From NCBI GenBank assembly GCA_007133065.1, contig SLNJ01000008.1:1-64000 (forward strand): DNA of 64,000 nucleotides, written 5' to 3'. Origin of the DNA: Opitutales bacterium. GTDB taxonomy: Bacteria; Verrucomicrobiota; Verrucomicrobiia; Opitutales; Oceanipulchritudinaceae. The notes beneath the pieces are model-generated. The model had not been told where the DNA came from. It worked only from the letters and a program-made list of their open reading frames with translations, and ran no database searches. This document shows, piece after piece, positions 1 to 64,000 of this stretch. Each line of letters opens with the position of its first letter. Positions within the stretch are counted from its first letter, which is position 1. The position numbers and the translations under genes are program-made.

Positions 1-56
1 CATCGCGGGAAGAACCCCGGTTTCGGGAGTTTCTCGAGTCGATCCGATTTGAGTAA
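1..56 (+). CDS. C-terminal end of an unidentified protein (partial)
   Basis: The frame starting at base 3 reads SREEPRFREFLESIRFE and stops with TAA at 54-56. The charged, amphipathic composition looks like a genuine protein end, but seventeen residues are too few to name a family. It lies 18 bases upstream of resB, so it may belong to the same operon. A second frame runs to a TGA at 76-78 that overlaps the resB start; its composition is less protein-like. Confidence 0.35.
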   Translation, partial: SREEPRFREFLESIRFE

Positions 57-74
57 GCATATGCGACCTGTGGC

Positions 75-1259
75 ATGAACCCGTTCTTCCGTCTATTCAG
101 CTCTATGCGCCTGACGGTGTGGTTGCTCGCACTGTCAATGATCATGATCTTTTTCGGCACCCTCGACCAGGCGCGCTTTGGCATCCGCTACACCCAGGAG
201 ATGTACTTCGAGAGCCTGCTCGCGTTCTGGCAGTATCCGATGCAGTGGCCGGGCGGCCGATTTCTCAACTGGCTGCATCTCCCGATCCCGGGAGGCTACC
301 TGATCGGACCGCTGCTGCTCGTCAACCTGGTGACCGCACACTTCCGGTATTTTCGCATGCGATGGCGTACGCTTGGAATCGCGGCCATTCACGGCGGGAT
401 TGCCCTGCTTCTCATCGGCCAACTCCTCAATCAGGTTCAGCAAGAAGATAATTTCATGTGGATCGAGGAAGGCGAAACCGCCAACTACCTCCAAAGCTTC
501 CACCGCGATGAATTGGTGATTATAGACAAGACCGACCCGGAGACGGATCGCGTGATCAGCATCCCGCAAGAACACTTTCGGCGCGCGCCCCAGACGATTC
601 AACACCATGCCCTCCCCTTCCGGGTGACGGTGCACGAACACTTCAAAAACGCGGTGCTTGCACGGGCCGACGACCTGCCCGGCAACCCTGAGATTCAGGC
701 AAACCGGGGCATCGCCCCGGCCCTCAACCTCGTAGCCCGCGAACGCCCCCCAACCTACGTCACGGAAGAACGGAACATGACCACGGCGGTCGTCGAACTG
801 GTCGGGCCAAACAACTCCCTGGGCACCTGGCTTGTCTCCAATATCTTCGAGGGCCGAGTCCCGCCCCAGCGGTTCGAATTCAACGGCCGCAAGTACGAGA
901 TCTCGCTGCGGTTCGAACGACGCTACCTCCCGTACGAAATCGAGCTGCTGGAGTTCGCGCACGACCGGTACCCGGGCACTGAAATCCCCCGCAATTTTTC
1001 CAGCCTGGTACATCTGCGCGACCCGCGCATGGGTGACGATCGTCCGTTTCTCATATATATGAACCATCCACTTCGCTACGACGGGCTCACCTTCTACCAG
1101 GCATCGTTCGGCAACGACGACACGGCTTCGATGTTCCAGGTCGTCGAGAATCCGAGTTGGTGGATTCCCTACGCCGCGTGCACGCTCGTGACGCTCGGGT
1201 TACTCTTTCAATTCGGGTATGTGTTCCGCCGGTTTCTGCTCAGGAGGATCGCCAGATGA
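75..1259 (+). CDS. resB: ResB-like cytochrome c biogenesis protein
   Basis: This 394-residue membrane protein matches the ResB/Ccs1 half of the System II cytochrome c maturation machinery, which delivers heme and reduced apocytochrome to the outer face of the membrane. Three hydrophobic segments lie near residues 10-30, 72-92 and 98-116. A long extracytoplasmic region follows, then a last membrane segment near 366-386 and a short basic tail. The ResB-typical phrase PLRYDGLTFYQASFG precedes the last helix. The stop overlaps the ccsA start by four bases (ATGA), so the two are translationally coupled. The Met at 75 sits directly before the first membrane helix. Confidence 0.85.
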   Translation: MNPFFRLFSSMRLTVWLLALSMIMIFFGTLDQARFGIRYTQEMYFESLLAFWQYPMQWPGGRFLNWLHLPIPGGYLIGPLLLVNLVTAHFRYFRMRWRTLGIAAIHGGIALLLIGQLLNQVQQEDNFMWIEEGETANYLQSFHRDELVIIDKTDPETDRVISIPQEHFRRAPQTIQHHALPFRVTVHEHFKNAVLARADDLPGNPEIQANRGIAPALNLVARERPPTYVTEERNMTTAVVELVGPNNSLGTWLVSNIFEGRVPPQRFEFNGRKYEISLRFERRYLPYEIELLEFAHDRYPGTEIPRNFSSLVHLRDPRMGDDRPFLIYMNHPLRYDGLTFYQASFGNDDTASMFQVVENPSWWIPYAACTLVTLGLLFQFGYVFRRFLLRRIAR

Positions 1260-3127
1260 TACGGATCCTCCCCGTCCTGCTTCTCGCGATCGGCGCGATC
1301 ATCATTCTCCGGGGTCTGCTTCCGGAACGCAACGACACCGCATTCCGGTTCGACGACTTCGCAGCGCTTCCCGTGCTCGAAGGCGGACGGGTGAAACCAC
1401 TCGACACCGTCGCCCGCGTGAACCTGCTCATCCTGCGCGGCAAACAGAGCGCCCTCGACGCCGATGGCGAGACGATCTCTCCCCACCGTTGGATTGCCGA
1501 CGTCGCGCTCGATCGCAATCGCGCCGCTGACTACCGGGTATTCCGGGTCGACGACCCCGACGTCCTCGGATTGCTGCGCTCGCGCGACGCGGACGTGCGT
1601 CATTACAGCTATCGCGAACTGCAACCGTTTTTCGAGGAGATCGAACGCCAGTATGAGATGGTGCCTGAGGAAACGCAGCAGCGCAATCGCTACCAGCGGG
1701 CACTCGTGAAGCTGCGCAACAGCATCTCGATCTATCAGAACCTCACCTACAGTTTCTATCCCCGGGGGACCATGACGGGGCCGGTCGCGGAATACGAGGA
1801 ATACGCCGCAGCCCTGCCCCATGGGATGCAGGCCATTCTGGATCGTGAAGCCGGCCGCGAGGTGGATGACGATGCCCTGACACAATTCCTTGGATTCGCC
1901 GGACGCTACCAACAGATGGCAGAGTCGCAGCAGTTGCTTGTGATTCCCCCGCGCAGCGGCGACGACGAAGCCGACGACTGGATGAATGTGGGAACAGCCC
2001 TTATCGCCGGGGTGCGCGACCACACGGTCGACCCGGCGGTCATGGGGTACGCCCGGCTTGCACAGGCCCGCCAGGCCGGCGACGCCGAGGCATTCAACGC
2101 GGGCCTCGATTCCCTGATCGGCCAGATCGACGCGCGCCAGGGAACCGGGGCAGCGCGCACCGGCTTCGAGTATTTCTACAACCAGTTTCAGCCATTCTAC
2201 GTCAGCATGACTCTGTACGTGCTGATTTTCCTCGTGGCCGCGGGATCGTGGATCACCCAGCCGCGCACCCTGGCCGATTCGGCCTACCGGCTCCTTCTGC
2301 TCGCGTTTGCCGTTCACACGTTCGGCCTCGCCGCACGCGTCTATCTCAGCGGGTACGCGCCCGTCACCAACCTCTACTCCTCCGCGGTATTCGTCGGATG
2401 GGGCGCCGTGCTCGTCAGCCTCTTTCTCGAAAAATTCTACCGCATCGGCATCGGCAGCGCGGTGGCGGCTGCGATCGGCTTCTGCTCGCTGCTCGTCGCA
2501 CATCATCTCTCGATGGACGGCGACACCATGGAGATGATGCGCGCCGTGCTCGACTCGAACTTCTGGCTCAGCACCCATGTCATCACGATTACCATCGGCT
2601 ATTCGGCAGTCTTTCTCGCGGGCTTTCTCGGGATTCTGTACGTGGCCCGCGGCATGCTCACGGCAAGCCTGACGCACGAAACAGCGCAGGCGTTCAGCCG
2701 CATGGTCTACGGGGTCCTCTGTTTCGCTTTGCTCTTCAGTTTCGCAGGAACGGTACTGGGCGGCATCTGGGCGGATCAATCGTGGGGCCGATTCTGGGGA
2801 TGGGATCCAAAGGAAAACGGCGCCCTGATGATTACGATCTGGCTCGCCCTGGCTCTCCATGCCAAACGGGGACGGGTGCTCTCGGACCGGGGGATCATGC
2901 TCCTTGCGGTCGGCGGGAACATCGTAACCAGCTGGTCATGGTTCGGCACCAACATGCTGGGCATCGGACTGCATTCCTACGGTTTCATGGACGAGGCCTT
3001 TTTCTGGCTTCTGGTTTTCTGGATCAGCCAGGCGGCAATCATCGCGGTCGGCGCTCTGCCGCCGAAATACTGGCGTAGCCGTCACATCTTCACTCGATCC
3101 GGCAACGGCGGCTCGACATCGGCGTAA
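1256..3127 (+). CDS. ccsA: CcsA/ResC-type cytochrome c biogenesis protein with large N-terminal domain
   Basis: This is the second subunit of the System II cytochrome c synthase, 623 residues from the ATG that overlaps the resB stop. One N-terminal membrane segment is followed by an extracytoplasmic domain of about 300 residues. A block of eight or so membrane helices then begins near residue 320. The heme-handling WWD signature is clear as WGRFWGWDPKENG, with flanking histidines in LSTHVITITIGY and GIGLHSYGF. CcsA proteins of about 320 residues lack the N-terminal domain; longer forms like this are known in other bacteria. The next gene is 300 bases away and unrelated. Confidence 0.88.
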   Translation: MIRILPVLLLAIGAIIILRGLLPERNDTAFRFDDFAALPVLEGGRVKPLDTVARVNLLILRGKQSALDADGETISPHRWIADVALDRNRAADYRVFRVDDPDVLGLLRSRDADVRHYSYRELQPFFEEIERQYEMVPEETQQRNRYQRALVKLRNSISIYQNLTYSFYPRGTMTGPVAEYEEYAAALPHGMQAILDREAGREVDDDALTQFLGFAGRYQQMAESQQLLVIPPRSGDDEADDWMNVGTALIAGVRDHTVDPAVMGYARLAQARQAGDAEAFNAGLDSLIGQIDARQGTGAARTGFEYFYNQFQPFYVSMTLYVLIFLVAAGSWITQPRTLADSAYRLLLLAFAVHTFGLAARVYLSGYAPVTNLYSSAVFVGWGAVLVSLFLEKFYRIGIGSAVAAAIGFCSLLVAHHLSMDGDTMEMMRAVLDSNFWLSTHVITITIGYSAVFLAGFLGILYVARGMLTASLTHETAQAFSRMVYGVLCFALLFSFAGTVLGGIWADQSWGRFWGWDPKENGALMITIWLALALHAKRGRVLSDRGIMLLAVGGNIVTSWSWFGTNMLGIGLHSYGFMDEAFFWLLVFWISQAAIIAVGALPPKYWRSRHIFTRSGNGGSTSA

Positions 3128-3147
3128 TCCAGCGGCATCGCGAACGG

Positions 3148-3223
3148 TGGCGCGGGAGGCGGGACTCGAACCCACAACCTACGCTTTAGAAGAGCGTTGC
3201 ACTATCCATTGTGCTACTCCCGC
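3148..3223 (-). tRNA. tRNA-Arg (anticodon TCT)
   Basis: Read on the minus strand, a complete cloverleaf is visible: the 7-bp acceptor stem GCGGGAG/CTCCCGC, an anticodon stem ACGCT/AGCGT around the loop CTTCTAA (anticodon TCT, reading AGA), and the T-loop GGTTCGAGTCC. The discriminator base is G and CCA is encoded at 3148-3150. Confidence 0.95.
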
Positions 3224-3432
3224 GGCACCCCTTTCCAAATAGCGAGCGGGCGGTGGAGTCAAGCCCCCCCGATATGACGCAGGCCGCTGTCCGGGATTTC
3301 ATGGCCCGCGGAAACGCGCCGGTTTAATCATTTTCTTGCCGCGCGTCCCACAACAAGCTTACAACTTGGATCGACCGTACTCCGTTTCCGGAACGCAACC
3401 ATCGCTTGAGCGCGCCGGAGGTGCTCTCCTAT

Positions 3433-3978
3433 ATGATGAAGTCATCCACATTGAAAGAGCGTGAATATCTCGTGATCTCAGCCTCGTTGCGTGCGGACAG
3501 CCGCAGCCGGGCACTCGCCGAAACGCTCCAGTCCGCGTACCGCAAACTGGGAATCGATGCTACGTTGCTCGATCTGCGCGAGCATCCCCTGCCGTTTTGC
3601 GACGGAGAGGATGCCTACGACGATCCCGGCATCGCGGCTGTCGGGTCCGCGATTCGAGCCGCCCGGGTGGTGGTGGTCGCAACGCCGATCTATAACTACG
3701 ACGCGAATGCCGCAGTGAAAAACCTGGTCGAGTTAACCGGCACCGCCTGGGAGAACAAAATCGTGGGATTCCTCTGCGCCGCCGGAGGCGCCTCCAGCTA
3801 CATGTCCATCCTCGGTTTCGCCAACAGCCTGATGCTCGACTTCCGGTGCCTCGTCATCCCCCGATTCGTCTATGTGACGGGAGACGACTTCGACGGAAAC
3901 GGTGCGCTCTCAGATGCAATCCAAGTGCGCGTTCGCGAGCTCGCTGCCACCTCGAGCGCGATCACCGTGAAGGATTGA
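3433..3978 (+). CDS. NADPH-dependent FMN reductase family protein
   Basis: A 181-residue flavodoxin-fold protein of the NADPH:FMN reductase family, which reduces free flavin or quinone-like substrates in the cytosol. It opens with YLVISASLRADSRSRALAE, the phosphate-binding loop after the first strand. TPIYNYDANAAVKNLVE matches the conserved P-x-Y-N-x-x-x-x-x-x-K-N segment of the family, and GFLCAAGGASSYMS is the second flavin-contact loop. The start at 3433 is chosen because GGAGG lies at 3417-3421; a TTG at 3406 is in frame but upstream of that site. It stands alone, convergent with the phosphofructokinase gene. Its physiological substrate cannot be read from sequence. Confidence 0.75.
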   Translation: MMKSSTLKEREYLVISASLRADSRSRALAETLQSAYRKLGIDATLLDLREHPLPFCDGEDAYDDPGIAAVGSAIRAARVVVVATPIYNYDANAAVKNLVELTGTAWENKIVGFLCAAGGASSYMSILGFANSLMLDFRCLVIPRFVYVTGDDFDGNGALSDAIQVRVRELAATSSAITVKD

Positions 3979-4030
3979 AAGCCGAAAACGCCCGCTTGCG
4001 ACACGCCTGGGGGCGGTTCTCACTTCCCTC

Positions 4031-5248
4031 TCACTCCGCCGGCGCTCCCCGCGCCTGTCCGATCTCATCAAGTAAGTCTCCGAACCAATCGGTTTCGATA
4101 TCGAACGGCTTCCCCCCTTTGATCCGGTCGAACTCGATCGCACGCAAGCGGCCGCCTTGATCCTCGTCGTGCCCGATCACGCCGCTCTCGTGTCGAAAGG
4201 CGCACTCGACCGCGAGATCGACACAGCTCTTGATGAGCCGCAGATCCTCTACATTCGCGGCGGCGGCGCGGCTGTAGTAACCGCTCTTCTGAACCAGCGT
4301 CTTTTCGGCGCCGAGCTTTTCGGCAAACTCCTTCGCAAAATACTGCCCCGGGTTCACGGCGTCGAGGCGTATGTGCCCGAAGGGGTCGCGCGGGATTTCT
4401 TTCCCTTCCGCCTCCAATTGGGCCACGATACTCGAGACGCCCGCCCCTTCGCTCACAAACAGGTTCACGCAATCGTGTTCGTCCATCACCCGCTTCAGGC
4501 GCTCAGCCTCCGCGGGAATGCCGATCTCCATCTCTGGGATAAATATCCCGTGTACATCGCGCCGCTCCCGCTCAAGCCCGATCTCAGGAAGGTAGTCGTC
4601 GTGGTCGATCTGCTCGTGATAGAGGCGCGCCGTCGCCGCAGTCAGCCATCCGCAGTTGCGGCCCATGACCTCGTGCACGATCAGCATGCGCGGATTGGCC
4701 CCGTGCTCGGCAACGACGTTTTCGAAGTAAAGCGCTCCCTCCTCCGCAGCCGTCCACGCGCCGAGGCTCTGCTTAACCGGGAACACATCGTTGTCGATGG
4801 TCTTCGGCAATCCGATAACCGTCAGATCGTAGTCGTTTTCACTGAGGAACCGGGCAAGATCGGCGGCGGCCGTGTTCGTGTCGTCACCGCCGATTGTGTG
4901 CAGGACGTCCACCCGGTCGGCCACCAGCCGGTCCGCGGCAACCTTCCGCGGATCCTGGCCCTCGGCGACCAACCCTCGCTTCACACAATCCTTCGCGTTG
5001 GTGAGCTTAACCCGGCTGTTCCCGATTGGACTGCCCCCGTAACGGTGCAGGACACCGGCGTGCTCGCGGATCTCCGGCGTCACTTCAAGCGAATCCCCGA
5101 GGAGCAATCCTTGGTACCCGTTCCGGTAGCAGATGATCTCCACCCCCGGATCAATCTCTGAGTACCGTTCAATCAGCCCGCCGATCGCGGAGGAAAGGCA
5201 CGGCGCCAACCCCCCGGCGGTAAGTATTCCAACGCGTTTCACATTCAT
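4031..5248 (-). CDS. pfp: Pyrophosphate-dependent phosphofructokinase
   Basis: A 405-residue phosphofructokinase of the PPi-using class, converting fructose 6-phosphate and PPi to fructose 1,6-bisphosphate and Pi, reversibly. The phosphoryl donor site reads GGDDTNTAA at residues 120-128 and the catalytic loop reads PKTIDND at 148-154. Aspartate in GGDD and lysine in PKTIDND are the established markers of PPi specificity; ATP enzymes have GGDGS and PGTIDND. GRNCGWL is the substrate-contact segment. The gene stands alone between the convergent flavin reductase and divergent tyrS, so regulation is not evident. A PPi enzyme can serve both glycolysis and gluconeogenesis. Confidence 0.9.
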   Translation of the reverse strand: MNVKRVGILTAGGLAPCLSSAIGGLIERYSEIDPGVEIICYRNGYQGLLLGDSLEVTPEIREHAGVLHRYGGSPIGNSRVKLTNAKDCVKRGLVAEGQDPRKVAADRLVADRVDVLHTIGGDDTNTAAADLARFLSENDYDLTVIGLPKTIDNDVFPVKQSLGAWTAAEEGALYFENVVAEHGANPRMLIVHEVMGRNCGWLTAATARLYHEQIDHDDYLPEIGLERERRDVHGIFIPEMEIGIPAEAERLKRVMDEHDCVNLFVSEGAGVSSIVAQLEAEGKEIPRDPFGHIRLDAVNPGQYFAKEFAEKLGAEKTLVQKSGYYSRAAAANVEDLRLIKSCVDLAVECAFRHESGVIGHDEDQGGRLRAIEFDRIKGGKPFDIETDWFGDLLDEIGQARGAPAE

Positions 5249-5369
5249 GATTCAATAATCCATACCATGCATTGTGAATCCGTCCAACGCAAGAGCGCGA
5301 TTGGCTCTCGCCTCATCCGGCATTTTGATTTGCCCTTCACCCGCCATTCACCCTCAATCACTCTTTCAC

Positions 5370-6554
5370 ATGAATGACTTGGAGGCATTGAAGCAGAACG
5401 TCGAAGTCCTGGTGGACGACAAGGAGCTCGGCGGGCGCCTCGCGACCGCCAAGCGGCCGCTGCGCGTAAAACTCGGCGTCGATCCGACCCGTCCCGACCT
5501 GACCTTCGGGCATATGGTCGTCTTCAACAAACTGCGTCAGTTTCAGGACCTTGGACACGAAGCCGTCCTCATAATCGGCGACTTCACAACCTTGATCGGC
5601 GACCCGAGCGGACGCTCCTCCGCGCGGCCGACCCTTGATCGCGACGAGATTCGCCGCAACGCGGAAACCTATGTCGGCCAGGCGTTCAAGGTGCTCGACC
5701 AGGCAAAAACCACGGTTCGCTACAACAGCGAATGGTTCGACGACATGAGCTTCGAGGACTGCCTGGGGCTCGCCCGTAAGATGACCGTAGCCCGAATGCT
5801 CGAGCGCGACGACTTTGCAAAACGGTATCGGGCCAACAGCCCCATTTCGATCATTGAATTCCTCTACCCGCTCGTGCAGGGGTATGACTCCCTCATGATC
5901 GACGCCGACGTCGAACTCGGCGGAACCGATCAGACCTTCAACCTGCTCGTCGGCCGCGCGATCCAGAAAGACGCCGGGAAACCGGAACAGGTTGTCATGA
6001 CACTTCCGCTTCTGGTCGGTCTGGACGGAACCAAGAAGATGTCGAAGAGCGAGGGCAACTACATCGCCTTCAACGACCCGCCCAAAGAGATGTTCGGGAA
6101 GATCATGTCCATCTCCGACGACACGTTGTGGATCTACCACCAGCTGCTTCTGCTTACACCGGAGGCCGAGATCGCGTCACTGCGCCAACGCCATCCGATG
6201 GAGGTCAAGAAGGAGCTCGCCGTGCAACTGGTCGACCGCCTGCATGGAGCCGGGACAGGCGCCGCGGAGCGCTCGCAGTTCGAACGTGTCTTCTCACGCA
6301 ACGAACAGCCGGATGAAATGCCCGAATTCGCCTGGGATGAAGTCGCGGAGGGAACCGCACGCGCCCGTCTCGTCGATCTCATGGCCGCAACCGGGCTGTT
6401 CCCTTCCAAGAAGGAAGCGCGCCGGCTGATCGAACAGGGAGCCGTCAAAGTGCAACAGGAACCGGTAGACGACCCCTTCACCGAACTCGATCGGGGCGGC
6501 GCCCCCAGGGTTATCCAGGCCGGTAAGCGAAAGTTCTTCCGTCTTAACCCGTGA
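5370..6554 (+). CDS. tyrS: Tyrosyl-tRNA synthetase
   Basis: A class I aminoacyl-tRNA synthetase of 394 residues that charges tRNA-Tyr. The HIGH-type signature appears as TFGHM near residue 45, the tyrosine pocket as YPLVQGYDSLMIDADVELGG, and KMSKS is intact in GTKKMSKSEGNY. The C-terminal S4 RNA-binding domain covers about residues 330-394. The ATG at 5370 is preferred because homologous N-termini begin just before NDLEALKQNVE; the frame is open upstream to 5274 without family likeness. It is convergent with yraN. Confidence 0.93.
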   Translation: MNDLEALKQNVEVLVDDKELGGRLATAKRPLRVKLGVDPTRPDLTFGHMVVFNKLRQFQDLGHEAVLIIGDFTTLIGDPSGRSSARPTLDRDEIRRNAETYVGQAFKVLDQAKTTVRYNSEWFDDMSFEDCLGLARKMTVARMLERDDFAKRYRANSPISIIEFLYPLVQGYDSLMIDADVELGGTDQTFNLLVGRAIQKDAGKPEQVVMTLPLLVGLDGTKKMSKSEGNYIAFNDPPKEMFGKIMSISDDTLWIYHQLLLLTPEAEIASLRQRHPMEVKKELAVQLVDRLHGAGTGAAERSQFERVFSRNEQPDEMPEFAWDEVAEGTARARLVDLMAATGLFPSKKEARRLIEQGAVKVQQEPVDDPFTELDRGGAPRVIQAGKRKFFRLNP

Positions 6555-6628
6555 TCCGCCCTGCTGCGTGCCAGGATGTCCACACCGGCACTTCGCAAAT
6601 CCATCCCGTCCATATTCCTTCGCGTCCC

Positions 6629-7039
6629 TCAAATCCCCAGCGGCACGCCCTCGTAGTGCAGGACCTCGAGCCGCCCGTCGGGGTGCCGACGCACCTCCAC
6701 GATGTCGAACCGAGTATGCGCCGCCTCCGGCCGCAAGCGCCTGAGGTAGGCCCGGACTGCGCGGCGCAGAACGCGGCGCTTGCGGGGTGTAACGGACTCG
6801 TACCCACCGATTCGCGCGTGTGCAGCGCGGGTGCGGACCTCCACGAAGACGAGTACATCTCCGTCGCGGGCGACCAGGTCGATCTCGTTGCGACCCCCGA
6901 GGGACCAGTTGCGGGCAACGATTCGCATCCCCCGCTCGACCCGCAGGAACCGCTCGGCCGCCTGTTCTCCCGCGATCCCAAGCCTGGCCCGCTCCGTGCC
7001 GCCGGCAGCGAGCCGAAGGCGGGCACCGTGCCGCAGCAT
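6629..7039 (-). CDS. yraN: UPF0102 (YraN-like) endonuclease-fold protein
   Basis: A protein of about 136 residues in the YraN/UPF0102 family, whose restriction-endonuclease-like fold suggests nucleic-acid processing; the function remains uncertain. The core reads [20 protein letters not shown] followed by VFVEVRTRA, giving the E-x-D ... D ... E-V-R pattern of the family. The C-terminal RFDIVEV strand is also present. The ATG at 7039 is chosen because AGGAG lies just upstream and the length fits; an ATG at 7075 is possible, but it directly follows a terminator-like hairpin. The gene is divergent from the PilB-like ATPase. Confidence 0.78.
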
Positions 7040-7078
7040 CCACTCCTGAATAGCTAGAATAAAAGTGTGCCGCATATC

Positions 7079-7100
7079 AAAAAAGCCGCACCGAAGCGGC
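7079..7100 (-). terminator. Terminator-like or attenuator hairpin upstream of yraN
   Basis: On the minus strand GCCGC-TTCGGT-GCGGC is followed at once by six T residues, the form of a short intrinsic terminator. The stem is only 5 bp. It lies in the divergent gap between yraN and the PilB-like gene, where nothing visible ends, so it could act as an attenuator or be fortuitous. Confidence 0.35.
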
Positions 7101-7218
7101 GCCGGGAATTGAATTGCGTTTTCGGCTCTCAATTGTAACTTGCTGGGAATCAAAGAGAGGTTGTTGGGGATCCGCAACCGCATTTCACTCGTTTCAGAAC
7201 GATAACCCAGCTTTTGTG

Positions 7219-9444
7219 ATGGCAGCAAATATCTCGAGCGCACTGCGCAAGACCCTCCTCCTCAAAGTCATCTCCAAGCCGCAGCCAAGCCGGGAAGACG
7301 TCAGCTCGGTGATCGAATTGACGGCCGGCAAGGTCGTCGAGGCACTCCAGGCGCAGTCGATGACGCTCTATCTCGTCGAAGGCAACCAGATCGCTTTCAA
7401 GCACATCTACTACAGCCCCACCCTGTGGGAGGACCAGCCCGGACGCGAATCGGAGTTCGAAACCAAGCGCAACCAGCTCCTCGAGTTGAAACTGCCGCTT
7501 CACACGGGAATCGTCGGCCAGGTGATCGATAACAGCGAACCAGTGTTTTTCAATCCGGCAGAGAATGCGGAGGGCATGCACAACCTCTCCAGGGAAACCG
7601 GTTTTGAGGTGACATCCATGCTCACCGTCCCACTGCGAGCGAACAAGACCATCGGGGCTATTCAGGTGCTCAACAAGGAGCCGTTCGCCGACTCCTCGGA
7701 GTTCACCAGGGACGACCTCAAGCTCCTTGAGGAGGTTGCCGAGTACTCGGCGCCGCTCTTCCAGCGGATGCTCGATCCGCGTTTCCAGGTCGACGATCGT
7801 GAGACCGCCAAGTTCATCGCGCGCTATACCGGCTGTCCGCTCATCACCCAAGAGGATGAGATCGATATTGACGAGAAAGTGGTGGAGGTTGTCGGCGACT
7901 CGGTGATTCGGCGCGAAGGGATATTCCCGTACAAGCGCCTGTCGCCCACCAGTGTCGCAGCACTCATGACCAATCCGCTCGACTATCCCCGGCGCGAAAG
8001 CTTCAGCACGACAACCGAGCTGCATGTCGAGGAAGTACAGGTATGTCCGGCATCGTTATTCGACAAGCTCGTAAAGATGCACTTCGCCGAATCCGGCCAG
8101 GCGGCCGAGCTGGAGCAGAGCTCGGATATGTCCGAACTGACCGAGGTCATCGGAGAGGAATTCGGCAGCGGTGAGAAAACCATGGATGATGGCGAGTTTA
8201 CCGACGAGGAATCCGCCCCCGTCATCCAGCTCGCCAACCGCATCGTCGAAGACGCCTACATCTCGGGTGCGAGCGATATCCATATCGAACCACAGGAGAA
8301 CGATCTGCTGGTTCGCTATCGCGTCGACGGCGTCTGCCTCGAAAAGCTCCGACTCCCCAAGGCCGTTTCCGGCGCTCTTTCCGCACGGCTTAAGGTGATG
8401 AGCAATCTCGACATCGCGGAAAAGCGCCTGCCCCAGGACGGTCGTATCGTCTTCAAGCATTTCACGAAAAAAAATATCGATATCGACCTGCGTGTCGCCA
8501 TCGGTCCGATGAACTTCGGCGAGAAAATCGTGATGCGTATCCTGGACAAGAGCAAAGCCGCGCTTCCGATCACCGCGCTCGGATTCTCCGAAGAAAACCT
8601 CCAACGCTACCGGAAGATCATCGAGCAGCCGTACGGGATGATCCTCCACTGCGGGCCGACCGGTTCCGGGAAGTCCATGACGCTGTTTTCCGCGCTGCGC
8701 GAGATCGCCTCGCCCGATCTCAACGTTCAGACAGCCGAAGATCCCATCGAGTACACGATTCCGGGAATCAACCAGATGCAGATGCACCGGCAGATCGGGC
8801 TGACCTTCGCGAACGCGTTGCGGTGTTACCTGCGCATGGACCCGGATGTAATCCTCGTCGGGGAGATCCGCGACGAGGAAACCGCCGGGATCGCCGTGGA
8901 AGCCGCCCTCACAGGCCACCTGCTGCTCAGCACGCTGCATACCAACGACGCACCGAGCACCATCGCGCGTTTCACCGATATGGGGATCGAGCCATTCATG
9001 ATCTCGGCCTCCATGCTGGTGGTCTGCGCCCAGCGCCTGATGCGCCGCGTCTGCAAGAATTGCCGGGTGGAATACGAACCAACCGGCAATGAAAAGGAGA
9101 TTCTTCAGCGCGCCCTCGACGGCTGGAGCGGACCGGTTTTCTCCGCCAATGAAGACGGCTGTCCCACGTGCGGAGGTCTCGGATACAAAGGTCGGGTCGG
9201 CATCCACGAGCTGATGGAGAACAATGAGGACCTGACCAAGGCGATCAACGCGCGCGCCGAAACGGCCGATCTGAAACGCATCGCGATGCGCTCGGGGATG
9301 AAAACCCTCCATCAGGATTCGATGCTGAAGGTGAAAGAACACATCACCACGATCATCGAGGCGCTCTCCAACGTCCCACCGGATATGTTCGGGCTGGGCG
9401 GGGGCGAAGAACAACCGCTCGAGGTCGCCGCCTCGAGCAGATGA
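7219..9444 (+). CDS. GAF-domain PilB/GspE-type secretion ATPase
   Basis: A 741-residue hexameric ATPase of the type IV pilus/type II secretion family that powers pseudopilin assembly at the inner membrane. An N-terminal GAF domain covers roughly residues 20-170 ([34 protein letters not shown]). A GspE N2 region follows near 330. The motor has Walker A GPTGSGKS near 479, Walker [16 protein letters not shown], and the histidine-box [12 protein letters not shown] four-cysteine zinc site is at about 612, 615, 648 and 651 (CKNC, CPTC). An upstream in-frame Met at 7114 lacks family likeness. The GAF fusion implies control by a small ligand or signal. No other secretion gene is adjacent; the pseudopilins lie near 36-38 kb. 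Confidence 0.88.
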
Positions 9445-9478
9445 CTCCCATGAGCGCAGGCGTAAATGCTGCGGATCG

Positions 9479-10147
9479 TCAATTCCCGCTAAGCCGGGCC
9501 CGTTCGATCATCACCGGGTTCTCCGGCAAATGCTCGAATCCATCCCGCGACTCCGTCGGACGGGACGCGATTTCGTTGACGACATGCATGCCGTCGATCA
9601 CGCGTCCGAAAACCGTGTAGCCCTGGTACGGCCCGTCGTGGTCGAGAAAGGGATTATCATCGAGGTTGATGAAGAATTGGGAGGTGGCGCTGTCCACGTC
9701 GTCCCGGCGCGCCATCGCGACCGATCGCCGCGTGTTGCGCAACCCGTTGTCCGCCTCGGAAGCGATCGGGTCGCGCGTCTCCTTTGGCTCGAGCTCCGGG
9801 TTGAACCCACCCGCCTGCGCCACAAAGCCGGGGATCACCCGATGGAAAATCGTGCCATCGTAGAATCCGCTGCGCACGTATTCCAAAAAGTTCTCCACCG
9901 TGCGCGGCGCCCGTTCCGGATCGAGCACGATGTGGATTGCACCGAGGTTGGTCTCAAGGACCACGACCGGCTGCTCCGGCGCCGGAGACCGCGCCTGCGC
10001 GGTGCTTCGCCCGGTCGCTTCCGCGGGCCGGCCCATCTCCAGGTGCTCTTCCGGCGTCAACAGCTCGAGCGGCTCGCGCGAGCGGCAACCGGAGAAGACG
10101 ATGATCACTGCGGCCACGGCGACGACGATGTGGAGAACTCGGCTCAT
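9479..10147 (-). CDS. Lipoprotein cyclophilin-type peptidyl-prolyl isomerase
   Basis: A 222-residue exported cyclophilin that would speed proline isomerisation of proteins outside the cytoplasm. The N-terminus is a lipoprotein signal with lipobox FSGC (Cys21), then a linker to about residue 60. The cyclophilin core follows with the catalytic signature FYDGTIFHRVIPGFVAQAG and the companion SQFFINLDDNPFLD. The start at 10147 places a short hydrophobic signal right at the N-terminus; the frame is open to 10210. It lies downstream of hisS on the same strand with a gap of about 60 bases. Confidence 0.87.
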   Translation of the reverse strand: MSRVLHIVVAVAAVIIVFSGCRSREPLELLTPEEHLEMGRPAEATGRSTAQARSPAPEQPVVVLETNLGAIHIVLDPERAPRTVENFLEYVRSGFYDGTIFHRVIPGFVAQAGGFNPELEPKETRDPIASEADNGLRNTRRSVAMARRDDVDSATSQFFINLDDNPFLDHDGPYQGYTVFGRVIDGMHVVNEIASRPTESRDGFEHLPENPVMIERARLSGN

Positions 10148-10206
10148 AAGGCGCCACTGCTTAACGGTACGAACCGTCGTGGGCAAGAATCTTTCGCTCC
10201 AGGAAT

Positions 10207-11535
10207 TCAACCCAGGCGCTCGCCAAGGACCTCGAGCATCCGGCCGACCGGAACCACCTCCTCCGCTCCCGACTGCATGTCGCGGATCTTTGCCGCTCCC
10301 AATCGAACCTCCTCCTCACCGAAAATCACCGCAAACCGGGCTCCCGAACCACCGGCAAACCGAAACTGCCTGCCGAAGCCCGTATCGCGCAATGCGTATT
10401 CCACCCGGTACCCGGCCTCGCGCAACGCGGTCGCCCCGCGCAGAGCGGCCGCCCGGGCATCCCCCGGACCGGCCACAACGTAAACATCCGGCATCGAGAC
10501 ATACGCCGGCAAGAGACCCTTCTCATCCAACAGGTCGCTCAGGACCACATCCCCGAGTCCGAACCCCACCGCGGGAAGGGCCGGATAGCCGAGTTTCTCC
10601 ACCAGGTGATCATAACGTCCCCCTCCCGCAACCGCCCGACCGCGGGTCTCGCCCTCACCCCGCTCGAAAACCTCAAAGACAAAGCCGGTGTAATAGGCAA
10701 GACCGCGAACCACTCCAAGATCCAGCCGAACCATATCCGCGACACCGAGCGCTTCCAGCGACGCCAGCAAAACCTCCCACTCCGCCAGGCGCCCCTCCAG
10801 CAAAACCCCGGCTTCAGAGTTGCCGCCATGCCCGGATAACTGCGACCGCAGTGCCCCCAGATCGCGAATCCGCGCGAGCGCCTCAACCCGGATGAGGAAA
10901 TCGGAAGCCTCGGCGCCCAACCATGGCTCCAGCTTGCGGATCGTCTCGTCGCGACCCTGGCGTTCCATCTTGTCGATCACCCCAAGAACACCCCCGGCCG
11001 ACGCCGCGTCCAATCCCATGGCTGCCAGGTAATGCATCCACAGGGTCCGGTCCGAGAGTCGCACCACCACATCGTCAGCTCCCAGGCCAAGCGCCCGCAA
11101 CACCGCGACCAGCAGAGCGATCAACTCGGCGTCCGCCCCGGGGCCAGCCTCACCGAGAATATCGCAATTGAGTTGATAGTGCGAGCGCAACCGCCCCTTC
11201 TGGGGCTTTTCATAGCGGAAATTCTCTCCGATACAATACCATTTGACGGGACGCTTCAGGCTGTTGGCGCGCGCGCCCGCCATCCGGGCCAGGGAGGGCG
11301 TCAACTCCGGCCGCATAGCGACCTCCCGTCCGCCCTTGTCACGAAAGTTAAAGAGCTGATCCACGATCTCAGCCCCGCTTTTCTCAACGTACAACTCGAG
11401 CGGTTCCAACAGTGGGGCGTCATACTCCTGGAATCCAAACGAAACCGCCGTCCGGCGCCACACCTGGAACAGATGATTGCGCCGGGAGCACTCGGACGGG
11501 TAAAACTCCCGAAAACCGGGCAGGCTTTCAAACAT
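10207..11535 (-). CDS. hisS: Histidyl-tRNA synthetase
   Basis: A 442-residue class II synthetase that charges tRNA-His. The histidine-binding segments are clear: NFRYEKPQKGRLRSHYQLN (the class II motif 2 loop) and GLAYYTGFVFEVF with AGGGRYDHL. Motif 3 reads VGFGLGDVVL. The C-terminal anticodon-binding domain covers roughly residues 340-442. It follows the HU/IHF gene on the same strand by 42 bases. Confidence 0.9.
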   Translation of the reverse strand: MFESLPGFREFYPSECSRRNHLFQVWRRTAVSFGFQEYDAPLLEPLELYVEKSGAEIVDQLFNFRDKGGREVAMRPELTPSLARMAGARANSLKRPVKWYCIGENFRYEKPQKGRLRSHYQLNCDILGEAGPGADAELIALLVAVLRALGLGADDVVVRLSDRTLWMHYLAAMGLDAASAGGVLGVIDKMERQGRDETIRKLEPWLGAEASDFLIRVEALARIRDLGALRSQLSGHGGNSEAGVLLEGRLAEWEVLLASLEALGVADMVRLDLGVVRGLAYYTGFVFEVFERGEGETRGRAVAGGGRYDHLVEKLGYPALPAVGFGLGDVVLSDLLDEKGLLPAYVSMPDVYVVAGPGDARAAALRGATALREAGYRVEYALRDTGFGRQFRFAGGSGARFAVIFGEEEVRLGAAKIRDMQSGAEEVVPVGRMLEVLGERLG

Positions 11536-11577
11536 GCAACCTTTGCTTGGCGAACCGTAATTCGTCGAAACCAGACC

Positions 11578-11892
11578 CTATTGGCTGAACTGGTCCAGGT
11601 TGAGGCTCTTCAGCTCGGACTTGAGTTCCTTGCCGGCCTTGAATTTGATCACCGCCCGCGTGGGGATGACCACGTCCTTCTCAGGCTTGTTCGGGTTCCG
11701 GCCGATCCGGGATTTGCGGATCTGAACCTCGAACACCCCAAAATTCCTCAGTTCAACATTGCGTCCTCGCGCCAAAGCGTCCGCAATTGTGTCGAGCGTG
11801 AGCTGCACGACTTCTCGAACTTCCTTTTGCGGAAACCCGGTCTTGTCATATATGGACAGTACAATATCTCTCTTCGTCAAATTCCCGGACAT
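11578..11892 (-). CDS. HU/IHF-family DNA-binding protein
   Basis: A 104-residue nucleoid protein of the HU/IHF family, which bends DNA as a dimer. The N-terminal helices (LTKRDIVLSIYDKTGFPQKE) lead into the signature FGVFEVQIRKSRIGRNPNKP, the beta-arm carrying the DNA-intercalating proline. The tail VIKFKAGKELKSEL resembles IHF-alpha more than HU. It is divergent from the ClpX-like gene across 101 bases that hold a strong promoter for the latter. Confidence 0.88.
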   Translation of the reverse strand: MSGNLTKRDIVLSIYDKTGFPQKEVREVVQLTLDTIADALARGRNVELRNFGVFEVQIRKSRIGRNPNKPEKDVVIPTRAVIKFKAGKELKSELKSLNLDQFSQ

Positions 11893-11896
11893 AGCG

Positions 11897-11925
11897 TTTA
11901 CAAGTTGGGGGAGGTCGGTTATAAT
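11897..11925 (+). promoter_or_regulatory. Sigma-70-type promoter of the ClpX-like gene
   Basis: TTTACA at 11897-11902 and a perfect TATAAT at 11920-11925 are separated by 17 bases, the ideal spacing. It points to the unfoldase gene starting at 11994, giving a leader of about 60 bases. The -35 lies within a few bases of the start of the divergent HU/IHF gene. Confidence 0.75.
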
Positions 11926-11993
11926 CCTGTAAAAGTGATTAGCTATCTGATACTTCTGGAATAGTCAAGCCCTCCGGTTGAGAAAAAATTCAC

Positions 11994-13622
11994 ATGAGCG
12001 ATAAAGAATCAACGTCCCCTTGGGAGGACATTCAAAAGCAAGTGCAGGATGCCCTGCGCTCTGGACATGCACCCCCGGGCATGGGAGCCATGCGCCCCGA
12101 AGCCACCGCCGGCGAATCGCCCCCCCCCGCCGATGATTCCAACGATGATGAATCGGAGGAGACGCTCCGGCGGATCCGGGAGTTCAACCTGAAACCGCGT
12201 GAGATCCGCGATCACCTGAACCGGTTCGTAATCCAGCAGGAGGCGGCAAAGAAGGTGCTCTCGGTTGCAATCTGCGATCATTACAATCACGTCCGACAAT
12301 GCCTTGAGGATCCGGACCTGATCGAGCGGGACTACCAGAAACAGAACATCATCCTGCTCGGTCCGACCGGAGTCGGAAAAACCTACATCATGCGCTGTAT
12401 CGCACGCCTTATCGGGGTGCCGATGGTTAAGGCCGATGCCACGAAGTTTTCTGAGACGGGCTACGTCGGGTACGACGCCGAGGACCTGGTGCGCGATTTG
12501 GTCAAGCTCGCTGGCGGCAATCATGAGCTGGCTCAATACGGCATCATCTACATTGATGAAATCGACAAGATCGCATCCACCGAAAAATCCGGTGGTCGCG
12601 ATGTTTCGGGTCGCGGGGTCCAGGTCAACCTCCTCAAGCTCATGGAGGACGCCGAGGTAAACCTCTTCTCCCCCACCGACATGATGGCCCAGATGCAGGC
12701 GGTCATGGAGATGACCCGGGGCGGCAAAGCGCGAAAGAAAACCATCAACACCCGTCATATTCTCTTTATCGTCAGCGGTGCGTTCGACGAACTCGGTGAA
12801 TCGGTGAAGAAACGGATGCTCGCCAACCAGATCGGGTTTTCCACGACCGCGCGGGACGACGATCGCGATCCGGCCGAATTTCTTCACCATGTCGACACCG
12901 CTGATTTTATAAACTACGGGTACGAACCGGAATTCATCGGGCGCCTGCCCGTACGCGTGGCATGCGAACACCTGCGCTCCGAAGACCTCGCCCGGATCCT
13001 CACATCCAGCGAGGGCAGCCTCCTTGAACAATACCGGCTCGACTTCAAAGGCTATGGAGTCGACTTCAAGATCACACCCGAAGCAATTCAGGAGGTCGCG
13101 AACCGCGCCCACTTGGAAAAAACCGGTGCCCGCGGCTTGATGACCGTGCTCGAACGGATCTTTCGCGACTTCAAATTCGAGTTGCCCTCGACCGCAGTAA
13201 AACAGTTCGAGGTCACAACCGAAACCGTCGCCGAACCGCAATCCACGCTGAAGCAACTGCTTCTTGACAACCAGCAGGGCCAGCGCGAGGTCCTCAAATC
13301 CGAGATCGAACAGTTCGCAGAACGATTTGGAAATGAACACGGCATCCGGCTGGCTTTCAGCGATGACGCCTGCGATGTACTCATCGACGCCTCCGTCGAA
13401 CAGGACAAGTCCATCCGGGCCCTCTGTGAAGAGCGATTCCGCGACTTCCAGCACGGGCTCAAGATCATCGCCCGAAACAGCGGTCAGGAGAGCTTTCGGA
13501 TCGAGGGGGCGATGGCGCGCAATCCCGACAAGGAGCTCTCCCGCCTCGTTGTGGAAAGCTTTCAGAATCACGCCGACAAGGACGGCGATGAGCCCGAACC
13601 GCAACCCGGCCCCCCCCGCTGA
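11994..13622 (+). CDS. ClpX-like AAA+ unfoldase without zinc finger, extended C-terminus
   Basis: A 542-residue AAA+ protein of the ClpX type. It has Walker A GPTGVGKT (123-130), the pore loop GYVG (156-159), Walker B IIYIDEI (184-190), the ClpX-like [15 protein letters not shown], and sensor 2 TGAR (377-380). An IGF triplet at 280-282 sits where ClpX carries its ClpP-docking loop, so partnership with ClpP is likely. The N-terminal zinc-binding domain of ClpX is absent and replaced by an acidic, proline-rich stretch. After the first small domain (354-395) a second similar unit follows at 449-489, which standard ClpX lacks. It overlaps ubiE/menG by one base. No clpP is visible here. Confidence 0.85.
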
Positions 13623-14329
13623 TGCCTGAAAGCGCAGCCGTCCGCGACATGTTTGCCGATATCGCGGGTCGTTACGACCTCGCGAACCATGTACTGAGCG
13701 GCGGACTCGACCTCCATTGGCGGCGAATTCTGGTTGCACGGGTACGCGAAGTCGCTCCGCGGCGGGTCGCCGACCTTGCCACCGGCAGCGGCGACGTCGC
13801 CCTCGCCCTGCGCCGCGGCCTTCCCATGGACACCGAAATCATCGGATTGGATTTCTGCTCCCCCATGCTGCAACGGGCCGAGGCCAAAAAGGCGCGCAAC
13901 CCGCGCTATGACGGGGTCCGGTTCGGCATCGGGGATTGCCTCGCCCTCCCGCTCGAAGACAACGCCGTCGACGCCGTCACCATCGCGTTCGGATTGCGCA
14001 ACCTGGAAGACCGGGCGCGCGGACTCGCGGAGATGCGACGCGTCCTGCGCCCAGGCGGCCGCCTCTGCTGTCTTGAGTTCACGCAACCCGCCCGTTGGTT
14101 TCGTCCCGTCTACTATCTCTACCTGAAGCACGTGTTGCCCCATCTCGCGGGCATCCTTACAAGAAACCGCAACGCCTACGACTACCTCGTCGGCAGTATC
14201 GGGGCCTTTCCCGAAAAGGAACGACTACTCGATGAACTCGACGCGGCCGGGTTCATTGATGTTCGCGCGGACGCCCTCAGCGCCTCGATCGTGGCCATCC
14301 ACATCGCCCACGCCCCCCCCGAGGTATGA
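13622..14329 (+). CDS. ubiE: Menaquinone/ubiquinone biosynthesis C-methyltransferase
   Basis: A 235-residue SAM-dependent methyltransferase that methylates the quinone ring in the late step of menaquinone (or ubiquinone) synthesis. The opening VRDMFADIAGRYDLANHVLS is the UbiE/MenG signature. DLATGSGDVAL is the SAM-binding glycine loop, and the second signature reads RNLEDRARGLAEMRRVLRPG. Which quinone is made cannot be decided from this gene. It is coupled at both ends, to the ClpX-like gene by one base and to tadA by four. Confidence 0.9.
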   Translation: MPESAAVRDMFADIAGRYDLANHVLSGGLDLHWRRILVARVREVAPRRVADLATGSGDVALALRRGLPMDTEIIGLDFCSPMLQRAEAKKARNPRYDGVRFGIGDCLALPLEDNAVDAVTIAFGLRNLEDRARGLAEMRRVLRPGGRLCCLEFTQPARWFRPVYYLYLKHVLPHLAGILTRNRNAYDYLVGSIGAFPEKERLLDELDAAGFIDVRADALSASIVAIHIAHAPPEV

Positions 14330-14847
14330 AAACCCCGGCACCGCCTCCGTGTCCGTTCGAGAAGCTTCACCCCTCCGAGCTTCAGCGCGACGATGCCTAT
14401 TTCATGCAACTCGCCTACAATCAGGCGATCGATGCCTGGCGGGCCGACGAAGTGCCGGTCGGCGCGATCGTCGCGCGCGACTCCGAGGTTATCGCACGCG
14501 CCCACAACCAGGTCGTGACAACAGGCGATCCAACCGCTCACGCGGAGACGATCGCGCTCTCTCAGGCCGCCGCCGCGATCGGCGACTGGCGGCTTAACGA
14601 CGCCGTTCTCTTCGCGACCAAGGAGCCATGCCCGATGTGCAGCGGCGCCGCGGTCATGGCCCGTATCGGACGCGTCGTCTACGGCGTACCCGATCCGAAG
14701 ATGGGTTGCCTCGGAGGGGCCGCCAATCTGAACACTTTGCCGCACAGCAATCATCGTTTTCCCGTAACCGGGGGCGTACTGCTCGAGGAGTGCCGCGCCC
14801 TCCTCCAGGCCTACTTTGCCGCAAAGCGCACCACCCCGATCGCCTGA
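14326..14847 (+). CDS. tadA: tRNA-specific adenosine deaminase
   Basis: A 173-residue zinc deaminase that converts the wobble adenosine of tRNA-Arg(ACG) to inosine. The catalytic motif HAE is at residues 72-74 (DPTAHAETIAL), and the zinc cysteines are in PCPMC at 102 and 105. The tail LGGAANLNTLPHSNHRFPV matches the TadA-specific region rather than guanine deaminase. The start overlaps the ubiE stop by four bases. Confidence 0.9.
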   Translation: MKTPAPPPCPFEKLHPSELQRDDAYFMQLAYNQAIDAWRADEVPVGAIVARDSEVIARAHNQVVTTGDPTAHAETIALSQAAAAIGDWRLNDAVLFATKEPCPMCSGAAVMARIGRVVYGVPDPKMGCLGGAANLNTLPHSNHRFPVTGGVLLEECRALLQAYFAAKRTTPIA

Positions 14848-14983
14848 CGGACGCTCCAGAGTTCGGCCGTCCAGACAGCAACCCGAAAATATACCAGGAA
14901 TCGCTCCAGCGGGTTGACGAGCGGCGAATTGATGCTCTAGTAGTTAAACACCGTTATTCAGAACCTCTAACCTATCATATACT

Positions 14984-15616
14984 ATGGCCTACGAACTACC
15001 CAAATTGGACTACGCTTATGATGCCTTGGAGCCGCACATCGATGCGCGGACTATGGAAATCCATCATTCCAAGCACCACAACACGTACATCACCAATCTC
15101 AACAAGGCCCTGGAAGGTGCAGGGATCAACGCTCCCGCCGATGTCGGCGATTTGATCCGAAAGATCGGCGATCTGCCCGAGAGCGTCCGTACCGCTGTGC
15201 GCAATAATGGAGGAGGTCACTACAACCACAGCCTCTTCTGGAAGGTAATCGGACCGAATGCCGGCGGCAAGCCCTCCGGAAAGATCGCGGCGAAGATCGA
15301 CGAGGCGTTCGGGAGCTTTGAGGCCTTTCAGGAGAAGTTCACCACCGCCGGCACAACCCGTTTCGGCAGTGGATGGGCATGGCTCCTGGTCAATTCCGAC
15401 GGATCCCTCGACGTTCAATCGACCCCGAACCAGGACGTCCCGATTATGGGCGAGGCCCTTGGATACTGCGGCCGCCAACCGATTCTCGGGCTCGACGTCT
15501 GGGAGCACGCCTACTACCTGAATTACCAGAACCGCCGGCCCGACTACATCAAAGCATTCTGGAACGTGATCAACTGGGACGCCGTTGAGGAGTTCTACAG
15601 TCGCGCCGCGAACTGA
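14984..15616 (+). CDS. sodA: Superoxide dismutase, Mn-type
   Basis: A 210-residue Fe/Mn superoxide dismutase. The metal ligands are His27, His82, Asp171 and His175 (DVWEHAYY). Glycine in [11 protein letters not shown] together with the glutamine in STPNQDVP is the arrangement of manganese enzymes; iron enzymes carry the glutamine on the other helix. No export signal is present, so it acts in the cytosol. It is preceded by 136 bases without a gene. Confidence 0.92.
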
Positions 15617-15928
15617 ACCTCCGGCCAGGCGCGCAGGCATCATTGCGGCTTCGGTTGCACCCCGGCACGGGCGAAAATGCCCGTGCGACCTGGGGCATAT
15701 GCCCCAGGGTCGCGTGCGGGATTCGCGCCGCCACCCATTCCAGATTGCAGACGGAAACCTGACCGCATGCCGCTGCGGCATGCTATCGCCCAACCGCAGG
15801 GAGCGATGGCGCCGCGTCGCGCGCTTATTCCGCATCGCCTCTCCCGTGGATTTCTCCTTTACGCCCAGCGTGCCAGCGACAAACTGATGTGGATCCGCCA
15901 GGCTCTGTAGAGAACGCATATCCACCCT
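15617..15928. repeat. Gene-free stretch with three inverted repeats
   Basis: This 312-base gap holds no convincing gene but three strong inverted repeats. At 15665-15686 the arms GCACGGGC and GCCCGTGC enclose the loop GAAAAT. At 15689-15708 there is a perfect 20-base palindrome, CCTGGGGCATATGCCCCAGG, extended outward by GCGA/TCGC with one bulged base. At 15765-15783 GCATGCCGC and GCGGCATGC flank a single T. None is followed by a T-run, so they are not typical terminators. They may be repeat-element remnants, a bidirectional mRNA end, or protein sites. Confidence 0.6.
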
Positions 15929-17557
15929 GTGTTTGAAGCGACACTGATTCGAAACCTCGGGTTCATCCTGATTGCCGCTGCGTGCTTTGCTTTCGCCGGT
16001 CGGCGTATCCGGATGCCGACCATTATCGCCTACATCGTCGCGGGGCTCTGCCTTGGTCCGATCACCGGACTTGTCGAAGTGGACGAGACCCTCGAGCTGA
16101 TTGCCGAAGTCGGCATCGCCCTTCTCCTCTTTCTCGTCGGGCTGGAGCTGAGCTTCGCAAAGATCCGGGATATCGGGAAGGTCGCGATCGCAGCGGGAAT
16201 CGGTCAGGTTGTCTTCACCGCGCTCGGCGGATTCGGGCTTTGCGCGCTTCTGGGCTTCACCTTGATGGAGAGTCTCTTTCTCGCCATCGCCCTCACCTTC
16301 TCAAGCACCGTCGTGGTCGTCAAACTGCTCGATCAGAAGGGCGACCTCGACAGCCTCTACGGCAAGATCGCGGTCGGGATTTTTCTTGTACAGGACATCG
16401 TGGTGATTGTCGCCCTCACATTCCTGGCCGGCCTCGCCCGCGGGGAGACCCTCACGATCCAGTCCGTCGGTTCCGGGGTAGGCGGCGCCTTCGGCGGGAT
16501 GGCGATACTCCTCACGGTGGTACTGATCGCCTCAAAATACCTGCTACCCCGGCCGTTTGCCTGGGCCGCCCGCTCGCCCGATGTTATCTTTATATGGAGC
16601 CTCTGCTGGTGCTTTCTGATCGTTTGGGGTGCCGAGTGGCTCAAGCTCTCCCTCGAAATAGGCGCCTTTCTCGCGGGAATCAGCCTTGCCCAATTGCCGT
16701 ACAGCGACGATTTGCGCCGCCGTGTCCACCCGCTCATGAACTTCTTCGTCGCCGTGTTCTTTGTGACCCTGGGGATTCAAATCGAACTCGGCGAGGCCAC
16801 GGCGCTGTGGCGCGAAGGGATCTACCTCTCGCTCTTCGTCCTGATCGGCAATCCCTTTATCTTCATGATCATCATCTCGCGGATGGGTTACAGCGAGAAA
16901 ACCTCCTTCAACACCAGCGTAACGGTCGCGCAGATCAGCGAATTCAGCTTTATATTCGCCGCCATGGGGGTGGCCTCGGGATTGATCGGATCCCCGATTC
17001 TCTCCCTGACCGCGCTCGTCGGGCTCATCACGATCGCAGCCTCGGCGTACATGATTCTCTACAGCGACACATTGTACCGTATATGTCGACGGCTCGGCCT
17101 GCTTCGCTTGTTCCGGGCCAGACAGAAGGAGGACGACCCGTCCCCCCCGCGCCGGGATCACATCATCGTCGTCGGCATGAACAGCCTCGGACGCAAGATC
17201 GCGCAGGCCCTGCACGCAAAAGGCTGCCAAGTCCTCGCCATCGACACCGATCCGGAAAAACTCAAGGGACTCTCCTGCGAAACCATGATCGGCAATATCG
17301 AGTACGAGTCCGTTCAGGACGACTCCGACCTGCCTAACGCGCGACTGCTCGTCAGCGCCCTGCAGATTGAGGACACAAACAACCTCCTGGCATACCAGTG
17401 CCGGGAATGCAACGTCCCCTGCGCCATCCACGGGTTCGATCTCTCGGTGATCGACGATCTTGTGGAACTCAAGACCGATTTTCTCCTGACTCCCGGGATC
17501 GACGGAGCCGTCGAGCAGTTGAAGATCCTCAAGGAGAAGGGATTTGTTCCCGGATGA
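15929..17557 (+). CDS. CPA2 monovalent cation/proton antiporter with NAD-binding domain (Kef/YbaL-like)
   Basis: A 542-residue membrane antiporter of the CPA2 family. About twelve hydrophobic segments fill residues 5-385, including LLLFLVGLELSFAKI and FSSTVVVVKLL, the family's discontinuous helices. A cytosolic Rossmann (TrkA-N) domain follows from about 405 (IIVVGMNSLGRKIAQAL), expected to gate the channel by binding a nucleotide. The start is a GTG at 15929, directly before the first helix. Potassium/proton exchange is the usual activity of the family, but ion choice is not readable. The stop overlaps the start of a second, related antiporter. Confidence 0.82.
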   Translation: MFEATLIRNLGFILIAAACFAFAGRRIRMPTIIAYIVAGLCLGPITGLVEVDETLELIAEVGIALLLFLVGLELSFAKIRDIGKVAIAAGIGQVVFTALGGFGLCALLGFTLMESLFLAIALTFSSTVVVVKLLDQKGDLDSLYGKIAVGIFLVQDIVVIVALTFLAGLARGETLTIQSVGSGVGGAFGGMAILLTVVLIASKYLLPRPFAWAARSPDVIFIWSLCWCFLIVWGAEWLKLSLEIGAFLAGISLAQLPYSDDLRRRVHPLMNFFVAVFFVTLGIQIELGEATALWREGIYLSLFVLIGNPFIFMIIISRMGYSEKTSFNTSVTVAQISEFSFIFAAMGVASGLIGSPILSLTALVGLITIAASAYMILYSDTLYRICRRLGLLRLFRARQKEDDPSPPRRDHIIVVGMNSLGRKIAQALHAKGCQVLAIDTDPEKLKGLSCETMIGNIEYESVQDDSDLPNARLLVSALQIEDTNNLLAYQCRECNVPCAIHGFDLSVIDDLVELKTDFLLTPGIDGAVEQLKILKEKGFVPG

Positions 17558-19143
17558 TCGATCTCGCACTACTCCTCATCGCCGCAGCCCTGGCCCATGG
17601 TGCAGCCCGGCTGCTCCGGGTGCCGGCAATCCCGCTTCTGCTGCTGACCGGACTCGGACTCGCCCAGTATGGGCCGAAACTGCCGGATGCCCTGATGTTC
17701 AACACCCTCGAGCTCGGCCTCGTCTTCCTGGTATTCGCGGCGGGGATTGAGCTGAACCCCCGCCGCACGGGTAATCGTGGACGCTCCGTCCTGATTGTCG
17801 GCGTCACCCAGTTCACCGCCCTGGGCGTACTCGGCTATCTCTTTGCCGTATTCCTTGGATACGATTCGACGACGGCCCTGTACCTCGCCTTCGCACTCTC
17901 CGCCAGCTCCACCCTCGTCGTCATCCGATGCCTCAAACAACGTCAGCAAATGTTCGAGCCGTTCGGGCGCCTCGTCACCGGGGTTCTACTGATTCAGGAC
18001 GTTCTCATCATCGTCGGGATCATCATAGCGCTACGCCTTCCTGCCGGATATCCGTCGATACTGGAGGGAATCGGATCGGCCATTCTGCTCGGTGCTCTCG
18101 GATACGGGGGACACCGTTGGCTGGTTCCCCTCCTGTTCATCCGCCTGCATCTCGAACCGGAACTTCGGCTGTTGGCTATTCTCTCGCTCTTGTTCGTCTT
18201 CACCGCCCTGGCATGGGCGCTTGGCCTTCCCCTGATCGCGGGCGCCTTCGTCGCCGGCTATGCCCTCTCCGCATTCCCGGTCAACGGCCTGGCCCGCGGG
18301 ACATTGAGCTCCCTGACCGATTTCTTTCTCGCGGTGTTCTTCGTCGCGCTGGGCGCGCTCATCCTCCCCCCGGGATGGGAGATTCTCCGGGACGCCGCGC
18401 TGCTCGCCGCGTTCGTTGTCGTGGTGACGGTCCCGCTCGTCGCCTACATCGCTGAGCGCACCGGGCTTTCGGCCCGATCCGCAATCGAAAGCGGACTGCT
18501 GCTCTCGCAAACCAGCGAGTTCTCCCTGGTCATCGCCCTCCATGGATGGATGGCCGGCCAGATCACGGCAGAGGTGTTTTCCCTGATCGCGGTCCTAACC
18601 GTAGGGACGATGACACTCACGCCCACGCTGTCCACCGATGAGAACACCTGGAGGCTGATGAAGCTGCACCCGCTGCACTTGCGCAAACACGTCGCGCCCG
18701 GAGCGACCATGCGCGACCACATCGTTCTGCTCGGATACGGATCGGCCGCGCGTTCGATCATTCGAGCATTGAAAGGAACCAATCGCACCGCCGTCGTCGT
18801 GGATGACGACGCCATCGTCGTCCGCCAGCTTCGTGAACAGGGGATTCCATGCATCCGCGGCGACGGTTCCGATCCACGCGCACTCGCACGCGTGCACGCA
18901 CGGCACGCTCGATGCATCGTCGCCTCTCTTCGCCGACCATCCGATGCCGACAAGGTTCTGGATTACATCGCCAACACGAATGCGAAACTCATGATTCGCG
19001 TTTTTGACGAGGCACAGGCCGGGCGCCTTGAACAACGCGGCGCCCTGACCGTGCTCACGACGCAACCGACTCTTGCGGTTTTCCTGGAATGGCTGCGCGA
19101 AAACGGTTTTCTTGACTCCCCTGAACCCGCGAACCGTAATTGA
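17554..19143 (+). CDS. Second CPA2 cation/proton antiporter with TrkA-N domain
   Basis: A 529-residue paralogue of the preceding gene with the same plan: about twelve membrane helices to about residue 370, then a Rossmann domain (HIVLLGYGSAARSIIRALKG). The core helices read VFAAGIELNPRRTG and ALSASSTLVVIRCLK. The sequence differs clearly from its neighbour, so this is an old duplication or a pairing of two subfamilies. The ATG overlaps the upstream stop by four bases, which favours balanced production of both. Whether they form a heteromer is inference. Confidence 0.8.
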   Translation: MIDLALLLIAAALAHGAARLLRVPAIPLLLLTGLGLAQYGPKLPDALMFNTLELGLVFLVFAAGIELNPRRTGNRGRSVLIVGVTQFTALGVLGYLFAVFLGYDSTTALYLAFALSASSTLVVIRCLKQRQQMFEPFGRLVTGVLLIQDVLIIVGIIIALRLPAGYPSILEGIGSAILLGALGYGGHRWLVPLLFIRLHLEPELRLLAILSLLFVFTALAWALGLPLIAGAFVAGYALSAFPVNGLARGTLSSLTDFFLAVFFVALGALILPPGWEILRDAALLAAFVVVVTVPLVAYIAERTGLSARSAIESGLLLSQTSEFSLVIALHGWMAGQITAEVFSLIAVLTVGTMTLTPTLSTDENTWRLMKLHPLHLRKHVAPGATMRDHIVLLGYGSAARSIIRALKGTNRTAVVVDDDAIVVRQLREQGIPCIRGDGSDPRALARVHARHARCIVASLRRPSDADKVLDYIANTNAKLMIRVFDEAQAGRLEQRGALTVLTTQPTLAVFLEWLRENGFLDSPEPANRN

Positions 19144-19338
19144 TATTTTGTTGCCATTTGCACGATTTGTGGGACATTGACAAGTTGTTGAAAAACAGGA
19201 TTGCGACGGGCTCTGTCACTTCCTCGCCGAGCCATACCCGGACGGACCCAACCTCTATTACAGGCAGATCGAAAGGACCCTTCAGAGGCTGCATAAACGC
19301 CTCGATCAGGATGGACGCACCCGCCTCCGCCTGGAAAC

Positions 19339-19845
19339 ATGATCCGGGATGAATTTGCTGGACAATCAGACTCCATTACGGTTCGACATTATGCAAGGAT
19401 GGCCCTCGAACACGATATTATTGCGAGAACGACCGAGCCGCACGACTTTCAGATCCAACCGGGTCCAATACTGATCGTTGACGATGAGCCCGTCTTTGTT
19501 GACCTGATATCCTCAATACTCTGCGCGTCCGGATATCAATGCGTCGGCGTCCACTCCGCCCGGGAAGCGCTGAAGCGCGCGATGGAGCATCCACAGCCGG
19601 CCGTGGCGTTGGTCGACCTCAAACTCCCCGATTGCGAAGGCACCATACTCATTCGACAGTTGCGTCTCCAAATTCCAAAACTGCCGGTGCTTGCCATATC
19701 GGGCTCGGAGATTCCAGAACACGCCAAGGAGGCGCGCGCAGCCGGCGCCCTCGAGTTTCTTGCCAAGCCGTTCAACTGCGAGGAGTTGCTCGCGTTGCTG
19801 GCACATCACCGCCTTACCCCGCAAGCACTGAACACCGCAGGCTAG
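19339..19845 (+). CDS. Single-domain response regulator
   Basis: A stand-alone CheY-like receiver. The acidic pair is Asp48-Asp49 (LIVDDE), the phospho-acceptor is Asp93 (ALVDLKLPD), the switch Ser is 121 and the conserved lysine is 143 (LAKPF). No output domain follows, so it must act through protein contacts. The N-terminal 40 residues are not part of the fold, and the start may be the ATG at 19399 instead. No histidine kinase is nearby. The 195 bases upstream show no gene. The last codons overlap the end of the convergent DapB-like gene by four bases. Confidence 0.8.
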   Translation: MIRDEFAGQSDSITVRHYARMALEHDIIARTTEPHDFQIQPGPILIVDDEPVFVDLISSILCASGYQCVGVHSAREALKRAMEHPQPAVALVDLKLPDCEGTILIRQLRLQIPKLPVLAISGSEIPEHAKEARAAGALEFLAKPFNCEELLALLAHHRLTPQALNTAG

Positions 19846-20840
19846 CCCCACCCCCACGATCCGGCAACGGGAAGATCCAGCATGGTCCGGAGCCCCGGGT
19901 TCAGAGCCCCGATCACCTTCGCTGCGTTCAGCGTGACAGCCGCAGTTGCAATATCGCCGTTCACCCCACCGTCGATACTCGAACGAAACGAGGGCGTTCC
20001 CGTGATTGTGACGGTATCGTGACTGCCGGGTTCGCCCACCGCCGCACGGAAGGCCAGGCGGATCACCTCACGCCCCGCCACCCAGCCGCTCCCCACCTGC
20101 TCCACGCCACGAGCACGACCCGATTCGATCACCTGGTAACCGCTCGATTCCCGCTCGGTGGCGACCACCGGGTTCAGGGTTTCCTCCATCCGCTCCAACT
20201 CCCATCCGAGCGCCGCGGCGAGCATCGCCACAGACTCGAGCAGACCGACATGGCGCAAGGTTCCACTCTGCTTTCTGACTTCGAACTCCTCGAGCGTCAG
20301 CCCAGCTCCGATTTTCTGCTGAAACGGTATGCGCCGATGCGCCGCATCCTGTACGCGCTCGACCTCGACCTTTGTAACGCGGTTGCACAACGTCGTCAGA
20401 ACGGAGGGCAGATAATCCATCAGATAGCCGGGATTCACACCCGTTCCCAGGCACGCGATGCGGTGCTTGCGGCAGAGTTCGTCTATGCGACGCGCTTCTT
20501 CCAGGTGCGCCCGCCACGGGTATGAAAGCTCCTCACACGTGGAGACAATGGATAACCCGAACGGCGCTGCAGCCCGGATCTGCGTCTCCAGCGCAGCGAT
20601 GGACGAAACCGTCGCAAGTACGAGCACCTCCGCTTCGCTGTCGTGCACCGCTTCCTCAAGGCTTGCGGAAATCGGTACGCCGACTGCATCGACGCCGCAG
20701 ATCTCACCGACATCCTTCCCGTGCAGTTCGGGTGCAATATCCACCGCTCCCGCAATTCGAAGATCCCGGCGTTCCAGCGCGCGAAGGACGATCTGACGGC
20801 CCAACGGGCCGACGCCAACCTGAATGAATTTCGTCTGCAT
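19842..20840 (-). CDS. DapB-like NAD(P)-dependent dehydrogenase
   Basis: A 332-residue oxidoreductase with an N-terminal Rossmann fold (QVGVGPLGRQIVLRALERRD) related to dihydrodipicolinate reductase. The closest described relatives by pattern are 2,4-diaminopentanoate dehydrogenases (STCEELSYPW, CLGTGVNPGYLMDYLP). The start at 20840 is backed by AAGGA nine bases upstream; the frame runs on to 20873 without family likeness. It follows the TrpB-like gene by 33 bases on the same strand and is probably co-transcribed, suggesting a shared amino-acid pathway. The substrate is not readable. Confidence 0.6.
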   Translation of the reverse strand: MQTKFIQVGVGPLGRQIVLRALERRDLRIAGAVDIAPELHGKDVGEICGVDAVGVPISASLEEAVHDSEAEVLVLATVSSIAALETQIRAAAPFGLSIVSTCEELSYPWRAHLEEARRIDELCRKHRIACLGTGVNPGYLMDYLPSVLTTLCNRVTKVEVERVQDAAHRRIPFQQKIGAGLTLEEFEVRKQSGTLRHVGLLESVAMLAAALGWELERMEETLNPVVATERESSGYQVIESGRARGVEQVGSGWVAGREVIRLAFRAAVGEPGSHDTVTITGTPSFRSSIDGGVNGDIATAAVTLNAAKVIGALNPGLRTMLDLPVAGSWGWG

Positions 20841-20873
20841 CACAATGATTCCTTTTTTCTTGTAGCGAAACAC

Positions 20874-22232
20874 TTACCCAACCTTGGGCAGATGGCTCAA
20901 CGCCAAAGCGAGCGCCTGCTCGTCATGCGGCACATCCTGCAACTGGTTCCCAAGGTATGCGTCGTAGGCCGACATATCCATATGGCCGTGCCCGCACAGG
21001 TTGAACGCAATCACCTCCTTGCGACTCTCGGCCCTGCAGCGTTCCGCCTCAAGGATGGCACCATGAACCGCGTGATTGGCCTCCGGCGCCGGTACGATTC
21101 CCTCCGTCCGGGCGAATAACAGTCCCGCTGCGAAAGCGTCAAGCTGCCCAATCGCGATCGGCTCCACGATCCCCTGCTCGACCGCCGCCGATACCAGGGG
21201 AGCCATCCCGTGATAGCGCAGACCCCCGGTGTGAATGCCCGGCGGCATGAACCCGCTGCCGAGCGTGTGCATGCGAATCAACGGTGTCAGCCCCACCGTA
21301 TCGCCAAAATCGTAGGCAATCCGACCTCGCGTCAATGTAGGACACGCCGCCGGCTCAACCGCCACAAAACGGGTCGCCTTCCCACCGTCCAGAACCTCGG
21401 ACATGAACGGAAACGCGAATCCACCGAAATTCGAGCCGCCGCCCACGCAGCCAACCATGACATCGGGCCATCGGTCCACCATCTCCATCTGCTTGCGAAA
21501 CTCCTGGCCGACGACCGTCTGATGCAGGAGGACATGATTGAGTACACTGCCCAGCGCGTAGTGTACGTCCTCGCCGGCCAACGCTTCCTCCACGGCTTCG
21601 CTGATCGCGATTCCGAGACTGCCGTTGTTGTCGCGATCCTCCGCAAGGATTCGCTTCCCGGTTTCCGTCTGATCGCTCGGGCTCGGATGCACCGTTGCGC
21701 CCCACGTACGCATCATCGAGGCCCGATAGGGCTTCTGGTTGAAGCTCACCCGCACCATGTAGATGTGACACGCCAACCCAAACTGGGCGCACGCATACGA
21801 CAGCGAACTCCCCCACTGGCCCGCTCCCGTCTCGGTGGTCAAGCGTCGCACTCCCTCGCGGGCATTGTAATAAGCCTGGGGAATGGCACTGTTCGGCTTG
21901 TGGCTTCCGGCTGGGCTCACCCCCTCCCACTTGTACCAGATCTCCGCCGGAGTCTCCAACGCCGCCTCCAACCCGGTGGCACGGATCATCGGCGTCGGCC
22001 GCCAAACCGAGTAGGCGGCTCGCACCGCTTCGGGTATAGGGATCCAGCGCTCGCTCGAAATCTCCTGCTCGACCAGAGCCTCCGCGAAAAGCGGAGTCAT
22101 CTCCTCCGGCCGGAGCGGTTCGAGACTTCCGGGGTTGCGGGGGGGCTGGAGCGCGTTCGGAAGATCGGCTGCGAGATTGTACCAGTGATCGGGAATATCC
22201 CGCTCACGCAGATGAATTTTCTTGTCGTTCAT
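20874..22232 (-). CDS. TrpB2-type PLP-dependent tryptophan synthase beta-like protein
   Basis: A 452-residue PLP enzyme of the TrpB2 class. The PLP lysine lies in GSHKPNSA and the phosphate-binding loop is GCVGGGSNFGG. The extra N-terminal block (WYNLAADLPNALQPPRNP) is typical of TrpB2. TrpB2 makes tryptophan from indole and serine (or phosphoserine) without TrpA. No trp gene lies beside it; the partner is a DapB-like dehydrogenase. The ATG at 22232 is preferred; the frame is open to 22259. Confidence 0.82.
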   Translation of the reverse strand: MNDKKIHLRERDIPDHWYNLAADLPNALQPPRNPGSLEPLRPEEMTPLFAEALVEQEISSERWIPIPEAVRAAYSVWRPTPMIRATGLEAALETPAEIWYKWEGVSPAGSHKPNSAIPQAYYNAREGVRRLTTETGAGQWGSSLSYACAQFGLACHIYMVRVSFNQKPYRASMMRTWGATVHPSPSDQTETGKRILAEDRDNNGSLGIAISEAVEEALAGEDVHYALGSVLNHVLLHQTVVGQEFRKQMEMVDRWPDVMVGCVGGGSNFGGFAFPFMSEVLDGGKATRFVAVEPAACPTLTRGRIAYDFGDTVGLTPLIRMHTLGSGFMPPGIHTGGLRYHGMAPLVSAAVEQGIVEPIAIGQLDAFAAGLLFARTEGIVPAPEANHAVHGAILEAERCRAESRKEVIAFNLCGHGHMDMSAYDAYLGNQLQDVPHDEQALALALSHLPKVG

Positions 22233-22281
22233 AGTGATATGCGCCGCGGATTGGAGCAATTCCAGACTCGCTTGTCCACGA

Positions 22282-23301
22282 TCAATTGCCCGGATTTGCC
22301 CACGCCTCTACGACGAACCTCAGTCCGCGCACCACCCGGGTCATCCGGTCGTAATCGAGTTTGTCCGGTGTATCGTCGGGGCTGTGGTAGTAAGGATACC
22401 GGTACAGTGCTGTGTCGGTAACCATGATTCCCGGATAGCCGTATTGCCAGAACGACCAGTGATCCGACCACCCCACACCCGGGATAAACTGCGGCAGCGC
22501 CGCTCCTTCCGACGGGAAATCGACATTCGCACGGAATTCCGCAACGGCCTCCCGCACCAGACCACGCGATCCGATATTGCCCACGAAACCGATAAAATTC
22601 CCCTCAGTAGGGTAGAAAAGGCGCAAGGGAAAGGGATAGCGTTGGCTTCTGGGTTCGTCGGAGTAGAACCCGATGGTTTCAAGACTCATCATTGCCACGA
22701 TGTTCTCCTTCCTCTCCCGCGCCCGCTTGGCGTACACCAGGCTGCCCATCTCCGCGGTTGTGAAAAAGGGTGGCTCCTCGTTCGCAAACGCCACGAAGCG
22801 CACGGTCCGATCCGGTCGTGCATCTCGGAACACGCGGGCCAGCTCGAACAACGCCGCCACGCCGCTCGCATTATCGTTTGCCGCCGGACTCCCGCGCACC
22901 GAATCGTAGTGGGCGCCAACGACCACGATCTCCTCCCGAAGCGCGCCACCCGGGATCTCGAGCTCTACGTTGTAGCAGGTCTTTCCACCGGCCTTGAATT
23001 CCTGCCTCCGCACCTCGAGGTGCTCATGGCCTAACGACTCCTCGATAAACGCCACAGCCTCCAGCATCTGCGGATATTCGAAGACATTGCGTTCGCCGAT
23101 CTGACCCGCAAGCCGGTTCACATCCGCCCGCAGACGATCCCGTGTCTCCAGCTCCTCCATCCGCAGCTCGGTCCACCCGCCGCGATAGGACTGCAATGGC
23201 ATTCGAAGCATGATCCACCACATCCAGAAGCAAAAACCCGCGAAAATCAACAGAACTAAAACCAGCCGCATCCCTCCGGAGCTGTTCAACACCTGAATCA
23301 T
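22282..23301 (-). CDS. M28-family zinc metallopeptidase, membrane-anchored
   Basis: A 339-residue protein with an N-terminal membrane anchor (LVLVLLIFAGFCFWMWWIML) and an M28 aminopeptidase-type domain facing the outside. The two-zinc site is visible in order: GAHYDS, NDNASG, ANEEPP, SLETIG and YYHSPDDT. These fit a cleaver of N-terminal residues from peptides. The ATG at 23301 gives a short basic-poor lead before the anchor. It lies downstream of the heme farnesyltransferase on the same strand with a 92-base gap. Confidence 0.85.
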   Translation of the reverse strand: MIQVLNSSGGMRLVLVLLIFAGFCFWMWWIMLRMPLQSYRGGWTELRMEELETRDRLRADVNRLAGQIGERNVFEYPQMLEAVAFIEESLGHEHLEVRRQEFKAGGKTCYNVELEIPGGALREEIVVVGAHYDSVRGSPAANDNASGVAALFELARVFRDARPDRTVRFVAFANEEPPFFTTAEMGSLVYAKRARERKENIVAMMSLETIGFYSDEPRSQRYPFPLRLFYPTEGNFIGFVGNIGSRGLVREAVAEFRANVDFPSEGAALPQFIPGVGWSDHWSFWQYGYPGIMVTDTALYRYPYYHSPDDTPDKLDYDRMTRVVRGLRFVVEAWANPGN

Positions 23302-23393
23302 CTCACCTGCGATTCTGACGCGTCCCAGGTCGTTCAGCAAGCAATGAATCTGTCCCGTCCTCCGTCTTCCGTCTCTCCGACACGCCCACCGGC

Positions 23394-24254
23394 TCAGCGG
23401 TCCCAGAGCAGGACGAGCAACAATACCGGGAGGTAAATCAGTGAATAGCGAAACAGCCAGATCGCCGCGCGGTCGCGCGCCACGCTGAACCGAAAGCAAG
23501 CCGCGAACCCGGCGTACCCGACACCCAACAGGGCGGCAACCGACCCGTATGCGACTCCGGCACCCGACCAGATCCACGGAGCCAGCGCAACCGGCACCAG
23601 AATCACCGCGTACCATAGGGCTCGCGTCGCCGCGCGCTCACCCGTTGGATCCACCACACTCAGCATTCGGAACCCCCCACGTGCATAGTCCGCGCGGTAA
23701 CGCCACGATATCGGGTAAAAATGCGGCATCTGCCACAGAAACACGATTGCAAAAAGGTTCCAAACCGGGAGTTCGATCGCACCTCCGGCGGCCCCTCCGA
23801 TCAGGGCCGGGAGTGCCCCGGATAACGCGCCGACCTCGGTGCACCACGGCGTGACCTGCTTCATCGGCGTATATATCATCCAGTACACCGCGACGGTGGC
23901 CACCGTCAGTCCCGCCGCCAACCATCCGAACGCGACATGGATCATCCCCACGCCCAGAGCCGACAACGTCAACCCGATCGCCAGTCCCGACGACATACGC
24001 AATCGGCCCGAGGCCAACGGACGGTCCCGCGTGCGCAGCATCCGCGCGTCGAATCGACGCTCGCTCCATTGGTTGAGTGCAGACGCTCCGAATCCTGCCA
24101 GAAGCCCGCCGGCCAGCAATACCGTGAGCGACATCGCCCCGGCAGTCCCCCCGGCGACAATATACCCGCAAAAAACAGGCAGGACAGCCATCGTATTCAG
24201 ACGCAATTTGAATAACTCGGCCGCATCACGCCAGCCATGCACCCGCCCAATCAT
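23394..24254 (-). CDS. ctaB: Protoheme IX farnesyltransferase
   Basis: A 286-residue UbiA-type integral membrane enzyme that converts heme B to heme O for heme-copper oxidases. The prenyl-diphosphate motif is DARMLRTRDRPLASG, and the second family block reads WQMPHFYPISWRYRADYARG. About nine membrane helices are present. An upstream Met at 24296 is also in frame. It is divergent from the heme-copper oxidoreductase operon at 24.5 kb, which could use its product; no ctaA (heme A synthase) is in the window. Confidence 0.88.
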   Translation of the reverse strand: MIGRVHGWRDAAELFKLRLNTMAVLPVFCGYIVAGGTAGAMSLTVLLAGGLLAGFGASALNQWSERRFDARMLRTRDRPLASGRLRMSSGLAIGLTLSALGVGMIHVAFGWLAAGLTVATVAVYWMIYTPMKQVTPWCTEVGALSGALPALIGGAAGGAIELPVWNLFAIVFLWQMPHFYPISWRYRADYARGGFRMLSVVDPTGERAATRALWYAVILVPVALAPWIWSGAGVAYGSVAALLGVGYAGFAACFRFSVARDRAAIWLFRYSLIYLPVLLLVLLWDR

Positions 24255-24448
24255 ACCGGTCGATTTTGCTGATGAAACCGTGCTCACAGGCCGCACAAGG
24301 GGTTCGCAACCGTAAGACAGAGCGCCTTGCGAAAGTACATACCCGCTTCACTACCGGGGGAATTCCGAAAGTCAACGGATTAGCGGATAGAAGGCGGCGG
24401 CGGGATCCGACAAAAAAAAGGATGCTCACATCATATTTTGTCGAATCA

Positions 24449-24490
24449 TTGACGTACATCAATTTCCCCGGGGCGGCGGGGTGCTACGAT
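24449..24490 (+). promoter_or_regulatory. FNR/DNR-type class II promoter
   Basis: TTGACGTACATCAA at 24449-24462 matches the FNR/CRP-family anaerobic box TTGAT-N4-ATCAA with one mismatch. TACGAT at 24485-24490 fits a -10 element. If that hexamer sits at -12 to -7, transcription starts at 24497 and the box centre is at exactly -41.5, the class II activator position. The operon downstream encodes respiratory proteins, which fits control by low oxygen or nitric oxide. Confidence 0.65.
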
Positions 24491-24497
24491 GGCCCCA

Positions 24498-26009
24498 ATG
24501 GAACCGGCCACCGCCAAACTGACATCCTGCGACCTGCTCCCATCGCACACGGGGTTGACCCGGGCGCGATCGCGAGTCGCATCGGGCGTCACGTCAACGG
24601 CGGCGGGGATGCTCAATCCCGCAGCGATGCGCTGGTTCACTCTGGCCGTCGCAAGCCTGCTGCTCTCCGGTCTCTTCGCGGTCTTTCTCGTTGTGGGGAG
24701 GATTCCGATCATCTCCGAATGGATTGCCGATCCGGCATTCTTTCGCCGCTGCCTCGTCCTGCACGTCAACCTCTCGTTGCTCGTCTGGTTCACGGCGTTC
24801 ACAGCGGCCCTCTACTCGCTTCTCCCGACGGCGGTCCGGCCCCGCCTTCAGGCCGGCGGGTTTGCCCTGGCAGCGCTCGGGACGATCGCCATGGCGCTGG
24901 CCACATTCATCCGGGGAACGGAGCCCGTGCTCTCGAACTACATTCCATTCATCGACCACCCGGTTTTCACAAGCGGCGTCGCACTTTTCCTGAGCGGGGT
25001 GGCGATGCTCTACGCGGGGAGCGGTATCTCTCGCTCGCGGACTGTATCGACCCGTTCGGTCCTCCCTCCGGAATCCGCGATTGCGATCCAGGCCGCCGCC
25101 GCGGCCTTCCTGGTCGCCTGCGTCACATTCGTCATCTCATGGTGGACAACGCCACGGGGCATCGCGGCCGCGTCATACTATGAACTCATTGCATGGGGAG
25201 GCGGACACGTGCTGCAGATTGCGAATGTTTCCGCGATGGCCGCCCTCTGGTTTCTGCTTCTGCGCGCCATCGACAATCGGCCCGTGCTCGGCCCGCGGAT
25301 TACGTTCGCGCTCTTTCTCGTGCTGCTTTTCCCGTATCTGAGCGGCCCGATCCTCGCCGCATCGGGAACGGACAACATGCAGTACTACCGGGGCTTCACC
25401 CGCCTGATGCAGTTCGGGATCTTTCCGGTGATCACGGTCTTTCTTTGTGCCGGCGTCGCGCATCTCGTTCGTGCCCGTCGCGACGGAATCCTCGACCGAT
25501 TCACGCTCCGGGATTTCCGCCTGGCCGGGTTCACGGCAAGCGTGATCATGACCGTCTGCGGATTTGCGCTCGGCGCTATGATTCGTGGATCGACCACGCT
25601 CGTGCCGGCCCACTATCACGCCTCCATCGGCGCGGTCACCGTGGCCTTCATGGCCGCCGCGTACCTTCTGCTCGGTCCGCGCCCACAGTGGAACGCGAGC
25701 GCGTTGCGCCGCCGCCTCCCCTCGGTCCAGATCATGCTCTTCGGCGGCGGCCAGCTGCTCTTCGCCCTCGGATTCGCGATCAGCGGATTCCTCGGACTCG
25801 GCCGTAAGATCTACGCGGGCGATCAGGTGGTCCACGCATTCGGGGAGTATGCCGGACTGCTCGCCATGGGTCTGGGCGGGGGCATCGCCGTGACCGGCGG
25901 GATCCTTTTCCTCTGGCTGATCGTGTCGGCAATCCTCGCCGGCGCGCCGCCTCTCCGGAACCAAACTTCGTTTTCGCAGCAATTCAGATCGTCTGACCCA
26001 AACCACTGA
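24498..26009 (+). CDS. Heme-copper oxidoreductase subunit I-like protein lacking the CuB His dyad
   Basis: A 503-residue polytopic protein with about twelve membrane helices, related to heme-copper subunit I. Counted from this start, the helix II heme ligand is His89 (LHVNLSLLVW), the helix VI histidine is His237 (WGGGHVLQ), and the helix X pair is His372/His374 (PAHYHASIG). The two adjacent histidines that complete the CuB site are missing; the matching segment reads YLSGPILAASGTD. It therefore may bind hemes but not a normal CuB. The ATG at 24498 lies one base after the predicted transcript start, so it would be leaderless. A start at 24609, just before the first helix, is the alternative. 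It is the first gene of the operon. Confidence 0.65.
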   Translation: MEPATAKLTSCDLLPSHTGLTRARSRVASGVTSTAAGMLNPAAMRWFTLAVASLLLSGLFAVFLVVGRIPIISEWIADPAFFRRCLVLHVNLSLLVWFTAFTAALYSLLPTAVRPRLQAGGFALAALGTIAMALATFIRGTEPVLSNYIPFIDHPVFTSGVALFLSGVAMLYAGSGISRSRTVSTRSVLPPESAIAIQAAAAAFLVACVTFVISWWTTPRGIAAASYYELIAWGGGHVLQIANVSAMAALWFLLLRAIDNRPVLGPRITFALFLVLLFPYLSGPILAASGTDNMQYYRGFTRLMQFGIFPVITVFLCAGVAHLVRARRDGILDRFTLRDFRLAGFTASVIMTVCGFALGAMIRGSTTLVPAHYHASIGAVTVAFMAAAYLLLGPRPQWNASALRRRLPSVQIMLFGGGQLLFALGFAISGFLGLGRKIYAGDQVVHAFGEYAGLLAMGLGGGIAVTGGILFLWLIVSAILAGAPPLRNQTSFSQQFRSSDPNH

Positions 26010-26015
26010 ACCGTT

Positions 26016-26165
26016 ATGACCGAAAACACACCAAAACACATCCTTCAGCGCTTGATGGACAATCCCTGGATCCTTCTGGCCCTCGGATTGGCGATACCGT
26101 TCATCTCCTACACGCTGTGGGGATGGATCGAGCTCCTCCAGGTCCCCCCGGCTCCCCTGCCCTGA
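26016..26165 (+). CDS. Small single-helix membrane protein of the oxidoreductase operon
   Basis: A 49-residue ORF, start MTENTPKHILQRLMDNPW, with one hydrophobic helix (ILLALGLAIPFISYTLWGW) and a short proline-rich tail. It begins six bases after the subunit I-like stop and ends 37 bases before coxB, inside an operon of membrane respiratory proteins. Its size and topology recall the small accessory subunits of ba3-type oxidases, but no sequence identity can be claimed. Confidence 0.6.
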   Translation: MTENTPKHILQRLMDNPWILLALGLAIPFISYTLWGWIELLQVPPAPLP

Positions 26166-26202
26166 CCACGCACCCAACACAAATACCAGGGAAACAATTG
26201 CC

Positions 26203-26727
26203 ATGAGTATCAAACCACCCCCCTCCAATTGGTTTCAAGCACCCTCCGGTAACGAGCGGCTGTGGATCGGCCTCGCGCTGATGTGGTGCCTGATCATGTT
26301 CGTCATGATGCCTTTCTGGCACCTGCGCGGACAACAGAACAGCACCGGTGAGGCCTACGCCATCAGCCCGCGGGATTTCCAGGCCCAGGTCGAGCAGTTC
26401 GTAGAGCGCAACCAGGTCGGGTCCGAAGGCCATGACCCGATCGTCGAACCGCCGCCGGGTGGAGACGCCTACTTGCTGGCCCGTATGTGGAGTTGGTACC
26501 CGATCCTCCAGCTACAGGCCGGAGAGACCTATCGTCTCCACATCTCCTCACTGGACATCCAGCACGGCTTCTCGCTTCTACCCATGAATATGAACTTTCA
26601 GATTATCCCGGGCTACGATCACGTCCTGACCATTACACCGCAGGCACCAGGAGAGTACACCATTGTTTGCAATGAGTTCTGCGGAATCGATCACCACCGC
26701 ATGATTGGAAAAATCATCGTAAAATAA
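26203..26727 (+). CDS. coxB: CuA-containing subunit II of heme-copper oxidoreductase
   Basis: A 174-residue subunit II with one N-terminal membrane helix (about 19-38) and a cupredoxin domain outside the membrane. All CuA ligands are present: His121 (QHGFS), then Cys156, Cys160, His164 and Met167 in CNEFCGIDHHRM. It would pass electrons from a cytochrome c or similar donor to the low-spin heme of subunit I. One helix and a compact domain are typical of B-family (ba3-like) enzymes. It ends eight bases before the subunit I gene. Confidence 0.9.
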   Translation: MSIKPPPSNWFQAPSGNERLWIGLALMWCLIMFVMMPFWHLRGQQNSTGEAYAISPRDFQAQVEQFVERNQVGSEGHDPIVEPPPGGDAYLLARMWSWYPILQLQAGETYRLHISSLDIQHGFSLLPMNMNFQIIPGYDHVLTITPQAPGEYTIVCNEFCGIDHHRMIGKIIVK

Positions 26728-26734
26728 CCCATCC

Positions 26735-28489
26735 ATGAACGCTGCCGACATCACCAATCCCGCTTCTCCGGGCAACAACCCCGAAAGCAACCCGTACGCG
26801 CTCAATGAGAGCAGCCGGGCGCGCACGTGCGACACCACCAAACTGCCCGTCTGCTTTGACGCCCAACGGTTCATTCGTCTGAACGCGGTTCTTGCGGTGG
26901 TCTTCCTTCTCGTAGGTGGAATCGCCGCGCTCCTGCTCGCCCTTACCCGCTGGCAGACGGTGCATCTTCTCCCCGCGGACTGGTTCTACCGCATCCTGAC
27001 ACTGCACGGCTTCAACATGCTGATCTTCTGGATCCTCTTCTTCGAAGTCGCGATCCTCTACTTTTGTTGTACCAGCCTTATCAATGCGCGGTTATACTCG
27101 CGCAAGGTTGCGTGGGTTTCCTTCGGGATGATGGCCGCGGGCGCCCTGATGGTGAACGGAATCATCCTCGCCGGAAAGGCCGATGTCCTGCTCACTTCCT
27201 ACCTCCCGTTACTGGCGCATCCACTCTTCTATCTCGGGATTATTTTCATGGCGGTTGGAACCCTGATCGGGGTCTTCAACTTCTTCGCGACGCTCTTTAT
27301 GGCGCGGCGCCACAAAACCTACGAAGGCTCCGTACCCCTGGTCACATTCGGAGCTACGGCGGCGGCGATCATCGCGGTGGTGACCCTGCTCCACGGCGCG
27401 ATCGTGATGATTCCAACCTTCACCTACTCGATGGGATGGACCGCGCAACCCGATCCAATGTGGTACCGCATGATCTGGTGGGGCCTCGGCCACATGTCAC
27501 AGCAGGTCAACGTCTGCGCCATGGTCGCCGTGTGGTACCTCGTCGCAACCCTCGCCGTCGGCGCCAAACCCCTTAACGAAGCAGTCTGCCGCAGTGCATT
27601 CGTCCTCTACATCCTCTTCATCAACATCGCGTCCGCCCACCACCTCCTCGTCGACCCGGGTGTCGGCGCCACATGGAAGATCTGGAACACCTCCTACGCG
27701 ATGTACCTCGCAGTCCTGGCGTCGATGATCCACGGGTTCACCGTCCCCGCATCGGTAGAAGTCGCCATGCGGACCAAGGGATACATCAAGGGGATCTTCG
27801 GGTGGGTAGCGAACCTGCCGTGGCGCAATCCGGCGTTCTCAGCCGTGGTCCTTTCGCTGGTTATCTTCGGATTCATCGGAGGGATTACCGGAGTGACGCT
27901 GGGGACCCAGCAGATCAACATCATCGCGCACAACACCCTCCGGATCCCCGGACACTTCCACGCCACAGTTGTCGGAGGGACCACCCTCGCGTTCATGGGG
28001 CTCGCCTACTACGTCGTGCCGCTCATATTCCGTCGCGATTACATATGGCGCTCGGCCGCGCGGATCCAGCCGTGGATCTTCGCCGGAGGCATTACACTGA
28101 TGTCGTTCGGTATGTCCTTCGCCGGATCCATGGGTGTCGCCCGTCGCACCTGGGATATCGACCCCGCCGGCGCGGTGTACGGTCCACCCGCCCACGTCAT
28201 GCTCGGGCTCGCTGGTATCGGCGGCTCCCTCGCCTTCATCGGCCTGCTTCTCTTCGTCCTCCTCACGGTGGGAACCCTGCTGTTCGGCCGCAACAACACC
28301 GGACGGGCCATGGAGTCGTGGGGCGAGCCCCGGGATATCGGCGACGCTGCATCTGTCGCCCGGAAAACCGACAAGGAAGAGCACAAGACACCGGGAACGC
28401 TGGTGCTCGTTCTCATCTTCCTCGCCGTCTTCGCCGTCTACTACTTCGCCAACTGGAAGGCTCTGGCCGACGTCTGGCCTGTGCGATGA
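26735..28489 (+). CDS. B-type heme-copper subunit I with Gln in place of the active-site Tyr (putative NO reductase)
   Basis: A 584-residue catalytic subunit with at least twelve helices. Low-spin heme ligand His91 (LHGFNMLIFW), CuB ligands His253, His302 and His303 (SAHHLLVDPG), and helix X His407/His409 (PGHFHATVVGG) are all present. The overall pattern follows ba3-type (B-family) oxidases. Oxygen reductases of this family carry H-P-x-x-Y, whose tyrosine is cross-linked to a CuB histidine and needed for O-O cleavage. Here the segment is GHMSQQV, with Gln257 four residues after His253. Loss of that tyrosine separates nitric oxide reductases from oxygen reductases in this superfamily, so NO reduction is the favoured call; activity is inferred. 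Confidence 0.8.
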   Translation: MNAADITNPASPGNNPESNPYALNESSRARTCDTTKLPVCFDAQRFIRLNAVLAVVFLLVGGIAALLLALTRWQTVHLLPADWFYRILTLHGFNMLIFWILFFEVAILYFCCTSLINARLYSRKVAWVSFGMMAAGALMVNGIILAGKADVLLTSYLPLLAHPLFYLGIIFMAVGTLIGVFNFFATLFMARRHKTYEGSVPLVTFGATAAAIIAVVTLLHGAIVMIPTFTYSMGWTAQPDPMWYRMIWWGLGHMSQQVNVCAMVAVWYLVATLAVGAKPLNEAVCRSAFVLYILFINIASAHHLLVDPGVGATWKIWNTSYAMYLAVLASMIHGFTVPASVEVAMRTKGYIKGIFGWVANLPWRNPAFSAVVLSLVIFGFIGGITGVTLGTQQINIIAHNTLRIPGHFHATVVGGTTLAFMGLAYYVVPLIFRRDYIWRSAARIQPWIFAGGITLMSFGMSFAGSMGVARRTWDIDPAGAVYGPPAHVMLGLAGIGGSLAFIGLLLFVLLTVGTLLFGRNNTGRAMESWGEPRDIGDAASVARKTDKEEHKTPGTLVLVLIFLAVFAVYYFANWKALADVWPVR

Positions 28490-28505
28490 CGAACCCAATC
28501 CCCGG

Positions 28506-28537
28506 CGCCTTGCCGTGGCAAGATCCCCGGCAAGGCG
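28506..28537. repeat. Long inverted repeat between subunit I and SCO genes
   Basis: CGCCTTGCCG and CGGCAAGGCG form a perfect 10-bp stem around a 12-base loop in the 94-base gap after subunit I. There is no T-run, so full termination is unlikely. A role in mRNA stability or partial read-through within the operon is plausible. Confidence 0.5.
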
Positions 28538-28583
28538 AAGGCCGGCCCATCACTTCAACATTCGAAACGCAACCGTCCATCCC

Positions 28584-29525
28584 ATGAAACCGCCCCGCTC
28601 AATCCTCCAACCGCTCGCGCGATTCTTCAGTGAATCCGGGTTTCCGCTCTTCATGCTGGCCGTCCTGGCCGTGTGGCAAGCGGTCCTGATCGCCCTGGTC
28701 TTCGCGCCGGCTGACCTCGGCCGATGGGGCGGACTGGCTTCGGATTTTCGGGTGTGGTGTCTCAGCTACAACCCGGCGACCGGGGCGATGGACTGGACGG
28801 CCGCCTGGATCATGCTCTCGCAGCCACCGATCCTCGCGCTGCTGCTCTACGGTGTCTGGCACGGCACCCTACGCAATGCCTGGAGCCGCTCGTGGAAGTC
28901 CGTCGCCGGCCCGGCGGTAGCGGGGATCGTCGTCGCCGCTCTCACCGGCGGAGCGCTCTACGCCGGATTCAGCCCGGATCCCCCCGATCTCCCCCTCGAG
29001 TTCCCCGGCGAAAGAATCCGCACTGCGCTTCCCGCACCGGAATTCGCACTCGAAAACCAGGCTGGTGCCACGGTCTCCCTGCGGGACTTCGAGGGGAAGG
29101 TTGTTCTCATGACCGGGATATACACAACCTGCGGTGCCACCTGTCCGATGCTCATCCTGCAATCGCTGGAAGCCGTCGACGCACTCCCGGAAACGCTGCG
29201 TTCCGAGGTGGTTTTCGTCGCCGTCACGCTCGACCCGGAGAACGACACGCCCGAGGCGATGGCCGCCCTCGCCCGCCGTTACGGTGTCGGGCTTCCAAAC
29301 CATCAGTTCCTCACCGGCGACCCGGAACACGTCAACCGCGTTCTTGACCACCTTCAGATCGCTCGCCAGCGCAACGAACAATCCGGGCAGATCGACCACG
29401 CCAACCTCTTCTTCCTCGTCGATCGCAACGGCCGAATCGCCTATCGCTTCAACCTCGGCGAGCGCCACGAAAGCTGGGTCGCCGCCGCGCTGCGTACGCT
29501 CGTCGACGAATCGCCACACCGGTGA
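28584..29525 (+). CDS. SCO1/SenC-type copper chaperone fused to N-terminal membrane helices
   Basis: A 313-residue protein. Three hydrophobic segments lie near 20-41, 72-92 and 107-128. A thioredoxin-fold SCO domain follows from about 145. The copper/redox ligands are Cys183 and Cys187 (TTCGATCPM) and His272 (IDHANLFF). SCO proteins load copper into the CuA site of subunit II, matching the coxB gene upstream. Ordinary SCO proteins have one anchor; the three-helix N-terminus is unusual. The start at 28584 begins right before the first helix. Confidence 0.82.
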   Translation: MKPPRSILQPLARFFSESGFPLFMLAVLAVWQAVLIALVFAPADLGRWGGLASDFRVWCLSYNPATGAMDWTAAWIMLSQPPILALLLYGVWHGTLRNAWSRSWKSVAGPAVAGIVVAALTGGALYAGFSPDPPDLPLEFPGERIRTALPAPEFALENQAGATVSLRDFEGKVVLMTGIYTTCGATCPMLILQSLEAVDALPETLRSEVVFVAVTLDPENDTPEAMAALARRYGVGLPNHQFLTGDPEHVNRVLDHLQIARQRNEQSGQIDHANLFFLVDRNGRIAYRFNLGERHESWVAAALRTLVDESPHR

Positions 29526-29579
29526 CGCAGCTAGGTTCCGTCAGACTCCTCGCGATTCTGACGTTACGGCAGGTTCAAC

Positions 29580-31736
29580 ATGCATGTGACAACAATCGGT
29601 GATCACACGACGGAAGGTCCGGCCGATGCTTCGCAATCCCCCAATGCCGACCTCCGCCCTGCGGCTGCGTTCCGGCTGCCGGAAACCAGCGTCCGTGCCG
29701 CGAGCCTCCTGCGCCGTTTTGAGAACGGACTACTGCGCGTCGACCGCGTGGTTGAACGCGTGCTTCCTCCGAACCTCAACCCGTTGACCCAGACGGGCGC
29801 GATCGCGAACACCTGCTTCCTGGTCGCGTTGGTCACCGGAATCCTGCTACTCCTGTGGTACTCCCCAAGTCTATCCCAGGCTTACGACTCGCTGGCCGAA
29901 GCGTCGGCACTCGGCGGATTCGTTCGCTCAATGCACCGCTACAGCTCCGATGCATGTGTATTCTTCATGGTGCTGCACGTCGTACGAGTTGTACTCGCCC
30001 GGAAATTCCAGGGGCCGCGCTCGCTGGCATGGGTCACCGGCGTGGCGCTTGCCCTCCTTGTCTGGGGGATCGGGTGGACCGGTTACTGGCTCGTCTGGGA
30101 CGTACGCGCCCAAGAGATAGCCCTGCTCACCGCCCGTGCGGTCGATGTGTTGCCGCTATTCTCCGAGCCGATCTCGCGGGCATTTCTCACCAATGAGACC
30201 GTGCCATCGCTCCTCTTCTTCCTCGTCTTCTTCGCACACATGCTGCTCCCGCTCGCCATGGGCGCGGTCCTCTGGCTGCACCTCTCCCGCCTCAACCGCC
30301 CCAGGCTGATGACCGGCCGGGCCATGACCGTGTGGATTGTTGGCGCCACCGTCATCCTCTCGCTCCTTCTGCCCGCGGAGAACGCGGCGCGGGCGGATGT
30401 CTCCGTTCAACCCGAACGCTTTACCATGGATTGGTGGTATCTCTGGCCGCTCGCGGTGAGCGAGCGCCTCAACGGCGGTCTCCTGTGGACCGTGTTTCTG
30501 GCCGGAATTATCGCGTGCGCGACCCTCCCGTGGTGGACCAGGCGGAACACGCGCACGAAGCAGCAATCGCAACCGTCCCCATCCGAAAAGGCAATCGTCA
30601 ACAAAGAGGCCTGCCAGGGGTGCACCCTCTGTTCACGCGATTGCCCCTTCGACGCCATCGCCATGGTCCCCGACACGACGGCAAACCGCCGGCGTTCATT
30701 CGCCGAAGTCGATCCCGCCCGCTGTGTCGCGTGCGGCATTTGTACCGGAGCATGCGACTCCGACGCAATCGCCCTTCCATGGCTCGACCCGAAGGATGTC
30801 CGCAGGCAAATCAAAACCTGGATCGGCGCGGATACCGCCGCCGGAATACGTCCGTTCATCGCCTTCCTGTGCGGCGAGTCGGCCGGGGGCACGCTTACGG
30901 TAGACGCTGCGACCGGGCGATCTCCCCAGCTCCCGGGGTACCACACGATCCCAGTCCCGTGCGCGGGATGGGTCGGCGCACCGCTTCTTGAATGGGTTGT
31001 TTCAATCGGCGCCGAGGGCATCCTGGTTGTCGGCTGCGGTCACGGCGAGCCGACCTACCGCGAGGGCGCCGAATGGCTTGAGCGACGGCTGCAAGGCACC
31101 AGAAAACCCGTGTTGCGCCGCCGGCGAGTCGATCCCGAACGAATCCAATACCTCCGGCTCGACCGGATCCAGGCACACAGGCTTCCCGGCCTCGCCGACG
31201 CGTTCCGGAACAGCATCATACCCCCGAGCCCGCCGCAGCATCACAGCCGGGCGCGGCGCATCGCCGGTGCCATCGCGCTCGCGGCGGTGCTCTCCGCCGC
31301 CACCTGGAGCCTCAGTGATCTGCCGTACCGGCCCCATACCTCGGATCCCGAGTGGATCATCTCCTTCAAGCATTGGGGGACACAGATCGCTGATTCCCAA
31401 GCCCTGGATCCCGGCGCCGAGGATCACCGCCCCGTCCACATGCGCGGCCAGACAGAGGCGGATGGCCCCCGAGTCCCGGTCCGCCTGCGCGTTTTTCTAG
31501 ACGGCGAGCTGCACGTCGACTCCAGCTACGCACCGGGCGGACTGCGCGATGACGGTGCCAGCTCCGCCCTCGAACGCATCCCCCTCGATCCAGGCGAATA
31601 CGACGTGCGGGTCCAGATCGGCGATACCGTCGATCCGAACGTCTGGTCGCACGAGTGGACCGGCCGAGTTGCATTCGGCGAACGCGACCGACGCGTCCTC
31701 CTCTTCGACCGCGATCACGGATTTCAGCTCCATTGA
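29580..31736 (+). CDS. Cytochrome b - 2x[4Fe-4S] ferredoxin - FlpD/MvhD-like fusion protein
   Basis: A 718-residue fusion, last gene of the operon. Residues 60-320 are a cytochrome b with two heme pairs spaced H-x13-H: His119/His133 and His220/His234. Residues 340-400 are a ferredoxin with Cys345, 348, 351, 355 and Cys382, 385, 388, 392. Residues 425-510 resemble the FlpD/MvhD [2Fe-2S] domain of hydrogenase-heterodisulfide reductase complexes, keeping Cys431, Cys461 and Cys486 (VVGCGHGEPTYREGA) but missing the paired cysteines of the standard motifs. A further helix near 562-578 leads to an extracytoplasmic domain. It may take electrons from quinol or a soluble donor to feed the reductase; this is inference. 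Confidence 0.75.
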   Translation: MHVTTIGDHTTEGPADASQSPNADLRPAAAFRLPETSVRAASLLRRFENGLLRVDRVVERVLPPNLNPLTQTGAIANTCFLVALVTGILLLLWYSPSLSQAYDSLAEASALGGFVRSMHRYSSDACVFFMVLHVVRVVLARKFQGPRSLAWVTGVALALLVWGIGWTGYWLVWDVRAQEIALLTARAVDVLPLFSEPISRAFLTNETVPSLLFFLVFFAHMLLPLAMGAVLWLHLSRLNRPRLMTGRAMTVWIVGATVILSLLLPAENAARADVSVQPERFTMDWWYLWPLAVSERLNGGLLWTVFLAGIIACATLPWWTRRNTRTKQQSQPSPSEKAIVNKEACQGCTLCSRDCPFDAIAMVPDTTANRRRSFAEVDPARCVACGICTGACDSDAIALPWLDPKDVRRQIKTWIGADTAAGIRPFIAFLCGESAGGTLTVDAATGRSPQLPGYHTIPVPCAGWVGAPLLEWVVSIGAEGILVVGCGHGEPTYREGAEWLERRLQGTRKPVLRRRRVDPERIQYLRLDRIQAHRLPGLADAFRNSIIPPSPPQHHSRARRIAGAIALAAVLSAATWSLSDLPYRPHTSDPEWIISFKHWGTQIADSQALDPGAEDHRPVHMRGQTEADGPRVPVRLRVFLDGELHVDSSYAPGGLRDDGASSALERIPLDPGEYDVRVQIGDTVDPNVWSHEWTGRVAFGERDRRVLLFDRDHGFQLH

Positions 31737-31740
31737 ATCC

Positions 31741-32099
31741 CACACGCTGCGCAACCGGTTCGGCTACGAAACGCCCCGGTTCGAGGGGCTGTTCATCCTG
31801 ATCGAAGGCGAGCACAATTGGGTTCTGACCAACCGCAGCTACACCGGATGCCCTCCGCCACACCACAACGACCGCACCGTCATCGCCGACCCCTCGACGA
31901 TCGCCTTGAATCGACTCTTCCTCGGATACGCCGGATATCACAGTACGGCAACGAGTTTGGAGTCAGCCTGACCCGATCCCTCGGCCACAATCTCAGAGTG
32001 CTCTTGAAAACCACTCGATATATCGGACGAACCGGTGCGCCGACCGGAGTCGATGTTGACAAATCCAAAATCTGGGCACAGCTCGAATTCGATCTCTAA
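31741..32099 (+). pseudogene. Remnant of an outer-membrane beta-barrel gene (alginate-export/porin-like)
   Basis: Two pieces of one kind of protein are joined out of frame. The first (31741-31950) reads HTLRNRFGYETPRFEGLF and, later, TVIADPSTIALNRLFL, typical of early strands in alginate-export-type barrels. The second, from about 31938 in another frame, reads ISQYGNEFGVSLTRSLGHN and ends SKIWAQLEFDL, a classic barrel C-terminus. The signal peptide and most of the barrel are gone. The remnant abuts an alginate-lyase-type gene, suggesting a former uptake partner. Confidence 0.6.
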
Positions 32100-32115
32100 A
32101 CTCGACCTCTGTGCT

Positions 32116-33246
32116 ATGAAACGCCATATCCTCGTCTTTGCCTCTATCCTGCTTGCATGGCCAGCGGTCATTCAGGCGTCACCACCGACTCGAACAATAA
32201 CCAATACCATGAACGGCGATCAACCCAATCTCCATGGGCACGTATTCCTTACCCCGGACCGGATTATCCGTCTTCAGGAACGGGTTGCGGAGCGCCGCGA
32301 ACCGACTTGGTCCGCGTGGCAACAGGTGCGGGAGGAGGCCGACAAGGCACGCGAACGAGCGCCGCAGGTCCCGGAGGTCTGGCACGTCCCGGGGTTCTAT
32401 GACGACGCCGATGGACACCGCAACTCCAAGCGGGTGCTCCAGGACGACGCCAACGCGACCTACACGCTCGCCCTGGCGTATCAGATCACCGGCGACGATG
32501 CTTACGCTGATGCCGCCCTGCGCTTCATCAATGCATGGAGCCGACTCGAAAAGCTCCGCACCGCAGACGACTCCACCCTCTCCTTCAGCTATCACTTTCC
32601 CGCAATCATCTTCGGGGCGGCCCTGCTCAGCGAATACGAAGCATGGACCCCCGACGATCGCGAACAATTCGCGGCGTTCCTCAAAGAGCGCGCGCTTCCG
32701 ATGAACACAATGCAGGGAACAAACAACTGGGGAAACTGGGGGCTGGTTCTGGTACTGGCAATCGCCGCGTATCTACAGGACGCCGGGCTCTTCGAAGAAG
32801 GCGTGGCACGCTGGAAGGATTTCATCGAGCACCAGATCGCCGAGGACGGACACCTCCCACACGAAGTAACGCGCAATCGCGGACTTGGTGGACACGGGAT
32901 CTGGTACTCCCACTTCACCCTCATGCCCCAGACCATCGCCGCCGAGATCGCCCGCGTGAACGGCGTCGACCTCTACGATTACGAGTCCCCCTCGGGCCGT
33001 ACCTTGAAACTCGCCTTTCACCGACTCGCACCATGGGTCCGAAATCCCGACTCCTTCCCCTACTACAAAGGCGGTGACGACTACCCGCTTCGAGCCAGCA
33101 CCTATATCAGCTACTTTGAGATCCTGCACCCGCGCTGGCCGCATCCCGACGCCCGGGCACTCATCGAACAGCACCGCCCCCTCACCGCGACACACAGCGC
33201 CCCGCACATCACCTTCACGCACGGGCACGAGGGAGAGGCGGAATAG
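32116..33246 (+). CDS. Alginate-lyase-type polysaccharide lyase, secreted
   Basis: A 376-residue exported enzyme with a signal peptide (KRHILVFASILLAWPAVIQA). The rest is a mostly helical (alpha/alpha)-toroid of the alginate_lyase type, expected to cut uronate polymers by beta-elimination. Landmarks are TNNWGNWG at 202-209, RNRGLGGHGIWYSHFTLMPQ around 253-272 (candidate catalytic Tyr264 and an Arg) and YKGGDDYPLR. In PL5 AlgL the first motif has a histidine (NNHxYW), absent here, so another PL family is possible. A decayed barrel gene precedes it. Confidence 0.7.
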   Translation: MKRHILVFASILLAWPAVIQASPPTRTITNTMNGDQPNLHGHVFLTPDRIIRLQERVAERREPTWSAWQQVREEADKARERAPQVPEVWHVPGFYDDADGHRNSKRVLQDDANATYTLALAYQITGDDAYADAALRFINAWSRLEKLRTADDSTLSFSYHFPAIIFGAALLSEYEAWTPDDREQFAAFLKERALPMNTMQGTNNWGNWGLVLVLAIAAYLQDAGLFEEGVARWKDFIEHQIAEDGHLPHEVTRNRGLGGHGIWYSHFTLMPQTIAAEIARVNGVDLYDYESPSGRTLKLAFHRLAPWVRNPDSFPYYKGGDDYPLRASTYISYFEILHPRWPHPDARALIEQHRPLTATHSAPHITFTHGHEGEAE

Positions 33247-33288
33247 AGGCGAGACCGCCCCGGAACCTATAAAACCGGCTGCAGGACC

Positions 33289-34023
33289 CTACAACCGCCC
33301 GGCGGCTTCCTCATCGACAAGCCAAACCACTCGCTCAGCGTAGCGCCGAAGCAGTTGAATCGGACGGTGCGAATCCTCAGGCTCGGAATGAAGAACGTCG
33401 TGCACGGCATCCGCCTTGCCCGCCCCGGTCACAATCACACAGATCCGGGAGCATCGGGAAATTCCGGTCTCGTTGATGGTGAGGCGCCATCCCTTTCCGG
33501 GGACTTCGACGCAACTGAAGTTGTCCTCCGTCTCGAGCCCGATCAAAGGGCTTCCCGGAAAGAGCGAAGCCGTGTGACCATCCTCTCCCATCCCCAGGAA
33601 ACAGAGGTCGAACCCGCGGTGTTCCCCGAAGCGCTCGGCCCACAGTCGATTGAATACAATGCCCGCACTGTGTGGGTCCACATCCACCGGCCAGGGAATC
33701 CGGTTCTCCTCCCGCACGCCCATCGGATCAAGGAATAGCCGTTCCGCCGTTCCGAAGTTGCTCTCCTCGGAATCTCGCGGAACATGACGCTCGTCGCTCG
33801 TCGTCCACAGCGCCGCGTTCAACTGATCCGAGTCGAATACACCCTGCGCGACGCACCATCTGTAGAACGCCTTCGGGGTCGACCCTCCGGTCAATGCGAT
33901 AAGCGAGAACGACTCCGCCGTTCCGGAAGCCTCCTGGATGGCTTCCGCCATCTTACGGTACAAGGCGTCCCGGTCCCCGATGTGAAACGCTCCGTACGAG
34001 GTCTGTTGCGTTAACATAAGCAC
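33289..34023 (-). CDS. pgl: 6-phosphogluconolactonase
   Basis: A 244-residue protein of the NagB/DevB fold that hydrolyses 6-phosphogluconolactone in the oxidative pentose phosphate pathway. The family blocks are LTGGSTPKAFY, the WTTSDERHVPRDSEESNFG segment (catalytic region) and FLGMGEDGHTASLFPG. There is no zwf or gnd beside it. It is convergent with the lyase gene, with 42 bases between them. Confidence 0.88.
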   Translation of the reverse strand: MLMLTQQTSYGAFHIGDRDALYRKMAEAIQEASGTAESFSLIALTGGSTPKAFYRWCVAQGVFDSDQLNAALWTTSDERHVPRDSEESNFGTAERLFLDPMGVREENRIPWPVDVDPHSAGIVFNRLWAERFGEHRGFDLCFLGMGEDGHTASLFPGSPLIGLETEDNFSCVEVPGKGWRLTINETGISRCSRICVIVTGAGKADAVHDVLHSEPEDSHRPIQLLRRYAERVVWLVDEEAAGRL

Positions 34024-34108
34024 CCGCCGAGCAAATCAAAGCCGGCGCATACCTCAATCACAATTATGCCCCCGCTATCAAATAAACCACCTTAAAGTAT
34101 TATTTTTC

Positions 34109-34137
34109 TTGATCGCAGTCTCGCTGAGACATAAACT
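34109..34137 (+). promoter_or_regulatory. Candidate promoter with operator-like repeat
   Basis: TTGATC at 34109-34114 and TAAACT at 34132-34137 are 17 bases apart. The spacer contains the inverted repeat GTCTC-GCT-GAGAC (34118-34130), well placed for a repressor. It faces the FAD monooxygenase gene at 34192, whose ribosome site GGAGG is also strong. The flanking DNA is visibly AT-richer than its surroundings. Confidence 0.45.
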
Positions 34138-34191
34138 GCCAGATTATAGGCCACGCCCTTTTGGGGGGCTGGCTCCGACGGAGGAAATTTG

Positions 34192-35499
34192 ATGAGAGTA
34201 CCAAAACGAACGCAGGTGGTCATCGCAGGAGCTGGGCCGGTAGGCCAGTTCGCAGCCTTGGTTCTGGCCCGGCGCGGTATCGATGTTGCCATTTTCGATG
34301 CCCAACCCCACCGCAGCGTACACAGCTACGCCCTGACCCTGCACCCGGGAACCCTGAGTTTGCTCGACGACTTCGGCTTGTTGGAAGACCTGGTTGCCGG
34401 TTCACGCAAGGTGAGCCGAATCCGCTTCTACCGCGACTCGAGCGGCGTAGGCAGCCTCGATCTGACAGCCGCGGATCTGGGCGTGCCATATGTTGCGGTT
34501 GCAGGCCAGAACGACCTCGAGAACGTGCTTGAAAAAGCACTGCGGGAGGCCGGGGTGGTCGTGCGCTGGAATCACCGGGTGGCGCAGCTCACCCAAGAAT
34601 CCGACAAGGTGCGCGTACGCGTGGACGAGCTGGAGGAACGAACCGTCGGGTATGCGGTGGCGCACACCGAACGCATGGTCCGTACAAGCCGCGACATTGA
34701 AGCGAGCTTTGTCATCGGGGCGGACGGATGTCACTCCCTCGTGCGCCACAGCCTTCGCATTCCCTTTCCTGAAGTCGGCCCGGCCGAGGATTTCGCAATC
34801 TTCGAATTTACGGCTGACTGCGGGGACTGTGATTCCCTGCAAATCGTTGAGAAGGACGACCGGGTCAACGTGCGATGGCCGATCGGGGGACGGGGGTGCC
34901 GCTGGAGCTTTCAACTCGACGAAAACGAAGCCGCCCCCCGGGACCTTCGCGAAAAGAGTCCTCAACTGGTACAGCTTGTCGGAGCAACGGCCATGCGGGT
35001 GCTCAGCGTCGATCGTCTGCGTGAATTGCTCAATGAGCGGGTGCCGTGGTGTCCGGCGCGCGTGTCGAACAACTACTGGCGGCTCTGGGTGCGGTTTGAA
35101 CGGCGCCTTGTGGAACGATTTGGACAAGGACGCGTCTGGCTGGCGGGCGATGCCGCCCACCTCGCTGGACCCGTAGGCGTTCAGAGCATGAACGTCGGAA
35201 TGCGTGAGGTCGCTGAACTGGTCGAGAAGATGGTCTCGGTACTGAAGTCCGGCGCTGTGCTCAACTCATTGGAGGGCTATCAGCACGAGCGCCTGGCGGA
35301 ATGGCGCTTTCTACTGGGACTCGACGGCGGCCTGGAGCCTGGCGCCGATGCGCATCCGTCGCTCGCGGCAAATCATCAACGCCTGCTCTCATGGCTTCCG
35401 GCTTCCGGACCGGAGTTGGCCACTCTTGCCGAGATGCTTGGCTTCACCGTGCGCGGCGCGCCTGCGGCTGCCTCACATGGACCTCACGCCACCGCCTAG
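34192..35499 (+). CDS. FAD-dependent aromatic-type monooxygenase
   Basis: A 435-residue flavoprotein hydroxylase of the PHBH/FAD_binding_3 class. The N-terminal dinucleotide loop is IAGAGPVGQFAAL; the DG motif is VIGADGCHSLVRHSL; the GD motif is WLAGDAAHLAGPVG. These residues bind FAD and NADPH, and the family hydroxylates aromatic or polyketide substrates. The ATG at 34192 follows GGAGG with good spacing. It is a single-gene unit among unrelated genes. Related enzymes often serve degradation or antibiotic resistance, which cannot be decided here. Confidence 0.78.
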   Translation: MRVPKRTQVVIAGAGPVGQFAALVLARRGIDVAIFDAQPHRSVHSYALTLHPGTLSLLDDFGLLEDLVAGSRKVSRIRFYRDSSGVGSLDLTAADLGVPYVAVAGQNDLENVLEKALREAGVVVRWNHRVAQLTQESDKVRVRVDELEERTVGYAVAHTERMVRTSRDIEASFVIGADGCHSLVRHSLRIPFPEVGPAEDFAIFEFTADCGDCDSLQIVEKDDRVNVRWPIGGRGCRWSFQLDENEAAPRDLREKSPQLVQLVGATAMRVLSVDRLRELLNERVPWCPARVSNNYWRLWVRFERRLVERFGQGRVWLAGDAAHLAGPVGVQSMNVGMREVAELVEKMVSVLKSGAVLNSLEGYQHERLAEWRFLLGLDGGLEPGADAHPSLAANHQRLLSWLPASGPELATLAEMLGFTVRGAPAAASHGPHATA

Positions 35500-35534
35500 C
35501 CCGACCGCGCGAACCCGCGGTCGCCCGCCGGCCG

Positions 35535-36347
35535 TTATCGCAACGCAATCAGCCTGTGGTACGTTATACCATACCGACGACTGAGCTCGGCGGCGGGAGG
35601 AGGCGGCACCCCCTCCCGCTGTGCCGCGGCTACAAGTCGGCGGCCCGTCCCGGTCAACACGGTCATGCGGATCGAAACCGAACGCGGATACGCGGCCGAG
35701 TGACGGGTTCCCCCGATCCTTATAATGCCGTCATGGTCGGGATGAAAAGCAGCATCGATACTTCCGGTCGCATCCGAATTCCTGAACCGCACCTCGAAAT
35801 CAAGTAGGCTGTCGACGACCCGGGCGGCCCGGGCGTCTCGAGGCACACCGCCGTAAAACGCGGCTACGGACCGTTCCAAACCTGCATCGTCTCCGAACCA
35901 TTCGTGGAAGACCGTAGCGGAATCGACCACGACCCGGTAGAGCCGACGCGGGTACGATTCGTCCTCCGGATCATCGGTGTGGTAGATCACGGCATTGACG
36001 TCGCCGGCGACGCTTCGATCACGGTCGAAAACCGTGCTGTACATCCGTAATTGCGTAACAACGCCGAAATCCGTGTTCCGGGGAATTGCCACAATCGTTG
36101 TCTCTTCCGATCGCAGGATCGATTGCAGGTCCTCCGCGAGCAACTGGAGCACCAGTCGCGCCTCCTGGTCGGCTAGCATTCGATCCGTGGATGCGTTCCA
36201 GACCCCGAGCACACTGCGCAACACACCCAGCATCACCGCCGCCACTACGACCAGCAGTCCGGCGGCAACGATGACTTCGATAACCGTGAATCCGCGCCTC
36301 GAAGGCAACCAGCCTGACATGCTTCGATGCGTGTCATGTAGGACCAT
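35535..36347 (-). CDS. Pseudopilin, GspJ-like
   Basis: A 270-residue prepilin-type protein. The leader ends SRRG and is followed by FTVIEVIVAAG, with Glu at position +5 after the cleavage site and a hydrophobic helix. The long variable C-terminal half (Leu/Val strands, HTDDPEDESYPRR) fits a GspJ-like minor pseudopilin. The ATG at 36347 begins one base beyond the stop of the upstream gene; an alternative is 36320. It is last in a four-gene minus-strand operon. Confidence 0.75.
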   Translation of the reverse strand: MVLHDTHRSMSGWLPSRRGFTVIEVIVAAGLLVVVAAVMLGVLRSVLGVWNASTDRMLADQEARLVLQLLAEDLQSILRSEETTIVAIPRNTDFGVVTQLRMYSTVFDRDRSVAGDVNAVIYHTDDPEDESYPRRLYRVVVDSATVFHEWFGDDAGLERSVAAFYGGVPRDARAARVVDSLLDFEVRFRNSDATGSIDAAFHPDHDGIIRIGGTRHSAAYPRSVSIRMTVLTGTGRRLVAAAQREGVPPPPAAELSRRYGITYHRLIALR

Positions 36348-36348
36348 G

Positions 36349-36900
36349 TTACGGCCGCAACAGAACCGGAACGTACCACCGAGTCTCCGGGGCGTGTCGC
36401 TCCATCCACGTATCATCCACGATCGCGTCGGGCCCCGGTACGGGCAAACGGCTGACTCCGACCAAAAGCGCCAGCGCCCACTCCGACGACGGGGTGCCTT
36501 TCCGCGTCACCGTCGCTCTGTAGATCCCGCTCGACCTCCGCGGCGGCGCGGTTTCCTCCATCCTTCGCCGCCACACCTCCTGGAAGTCCGATCCCCAGGC
36601 CCGGAAGGGCCAAGTCGCAGCGCGGCCCGAATCGTCCAACCACAGGTAGAGGTCAAGCGATTTTTCCATCGACAATGCTTGTCTGACAGACTCGAACCCG
36701 CGCTCGCGCAACGCGATCTCGATCGCGGGCGACACGCTCGCCAACTCCGCCAGACGCCTTCCCTCGGCAGCGTTCCCCGCCACGGTGGCGAGCAGCCCCA
36801 GCACCGCCAGGAGCCCCATGGATAAGATTCCGATCGCCAGAACGACCTCGAACAGGGAGAACCCACCGCCGCCCCGGCGCAACCCGAGCAACCGGTTCAC
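36349..36900 (-). CDS. Pseudopilin, GspI-like
   Basis: A 183-residue prepilin. The leader MNRLLGLRRGGGG precedes FSLFEVVLAIGILSMGLLAV, giving Glu+5 and a hydrophobic helix. Length and short C-terminal domain suit a GspI-like minor pseudopilin. It overlaps the upstream pseudopilin gene by four bases. Confidence 0.75.
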   Translation of the reverse strand: MNRLLGLRRGGGGFSLFEVVLAIGILSMGLLAVLGLLATVAGNAAEGRRLAELASVSPAIEIALRERGFESVRQALSMEKSLDLYLWLDDSGRAATWPFRAWGSDFQEVWRRRMEETAPPRRSSGIYRATVTRKGTPSSEWALALLVGVSRLPVPGPDAIVDDTWMERHAPETRWYVPVLLRP

Positions 36901-37514
36901 CGGAGTTCCTCCGGGTCGGTTATCATTTCGACCGCTCCGATGCGGCTCACGTAGAACCCGGCGATCGGTTCCCCGCCTTCAGTCCCGGAAGGCCCGGATG
37001 AATCCGGACGGCCCGACTGCGGATCGGGCCCGAAACGGAACACCGCTCCGGGCGAACGAAACTCGCCCGCAGCCGTGAACGCATAGTAGGTCCAGAGCGG
37101 ACCACGCCCCTCCTCCACCGGATGATTGCACGGGTAGGTCAGACGCATCTCCCCTCCGGCCCGGTTCGCATCTTCCAGAAATCGAATCCCCTCCGGCAAC
37201 AACAGCTCCCCCCGCACAGCCGCCCACCGGCTCGGATCACGTGCGTCTCGTACCACGATAGTAAATACACGCCGGTGTCGTTCCGGATCGACAGGAGAGT
37301 CCGCCACAAGCACCCGCGATTCCGCCCGGCCGAGGATGGCATGAATCCGGGCAGAGCGGATCACCGCGGCAGCCTGCAGTGCCGCCGCGTCCGCCCGCGC
37401 CGCGGTCCCGCTGTCCCGCAAACCCCATCCGACGACGGCGGTAAGCGTGGCGATCAATCCGAGAACCAGTACCAGTTCGAGAGCCGTGAACCCGCTCGCC
37501 CGCTCCCTTGTCAT
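36897..37514 (-). CDS. Pseudopilin, GspH-like
   Basis: A 205-residue prepilin with leader MTRERASG and FTALELVLVLGLIATLTAVV (Glu+5). It has a tyrosine- and glycine-rich C-terminal half. The start at 37514 overlaps the upstream stop as ATGA; an earlier Met at 37532 is possible. It is the second gene of the cassette. Confidence 0.72.
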   Translation of the reverse strand: MTRERASGFTALELVLVLGLIATLTAVVGWGLRDSGTAARADAAALQAAAVIRSARIHAILGRAESRVLVADSPVDPERHRRVFTIVVRDARDPSRWAAVRGELLLPEGIRFLEDANRAGGEMRLTYPCNHPVEEGRGPLWTYYAFTAAGEFRSPGAVFRFGPDPQSGRPDSSGPSGTEGGEPIAGFYVSRIGAVEMITDPEELR

Positions 37515-38116
37515 CTCCAGCTGTACACCCATTGCCAGTCGTCGCGCTCCTGTGCGTTGCGCGAGTATAGTATAACCCCCTCCCGCACCGGTTCCGCTGA
37601 AGCGTGCGGGATCTCGGCGAGCGCCGAAGGGGGAATGACCCCGCTCCCCTCCCCATCGACCACCACGACGATGTCCGGATTTCCAAATGCGTCCACGATC
37701 TCGCCGGCATACGTATTCCCCTCCGGTGAAAACTCCGCCTCGGAAAACGAATGGAAGGGGATCCTTCGGAAATTTGCCTTGCGGGCGTACACATCAAGTG
37801 GCTCACCACCTGACAGACCCCTTCCGCTCAGCGTTTCCACGAAAACAGCATTGTTATCGCGCAACGTAAACCGGGCCCCATCGACCCCCATCGTCGGATA
37901 ATGTCCATACTCCGCGCGAAAGTGCTCGTACGCGCTGCGGTATTGCTGAAACTGGAGCATCGTTCGGCTCTTCAAAGCCGCGCGCTGCACCAATCCGGCT
38001 GCCGGCAGCAGCAACGCCATCAGGATCGCGATCACCGCCATCACCACCAGCAACTCCACGAGACTCCATCCGCCTGTGCCCGGACCGTGTAATTCATCAC
38101 CGTCACCCAACGCCAT
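37511..38116 (-). CDS. Pseudopilin, GspG-like (first gene of cassette)
   Basis: A prepilin-type protein of about 201 residues. The cleavage region is TGG followed by WSLVELLVVMAVIAILMALL, so Trp rather than Phe is +1, and Glu is +5. YRSAYEHFRAEYGHYPT and the later FGNPDIVVVVDGEG resemble major-pseudopilin-like proteins of PVC bacteria. In-frame Mets are at 38155, 38137 and 38116. The promoter seen at 38144-38171 favours 38116, whose 16-residue leader is normal. The four proteins could build a pseudopilus driven by the ATPase at 7.2 kb, or belong to a Verrucomicrobium-specific cassette. Confidence 0.72.
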   Translation of the reverse strand: MALGDGDELHGPGTGGWSLVELLVVMAVIAILMALLLPAAGLVQRAALKSRTMLQFQQYRSAYEHFRAEYGHYPTMGVDGARFTLRDNNAVFVETLSGRGLSGGEPLDVYARKANFRRIPFHSFSEAEFSPEGNTYAGEIVDAFGNPDIVVVVDGEGSGVIPPSALAEIPHASAEPVREGVILYSRNAQERDDWQWVYSWR

Positions 38117-38143
38117 CACACCCGGGATCACAGGCATCGAATC

Positions 38144-38171
38144 ATAGTATGTCAATACGATTTATTGTAAA
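38144..38171 (-). promoter_or_regulatory. Candidate promoter of the pseudopilin operon
   Basis: On the minus strand TTTACA (38171-38166) and TACTAT (38149-38144) are 16 bases apart. Transcription would begin near 38137, downstream of the furthest possible start codon of the first pseudopilin, supporting the later Met. The remaining 280 bases up to rho show no gene or clear signal. Confidence 0.45.
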
Positions 38172-38451
38172 TAGTTTTAACGGCCCGGCAACGCTGAGCC
38201 CCGGTAGAGGGGGCCGCGCACAGAGCCGAAAAACCTCCGCTAATATCGTTGACATGCGCGTGGATACCCCGTTCTACTGAAAAGCGACGCTCCCGAACAA
38301 GCAGGATCCGGCCGTGTTCTACAGGGCCGGGTTTCGGGAAGTCATTTCCGGGACGAACCAACGTCCTTCCTTGCCGGATTCCATTCGAACGGGCTGACCG
38401 TACTCGCTTGATCGTGCTGATTCCGACGCAGGCAGATTTGTTTCCTATCGC

Positions 38452-39594
<1,143 letters not shown>

Positions 39595-39737
39595 CGTGGT
39601 CTCTGTGGCAGCATCACCCCGTCATATTGAATCGCGCGGGACTCCCTCAAGCGACGGCCTCCCAGGCTCAAAAGGAGGGATGGATGGCGCTGCGGACCGG
39701 ACCGGATCGCCTGACGCAAACTTTTTCGGCTTTTTTC

Positions 39738-39766
39738 TTGCCGGTGAAAATCCGGCTCCGTAATAC
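39738..39766 (+). promoter_or_regulatory. Candidate promoter upstream of the 586-residue protein
   Basis: TTGCCG at 39738-39743 and TAATAC at 39761-39766 are 17 bases apart. The predicted start near 39773 leaves fewer than ten bases before the ATG at 39782, so the mRNA would be nearly leaderless, matching the lack of a ribosome-binding sequence there. Confidence 0.4.
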
Positions 39767-39781
39767 ACTCGGGCTTATTGC

Positions 39782-41542
39782 ATGCAAAATTTTGCCGATC
39801 AATGTCTTGATATGGCCCGTTCCATGCTGGGCCACAATCTGGAAGCCATAAACGAGGACGGGACTGTATCCCCTCTGGAGGGCGAGTACGACCGTCCCGA
39901 CGTGTCCGGTCACGCCGCCCTCGCAATCGGGGAATTCTACCGCGCCACGGGTGAGGCCACGCTTGGGGAGTTCGATCTGATCGATCGCGCGGCCCGGTGC
40001 ATCACCGCCCAGGCTTTCACCGACGACGAACACGAGAACGGGTTGGCGTACGCAGCCCTCGGCCTGCTCTCATTCGGACCGGCCAAGGACCGCAATCCCG
40101 TGTGGGAACGTCTGCTCGATCCGACCCGCGAGCGACTCGACCGGCGATTGCTTGCGCGAAGCGATTACGACAACCACTTTCAGGCGTTCAACATCGCCAA
40201 GGCGGTCACCCGATTCAGCATGGGGCTGTCGAAGAAGGATGAGACCGGTCGCCTTATCGATCGTTTCGTCGAACGAATCCGCCAGCACAGCTCGCAGGGA
40301 TTTTGCGACGACAAACCGGAATACGGGATCGGAGGCGTCTTCGACATCTACGGACCGATGAGTTTTGTGTTCATCCGCCAGGCGCTGCAGCTGCATGCCA
40401 ACATACACCTGCGCGATCGGAAGCTACCCACTCTGCGCACTTACGCGGAGAAGTACCTGCGCCTGCTCCCCGACCTCGTCCGCCAGGACGGCATGGGCTG
40501 GATCTACGGGCGCGGGATCGGTGCCTACGGTCAGATGCACTGCATCAGCATCATCTTGCAGAGCATACGCGACGGCTGGATCGGCGAGGATCAGCTTCCT
40601 CTCTACTACGATATTCTGCGGAGGCTCTTCCAGTTCTTCTTCATGACTTTCCTCGACCAGGAGCAGGGATACCTGGTGATCCGCGACGCCGAACGCAATA
40701 CGATCCCGGCGCACACCAGCCGGATGGCCGATTATGATGGCACCCGCTACCTCTGCCAGTGGAGCCGCCTCGCGCGCTCCATCGGCGGTTCCATGAACGC
40801 AAAACCCCAGCAGTTGCGCACGACCGGACGCTTCGTCGTGTTCGATAAGTGCAATAAGAAGGAACAGGGGCTCTTTATCTACCAGGACACCGACAGCGGT
40901 CTGCATGTGCAGCTTCCGCTGTGCGCTTCGGGTGATCCCGGGATTTCCGACTCGCTCGCCTTTCCGCACTGTCCCGGAGTCTTCGACTGGCCGGTCAACC
41001 GCGGCCTTCCGATCCTTATCCCGCAGCTAACATTCGGCGAGAACAAGGTGGTTCCCGCTTTTTACGGGAAACACTGCGTGACCGGACTCGGGTTGCGGCG
41101 TTCCTTCTATTTCCGTTACGAGCAGCCCGAACTGATCACGACCGATGAGAAGATCCTGAACGGCGTGGGAAGCGTGAAGGTGGCGTGGAACTTCATGAAA
41201 AATCAGGTCACCGGTGATTTCATCTTCACGGTCAAGAATCAGATCCAGATGGATGAAATGCGGTACGTGCTCGCAATCGGCTCTCCCCACTCGCGTTTTC
41301 GCGTCGGAACCACCTTCACGCTCGGCAACGAAGGATTGCGCTGCAAGGTGATCCGGGATGATTTCCAGGCGGTATGGCAGGAGACGGAGGTCGTCACCAA
41401 CGATCCGGAATACCGCACCTACTACGGGAACCTGCACTACCTGCAAATTTTGCTTCGCGATCATCCGCTGATCATGCGTCCGGGCCGGCAATACCGTCTG
41501 ACGGTTCGTTTCGAGCCCGACATCACCTTTGCCGACGGCTGA
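39782..41542 (+). CDS. Uncharacterised cytosolic protein, toroid-plus-beta-sandwich type
   Basis: A 586-residue protein without signal peptide or membrane helix. The first 350 residues are helix-rich with repeated aromatic turns (YAALGLLSFGP, GFCDDKPEYGIGGVFDIYGP, GWIYGRGIGAYGQMHC), suggesting an (alpha/alpha) toroid as in carbohydrate-active enzymes. The last 230 residues look beta-rich (SFYFRYEQPEL, YRLTVRFEPDITF). That plan is common in polysaccharide lyases and related hydrolases, but I do not recognise the family, and no catalytic residue can be named. It precedes hisF by 27 bases and may share its transcript. Confidence 0.5.
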   Translation: MQNFADQCLDMARSMLGHNLEAINEDGTVSPLEGEYDRPDVSGHAALAIGEFYRATGEATLGEFDLIDRAARCITAQAFTDDEHENGLAYAALGLLSFGPAKDRNPVWERLLDPTRERLDRRLLARSDYDNHFQAFNIAKAVTRFSMGLSKKDETGRLIDRFVERIRQHSSQGFCDDKPEYGIGGVFDIYGPMSFVFIRQALQLHANIHLRDRKLPTLRTYAEKYLRLLPDLVRQDGMGWIYGRGIGAYGQMHCISIILQSIRDGWIGEDQLPLYYDILRRLFQFFFMTFLDQEQGYLVIRDAERNTIPAHTSRMADYDGTRYLCQWSRLARSIGGSMNAKPQQLRTTGRFVVFDKCNKKEQGLFIYQDTDSGLHVQLPLCASGDPGISDSLAFPHCPGVFDWPVNRGLPILIPQLTFGENKVVPAFYGKHCVTGLGLRRSFYFRYEQPELITTDEKILNGVGSVKVAWNFMKNQVTGDFIFTVKNQIQMDEMRYVLAIGSPHSRFRVGTTFTLGNEGLRCKVIRDDFQAVWQETEVVTNDPEYRTYYGNLHYLQILLRDHPLIMRPGRQYRLTVRFEPDITFADG

Positions 41543-41569
41543 TCGCGGCCACCCCACACCGGGAGTCCC

Positions 41570-42331
41570 ATGCTCTCCGCACGCATCATACCATGTCTCG
41601 ACGTCTCGGACGGCCGTGTTGTCAAAGGCGTCAAATTCGTATCGTTACGGGACGCAGGAGATCCCGTGGAAACCGCCCAGACCTACGAATCGCAAGGGGC
41701 GGATGAATTGGTGTTCCTCGACATCACGGCCTCGCACGAAGAGCGCGAAATCATGCTCGATGTCGTCGAGCGTACCGCCTCCCACTGCTTCATGCCGCTG
41801 ACCGTGGGCGGCGGATTGCGTTCGATTGAGAACATTCGGCAGATGCTTAACGCCGGCGCCGACAAGGTGAGCCTGAATTCCGCCGCGATCGCCGATCCCA
41901 CCCTCGTCGAGCGGGCCGCATCGCGGTTTGGAAACCAGTGTATCGTCGTCGCCATCGACGCCAAACGCGTTCCCGGAACAGAGTCCTGGGAAGTGTACAC
42001 CCACGGCGGACGGAGGGCGACCGGACGCGACGCCATTGCCTGGGCGCGCGACGTTGCGGCGAAGGGGGCCGGAGAGATCCTGCTGACGAGTATGGATTGC
42101 GATGGCACGCAGGACGGGTACGATGTTGAGCTGACTCGGCGCGTCAGCGACGCGGTGGAGGTACCGGTCATCGCCTCGGGAGGGGCCGGAGCCCTCTCTC
42201 ACTTCGCCGACGCGCTCGCGCGCGGCAAAGCCAGTGCCGTTCTGGCCGCCAGCCTCTTCCACTTCGGCACGTTGACCGTGTCGCAGGTGAAGGAGTATCT
42301 GCACGAACAGGGAATTCCCGTGCGTATTTGA
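41570..42331 (+). CDS. hisF: Imidazole glycerol phosphate synthase cyclase subunit
   Basis: A 253-residue TIM barrel that closes the imidazole ring in histidine synthesis, using ammonia from HisH. The catalytic aspartates lie in [15 protein letters not shown] and [15 protein letters not shown]; phosphate loops are TVGGGLRS and IASGGAGAL. No hisH or other his gene is adjacent, so the pathway is scattered in this genome. It sits between an uncharacterised protein and a GH43-like gene. Confidence 0.92.
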
Positions 42332-42426
42332 CGGGGGAATACCGGTGCGCGAAGAGACGCCCCTCCGCCAAGGCAGACTCGATTCGGCTCGACACCCTGC
42401 CACAACACACCTTCATCTTTACCCCA

Positions 42427-43497
42427 ATGCCAGACCAAGCGAATACCGTCACCCTCCCACCGCCCCCGTACCTCCGCGACCCGTTCCCGCCCGCACCGGT
42501 AAACGGCGGATTCGCGATGGAAGGATGGTGGGTCTGGTGCGGTTCCGTGATTCAGGGTGAGGACGAACGCTTTCACATGTTCGCCTCGCGCTGGCCGAGA
42601 TCGCTCCGGTTTTCACATTGGGCGGTGCGTTCGGAAGTCGTACGGGCGAGCGCCGACCGGCCCGAGGGACCCTATCGGTTCGAGGAAGTCATCCTTGGTC
42701 CGCGCTCTGAGGACGCCTTCGACGCCAAGGTCGCGCACAATCCCAGTATCGTCCGCCACGGCGACACGTACCTCCTGTTCTACACCGGTAGCACGTACGA
42801 CGGAGCGAGGCCGACGGCGGAAGATCCCGGCACATGGGCCGGTCGGCGGAGCATGCAATCATGGCACAACAAGCGGGTCGGCCTGGCGACCGCACCCTCG
42901 GTGTTCGGGCCATGGACCCGGTCGAACGAACCGGTTCTCAACACGCGTCCCGGCAAGTGGGATGCGATAATCACGAGCAACCCGGCACCGTGCGTCGCCG
43001 AGGACGGAAGTGTTCTCCTGCTGTACAAGAGCACGGACAGCCGGCACGATCAACAGGGCCGCTTCCGCGGCCGTTTTCAGCTTGGCGCAGCGCGGGCACG
43101 GCACTTCAGCGGCCCCTTCGAGCGTATCGGAGAGGGACCAATCCTAAAGTTTTCAGACGGCACGGCTCACGTGGAGGATCCCTTCGTATGGCGGGAGAAT
43201 GGACGCTATTGGGCGATCATGAAGGATATGACCGGAGTCATCGGCGGCGAGGAAGGCGCGGGAATCGCGGCATTTTCGAACAACGGTGCCGATTGGACGC
43301 TCGCTGAACCACCCCGGGCCTACAGCCGAACGGTCCAATGGTCCGATGGCAGCATCACTCGCCCCGGCAAACTCGAGCGCCCGCAGCTCCTCATCGTCGA
43401 CGGCCGACCCACCCACATCTTTTTCGCCACAAACGACGCCACGCATGGCACGCGCGACGCCACGCGCACGTGGAACATGGTTCGTCCGCTCTCCTGA
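42427..43497 (+). CDS. GH43-like five-bladed beta-propeller glycosidase
   Basis: A 356-residue protein with the repeating blades of GH43/GH117-type enzymes: DAFDAKVAHNPSIVRHGDTY, LLFYTGSTYDG, TSNPAPCVAEDGSVLLLYKS and HVEDPFVWRENGRYWAIMKD. The acidic residues in the blade starts are likely catalytic. No signal peptide is seen, implying action on imported oligosaccharides. The ATG at 42427 lies in a poor ribosome context, but the frame upstream to 42328 lacks family likeness. It is 29 bases before the first GH16 gene. Confidence 0.65.
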   Translation: MPDQANTVTLPPPPYLRDPFPPAPVNGGFAMEGWWVWCGSVIQGEDERFHMFASRWPRSLRFSHWAVRSEVVRASADRPEGPYRFEEVILGPRSEDAFDAKVAHNPSIVRHGDTYLLFYTGSTYDGARPTAEDPGTWAGRRSMQSWHNKRVGLATAPSVFGPWTRSNEPVLNTRPGKWDAIITSNPAPCVAEDGSVLLLYKSTDSRHDQQGRFRGRFQLGAARARHFSGPFERIGEGPILKFSDGTAHVEDPFVWRENGRYWAIMKDMTGVIGGEEGAGIAAFSNNGADWTLAEPPRAYSRTVQWSDGSITRPGKLERPQLLIVDGRPTHIFFATNDATHGTRDATRTWNMVRPLS

Positions 43498-43526
43498 ACA
43501 ACCGAAAACAAACAACCCACCTCGCA

Positions 43527-44408
43527 ATGAGCTCACAGCTTCCATACCAGTCCGACTCCGACACACCATTCGCGGCACCGGGCCAAACGCCCGAATCGCG
43601 CGCGGACACCCATCCGCACAGCAGCATCCTCCACCGGCGCCGCGTCTCCTGCGCGCTCGGGCTCATGGCCGCGTTCGCGCTCGCCGGCTGCCAGACGCCG
43701 GCGGTGGACCCCGCCGCGGCGTCCACACCGGATGAACCGGAACCCTCCCGTCCGTTTTTCGACAACTTTGAAGGGGACGCAATCGACACATCAAAGTGGG
43801 AAGTCGCAACGTGGTACGAACACGCCGGCCAGACCGGCACCGAGCGCACCTATATTGAAGATGGCATGCTCCACTTGCTCATCGTAAACGATTCCGAAGC
43901 GGGGGTCCTCAGCTCCGCCATTCAGACCTGGGATACATTTCTCTACGGTCGATGGGAGGCACGCTTAAAACCCTCGAACGTTTCCGGGGTGCTGAACTCG
44001 ATGTACACCATCGACTGGAACGGCGGGGACGGCACGCGACAGGAGATCGACATCGAGTTTCTAACCTATACATTCGGCGACGACAGCGCCGAAGTCCACC
44101 TGGCGGTACACGCCGCAAATCGCGACAGCTGGAACAGCGACGTGGTGCTCGATTTCAACCCCTCCGATGATTTTCATGTGTGGGGCTTTGATATCACACC
44201 GGAATATATCCAATGGTTTGTCGACGATCAGGTATTGTACACCTATCATTATGATGAAAAGCCGGTTACCGTCGATGCGCCATACCAGTTGAAATTCAAC
44301 ACGAGGTCGCAGCCGGGTTGGATCCGGGGACCGGCGGAACCGGATGTCGAATCGATCTATCAGATCGACTGGATTCGTTTCACTCCGGCCGCTCAGGTCG
44401 CCCCCTGA
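43527..44408 (+). CDS. GH16 family glycoside hydrolase, lipoprotein
   Basis: A 293-residue exported hydrolase of GH16, which cuts beta-1,3/1,4-glucans or sulfated galactans. The lipobox LAGC (Cys55) follows a long basic lead and the segment RRRVSCALGLMAAFA. The catalytic motif is EIDIE with Glu173, Asp175 and Glu177, the ExDxE pattern of the beta-bulge-free group. The ending SIYQIDWIRFTP is the typical last strand. A lipid anchor implies work at the cell surface. It is directly followed by a close duplicate. Confidence 0.82.
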   Translation: MSSQLPYQSDSDTPFAAPGQTPESRADTHPHSSILHRRRVSCALGLMAAFALAGCQTPAVDPAAASTPDEPEPSRPFFDNFEGDAIDTSKWEVATWYEHAGQTGTERTYIEDGMLHLLIVNDSEAGVLSSAIQTWDTFLYGRWEARLKPSNVSGVLNSMYTIDWNGGDGTRQEIDIEFLTYTFGDDSAEVHLAVHAANRDSWNSDVVLDFNPSDDFHVWGFDITPEYIQWFVDDQVLYTYHYDEKPVTVDAPYQLKFNTRSQPGWIRGPAEPDVESIYQIDWIRFTPAAQVAP

Positions 44409-44458
44409 AACACGGTTCACCTTGCGTGCGCATCCAGTATCACCACAGAACAATCACC

Positions 44459-45514
44459 ATGCATAGAGACCCATCGTTCCCCAGCCACGCGGTCCCCCCG
44501 GCGGGTACCGCGTACCCAAGACCACCCCGGCAACCACTCCGCTCCCCGTTCCTCGCCCTGCTCACCGCGGTCGTCCTGAGCCTCGCTCCAATGGACCTGG
44601 ACGCGCAACGCGGGCCGGCAGAGCCGCAAGACGGCTCCTTCTTCGACGATTTCGAAGGCGACCAGATCGACTCCAGCAAATGGCAGGTCGCCACATGGAC
44701 GGAACACGGCGGCCAGACGGGACGTGACCGCACCTACGTGGAGGACGGAAAACTCCACCTGGTCTTTATCAACGACTCGGAGGAAGGGTATTTGAGCGCA
44801 GCCATCCAGACTTGGGACACCTTCCTCTACGGACGATGGGAGGCGCGCCTTAAGCCGTCCGATGTACCTGGCGTGTTAAACTCGATGTACACCATCGACT
44901 GGGACGGGGGAGATGGGACGAGGCAGGAAGTCGACATCGAGTTTCTAACCTATACATTCGGCGACGACAGCGGCGAGGTTCACCTGGCCGTGCATGCCGC
45001 AAATCTCGACAGCTGGGACAGCAATATCGTGCTCGATTTCAACCCCTCCGATGATTTTCACGTCTGGGGCTTCGATATCACACCGGAATATATCCAATGG
45101 TTTGTGGACGAGCAGGTCTTGTACACCTACTACTATGACGAGAAACCGGTTACCGTCGATACCCCGTACCAACTCAAGTTCAATGTCTGGTCGCAGCATA
45201 ATTGGATTCAAGGTCCCCCCGAAGCGGATGTGGAAACCGTCTACCAGATCGACTGGATTCGCTTTACCCCGGCGCAGGTGACCCCCACCCCGACGCCGAC
45301 GCCCACTCCCGAGCCAAGCAGCTACGGCTATCTACACACCGATCCGGATACTCCGATTATCGAAACCGGCGGCTTTCTCGGGACGCTTCAAGTGGAATTC
45401 GCTCCCTGGGTATACAGTTACCGCCTCGGAAATTGGTGGTTCATCCCGGATCCGAACTCTGACCTGAGCACCGAACCGGGCGCATGGATCTACATCACGA
45501 ATCCGGAAGAATAG
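44459..45514 (+). CDS. GH16 family glycoside hydrolase with C-terminal aromatic module
   Basis: A 351-residue secreted duplicate of the previous enzyme, with a signal-type helix (FLALLTAVVLSLAPM) but no lipobox. The catalytic residues are Glu157, Asp159 and Glu161 (EVDIE). The catalytic domain stays closely similar to its neighbour, including long stretches identical at DNA level. A TPTPTPTPTPEP linker follows near 278, then a 60-residue aromatic module (APWVYSYRLGNWWFIPD, GAWIYITN) also found in two other secreted proteins of this window. Likely both enzymes share substrate but differ in location. Confidence 0.83.
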   Translation: MHRDPSFPSHAVPPAGTAYPRPPRQPLRSPFLALLTAVVLSLAPMDLDAQRGPAEPQDGSFFDDFEGDQIDSSKWQVATWTEHGGQTGRDRTYVEDGKLHLVFINDSEEGYLSAAIQTWDTFLYGRWEARLKPSDVPGVLNSMYTIDWDGGDGTRQEVDIEFLTYTFGDDSGEVHLAVHAANLDSWDSNIVLDFNPSDDFHVWGFDITPEYIQWFVDEQVLYTYYYDEKPVTVDTPYQLKFNVWSQHNWIQGPPEADVETVYQIDWIRFTPAQVTPTPTPTPTPEPSSYGYLHTDPDTPIIETGGFLGTLQVEFAPWVYSYRLGNWWFIPDPNSDLSTEPGAWIYITNPEE

Positions 45515-45645
45515 CGCACGGGTGCCCCGACGAGTGGAGCGCATCGGGCCACGATCCGTTGTAGCCCAACGGCGTCGCAGCGCCATCCCCGCACCGTCAC
45601 ACAAGCGCGCGCGAAGCGCCGTACCGATAAGAACCGGGGCGGGGA

Positions 45646-47289
45646 CTAAGCGTCGTCGCGGAACGGGTTGTCCGGATCCTGCGGATCGACGAACCAGCGG
45701 GGATTGCTGCTTCCCACGTAGTACCAGATCCAGGCATTCCGCGTATTGCTGTAGAGATACGGGTATTCCGATGCGCTGGTCCAGATCCAACCGATGTCAA
45801 AGTCCCAAAACCAGAACGCACTTTCGCCCGCGCCCGCCAGGTAGATCCAGCCGTGATCTCCGTGATTGGCCCAGCCCTCCGGCTGTTGTGGCGAAAAGCT
45901 TCCTTCATCATACGAGCCAAACCAAGAGTACGAAAACGGGTCGTCCGCGGGCGGCGTCGACTCTCCAAGGTGGTATTCCCGGATCATCTCTTCCCAGAGG
46001 GGAAGCGTCGTCCGGAATGACCAGCTCCAATCATCGCGATCAATATCGAACACCGTGGTGCTGCCGCTGCCATGCGAGTAGTTCCGGTATCCATGTTCGA
46101 GTTTGTAGCGCAGGTCGGTGATTCCAATGTCGAGGAGTTCGACGATTTCATCGGCCCGGTCCCCCGGCTCCCAATATCCGCCGATCAGAACCACCGTGTG
46201 ATTCGCGAGGTTGGGACGGAATCCATCGTAGGAATAGGTAATCGAGCTGCGCGCACCACTGGCGTCCGAGGAGTCGAACTCCCTCAGCATCCCCCGCTTC
46301 CCGAGATTTGGCAGGCCGCTGCATCCGGATGCGATTGTGCCGGTCGGGATGCCGTTCTCCAGGATCCCCGCGCCGTTGTTCAGGCCGCAACGGACCGTCG
46401 CTCCGTACGTATTGACGGTCAGCGCGTAGAGCTGCTGCATCGGATCCATCAGGGGCTCTCCGTGATAGCGGTAATCCCGGATGTGCTCCTCGATCTGTCC
46501 GCCGGTGGGAGCACCGGAACCGGGGTTGCTCTCCGCCCACGTAAAGGTCTCGTGGGGATTGGTGAGTCCCGCTGCGTCGAGTTCCGCCACGAACGCGGCG
46601 TGATCATAGTTGTCCAGGATCTCAGTCACCGCTTCGACCCCGCCGAAAAACACGGTGGCATGGATCAACCCCCCGAACATTCCCTCTCGAAAATTTGGAT
46701 TCCAGCCGCGGTTGAGGTTTGTGCCGCCGTCCAAGCCGGTCGGGGCTCGACCCCCGGCATAGGTCTTGTCCGCCGTCGTATAGGCACTGGCCACAAGAGC
46801 GGCCTTCATCAACAGCGTGATCTTGTTGCGCTCCTCCTCGCTCAGGACGTCGTTCCAGAAGGGGGCAGCGTGGCGAAGAATCGTGTAGGCGCCCGTGATG
46901 TTCCGCTCGTGCTGCGCCGGATGCCCGCCTGTCGCGGTGATCGCGTTCGTTCCTTCGAGACTGTAGCGGATCTGATCGAGCATTCTGCCCCGATCGCGGC
47001 GATCAGCGCCCGACAGGACCCCCAACGCATGTGTGATCTGCCATCCACCATTCCAAGCCCCATGGGTGTGAGAACCTCCCGATAGGTTGCGGTTATAGCG
47101 GATCAGCGGCGCCTGGAGCCCCGTGTCCAAAACATGCTTGGGTGGAGACAATACCACTGCCGGTTCAAAACCGGCATTTAATGAACCGGTGCCGACAGAA
47201 AACCCGAGGGCCAGGATCGAGATCAACAGGGCTGATATGACCGGAGACGGTTTCCCGGCCGAAGTGGCGTGTCGACTTGATGCGTTCAT
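45646..47289 (-). CDS. Secreted (alpha/alpha)-toroid polysaccharide-lyase-like protein
   Basis: A 547-residue exported protein with a signal helix (PVISALLISILALGFSVGTG). The main domain is helical with conserved-looking blocks GGSHTHGAWNGGWQITHAL, GGHPAQHERNITGAYTILRH and NLNRGWNPNFREGMFGGL. These resemble toroid lyases such as the PL38 type, but the family is uncertain. The C-terminal 75 residues are the same aromatic module as in the second GH16 (GWIYLAGAGESAFWFWDF, YPYLYSNTRNAWIWYYVG). The start at 47289 puts the signal at the N-terminus. It is divergent from rhaM. Confidence 0.6.
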   Translation of the reverse strand: MNASSRHATSAGKPSPVISALLISILALGFSVGTGSLNAGFEPAVVLSPPKHVLDTGLQAPLIRYNRNLSGGSHTHGAWNGGWQITHALGVLSGADRRDRGRMLDQIRYSLEGTNAITATGGHPAQHERNITGAYTILRHAAPFWNDVLSEEERNKITLLMKAALVASAYTTADKTYAGGRAPTGLDGGTNLNRGWNPNFREGMFGGLIHATVFFGGVEAVTEILDNYDHAAFVAELDAAGLTNPHETFTWAESNPGSGAPTGGQIEEHIRDYRYHGEPLMDPMQQLYALTVNTYGATVRCGLNNGAGILENGIPTGTIASGCSGLPNLGKRGMLREFDSSDASGARSSITYSYDGFRPNLANHTVVLIGGYWEPGDRADEIVELLDIGITDLRYKLEHGYRNYSHGSGSTTVFDIDRDDWSWSFRTTLPLWEEMIREYHLGESTPPADDPFSYSWFGSYDEGSFSPQQPEGWANHGDHGWIYLAGAGESAFWFWDFDIGWIWTSASEYPYLYSNTRNAWIWYYVGSSNPRWFVDPQDPDNPFRDDA

Positions 47290-47394
47290 AATACAGATCG
47301 GCCGGATTCTTCGATCCTTTCTAGCCTGACTCAATATAATTCGAGCCAATTGCTTTGCTCTGAGATCGCTACAACGACCCCACATTGAATTTAC

Positions 47395-47411
47395 TTTGCA
47401 GAGTCTGCAAA
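47395..47411. promoter_or_regulatory. Perfect operator-like palindrome upstream of rhaM
   Basis: TTTGCAGA-G-TCTGCAAA is a 17-base perfect palindrome in the 144-base divergent gap between the lyase-like gene and rhaM, 22 bases before the rhaM start. The form fits a site for a dimeric sugar regulator such as a LacI- or GntR-type protein. No regulator gene is adjacent. Confidence 0.55.
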
Positions 47412-47433
47412 TTCAGGCATTACTCCAGGGGTT

Positions 47434-47748
47434 ATGATACGCAAAGCATTTGTCATGTCGGTCCACCCCGGTCACGAAGCCGAGTACGAGAAGCGGCATA
47501 ATCCGATCTGGCCGGAGCTGGAGCAAGCCCTCAGGGATCACGGCGTCTCGAACTACTCCATCTTCCTCCACCCTGAGACGAATCAACTCTTCGCCTATGC
47601 CGAGATTGAAAGCGAATCGCAGTGGGCGCGTATCGCGGAAACCGATGTCTGCCGGCGCTGGTGGCGCGAAATGAGCGAGCTCATGCCCGCCAACCCCGAT
47701 GGCAGCCCCGTCACCGCCGGCCTCAAGGAGGTCTTCCACATGGATTGA
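47434..47748 (+). CDS. rhaM: L-rhamnose mutarotase
   Basis: A 104-residue protein that interconverts the alpha and beta anomers of L-rhamnose. It aligns along its whole length with the E. coli enzyme: [10 protein letters not shown] start, catalytic His22 in [10 protein letters not shown], and [20 protein letters not shown]. No other rhamnose gene is in the window. A palindromic operator-like site lies just upstream. It is followed 43 bases later by the UppP-like gene. Confidence 0.93.
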
Positions 47749-47791
47749 TCCGGTTTGCCTGTCAACCGTACCGAACGAATCCGAAACCGCC

Positions 47792-48649
47792 GTGACCTAT
47801 TTTGAAGCCGTACTCCTGGGAGTCATTCAGGGTGTCTTCATGTTTTTCCCCGTCAGCTCCACCAGCCACCTGGCGCTGGCGCAGCATTGGCTGATCTCGG
47901 ATGGCTCCCTTATCGCCGCCCCGGAGAGTCCGGAGATGATTCTGTTCGACCTGGCAGTGCATGTCGGAACCCTCTTCTCGATCGCATGGGTTTTCGCGCC
48001 CGGACTGACATTGTACTTCCGCAAACTATGGGGCGAGTTGCCGGCCCTGCCCGCGGCCCTGACATCCCGCCGCATTCCACTCTATACTCGTCTGACGCTG
48101 CTCGGCGTTGTCACCGTCGGCGTCACCGGGGTTCTTGGGCTCCTCTTCCGGGACGCGTTCGGCCACATTTTCGCGAACCCGCAGGCGATCGCAGTCTGCC
48201 TCGCACTCACCGGGCTTCTGCTCTACGCAACCGATTGGCTGCGCCCCGTTCGCGTCGGTCTTCGCCAGCTCGGTCCCGGTATCGCCATCCTGATCGGAGT
48301 CGCCCAATTCCTCTCGCTCGCCCCGGGTCTGAGCCGGAGCGGACTGACCATCGTATTTGCTCTCTTCGCCGGCGTCAAACGCCGGTGGGCCGCCACCTAC
48401 AGTTTCCTGATCGCCATCCCGACGATTCTCGCCGCATCGGCCGTGCACCTTGTCTCGGTCCTACGGCAGGCGGAACCCGCTCAGGTGGATTGGCTTCCCA
48501 TGCTCGTAGCAACCGCAGTTGCCGCGGTCACAGGGATTTTCGCCCTCAAAATTGTCCTCAGTCTCCTCTATCGCGCACGGTTTCGAATCTTCGCCTTCTA
48601 CCTCTGGATGTTCGCAGCCGTCGTGTTGTATACAGGCGTCGGCACGTAA
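47792..48649 (+). CDS. UppP/BacA-like undecaprenyl-diphosphatase with altered active site
   Basis: A 285-residue membrane protein with the UppP fold, whose usual job is to recycle undecaprenyl diphosphate for wall synthesis. The second signature, LAPGLSRSGLTIVF, and the SS-T-x-H residues (FPVSSTSHL) are kept. The first signature, (E/Q)-x3-E in active enzymes, reads Q13-GVF-M17, so the essential second glutamate is methionine. Activity is therefore doubtful or the site has shifted. The start is a GTG at 47792, which places the first helix at the N-terminus. It is adjacent to rhaM without obvious link. Confidence 0.72.
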   Translation: MTYFEAVLLGVIQGVFMFFPVSSTSHLALAQHWLISDGSLIAAPESPEMILFDLAVHVGTLFSIAWVFAPGLTLYFRKLWGELPALPAALTSRRIPLYTRLTLLGVVTVGVTGVLGLLFRDAFGHIFANPQAIAVCLALTGLLLYATDWLRPVRVGLRQLGPGIAILIGVAQFLSLAPGLSRSGLTIVFALFAGVKRRWAATYSFLIAIPTILAASAVHLVSVLRQAEPAQVDWLPMLVATAVAAVTGIFALKIVLSLLYRARFRIFAFYLWMFAAVVLYTGVGT

Positions 48650-48721
48650 GACGGGCGAAAGGAAACGAGGCGAACCAAAGGCCGACCAGGCTCTGGGCGA
48701 GGATGCGGGCCCCTTCCCCAT

Positions 48722-50164
48722 TCACTCCGACAACCGATTCGCCGACTCAGCCTCCCCCTGCCGGCAGGGCAGCATGGCGGCGTCGCGCATTCCATGGATG
48801 ATCTTCTTGTCAGCGGGGCAAAACGTTGCGAGAATTCCGGATAAACGTACCGTATTATTGGATACAAAATAATACGGACACAGACGAAGCCTTCCTTCGA
48901 CCTCCTTGACCGCGGGTTCTTCCTCTTCCTCTCGGGGCCAGTACAGCGAATGGCGCAACCGTTTCGGCTTGCGGTATTCCTGGAGGATGTAGGGGTTGCG
49001 GTCGCTGCGGGCACAGGCTTCCTGCAGCCCCTCCCTCCACCGACCCCGTGACGTGTCGCCTCCATAAAGGACGCTGCGCGCCCCCCAGGCTTCCTCGTGA
49101 AACCCACTGATTTTCAGGATGTAATCCCGCTCCTTCTGCGACGCCTCGCCGAGTTCCTCCCAGCTTCGGATCGGCTTGCCGCCCACACTTGGGGCGTCCA
49201 ACACGGCGTTCGGAGGCAGATCTGCAGGTTCCACAATCCACGACTTTGGGATGATTTGACTCAACAACTCGAAATCCGCGCGCGGAAGGCTCTCCTTCCA
49301 ATACTCCTCCAGTATATGGTGGTGGAACAACGCCAAGGCCATCTTCTCCTCCTGGAAGGGACGCATGGGCGGCGTTACTTTCAACTGAGAGTCCTCCCAG
49401 GCATCGAGGATGTACTGGGCGATCGGCACATTCGCCAGGTCAAAAAGCTCCCAGAATCGGTAGATGACATCGATCTGTTCGGGACTGCCCTCCGCATCGA
49501 GACAGACCGTGTTTCCCAAAGGAATAACTTCGGACGGGTGCAGGCAGTAAACTTTGCGCCCCTGCTCGCGCAGCACTCCGGCCATCCACTCCATCTCCGG
49601 CCGATAGGTCGCAGCCTCATCGCTCACGAGGATTGCGATCACCGGTAATTCCTTGTCCGGCGCCATGTCCGCCAGCGATCGGTAGAATCCCTCGATCATC
49701 GCGTCCGCACCACCAATGACGGTCGGATCGCCCGAATAAAGCCGATTCAGAAAGGCAGTCAGACCGATCCCTCCCGGGACCGAGTCGATTTCCGTGAGTG
49801 CGAACCCCTCCTCGGTGACGAGCAGATCCGGTCGAATCACCGACGGAAGCACACCTCGCGTGCGCTTCGAACGCGCGTGTTCGAGCAGTGGGCCAGGCTT
49901 TCCGCGATCGAGGAACTCGGCGACCCACGGAGCGGTAAGCTTGCGGTTGCGGAGCAGATTCTGCCCCTCATAGGCGCGCAGATAGAGGCGTTCCAGGGCC
50001 TTGTGAAAGGCGAGGCAGGCCTCTCCGATGCGCTCGATCTCCCGCACCTGTTTCGCGGTCAACTCCCACGCCGCCGGGGAGAGCTGCCAGGACTTGTCCT
50101 CGAACAGAGGCTGTTCCTCAAAGGCGCGGCGAATCTCCCGGAATTCCAAAGCAGTCGCAATCAT
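48722..50164 (-). CDS. Uncharacterised ATP-grasp-like protein
   Basis: A 480-residue cytosolic protein of unknown role. The segment VIRPDLLVTEEGFALTEIDS followed by VPGGIGLTAFL recalls the R-x-D ... E-x-(N/D) glycine pattern of glutathionylspermidine-synthase-type ATP-grasp ligases, and DYILKISGFHEEAWGARSV could be a nucleotide-lysine strand. This is only a likeness. It starts six bases after the prfB stop, so it is almost certainly co-transcribed with prfB. Confidence 0.5.
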   Translation of the reverse strand: MIATALEFREIRRAFEEQPLFEDKSWQLSPAAWELTAKQVREIERIGEACLAFHKALERLYLRAYEGQNLLRNRKLTAPWVAEFLDRGKPGPLLEHARSKRTRGVLPSVIRPDLLVTEEGFALTEIDSVPGGIGLTAFLNRLYSGDPTVIGGADAMIEGFYRSLADMAPDKELPVIAILVSDEAATYRPEMEWMAGVLREQGRKVYCLHPSEVIPLGNTVCLDAEGSPEQIDVIYRFWELFDLANVPIAQYILDAWEDSQLKVTPPMRPFQEEKMALALFHHHILEEYWKESLPRADFELLSQIIPKSWIVEPADLPPNAVLDAPSVGGKPIRSWEELGEASQKERDYILKISGFHEEAWGARSVLYGGDTSRGRWREGLQEACARSDRNPYILQEYRKPKRLRHSLYWPREEEEEPAVKEVEGRLRLCPYYFVSNNTVRLSGILATFCPADKKIIHGMRDAAMLPCRQGEAESANRLSE

Positions 50165-50170
50165 CGCGGA

Positions 50171-51317
50171 TTATTCCTCGGTTTCATAGTTTTTGTTGCG
50201 GACGGACGGACACCCGGCGCGCAACCAGGCATGGATGAATCGCTCGATATCACCGTTCATCACCGCCTGAATGTTCGAAGTCTCCACACCGGTGCGCAGA
50301 TCCTTGACCATCTGATACGGCTGAAAAACGTAACTGCGAATCTGATTGCCCCACCCGATCTCATTCTTTTCGCCGTAGAAACGCTCCATTTCGGCCCGCT
50401 TCTCATCCATCGTCTTCTCATAGATTCGGGACTTGAGCAGCTTCATCGCCGTGGCGCGGTTCTTGTGTTGGGAACGCTCGTTCTGACACGCCACCACAAT
50501 GCCGGTTGGAAGGTGGGTGAGGCGGACCGCGGAATCGGTCTTGTTTACGTGTTGTCCACCCTTCCCGCTCGAACGGTACGTGTCCACCCGCAAATCCTCG
50601 TCCTTAACCTCGATCTCGACGTCATCGTCCACCTCCGCGATGACATCCACAGCGGTGAAGGAGGTGTGGCGCCGCTTGTTCGAGTCGAACGGACTGATTC
50701 GGACCAGGCGGTGGACGCCCCGTTCGGCGCGAGCGTAGCCGTAGGCGTTGAGACCGACGATCCGGAGGGTTGCCCGACTGATTCCGGCTTCATCCCCCTC
50801 CTGCAGATCCTGGACCTCGACGGAATAGCCTCTCCCTTCGGCCCACCGGGTGTACATTCGCATGAGCATCTCCGCCCAATCGCACGACTCGGTGCCCCCG
50901 GCGCCGGCATGGATGCTCACGATCGCATTGTTGGGGTCGAGCTTGCCGTCGAGGAAACTCTGAATCTCCAACTCGTCAAGGCGCTGCTGCAGGCCGCGAG
51001 CGGATTTGTCGATCTCCTCCTGGTAGGCGCTCGCCTCCTCGTCGTCGGCCTCCTCAACCAGCTCAACCAGCGCCTGAAGATCGTCGACCTCCTTGCGGAT
51101 CGCGATGATCGGCTCGATGCGTTGCTTGAGCTGACTCGCTTCGGTCGCCACACGCTGCGCCTCCTCTTGGCGATCCCAGAAATTGGGCGCCCCCATGCGG
51201 TCCTCGAGTTCGGCTATCTGTTTTTGTTTCTCTTCGACGTCAAAGATACCTCCAGAGATAACCGGCGCGCTTGGTCACTTCATCGACGAGAGGACGGATT
51301 TCGGAATTTAGAATCAT
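50171..51317 (-). CDS. prfB: Peptide chain release factor 2, with programmed +1 frameshift
   Basis: The full product of 381 residues needs a +1 shift: complement(join(50171..51241,51243..51317)). The first 25 codons run from ATG at 51317 to YLWRYL and an in-frame TGA; the shifted frame continues [15 protein letters not shown]. The main part has [10 protein letters not shown], the stop-codon tripeptide SPF ([12 protein letters not shown]) and the catalytic GGQ ([11 protein letters not shown]). SPF specifies UAA and UGA. It precedes the ATP-grasp-like gene in the same operon. Confidence 0.93.
51239..51253 (-). promoter_or_regulatory. RF2 autoregulatory frameshift site
   Basis: On the minus strand GGAGGTATCTTTGAC contains an internal Shine-Dalgarno (GGAGG), the slippery codon CTT and the TGA followed by C. 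This is the known RF2 signal: when RF2 is scarce, ribosomes pause at UGA and slip +1 to make more RF2. Confidence 0.92.
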
Positions 51318-51445
51318 ATGAATCAGAGAGATGCCTCGAATCCCGGGAGAGTCAAGCCCGGCGGCGATTTCATAATCCGGCGCACAGGAACCGGCAGAAC
51401 ACATCAGCCAATCGAACGCAACACCCGGAAGACATCGGGCGATCG

Positions 51446-52765
51446 TCACGACCCAGCTTCTTCAGGAATCAGTCCGTGACCGCGGAGCCGCTCGACGATT
51501 CGCGCAACCGCCTCATCCGGACCCGAGTTGCTCGTATCCAGAACGATCTCCGCATCATCCGGAGGCTCGTATGGATCATCAACACCGGTGAATTCGCGAA
51601 TCTCCCCGGCGCGAGCGCGGGCGTACAGTCCCTTGCGATCACGCGATTCACAGACCTCAAGCGGGGTGGCGATGTGAACGAGGAAAAAACTACCGTGCGC
51701 TTCGACCAGGGCGCGCACCTGTCGCCGGATATCCGCGTAGGGTGCGATCGGCGCACAGATCGCGACCCCGCCGTGACGCGTGATCTCACCCGCCACCCAT
51801 CCGATGCGCAGGACGTTCAGATTGCGATGCTCCCTGGAGAACCCCAGTTCCGAACTGAGGTGGCGCCGGACCAGGTCGCCGTCGAGCAGCGTCACCCGGC
51901 GCTGCGTCGCTTCGAGGATGTGGATACGTAACAACTGAGCGAGTGTGGACTTCCCGGAGCCGGAGAGACCGGTGAAAAACACCGTGAAACCCCGCTTCGA
52001 GGGGGACGGGTGTGCAACCTGCCAGATTCGCGCGAGATGATCCGGAATGGGCGATCCTTCGGGTGTCGGGATCGGATGGCACCGCAGGCCCTCCTCGCAA
52101 TAGCCGGTCTCGGTTCCGCACAGCAACATGTCATGCGCGCCGTATGCCTTTGCCACCGCGCTTCGCCACCCCGTCCCCGGAATCGGGCCGGGAATGACGA
52201 CGAGGTTCCAGCGCTCGCCCTCGCCGACGCACAGCTCGCGCAGGACACGCGCGCGGGGGAAGGATTCAGAATCGTCCGGATCCGCCCAGGCAAAGAACAA
52301 CAGTGCGCTCCGAGGATCCGCCATCCGCTCGCGCAGGTGCGCGATCACAGCCTCCGAGGGCGCCACGGTCAGAAAGACGGCAGAGACGTGGCTCCAACCA
52401 TTCTTGATGATCCGCTCACGCATCCTTTGCGGCGCGACACGCCAGTGCGCAAACCCATAACAGGGCGGTATCTCGATCCCCTCACAAGCCCCGCGTATCT
52501 CCACCCAGTCGCCTTGCGTTTCGGCGGACTCCACGTGAAGAACCGCCAGCAACAGGCCTTCGGCATCGCGCAGGGCGACGGGACCCCCTGTCTCCAAACC
52601 GTCAGGACAATCCTTTGCGGCAACGCGGAATTCAAAACCGCCGGGCAGCGGAATCTCCATCAACAACAATGCCAGCCGCGCGCGCTCAGGCTTTGGCAAT
52701 ACGACAGACGGCCAGCCGCTTACAGTTTTGCGAATCGCTTCGCGTCGATTTGGAGAAACGAGCAT
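51446..52765 (-). CDS. cysC: Adenylylsulfate kinase with degenerate ATP-sulfurylase-like N-terminal half
   Basis: A 439-residue protein. Residues 258-439 are an APS kinase, making PAPS from APS and ATP: P-loop GLSGSGKST (266-274), LLDGDLVRRHLS, LGFSREHRNLNVLRIG and GVAICAPIAPY. Residues 1-250 resemble an ATP sulfurylase in layout, but the catalytic QTRNPxHxxH motif is not found; the matching place reads GFAHWRVAPQRMRE. The half may be structural or regulatory, as in some fungal enzymes where the roles are reversed. No cysN, cysD or cysH gene is near. It is upstream of prfB by 128 bases. Confidence 0.8.
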   Translation of the reverse strand: MLVSPNRREAIRKTVSGWPSVVLPKPERARLALLLMEIPLPGGFEFRVAAKDCPDGLETGGPVALRDAEGLLLAVLHVESAETQGDWVEIRGACEGIEIPPCYGFAHWRVAPQRMRERIIKNGWSHVSAVFLTVAPSEAVIAHLRERMADPRSALLFFAWADPDDSESFPRARVLRELCVGEGERWNLVVIPGPIPGTGWRSAVAKAYGAHDMLLCGTETGYCEEGLRCHPIPTPEGSPIPDHLARIWQVAHPSPSKRGFTVFFTGLSGSGKSTLAQLLRIHILEATQRRVTLLDGDLVRRHLSSELGFSREHRNLNVLRIGWVAGEITRHGGVAICAPIAPYADIRRQVRALVEAHGSFFLVHIATPLEVCESRDRKGLYARARAGEIREFTGVDDPYEPPDDAEIVLDTSNSGPDEAVARIVERLRGHGLIPEEAGS

Positions 52766-52832
52766 TTGATTCCGAGAAAAGCGGATTGCGGAATCTGAAT
52801 CAATCCTCTAAAACACATGGACCAGCCGTTTT

Positions 52833-53963
52833 ATGATAGCAGGTGTCGTCAAAGAAATCCGGGAGGACGAGAGCCGCGTGGCGCTCGTCCCTGGCGGAGC
52901 GGAAGCACTCGTCGCGCGCGGCCATCAGGTCCTCGTCGAGCGCGGCGCTGGCGCCCCAAGCGGGTTCGTGGACAGCGATTACGAGGCCGCAGGAGCGCGG
53001 ATAGCATCCGCCTCGGAGGTTTGGAAGCACGCCGAGCTACTCTTCAAGGTCAAAGAGCCGCAACCGGCGGAGTACCCCTTGATGCGGCCCGGCCAAACCA
53101 TTTTCGCGTATTTTCATTTCGCCGCCTCGGAAGAGCTAACGCGCGCGGTTCGCGCCGCCGCATCCATCGCGATTGCATACGAAACCATTGAAACTCCGGA
53201 CGGCCATCTGCCGTTGCTCACCCCGATGAGTGAAGTCGCGGGCCGCATGGCCGTCCAGCAAGGTGCCAAATTTCTCGAGCGCGAACACGGGGGCCGCGGG
53301 GTTCTGCTCGGCGGGGTTCCGGGAGTCCTTCCGGCCACGGTCGTCGTGATCGGAGCGGGAATTGTCGGCAGCAATGCCGTAAAAATGGCGGCCGGAATGG
53401 GGGCGCAGGTTTACGTTCTGGACGTGAACCTCGATCGTCTCCGCTATCTTAACGACGTGATGCCGGAGAACGTGTTCACGTTGATGTCCAATCCCGCCAG
53501 CCTGCGCACCTCGCTCGAGGAGGCCGACCTGGTCATCAGCAGCGTCCTGTTGCGCGGGGCGAAGGCCCCGAAGCTCGTCACCCGCGAACACCTCAAATCA
53601 ATGAAGCAGGGCGCGGTTATCGTCGATGTCGCCATCGACCAGGGTGGTTCCTGCGAAACCTCACGTCCGACAAGCCATCGCGATCCGATCTATGAGGTCG
53701 ACGGCGTAATCCACTACTGCGTGACCAACATGCCGGGCGCGGTGCCCCTCACCTCCACCCTCGCGCTTACCAACGCCACCCTCCCATACGGCCTCGAACT
53801 GGCCGGGAAAGGGTGCGTCCGCGCCATCCGCGAAAATTCCGCGATCGCCCGCGGCGCCAACATCGTCCACGGCCACGTCACGTATCAGGCAGTCGCCGAA
53901 GCGTTCGAGCTTCCCTACACACACGTTGAGGAAGCACTTCAAGCGACGACAGACCGCGACTGA
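52833..53963 (+). CDS. ald: Alanine dehydrogenase
   Basis: A 376-residue NAD-dependent enzyme that converts L-alanine to pyruvate and ammonia, and back. Pyruvate-binding lysine lies in LLFKVKEPQ and the catalytic histidine in AYFHFAAS. The NAD loop is VVVIGAGIVGSNAVKMAAG and the late aspartate is in VDVAIDQGG. The length equals the family norm of about 370. It converges on the kinase-like gene with eight bases between. Confidence 0.92.
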   Translation: MIAGVVKEIREDESRVALVPGGAEALVARGHQVLVERGAGAPSGFVDSDYEAAGARIASASEVWKHAELLFKVKEPQPAEYPLMRPGQTIFAYFHFAASEELTRAVRAAASIAIAYETIETPDGHLPLLTPMSEVAGRMAVQQGAKFLEREHGGRGVLLGGVPGVLPATVVVIGAGIVGSNAVKMAAGMGAQVYVLDVNLDRLRYLNDVMPENVFTLMSNPASLRTSLEEADLVISSVLLRGAKAPKLVTREHLKSMKQGAVIVDVAIDQGGSCETSRPTSHRDPIYEVDGVIHYCVTNMPGAVPLTSTLALTNATLPYGLELAGKGCVRAIRENSAIARGANIVHGHVTYQAVAEAFELPYTHVEEALQATTDRD

Positions 53964-53971
53964 TCGGCGCG

Positions 53972-54859
53972 TCACCCCCTTGGGCGCTTTGGAAAGACCG
54001 TGCCCTCCCGACCGACGAGCAGTTCGTAGTCCACCAACCCATAGAGCACGTCAGCCCGTCCCTTGCGCAATCCGGTCTGTGCGGCAGGTCGCACGATGAT
54101 ATGACGCGGTTTGTGATCGAGCACAACAAGCCCCGAACACGCCAGACGACCGTCCACCCGAATGGACAATTGCTCCATCGATGCCTTGGAGATGCGGCCG
54201 TTTTCGTGTGCTTCCTCCACATCGACGCCGTCGAGCCAGCCGTAGAGCAGAATGTAGAGGCGATCCCACTCGTAGTGGACCGGCGGGTTGTCGACTTCAG
54301 TCTGATCCGCTTCCAGCCGACGGTCATACGCAGAAAACCGGCCCACATGGCGACCCAACTGCCAGTCGTGAAAGTGAAGCGGAGGGGAATAGATCGCGAG
54401 CGGCAGCTGCGTCGGGATGCAGGCATCGGGTCCGGAGAGCCGCAGGTGGTTCAGGTTCGCAAACTCCTCGAATGGACTGAGGAACATCGTGCCCCCCGTC
54501 CACGCGCCGGCAACCTCGGGCCAGATATAGACATCGCCAGGATGCTGGGCGACCCGCGAAAACTTGATTACCAGGTCCCTCCGGTCGCCGCGCCACCCGG
54601 CCTGGGGGAACTTGTAAACGGCGCCTGTGGACCCCTCAAGCCGACGACCGAGCAATCGGTATTGGCGATCGTTGAACCAGTGCTGCGGCAGCAGGTGCTC
54701 CGCCAGTCGCCAGCCGTACGACGTGAAGAACAACTCACCGCCCTGCATTCCGCGGGCTGAGACATAATCAACCCCAAAGACGCAGCGGTGCGCCGCGGCC
54801 GGCACACCCTCCCACGCGGGCCGAAACCCACGGCGAAAGGTCAGATCGTAGCGCTCCAT
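53972..54859 (-). CDS. Uncharacterised protein with kinase-like catalytic loop
   Basis: A 295-residue cytosolic protein. VIKFSRVAQ looks like the lysine strand of a kinase-like fold, DRLYILLYGWLDGVDVEEAH like the following helix, and VLDHKPRHIIVR like a D-x-K-P-x-(N/H) catalytic loop seen in aminoglycoside-type kinases. No glycine-rich loop is clear. It starts 15 bases after the DUF4914 gene and is likely its partner. Function unknown. Confidence 0.5.
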   Translation of the reverse strand: MERYDLTFRRGFRPAWEGVPAAAHRCVFGVDYVSARGMQGGELFFTSYGWRLAEHLLPQHWFNDRQYRLLGRRLEGSTGAVYKFPQAGWRGDRRDLVIKFSRVAQHPGDVYIWPEVAGAWTGGTMFLSPFEEFANLNHLRLSGPDACIPTQLPLAIYSPPLHFHDWQLGRHVGRFSAYDRRLEADQTEVDNPPVHYEWDRLYILLYGWLDGVDVEEAHENGRISKASMEQLSIRVDGRLACSGLVVLDHKPRHIIVRPAAQTGLRKGRADVLYGLVDYELLVGREGTVFPKRPRG

Positions 54860-54874
54860 CGCGCCGCGTTCGAC

Positions 54875-56785
54875 TCACTCCTCATCGTTGAACATCGGGT
54901 GCGGTATCAGCCGGCGGTAGTCGTCAATTGTTCCATTCGAGAGACAGCAATCGATAATCTCCCGGCCAAGCCGCAACAAATCCGGCGACAGGAACCCGTT
55001 CAACTCGCGATCGACGAACTCCTTGAGTATCTCGGCACCGGCATCGTATGCCTCGACCCCGACTTCCGGCTGCCGTTCGACCTCGAAGAACCACGGGCCG
55101 ACAGGACGGCCCTCGACCACGATCGATCCGGGGGTCCATCCGAGCAATGGGCAGCGTGACGCCCCCACACGCGTAGAATCGAACTCCGCCCCGCCGCGAC
55201 GGGCCAGGTATTCGCGAGCGACCCATTGCGGCATAAAGCCCGTTTTCCACGCCCCGACATACTGGTTCGGGATGAGCACGTAACGTACCGCCGGGGTTTC
55301 AATAATCTGATTCAGCAGGAGATTCGCCTGGTCCACCTTCCGTCCCGTAGCGAATGGCCAGTACGAGCCTACGCCCTCAGACGACATACCCTCTGACTCA
55401 GAAATGCTCGGGTTTGCGTGGCCCCGCGGGGCGACCAGGCGCCAGATCCACGCCAGGGCGGGCGGCAGGATGTGGAAGAGCCCAAGAATGCCGTAGGTAG
55501 GCTTCTCGCGGGTGCAGGGCGGGCAGCGCACCCCGAAGCTGCGTATGTCGACATCCACGGATCCGTCGACCACCCGATTCACGATCTGCCTCGGGATGAT
55601 CACGCGCGGGTTCGGGCACGGTTCGCCCGGCGCATCCTCAATATGCTCCCAGATGAGGGTTGTGGCACCCGGCGTGGCTTCAATATTCAGGAACAGAAGG
55701 GGCGCTTTCGGGTTCACGGTCATCCCCTCGATTTGGGGATCGGTGCCGTAATCCGTGATGTGGTTCACCCGGACGAACCAAGCATCTTCCGCATCCATGA
55801 GGCCCAGCTTTCCGCGGTTCCGGTTCAAACTCGGGTGGCAGAGCGCCATGTCATCGCAAACAGGGTGCAGCTCGCACGAGAGCGGGAGCGTCAGCTTTCG
55901 CACCTCGCCGGTTACCGTGCTCTGGCCAAGCAAGAGCGATCCATCATCCATGCGATGCACGTGTTCGAGCATTTCGCTCTTGCCGCCGCCGCTGGCACCC
56001 TCGTGCGAAATGATGACGCGATTTTCGTACGGCGTGACAACCTGCACCGTCGAACAGTGCATGGTCACCCACTGCTCCTCCTCCCCGAGGTTGATCAAGA
56101 CCCCGTAAATACCTTTCTTCGCGCTAGGACCGGGATAGAGATTGTAACTGAACAACTCGTGCATCGCCTCGGTTCGGTTGTGCACGACAACCTGGCGCCC
56201 CTCAAAATGCGTATGGCGGAACGGAGGTGCCACATAGATGATTGCCCGCGGCTCAAAGCCTTCATGCTCGTCGCCGGGAGGAATCAAGCCTTGTAGCATC
56301 GCCAGTCCGAGTCCGAAAAATCCAGCGTTGGCCGGCGCCACCACGAGGGCGTCCATCCCCTTCCCCGCCATACCGGCGATGAATGGAAAATAAACCAGCG
56401 GCTGCCCGGACAGCCAGTCGAACGTCTCCTGGCGCAGCCCGGTGAACTCGCTGCCGTAACGTTCGCGGAAAGTCGGCTTGTCCGTCGGCTGCTCATCTCC
56501 AATCACCATGCAATCGGGATCGCGGCGGCGCATGTACGGCTCCATGTAATTCGCGGCGATTCCGTTCTTGACGCGGCAGGCGCGCGCCTCGACGACGCGG
56601 CCGCGGCCCGGCACGTCGTACGCCACCTCATGCCAGCCGTCCGGTCCGGCATCGACTGTCGACAATTCGACGAGGTGTTCGATCGAACGCGCCTGCATCA
56701 CCGAAGGAGCGGCATCGAAAATCGCCTGCACCCCGGAGGGCAGTGAAAAGTTTGCTACAGGATTATTGTTTTCTGTCTCTTTCAT
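54875..56785 (-). CDS. DUF4914 / PEP-carboxykinase-like protein
   Basis: A 636-residue protein of a family distantly related to PEP carboxykinase. The P-loop-like HEGASGGGKSEMLEH lies near residue 265, in the order expected for the PEPCK kinase site, after MHCSTVQVV. Other dense blocks are PFIAGMAGKGMDALVVAP, NPRVIIPRQIVNRVVDGSVD and FATGRKVDQANLLLNQI. The biochemical role is not known. The ATG at 56785 is preferred over 56824. It lies between cysK (47 bases upstream) and the kinase-like gene (15 bases downstream) on one transcript. Confidence 0.68.
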   Translation of the reverse strand: MKETENNNPVANFSLPSGVQAIFDAAPSVMQARSIEHLVELSTVDAGPDGWHEVAYDVPGRGRVVEARACRVKNGIAANYMEPYMRRRDPDCMVIGDEQPTDKPTFRERYGSEFTGLRQETFDWLSGQPLVYFPFIAGMAGKGMDALVVAPANAGFFGLGLAMLQGLIPPGDEHEGFEPRAIIYVAPPFRHTHFEGRQVVVHNRTEAMHELFSYNLYPGPSAKKGIYGVLINLGEEEQWVTMHCSTVQVVTPYENRVIISHEGASGGGKSEMLEHVHRMDDGSLLLGQSTVTGEVRKLTLPLSCELHPVCDDMALCHPSLNRNRGKLGLMDAEDAWFVRVNHITDYGTDPQIEGMTVNPKAPLLFLNIEATPGATTLIWEHIEDAPGEPCPNPRVIIPRQIVNRVVDGSVDVDIRSFGVRCPPCTREKPTYGILGLFHILPPALAWIWRLVAPRGHANPSISESEGMSSEGVGSYWPFATGRKVDQANLLLNQIIETPAVRYVLIPNQYVGAWKTGFMPQWVAREYLARRGGAEFDSTRVGASRCPLLGWTPGSIVVEGRPVGPWFFEVERQPEVGVEAYDAGAEILKEFVDRELNGFLSPDLLRLGREIIDCCLSNGTIDDYRRLIPHPMFNDEE

Positions 56786-56832
56786 ACAATCAACGGGTTT
56801 GGCTCTTCGCACCGATGAGCACAACGCGCACT

Positions 56833-57864
56833 CTAGTCAAGGCCATTGATCTCGTCGAGAATCCGCTGAAGACCCCATCGCTCGGGGAGCAGATTGTTCT
56901 CCCGAAGCCACGCGCTGTTGAATAAACGCGACAGGTAGCGTTGGGCGTCGTCGCACAAGACAGTTGCGATCACCTGGCCCTTGCCGCCCTTGAGCGCGGT
57001 CTTGAGCGCGCCGGCAACGTTGATCCCGGTGGAGGTCCCAAGGAGCAGGCCCTCGTGTTCGAGAAGATGATAGATGAGTTCGATCATGATCCGGTCGGGG
57101 ACGCGCACCGCATCATCAATCGGACTCCCCTCGACATTCTTCGTAACGCGCCCCTGCCCGATGCCCTCGGCGACGGAGTCGCCATCGTCGATATCGAGGT
57201 GTCCGTGCCGGAACCACGACCACATCGCCGCCCCCATCGGGTCGGCGCACATCGTGGTGATTGCAGCGTTGCGCTCCTTCAGAAACCGCGCAACACCGTT
57301 GAGCGTACCGCCGGTTCCCACGGCGGTGGCGAACCCGGTAATCTCCCCGTTGGTCTGCTCCCACAATTCCGGACCGGTGGTGCGGTAGTGAAACTCTGCG
57401 TTGGCTCGATTGTCGAACTGATTGGCCCAGAAGGCGCCGGGGAGTTCCTCCGCAAGGCGGGCGGCGATCTTGTTGTAGTTGCCCGGCTCCCGGTACGGAG
57501 CCGGGCAAACCGGGCGCACCTTTGCCCCCATCGCCCGAAGCAGGTTGATCTTCTCTTCGGATTGATCGTTCGGTATGACGATGACACAGTGGTACCCCTT
57601 GGCATTCGCCACCAGCGTCAACCCGATTCCGGTATTACCCGCGGTGCCCTCCACAATCGTTCCCCCGGGCTTCAACAGACCGCGCCGCTCGGCATCCTCG
57701 ATGATCCCCAAGGCGGCGCGATCCTTCACCGACCCGCCCGGATTCAGAAACTCCGCCTTCCCCAGTATCTCACACCCGGTCGCCTCGGAGAGCGTGGTGA
57801 GGCGGATCAACGGCGTGTTGCCGATCGCCCCGCAAAAACCATTTCGAATCGCAGTTGTCGTCAT
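56833..57864 (-). CDS. cysK: Cysteine synthase
   Basis: A 343-residue PLP enzyme forming cysteine from O-acetylserine and sulfide. The PLP lysine is in NPGGSVKDRAAL, the substrate loop is EGTAGNTGIGL, and the phosphate-binding glycines are AVGTGGTLNGVARFL. Similar sequences include CBS-like enzymes, so cystathionine synthesis cannot be excluded, but there is no heme or CBS-pair domain. The ATG at 57864 is chosen; the frame is open to 57915. It is divergent from hflK and heads the DUF4914 transcript. Confidence 0.85.
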   Translation of the reverse strand: MTTTAIRNGFCGAIGNTPLIRLTTLSEATGCEILGKAEFLNPGGSVKDRAALGIIEDAERRGLLKPGGTIVEGTAGNTGIGLTLVANAKGYHCVIVIPNDQSEEKINLLRAMGAKVRPVCPAPYREPGNYNKIAARLAEELPGAFWANQFDNRANAEFHYRTTGPELWEQTNGEITGFATAVGTGGTLNGVARFLKERNAAITTMCADPMGAAMWSWFRHGHLDIDDGDSVAEGIGQGRVTKNVEGSPIDDAVRVPDRIMIELIYHLLEHEGLLLGTSTGINVAGALKTALKGGKGQVIATVLCDDAQRYLSRLFNSAWLRENNLLPERWGLQRILDEINGLD

Positions 57865-58006
57865 AAGCGTGCGTATACCTTTGAATTTGGCGCAATTATT
57901 GGCAGGCACCGTCACGACTCAATCCATAAAAAGATGCACCCCACCGAATCAGTCGATTTCGCTCTCAAAACATTGACGCCGGCAGAGAGGGTGTAACACT
58001 GGCCCC

Positions 58007-58960
58007 ATGCGCATACAACTGCCCAACCAACAGGAGGTCGACATTCCGATTCTCCGATACCTTTGGATCCCCATTCTCTTTCTCGTGATCTTCCTGGGCG
58101 GCTCTATGGTCTACCAGGTCGAAGCCGAGGAGGAAGGGGTCCTGCTCCGCTTCGGGAAGCATGTCGAGACCGTCGGGCCCGGCCTGCACTTCAAGCTCTT
58201 CTACCCGGTCGATCAGATTTACAAGGTTCCCAGCCGGATCGTCGACGTCCAGCAGTTCGGCTACCGCTCGCGCGGCACCCGTCGGGAAGCCGATTACGCG
58301 GAGGAATCCTCGATGTTGACCGGGGATCTCAACATCGTACTCGCCGGGTTCGACGTCCAGTTCTCCCGCGAGGATCCCGCCCATTACCTGTTCAACGTCA
58401 AGGATCCGGTCGATACGCTGCGCGATATCTCGCAGTCCGTCATGCGAGAGATCATGGGCGACCGGGCCAGCATCCCGATTCTCACGATCGGGCGCACCGA
58501 GATCCAGATGCGGGCGCGTGAGCTGATTCAGGATTACGTCAACCGTTTCGCCATGGGTTTGCGGATCAACGAAGTGAACTTGATCTTCACCAGTCCGCCG
58601 GACCAGGTGCGCGCCGCGTTCAACGACCTCAACAAGGCCGAACAGGACGCCGTGCGATTCGTCGAGGAAGCCTCTCGCGAATATCAGGAGCGGGTGCCAC
58701 GCGCACGCGGCCAAGCCGAACGCATGGTTCTCGAAGCGCAGGGATTTCAGGAGCGCCGCGTGCGTACCGCCCGCGGCGATGCCGACCGCTTCATCAGTAT
58801 GCTCGAATCCTACGAGCTCGCGCCGGAGATCACCCGCACCCGCCTCTACCTCGAAAACCTCGAACGCCACGCGCCAAATCTGAAGGAAATCCTTGTCGTC
58901 GACGAAGACCTTCAGTCGGTTCTCCCCCTGCTCAACCTGCAAAGCTCTGAATCCCGATGA
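58007..58960 (+). CDS. hflK: HflK-type membrane protease modulator
   Basis: A 317-residue SPFH-domain protein. One N-terminal helix (LWIPILFLVIFLGGSMVYQV) precedes the band-7 domain with GVLLRFGKHVETVGPGLHF, and an alanine/arginine/glutamate coiled coil (RVPRARGQAERMVLEAQG). With HflC it forms a cage that shapes FtsH protease access. The glycine-rich N-terminus of E. coli HflK is missing. The stop overlaps hflC by four bases. Confidence 0.87.
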   Translation: MRIQLPNQQEVDIPILRYLWIPILFLVIFLGGSMVYQVEAEEEGVLLRFGKHVETVGPGLHFKLFYPVDQIYKVPSRIVDVQQFGYRSRGTRREADYAEESSMLTGDLNIVLAGFDVQFSREDPAHYLFNVKDPVDTLRDISQSVMREIMGDRASIPILTIGRTEIQMRARELIQDYVNRFAMGLRINEVNLIFTSPPDQVRAAFNDLNKAEQDAVRFVEEASREYQERVPRARGQAERMVLEAQGFQERRVRTARGDADRFISMLESYELAPEITRTRLYLENLERHAPNLKEILVVDEDLQSVLPLLNLQSSESR

Positions 58961-60075
58961 ACACCCGCTTCCACACCACCACACCCAACGACCACCCAGG
59001 CGCCGCCGGCGCCTGCCGGGGCAATGTCAGCATCGCGGTGCTCAGCGTCGTTGCCCTGCTCGCCCTCCTCGGCTTTCTGGCCACATTCTGCGTGTTTACC
59101 GTGAATCAATGGGAGCAGGCAGTCGTCACCGAATTCGGCCGGGTCACCGGCGACACCGTCACCGAAGCAGGGCTCCATTTCAAACGGCCCTGGCAGAAGG
59201 TCCAGAACTACGACAAACGCCTCCTCCGCTGGGACGGCAGCCAGACCACCGCGATCACCCGCGACCGGCGCACAATCCATGTCGATGTCACCGCTCGCTG
59301 GCGCATCGCCGACGCCCGCCGCTTCCGCGAAACGATCCGTTCCGAGCATCAGGCGGAGACCCGCTTGAACGGAATCATCGAGGGCGCCGTCAAGGACGAG
59401 ATCGCGAAATTCGACCTCTTTGAGGTGATCCGAAGCTCCAACCGGATCCTCGACACCAGCTATGAGGAGTTACGCGTCACGGTGGCCGAAGAGGACCTCG
59501 ATGACATCGACACCGACCAGCTCGCGACCCTGGGTGCCGAACTCCCCCGCCTCTCCACGGACGACGACGGCAACTACGCCGCCGGGCGCCCCATCGTCCT
59601 CCAGAACATCCTCACCGAGGCCCGCCGCCGACTCGAACAGGTCGGGCTCGGCATCCACCTTGAAGATGTCCTCGTCAAACAACTGAGCTACATCCGGGAG
59701 ATCGAGTCGAATGTCTACGCTCAGATGAATGCAGAGCTGCAAAAGATCGCCGCCGGATTCCGCTCGGGCGGGCGGCAGCGAGCGGAGGAACGCCTCGGTG
59801 AAATGCAGCGCGAGCTCGCGATTATCGAGAGCAGCGCCGTCGAGCGATCACAACGGATTCGCGGCGAAGCGGAGGGCGAAGCCATCGCGATCTATGCCGA
59901 GGCTTACAGCCGCGATCCCGATTTCTTCGGTCTGCTGCGCGGGCTCGAAGCCTACGAGAGTATTCTCGGCGACAACACCCGGATCATCCTGGGGACCGAC
60001 AGCCCGCTCTACCATCTGCTCAAGCATACCGGCGGAATAGCGCCGGAGGGAGGCTCCGGCGCACGCACACCCTGA
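58957..60075 (+). CDS. hflC: HflC-type membrane protease modulator
   Basis: A 372-residue partner of HflK. One membrane helix (ISIAVLSVVALLALLGFLAT region) is followed by the SPFH domain: AVVTEFGRVTGDTVTEAGLH, then RTIHVDVTARWRIADARRF. The coiled coil near 270-310 (RQRAEERLGEMQRELA) and the ending GDNTRIILGTDSPLYHLL are typical. A 40-residue insert near 175-205 (LDDIDTDQLATLGAELPR) is longer than usual. Coupled to hflK. Confidence 0.87.
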   Translation: MNTRFHTTTPNDHPGAAGACRGNVSIAVLSVVALLALLGFLATFCVFTVNQWEQAVVTEFGRVTGDTVTEAGLHFKRPWQKVQNYDKRLLRWDGSQTTAITRDRRTIHVDVTARWRIADARRFRETIRSEHQAETRLNGIIEGAVKDEIAKFDLFEVIRSSNRILDTSYEELRVTVAEEDLDDIDTDQLATLGAELPRLSTDDDGNYAAGRPIVLQNILTEARRRLEQVGLGIHLEDVLVKQLSYIREIESNVYAQMNAELQKIAAGFRSGGRQRAEERLGEMQRELAIIESSAVERSQRIRGEAEGEAIAIYAEAYSRDPDFFGLLRGLEAYESILGDNTRIILGTDSPLYHLLKHTGGIAPEGGSGARTP

Positions 60076-60181
60076 ACCGGTCGGCGGTCAACCCGGAGCG
60101 GCCACGCGGGGCAACACCGCGCTTCCACCCTGGAGACCCTCCGCGAGTTCAAGCCGTTGCCGGCCCGTAAACGGCATGGAT

Positions 60182-63100
60182 CTATAGCTCACGCCATCGG
60201 CCGGCCTGGTTACCGGTGAGGATGTAATATCGGGGATAGTGATCACGGCCGATCCACGCCCAGTGGGCTTCCGTGAAAGACCAGAAGTAGTAGCTCGCTT
60301 CGTCGTCCCCGAAGACGTAGACCCAGCTGCTGATACCGTGAAGGTACACAAACGGGAAGTGCCGGTCGTAGAGGTATCCGAGTTCGTTCCACTTCCATCC
60401 CTGCCCCATATCCAACGTCGAATCGGATTGATCGAAGATCGTGGCGGTTTCGATCTCCCGGCCCTCGAGGGTGAGGTTGTCGATGCGGTTGTTGCCTGCG
60501 GTCCCGCCCGATCCTGTGTCAAATGCCATCCGAATCGCAAAATCCGGATTGTCCGCCACGCCGTCACGATTTCTCAGGTCGAAACGGAACACCGTGGGGG
60601 CGCTGTTGGATAGCACCACGGTGTCGAGCGGCTCAAAGCTTGTACCATCAATCGTATAGCTGAGGTATTGGATTCCCGCTCCTTGGCCCGACCGGCGCGA
60701 CTCGTATTGCAGAACCGGTTGTTCATATCCGGTGGTGGGCAGCGCGATGGTGATGACGGCCCCGAGCGGGTTGTTGAGGCGCAGATGGGTGCCCGGTTCG
60801 TCGCCACCGCGTGCGTTCCCGCCGAAGAACTCCTGCCCGTCGTCGTAAGTGAGCATGCTGTCCGGCCCGAGCATCAGGGCGAGTTCGGCGCCGCCCATGG
60901 TATCGGTCGGTTCGACGAGAGCGCCGGGCTCGTTGAAGTTCCAATAATGAATGAGCGTGGACGGACGGGCCGGCTCGAAAATCGCCGTGACGGTCATTTC
61001 GGATTGCGGGAGGATGACGAGGGTGTCCGACGATTCACTCGGAAATTCCTCCCATCCCGCAAACTGAAATCCGGGGGCCGGGATGGCGCGCAGCCGAACC
61101 GAAACCCCGCCGAAATAGATCCCGGTCCACGGGTAAGGATCGGCGGCGACGCCGGGGGTCTCACCGGTAATCTCAATGCTGTTGACGCGGATGTATCCCC
61201 GATCGCTCCCGCCGGCGACATCGACAGTAATCGGGGTTGTAGCACCGAGTCCGAAGAACGATTGAATGTCATCGCGCATGTAGCCCGGGCGGTCGGTGGC
61301 GAAGCGGTAGACCCGGTTGCGCTCACTCAACCATCTCTGCATGCTCGGTTTTCCCCACCGGTTGAGGTGTTCAGGGACATAAGGCTCGACTTCGGCCTGG
61401 ATCTCCGCAAGCCGCGCCGTGGCAAATTCGGATGAAAAGACCGTGTTCAACAAGTCGGCAAACCGGTTGATAAAGTCGGTCCGGAATTCCGTGTTCTGGA
61501 GCATCCGACGCAGCGGAAGAGTCGCTGCGGGCGTGTTGGGGGCGTACGAAGGAACCGTCGATTTTGGGTTCAGGGCGGTCGCGTCGATATGATTGAGGCT
61601 GGTGCAGAAGATCAATCCGCTTCGATCGGGAGGCGCGTAGCCCGTGAGAAACCCGTAACTGTTGTCGACGTCGTAGAGCAGCCACCGCCATCGACCGTCC
61701 GCGTGCGGATGGCCTTTCCGGACCGTTTGCGAGCGCCAGAAGTCGGCATTCTTGCCCGGTTGGTCGATATTCATGTAGTAGACCTGCGCGATGTGATAGT
61801 CCCGGAAATTCGCAACATCGATCTGTTCGCGAACCAGACGGTAGTTGTCGGAATCGTCCATGTCTTCATCCGCCAGAAAATCGTAGAGATCCAGGTAGTC
61901 GGCATTCGATCCCTGTTTGACCGTGTCGATATCCGTCAGGATATCCGCATCGAGAACACCATATTCATGTTCCAGGTACTTGCCGTCGTAGCGGTCGCGG
62001 ATGTTGTGAATTCCCCAGTATTCCCCGTTGATGAAGACGACAACGGGCCGGTAATGCTGATGGGAAACGTCGGAGATGCCACGGATCAACGACTGCGCGA
62101 ATCCGTCGCGCATCGGCAGCTTCGCCCAATCGCTGCCGCCGCTTCTGAGGATCAACCGCTCAAAGGTACGGGTCGCCTTCTCACGAAAGATCGGGTAGTC
62201 AATGACCCGCTTCCCGTAACGACCGCGGGCGTAAATGCGCAGCGATTTGATCGGCGCGCGCCGGCTCCACCCGCCATGGATTCGGACCCCGACATCCTGC
62301 GCAAATCCCAAGGCGCCGTCTTCAAAGAACTCGATGTGCGATTCCCGTTCCCACTCCTCGCCTCGCTCGTGGTAATTGCCGTTCACGAAGAGACCGGTCC
62401 CGGGGTCGAAAAATGAGTCGTACCCGGACACGATGGAAACCACCGGCAGCGAGTAGCGCTGCTCGGCCTCCTGTCCGATGATATAACTGGCGGAGGTGAC
62501 GAGACTGGGCAGGTGGTCCGGCTTGAATGCGCGCAGGCGCAGGACGTTGATCTTATAAACCTCTTCGGCGGGCGGACCGGACCAGTTCCAGTAACCGCTG
62601 CCGGGAGTGGCGGTCGCGATCGTGGAGAGGTCGTTGGGGTCGCCCGTGCGGTCGGCCACGGAGATCGGCGCCGTATAGAGAGGGGAGTCAAGTGTCGGGC
62701 GGGACCCGTCGATCGTGTAGTGAATCTGCGCCTCGGCGAAATCCGGAACGAACGCCTCGACGTGTACCGTGTCAGCGTAGAACCCCGGTTCGTGGCTCAA
62801 CACCGGCATGGACACCGGTTCGTTGTAGCCCGGGCTCGTGTTCGCCGCGCCCGGGGTCGGTTCGTCGAAGTAGAACCACGCATCGGCTCCGTCGGGGACC
62901 CGCCCGTAGGAGATATCCCGGGGCACCGAGACCGGGTCGACCGAATCCTCGATCGTGCCGTCCGGAGCCGTCAGTTGAAGTGGTTCGCCGCCGGAACTGA
63001 GGCGGAAATTTGTGTGCAACGAAGCGGAGAGGTCTTTTCCGGAGGCCCAGACGATAAGAAACGCACCGGATTCCATGTCGACGTCTGGAAAGACCCAGCG

Positions 63101-63322
63101 GAACGGACGGGAGCGATCGTCGGTGAACCCGTACCCCTCAAGGTTTACCGTGTGCGGTCCGGCGTTGTACATCTCGATCCAATCCGCCGAGTCGCCGTCC
63201 CCGTCGACGAGCGTCGTGCTGTTCGAGGCGACGAACTCGTTGATTACAATGCGGCTGTCGAGGGAGAGCGCCAGAACGCTGAGCGCTGCGAGAACGGCGA
63301 GGGGAGAATGATGGCGGGGCAT
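60182..63322 (-). CDS. Large secreted CotH/lamin-tail-domain protein
   Basis: A 1046-residue exported protein. After a signal helix comes a lamin-tail domain (IVINEFVASNSTTLVDGDGD), a chitobiase-type beta-domain (EAQIHYTIDGSRPTLDSPLY) and a CotH-kinase-like domain (GGWSRRAPIKSLRIYARGRY, WLLYDVDNSYGFLTGY). A beta-rich region with repeat-like FAGWEEF and TVTAIFEPA follows. The last 75 residues are the aromatic module also seen in the GH16 and lyase-like proteins (FPFVYLHGISSWVYVFGDDE, WSFTEAHWAWIGRDHYP). Likely surface-located; kinase activity is not established. Confidence 0.8.
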   Translation of the reverse strand: MPRHHSPLAVLAALSVLALSLDSRIVINEFVASNSTTLVDGDGDSADWIEMYNAGPHTVNLEGYGFTDDRSRPFRWVFPDVDMESGAFLIVWASGKDLSASLHTNFRLSSGGEPLQLTAPDGTIEDSVDPVSVPRDISYGRVPDGADAWFYFDEPTPGAANTSPGYNEPVSMPVLSHEPGFYADTVHVEAFVPDFAEAQIHYTIDGSRPTLDSPLYTAPISVADRTGDPNDLSTIATATPGSGYWNWSGPPAEEVYKINVLRLRAFKPDHLPSLVTSASYIIGQEAEQRYSLPVVSIVSGYDSFFDPGTGLFVNGNYHERGEEWERESHIEFFEDGALGFAQDVGVRIHGGWSRRAPIKSLRIYARGRYGKRVIDYPIFREKATRTFERLILRSGGSDWAKLPMRDGFAQSLIRGISDVSHQHYRPVVVFINGEYWGIHNIRDRYDGKYLEHEYGVLDADILTDIDTVKQGSNADYLDLYDFLADEDMDDSDNYRLVREQIDVANFRDYHIAQVYYMNIDQPGKNADFWRSQTVRKGHPHADGRWRWLLYDVDNSYGFLTGYAPPDRSGLIFCTSLNHIDATALNPKSTVPSYAPNTPAATLPLRRMLQNTEFRTDFINRFADLLNTVFSSEFATARLAEIQAEVEPYVPEHLNRWGKPSMQRWLSERNRVYRFATDRPGYMRDDIQSFFGLGATTPITVDVAGGSDRGYIRVNSIEITGETPGVAADPYPWTGIYFGGVSVRLRAIPAPGFQFAGWEEFPSESSDTLVILPQSEMTVTAIFEPARPSTLIHYWNFNEPGALVEPTDTMGGAELALMLGPDSMLTYDDGQEFFGGNARGGDEPGTHLRLNNPLGAVITIALPTTGYEQPVLQYESRRSGQGAGIQYLSYTIDGTSFEPLDTVVLSNSAPTVFRFDLRNRDGVADNPDFAIRMAFDTGSGGTAGNNRIDNLTLEGREIETATIFDQSDSTLDMGQGWKWNELGYLYDRHFPFVYLHGISSWVYVFGDDEASYYFWSFTEAHWAWIGRDHYPRYYILTGNQAGRWREL

Positions 63323-63439
63323 AAAAGGAAAACGGGGGACTGTATTCAACACCTCCTGAAAACGGAGGTCCGGCCAGAACGCTTTCCTTCAGCCGGCGTT
63401 CACCTCTTGGTCGTCGGGCACAAAACGTTCAGAGCAGGG

Positions 63440-63691
63440 CTACCCCTGCTTTTTGCGGCGGAATTTCTGCTCGAACTTCTCGACGCGCCCGGCAGCGTCC
63501 ACGAAACGCTTCTCTCCGGTGTAGGCTGGATGCGAGGCACTGGTGACATCGCGCACAATCAGGTTGTACTCGACGCCATCGACGGTTTCCTTCTTGTCGG
63601 AGCGCATGGCCGAACGGGTGTAGAACTTGCGACCGGTCGAAACGTCCACGAAACAAGCCGGCTGAAGTTTGGGATGGATATCTGTTTTCAC
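63440..63691 (-). CDS. rpmE2: 50S ribosomal protein L31, type B (zinc-free)
   Basis: An 83-residue L31 starting KTDIHPKLQPACFVDVSTG and containing YNLIVRDVTSASHP. The zinc-binding cysteine set of type A L31 is absent. A GTG start at 63691 is chosen because GGAG lies eight bases upstream; a TTG at 63706 would miss it. It lies just downstream of rpmJ. Confidence 0.88.
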   Translation of the reverse strand: MKTDIHPKLQPACFVDVSTGRKFYTRSAMRSDKKETVDGVEYNLIVRDVTSASHPAYTGEKRFVDAAGRVEKFEQKFRRKKQG

Positions 63692-63719
63692 AATTCGAAT
63701 CTCCAAAAAGTAATCGAGC

Positions 63720-63845
63720 TCAACCCTGGCGCGCTTTAAAGCGGGGATTGGTCTTGCAGATGACGTACACGCGCCCGCGGCGACGCACGACCTGGCAATC
63801 CGGATGCCGTGTTTTCAAAGACTTCAGTGAAGATGCTACTTTCAT
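63720..63845 (-). CDS. rpmJ: 50S ribosomal protein L36
   Basis: A 41-residue ribosomal protein reading [17 protein letters not shown] then [20 protein letters not shown] and a short tail, closely matching the type B L36 pattern. The zinc ligands of type A L36 are incomplete, as in type B. Followed 28 bases later by rpmE2 on the same strand. Confidence 0.93.
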
Positions 63846-63931
63846 GGCGCGAAACGTGTTGATGAAAAACAATAGAACAAAGGACCTTGATGTCCCCGTG
63901 TCAACGCCGTTTCACAGGAATCTCGCAGTTC

Positions 63932-64000
63932 CTACTCGCGTAGTTTCCGGCCGGTGGCGAGCAGCCACCAGGCGATGCCGAGGCACAGGAGGACAGAGAC
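63932..64000 (-). CDS. C-terminal end of an unidentified membrane protein (partial)
   Basis: The minus-strand frame entering at the window edge reads VSVLLCLGIAWWLLATGRKL followed by RE and TAG. It is a hydrophobic helix with a short basic tail, the typical end of a membrane protein. It lies 86 bases before rpmJ. Confidence 0.4.
   Translation of the reverse strand, partial: VSVLLCLGIAWWLLATGRKLRE

Follow-up and report, generated by a model that had tools for sequence, protein, structure and literature searches.

An Opitutales-like MAG encodes a probable eNOR-type nitric oxide reductase together with a CuB-less haem-copper paralogue

The gene at 26735-28489 of the window, a stretch of 64,000 nucleotides from an Opitutales bacterium (contig SLNJ01000008.1), very probably codes for an eNOR subunit I. 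Enzymes of this class are nitric oxide reductases and belong to the B-family branch within the haem-copper superfamily. Together with the CuA subunit II encoded upstream and a small transmembrane (TM) protein, it would reduce NO to N2O in an Opitutales-like MAG whose own nirK would supply the NO. The main enzyme is of a known kind, as eNOR is an already named, although uncommon, class. The surprise of the locus, and the part that deserves specialist attention, is a CuB-less paralogue of subunit I, whose gene opens the operon and had been missed in the preliminary description. The features of the locus are collected in Table 1.

Table 1. Features of the eNOR locus in the window
Feature	Position	Strand	Evidence and remarks
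ctaB/cyoE haem O synthase	23394..24296	-	TIGR01473 above cut-off; divergent from operon
DNR/FNR-type operator, TTGACGTACATCAA	24449..24462	.	Perfect TTGA-N6-TCAA, upstream of operon
CuB-less paralogue of eNOR subunit I (partner protein), first operon gene	24489..26009	+	PF00115 1e-13; predicted model
Small single-TM protein, 49 aa, MTENTPKHILQRLMDNPWILLALGLAIPFISYTLWGWIELLQVPPAPLP	26016..26165	+	Like ORFs at other eNOR loci
eNOR subunit II, 174 aa	26203..26727	+	PF00116/TIGR02866 matches; one N-terminal TM helix, CuA cupredoxin domain
eNOR subunit I, 584 aa	26735..28489	+	ATG start; open, intact ORF
SCO1/SenC-family copper chaperone	28584..29525	+	PF02630 3e-25
Di-haem cytochrome b/4Fe-4S/FlpD fusion, 718 aa	29580..31736	+	H119, H133, H220, H234; FlpD domain

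Active-site residues of subunit I

The preliminary description placed the six haem and CuB histidines at positions 91, 253, 302, 303, 407 and 409 and a Gln at the site of the catalytic Tyr, and both assignments proved exact. H91 and H409 are the ligands of the low-spin haem, H407 is the ligand of the high-spin haem, and H253, H302 and H303 are the CuB ligands. Gln257 (codon 27503-27505; GH253-M-S-Q-Q257) lies at H+4 from H253, the site of the cross-linked Tyr, and in a sequence alignment to ba3 oxidase H253 matches H233 and Gln257 matches Y237. All of the clade sequences that cover column 257 have Gln (95/95). The relatives were collected by peptide patterns that did not include the Gln257 motif, so this conservation was not built into the sample. 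Relatives of subunit I with 71-78% identity were found in eight other members of the same order. A sequencing error or chance at Q257 was ruled out because the relatives have Gln too.

The preliminary description had also raised the question of a Tyr reaching CuB from another helix. As judged from the sequence, the helix-VI Tyr and the helix-VII Tyr of the C-family, located six residues before the HH pair (H-6), are both absent. An O2 reductase with a relocated Tyr was rejected on the same grounds: the catalytic Tyr has not moved to the C-family helix-VII position because Ile296 sits there. The C-family-like protein of the same genome has a Tyr at the position aligned with Ile296. Tyr292 of helix VII is invariant and lies ten residues before H302, one helical turn below the site of the C-family Tyr; the polar residues Y85, Y156, Y268, N318, T319 and Y321 are also invariant in the subunit I alignment. 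The Thermus thermophilus plasmid homologue (L037:8983-10665) has GHFKG where all others have GHFH, placing a Lys at the low-spin haem His; the remaining site is intact.

Fold, tree placement and class

The AlphaFold model of subunit I (pLDDT 85.2, pTM 0.88) was compared with solved structures using Foldseek, and the top PDB match was the ba3 oxidase 1xme with a TM score of about 0.75. The nearest solved relative by sequence is also ba3 oxidase (E about 1e-45). Like the locus, the Thermus thermophilus ba3-type cytochrome c oxidase (1xme and other structures) has a CuA subunit II; however, it has Y237 where the window protein has Gln257, the identity in the structural alignment is 26%, and the helix VI-VII signature differs. 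In the maximum-likelihood tree the Gln-type sequences all group in a single clade with 100/100 support, next to ten B-family sequences that have the Tyr. The clade includes plasmid homologues of Thermus thermophilus, Thermomicrobium roseum and Defluviimonas, and the subunit I of the window falls within its Verrucomicrobiota part. The outgroup branches of this tree are long, and the sole split relied on is that between the Gln-type and the Tyr-bearing B-family sequences.

An eNOR is identified by a Gln where other members of the superfamily have the active-site Tyr or another residue (PMC8756737). Table A4 of that work gives the residue at this site as Y in oxidases, E in cNOR and qNOR, N in sNOR, D in gNOR and Q in eNOR, and lists one proton channel for eNOR. 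According to PMC11388526, biochemical characterisation of eNOR has been achieved and the class derives from B-family oxidases; the same source reports bNOR from Bacillota only. Moreover, eNorAB occurs in Verruconatronum, a cultured member of the Opitutales, where eNor is the NO reductase named (PMC13274419). This organism converted 4 mM nitrite to 1.5-1.7 mM N2O, near the expected 2:1 ratio, and its growth yield was doubled with nitrite (PMC13274419).

The locus combines the Gln at the Tyr site, the six His, a subunit II gene directly upstream and a clade on the B-family side of the tree. It thereby resembles the published eNORs (PMC8756737; PMC11388526; PMC13274419), one of which is found in the same order. 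The helix-VI H+4 Tyr of the B-family O2 reductases is Q257 here, and the helix-VII Tyr (HH-6) of the C-family O2 reductases is Ile296. sNOR, gNOR, cNOR, qNOR and bNOR are likewise haem-copper NO reductases, but the first four have N, D, E and E where subunit I has Gln (PMC8756737 Table A4); bNOR is set apart by its reported restriction to Bacillota (PMC11388526). The eNOR assignment rests on the diagnostic residue, the taxon overlap (Thermus, Thermomicrobium, Proteobacteria) and the operon layout, with the Thermus and Thermomicrobium homologues standing in for the published references Rhodothermus marinus, SURF MAG 42 RJP50323.1 and Ardenticatena. The tree, the fold and the residue tests support a B-family-derived NO reductase over an O2 reductase. 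The preliminary description had reached the same reading, a B-type NO reductase rather than an oxidase, although without the name eNOR. NO reduction by the 26735-28489 protein is a prediction.

The operon, its regulation and the route from nitrite to N2O

The operon runs from the partner gene through the small TM ORF, CuA subunit II, subunit I and the SCO gene to the cytochrome b/FeS/FlpD fusion, with ctaB divergent. Whereas the accounts of eNOR in the literature cited above describe two subunits, this locus adds the CuB-less partner, the small TM ORF, the SCO gene and the fusion. The CuA subunit II of the preliminary description was borne out by its domain matches and by its CuA-domain residues (H121, C156, E158, C160, H164 and M167), of which the ligands H121, C156, C160, H164 and M167 are invariant in 12 aligned sequences. 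A subunit II gene is present at every eNOR locus except those cut by a contig end. Small ORFs lie directly 5' of subunit II at most eNOR loci and have the common pattern (L/F)(M/L/Y)DNPxLLL...(Y/F)TxWG; the 49-aa protein is a probable small subunit of the complex and may be analogous to subunit IIa of ba3. At nearly all eNOR loci an SCO gene lies next to the gene for subunit I, and ctaB is found near eNOR at many. The fusion, an unusual protein with two 4Fe-4S motifs starting at C345 and C382, is kept at most eNOR loci in many phyla and is a probable electron-feeding partner. Directly 3' of the operon is a gene for an alginate-lyase-family protein (32035-33246; PF05426, 1e-44).

In the proposed mechanism, subunit I would act with the upstream CuA subunit II and the small TM protein. 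Electrons would enter at CuA and pass by way of the low-spin haem (H91/H409) to the site formed by the high-spin haem (H407) and CuB (H253, H302, H303), where two NO would be converted to N2O. Gln257 would replace the Tyr needed by oxidases for the splitting of O2. The SCO1/SenC protein probably serves CuA assembly, CtaB would carry out haem modification, and the fusion probably relays quinol electrons. NO would be supplied by the TsNirK-type nitrite reductase of the genome.

This NirK is encoded outside the eNOR operon, on contig C13 of the same genome (L142:4859-6736), and has a C-terminal cupredoxin domain. Its best PDB match is TsNirK (6hbe), an enzyme with a tethered cupredoxin domain that reduces nitrite (PMC6400189); the match scores 428 bits and spans the core together with the third domain. 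The sensing loop, HGASIH, has Ser as in TsNirK (HGxSIH). This nitrite reductase would be the NO-producing partner of the eNOR.

The anaerobic promoter of the preliminary description was recovered as a conserved box. A perfect TTGA-N6-TCAA was found in 22 of the 23 verrucomicrobial operons that start with the partner gene, against 0.03 expected from shuffles, and another precedes nirK of the same genome (L142:4759, 100 bp upstream). DNR recognises TTGATnnnnATCAA (PMC1274295). One clear CRP/FNR regulator is encoded in the genome and would bind these boxes. Since nirK and the eNOR operon have the same DNR/FNR-type operator, the organism probably carries out a truncated denitrification, from nitrite to N2O. 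The PF00115 proteins of the genome are only an A-family oxidase, a C-family-like protein, the eNOR subunit I and the partner protein; no other NOR, and no cNOR or qNOR, was found among these matches. The C-family-like protein (L002:1381-2865, contig C161) is divergent, scoring 238 bits against a ccoN cut-off of 583, and shares 48% identity with a protein from a Paraburkholderia plasmid. NosZ was searched for with TIGR04246, as the Pfam nos_propeller search was uninformative (its controls were silent). Only short, cupredoxin-level matches were obtained and NosZ was not detected in the assembly, although its absence is not certain in a MAG that is 94.3% complete.

The possibility was considered that the protein is a B-family O2 reductase, perhaps a high-affinity oxidase, able to cleave O2 although it has no cross-linked Tyr. 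The B-family fold and the CuA subunit II are consistent with this explanation, as is the fact that NCBI models name such proteins cytochrome c oxidase. Some B-family NORs may reduce O2 too. However, the Tyr is missing from both known positions, the Tyr-bearing B-family sequences all lie across the 100/100 branch, the operator is common to the eNOR operon and nirK, an A-family oxidase and the C-family-like protein are already encoded elsewhere in the genome, and the physiology of related Opitutales yields N2O, making an O2 reductase very improbable. NO dismutation, or some other NOx reaction at this site, is suggested only by Gln257 and Gln256 being unusual residues there. The known NO dismutases are relatives of qNOR on the C-family branch, whereas the window protein belongs to the B-family and has the full CuB His set, and this explanation can hardly be entertained.

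An eNOR would also fit the locus if it served mainly in NO detoxification and not in respiration. In this respect, the Thermus plasmid homologue adjoins DUF542 (RIC/YtfE-type) and Rrf2 genes and the Defluviimonas homologue adjoins a hemerythrin gene. Nevertheless, the DNR/FNR-type operator shared with the nitrite reductase gene, the doubled growth yield of Verruconatronum, which has an eNOR relative, on nitrite, and the respiratory electron supply suggested by the CuA subunit and the cytochrome b fusion argue against detoxification as the main function, which appears rather unlikely. The choice between the two is a question of role, and the chemistry, NO reduction by an eNOR, is unchanged by it.

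The CuB-less partner protein

The start codon of the partner gene is uncertain, and an ATG at 24609 is possible. H92, H240, H375 and H377 are invariant in 53 sequences and the helix-VII His pair of CuB is gone. By sequence alone, the protein appears to retain the two ligands of the low-spin haem, the ligand of the high-spin haem and one former CuB ligand, and a copper site could presumably no longer form. The fold rests on the predicted model (pLDDT 87.3, pTM 0.87), whose top PDB match is ba3 oxidase, because a profile search of the PDB sequences matched nothing.

In the tree the partner sequences form one clade, sister to the eNOR subunit I (100/100). An accidental ORF or a decaying copy was rejected, and the gene was taken as a paralogue, because it is conserved across many phyla with four invariant His. 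It recurs beside eNOR in many phyla, and 41 of the 80 named eNOR loci carry it. Within the phylum, 338 genomes were covered: six have the gene, all six with eNOR, and eNOR is present in seven. No match was obtained on plasmids. The eNOR genomes in which the gene was not found include those of Gemmatimonadota and Alphaproteobacteria and several more, and the protein was therefore rejected as a universal eNOR subunit. In one Schekmanbacteria MAG (L177:5443-7005) and one Acidobacteria MAG (L161), both with eNOR, the gene lies apart from eNOR.

Taken together, we infer that the partner is a haem-bearing accessory subunit in a subset of eNORs. A further proposal, which is tentative and somewhat doubtful, is that in many phyla it is the obligate CuB-less sister subunit of a hetero-oligomeric eNOR, with a role in electron or haem relay, NO binding or assembly. 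A literature search returned no published description of 24489-26009 or of CuB-less haem-copper paralogues, which is weak evidence of novelty. Should the partner prove to be a functional subunit, it would exemplify the rare retention of a haem-copper paralogue for a purpose other than gas reduction, and the current two-subunit picture of eNOR would fall short in organisms that have the partner.

With the eNOR, a verrucomicrobial MAG that has neither cNOR nor qNOR gains a complete route from nitrite to N2O under one predicted regulator. The product of eNOR, N2O, is a greenhouse gas, and since standard annotation names such genes cytochrome c oxidase, N2O producers are missed.
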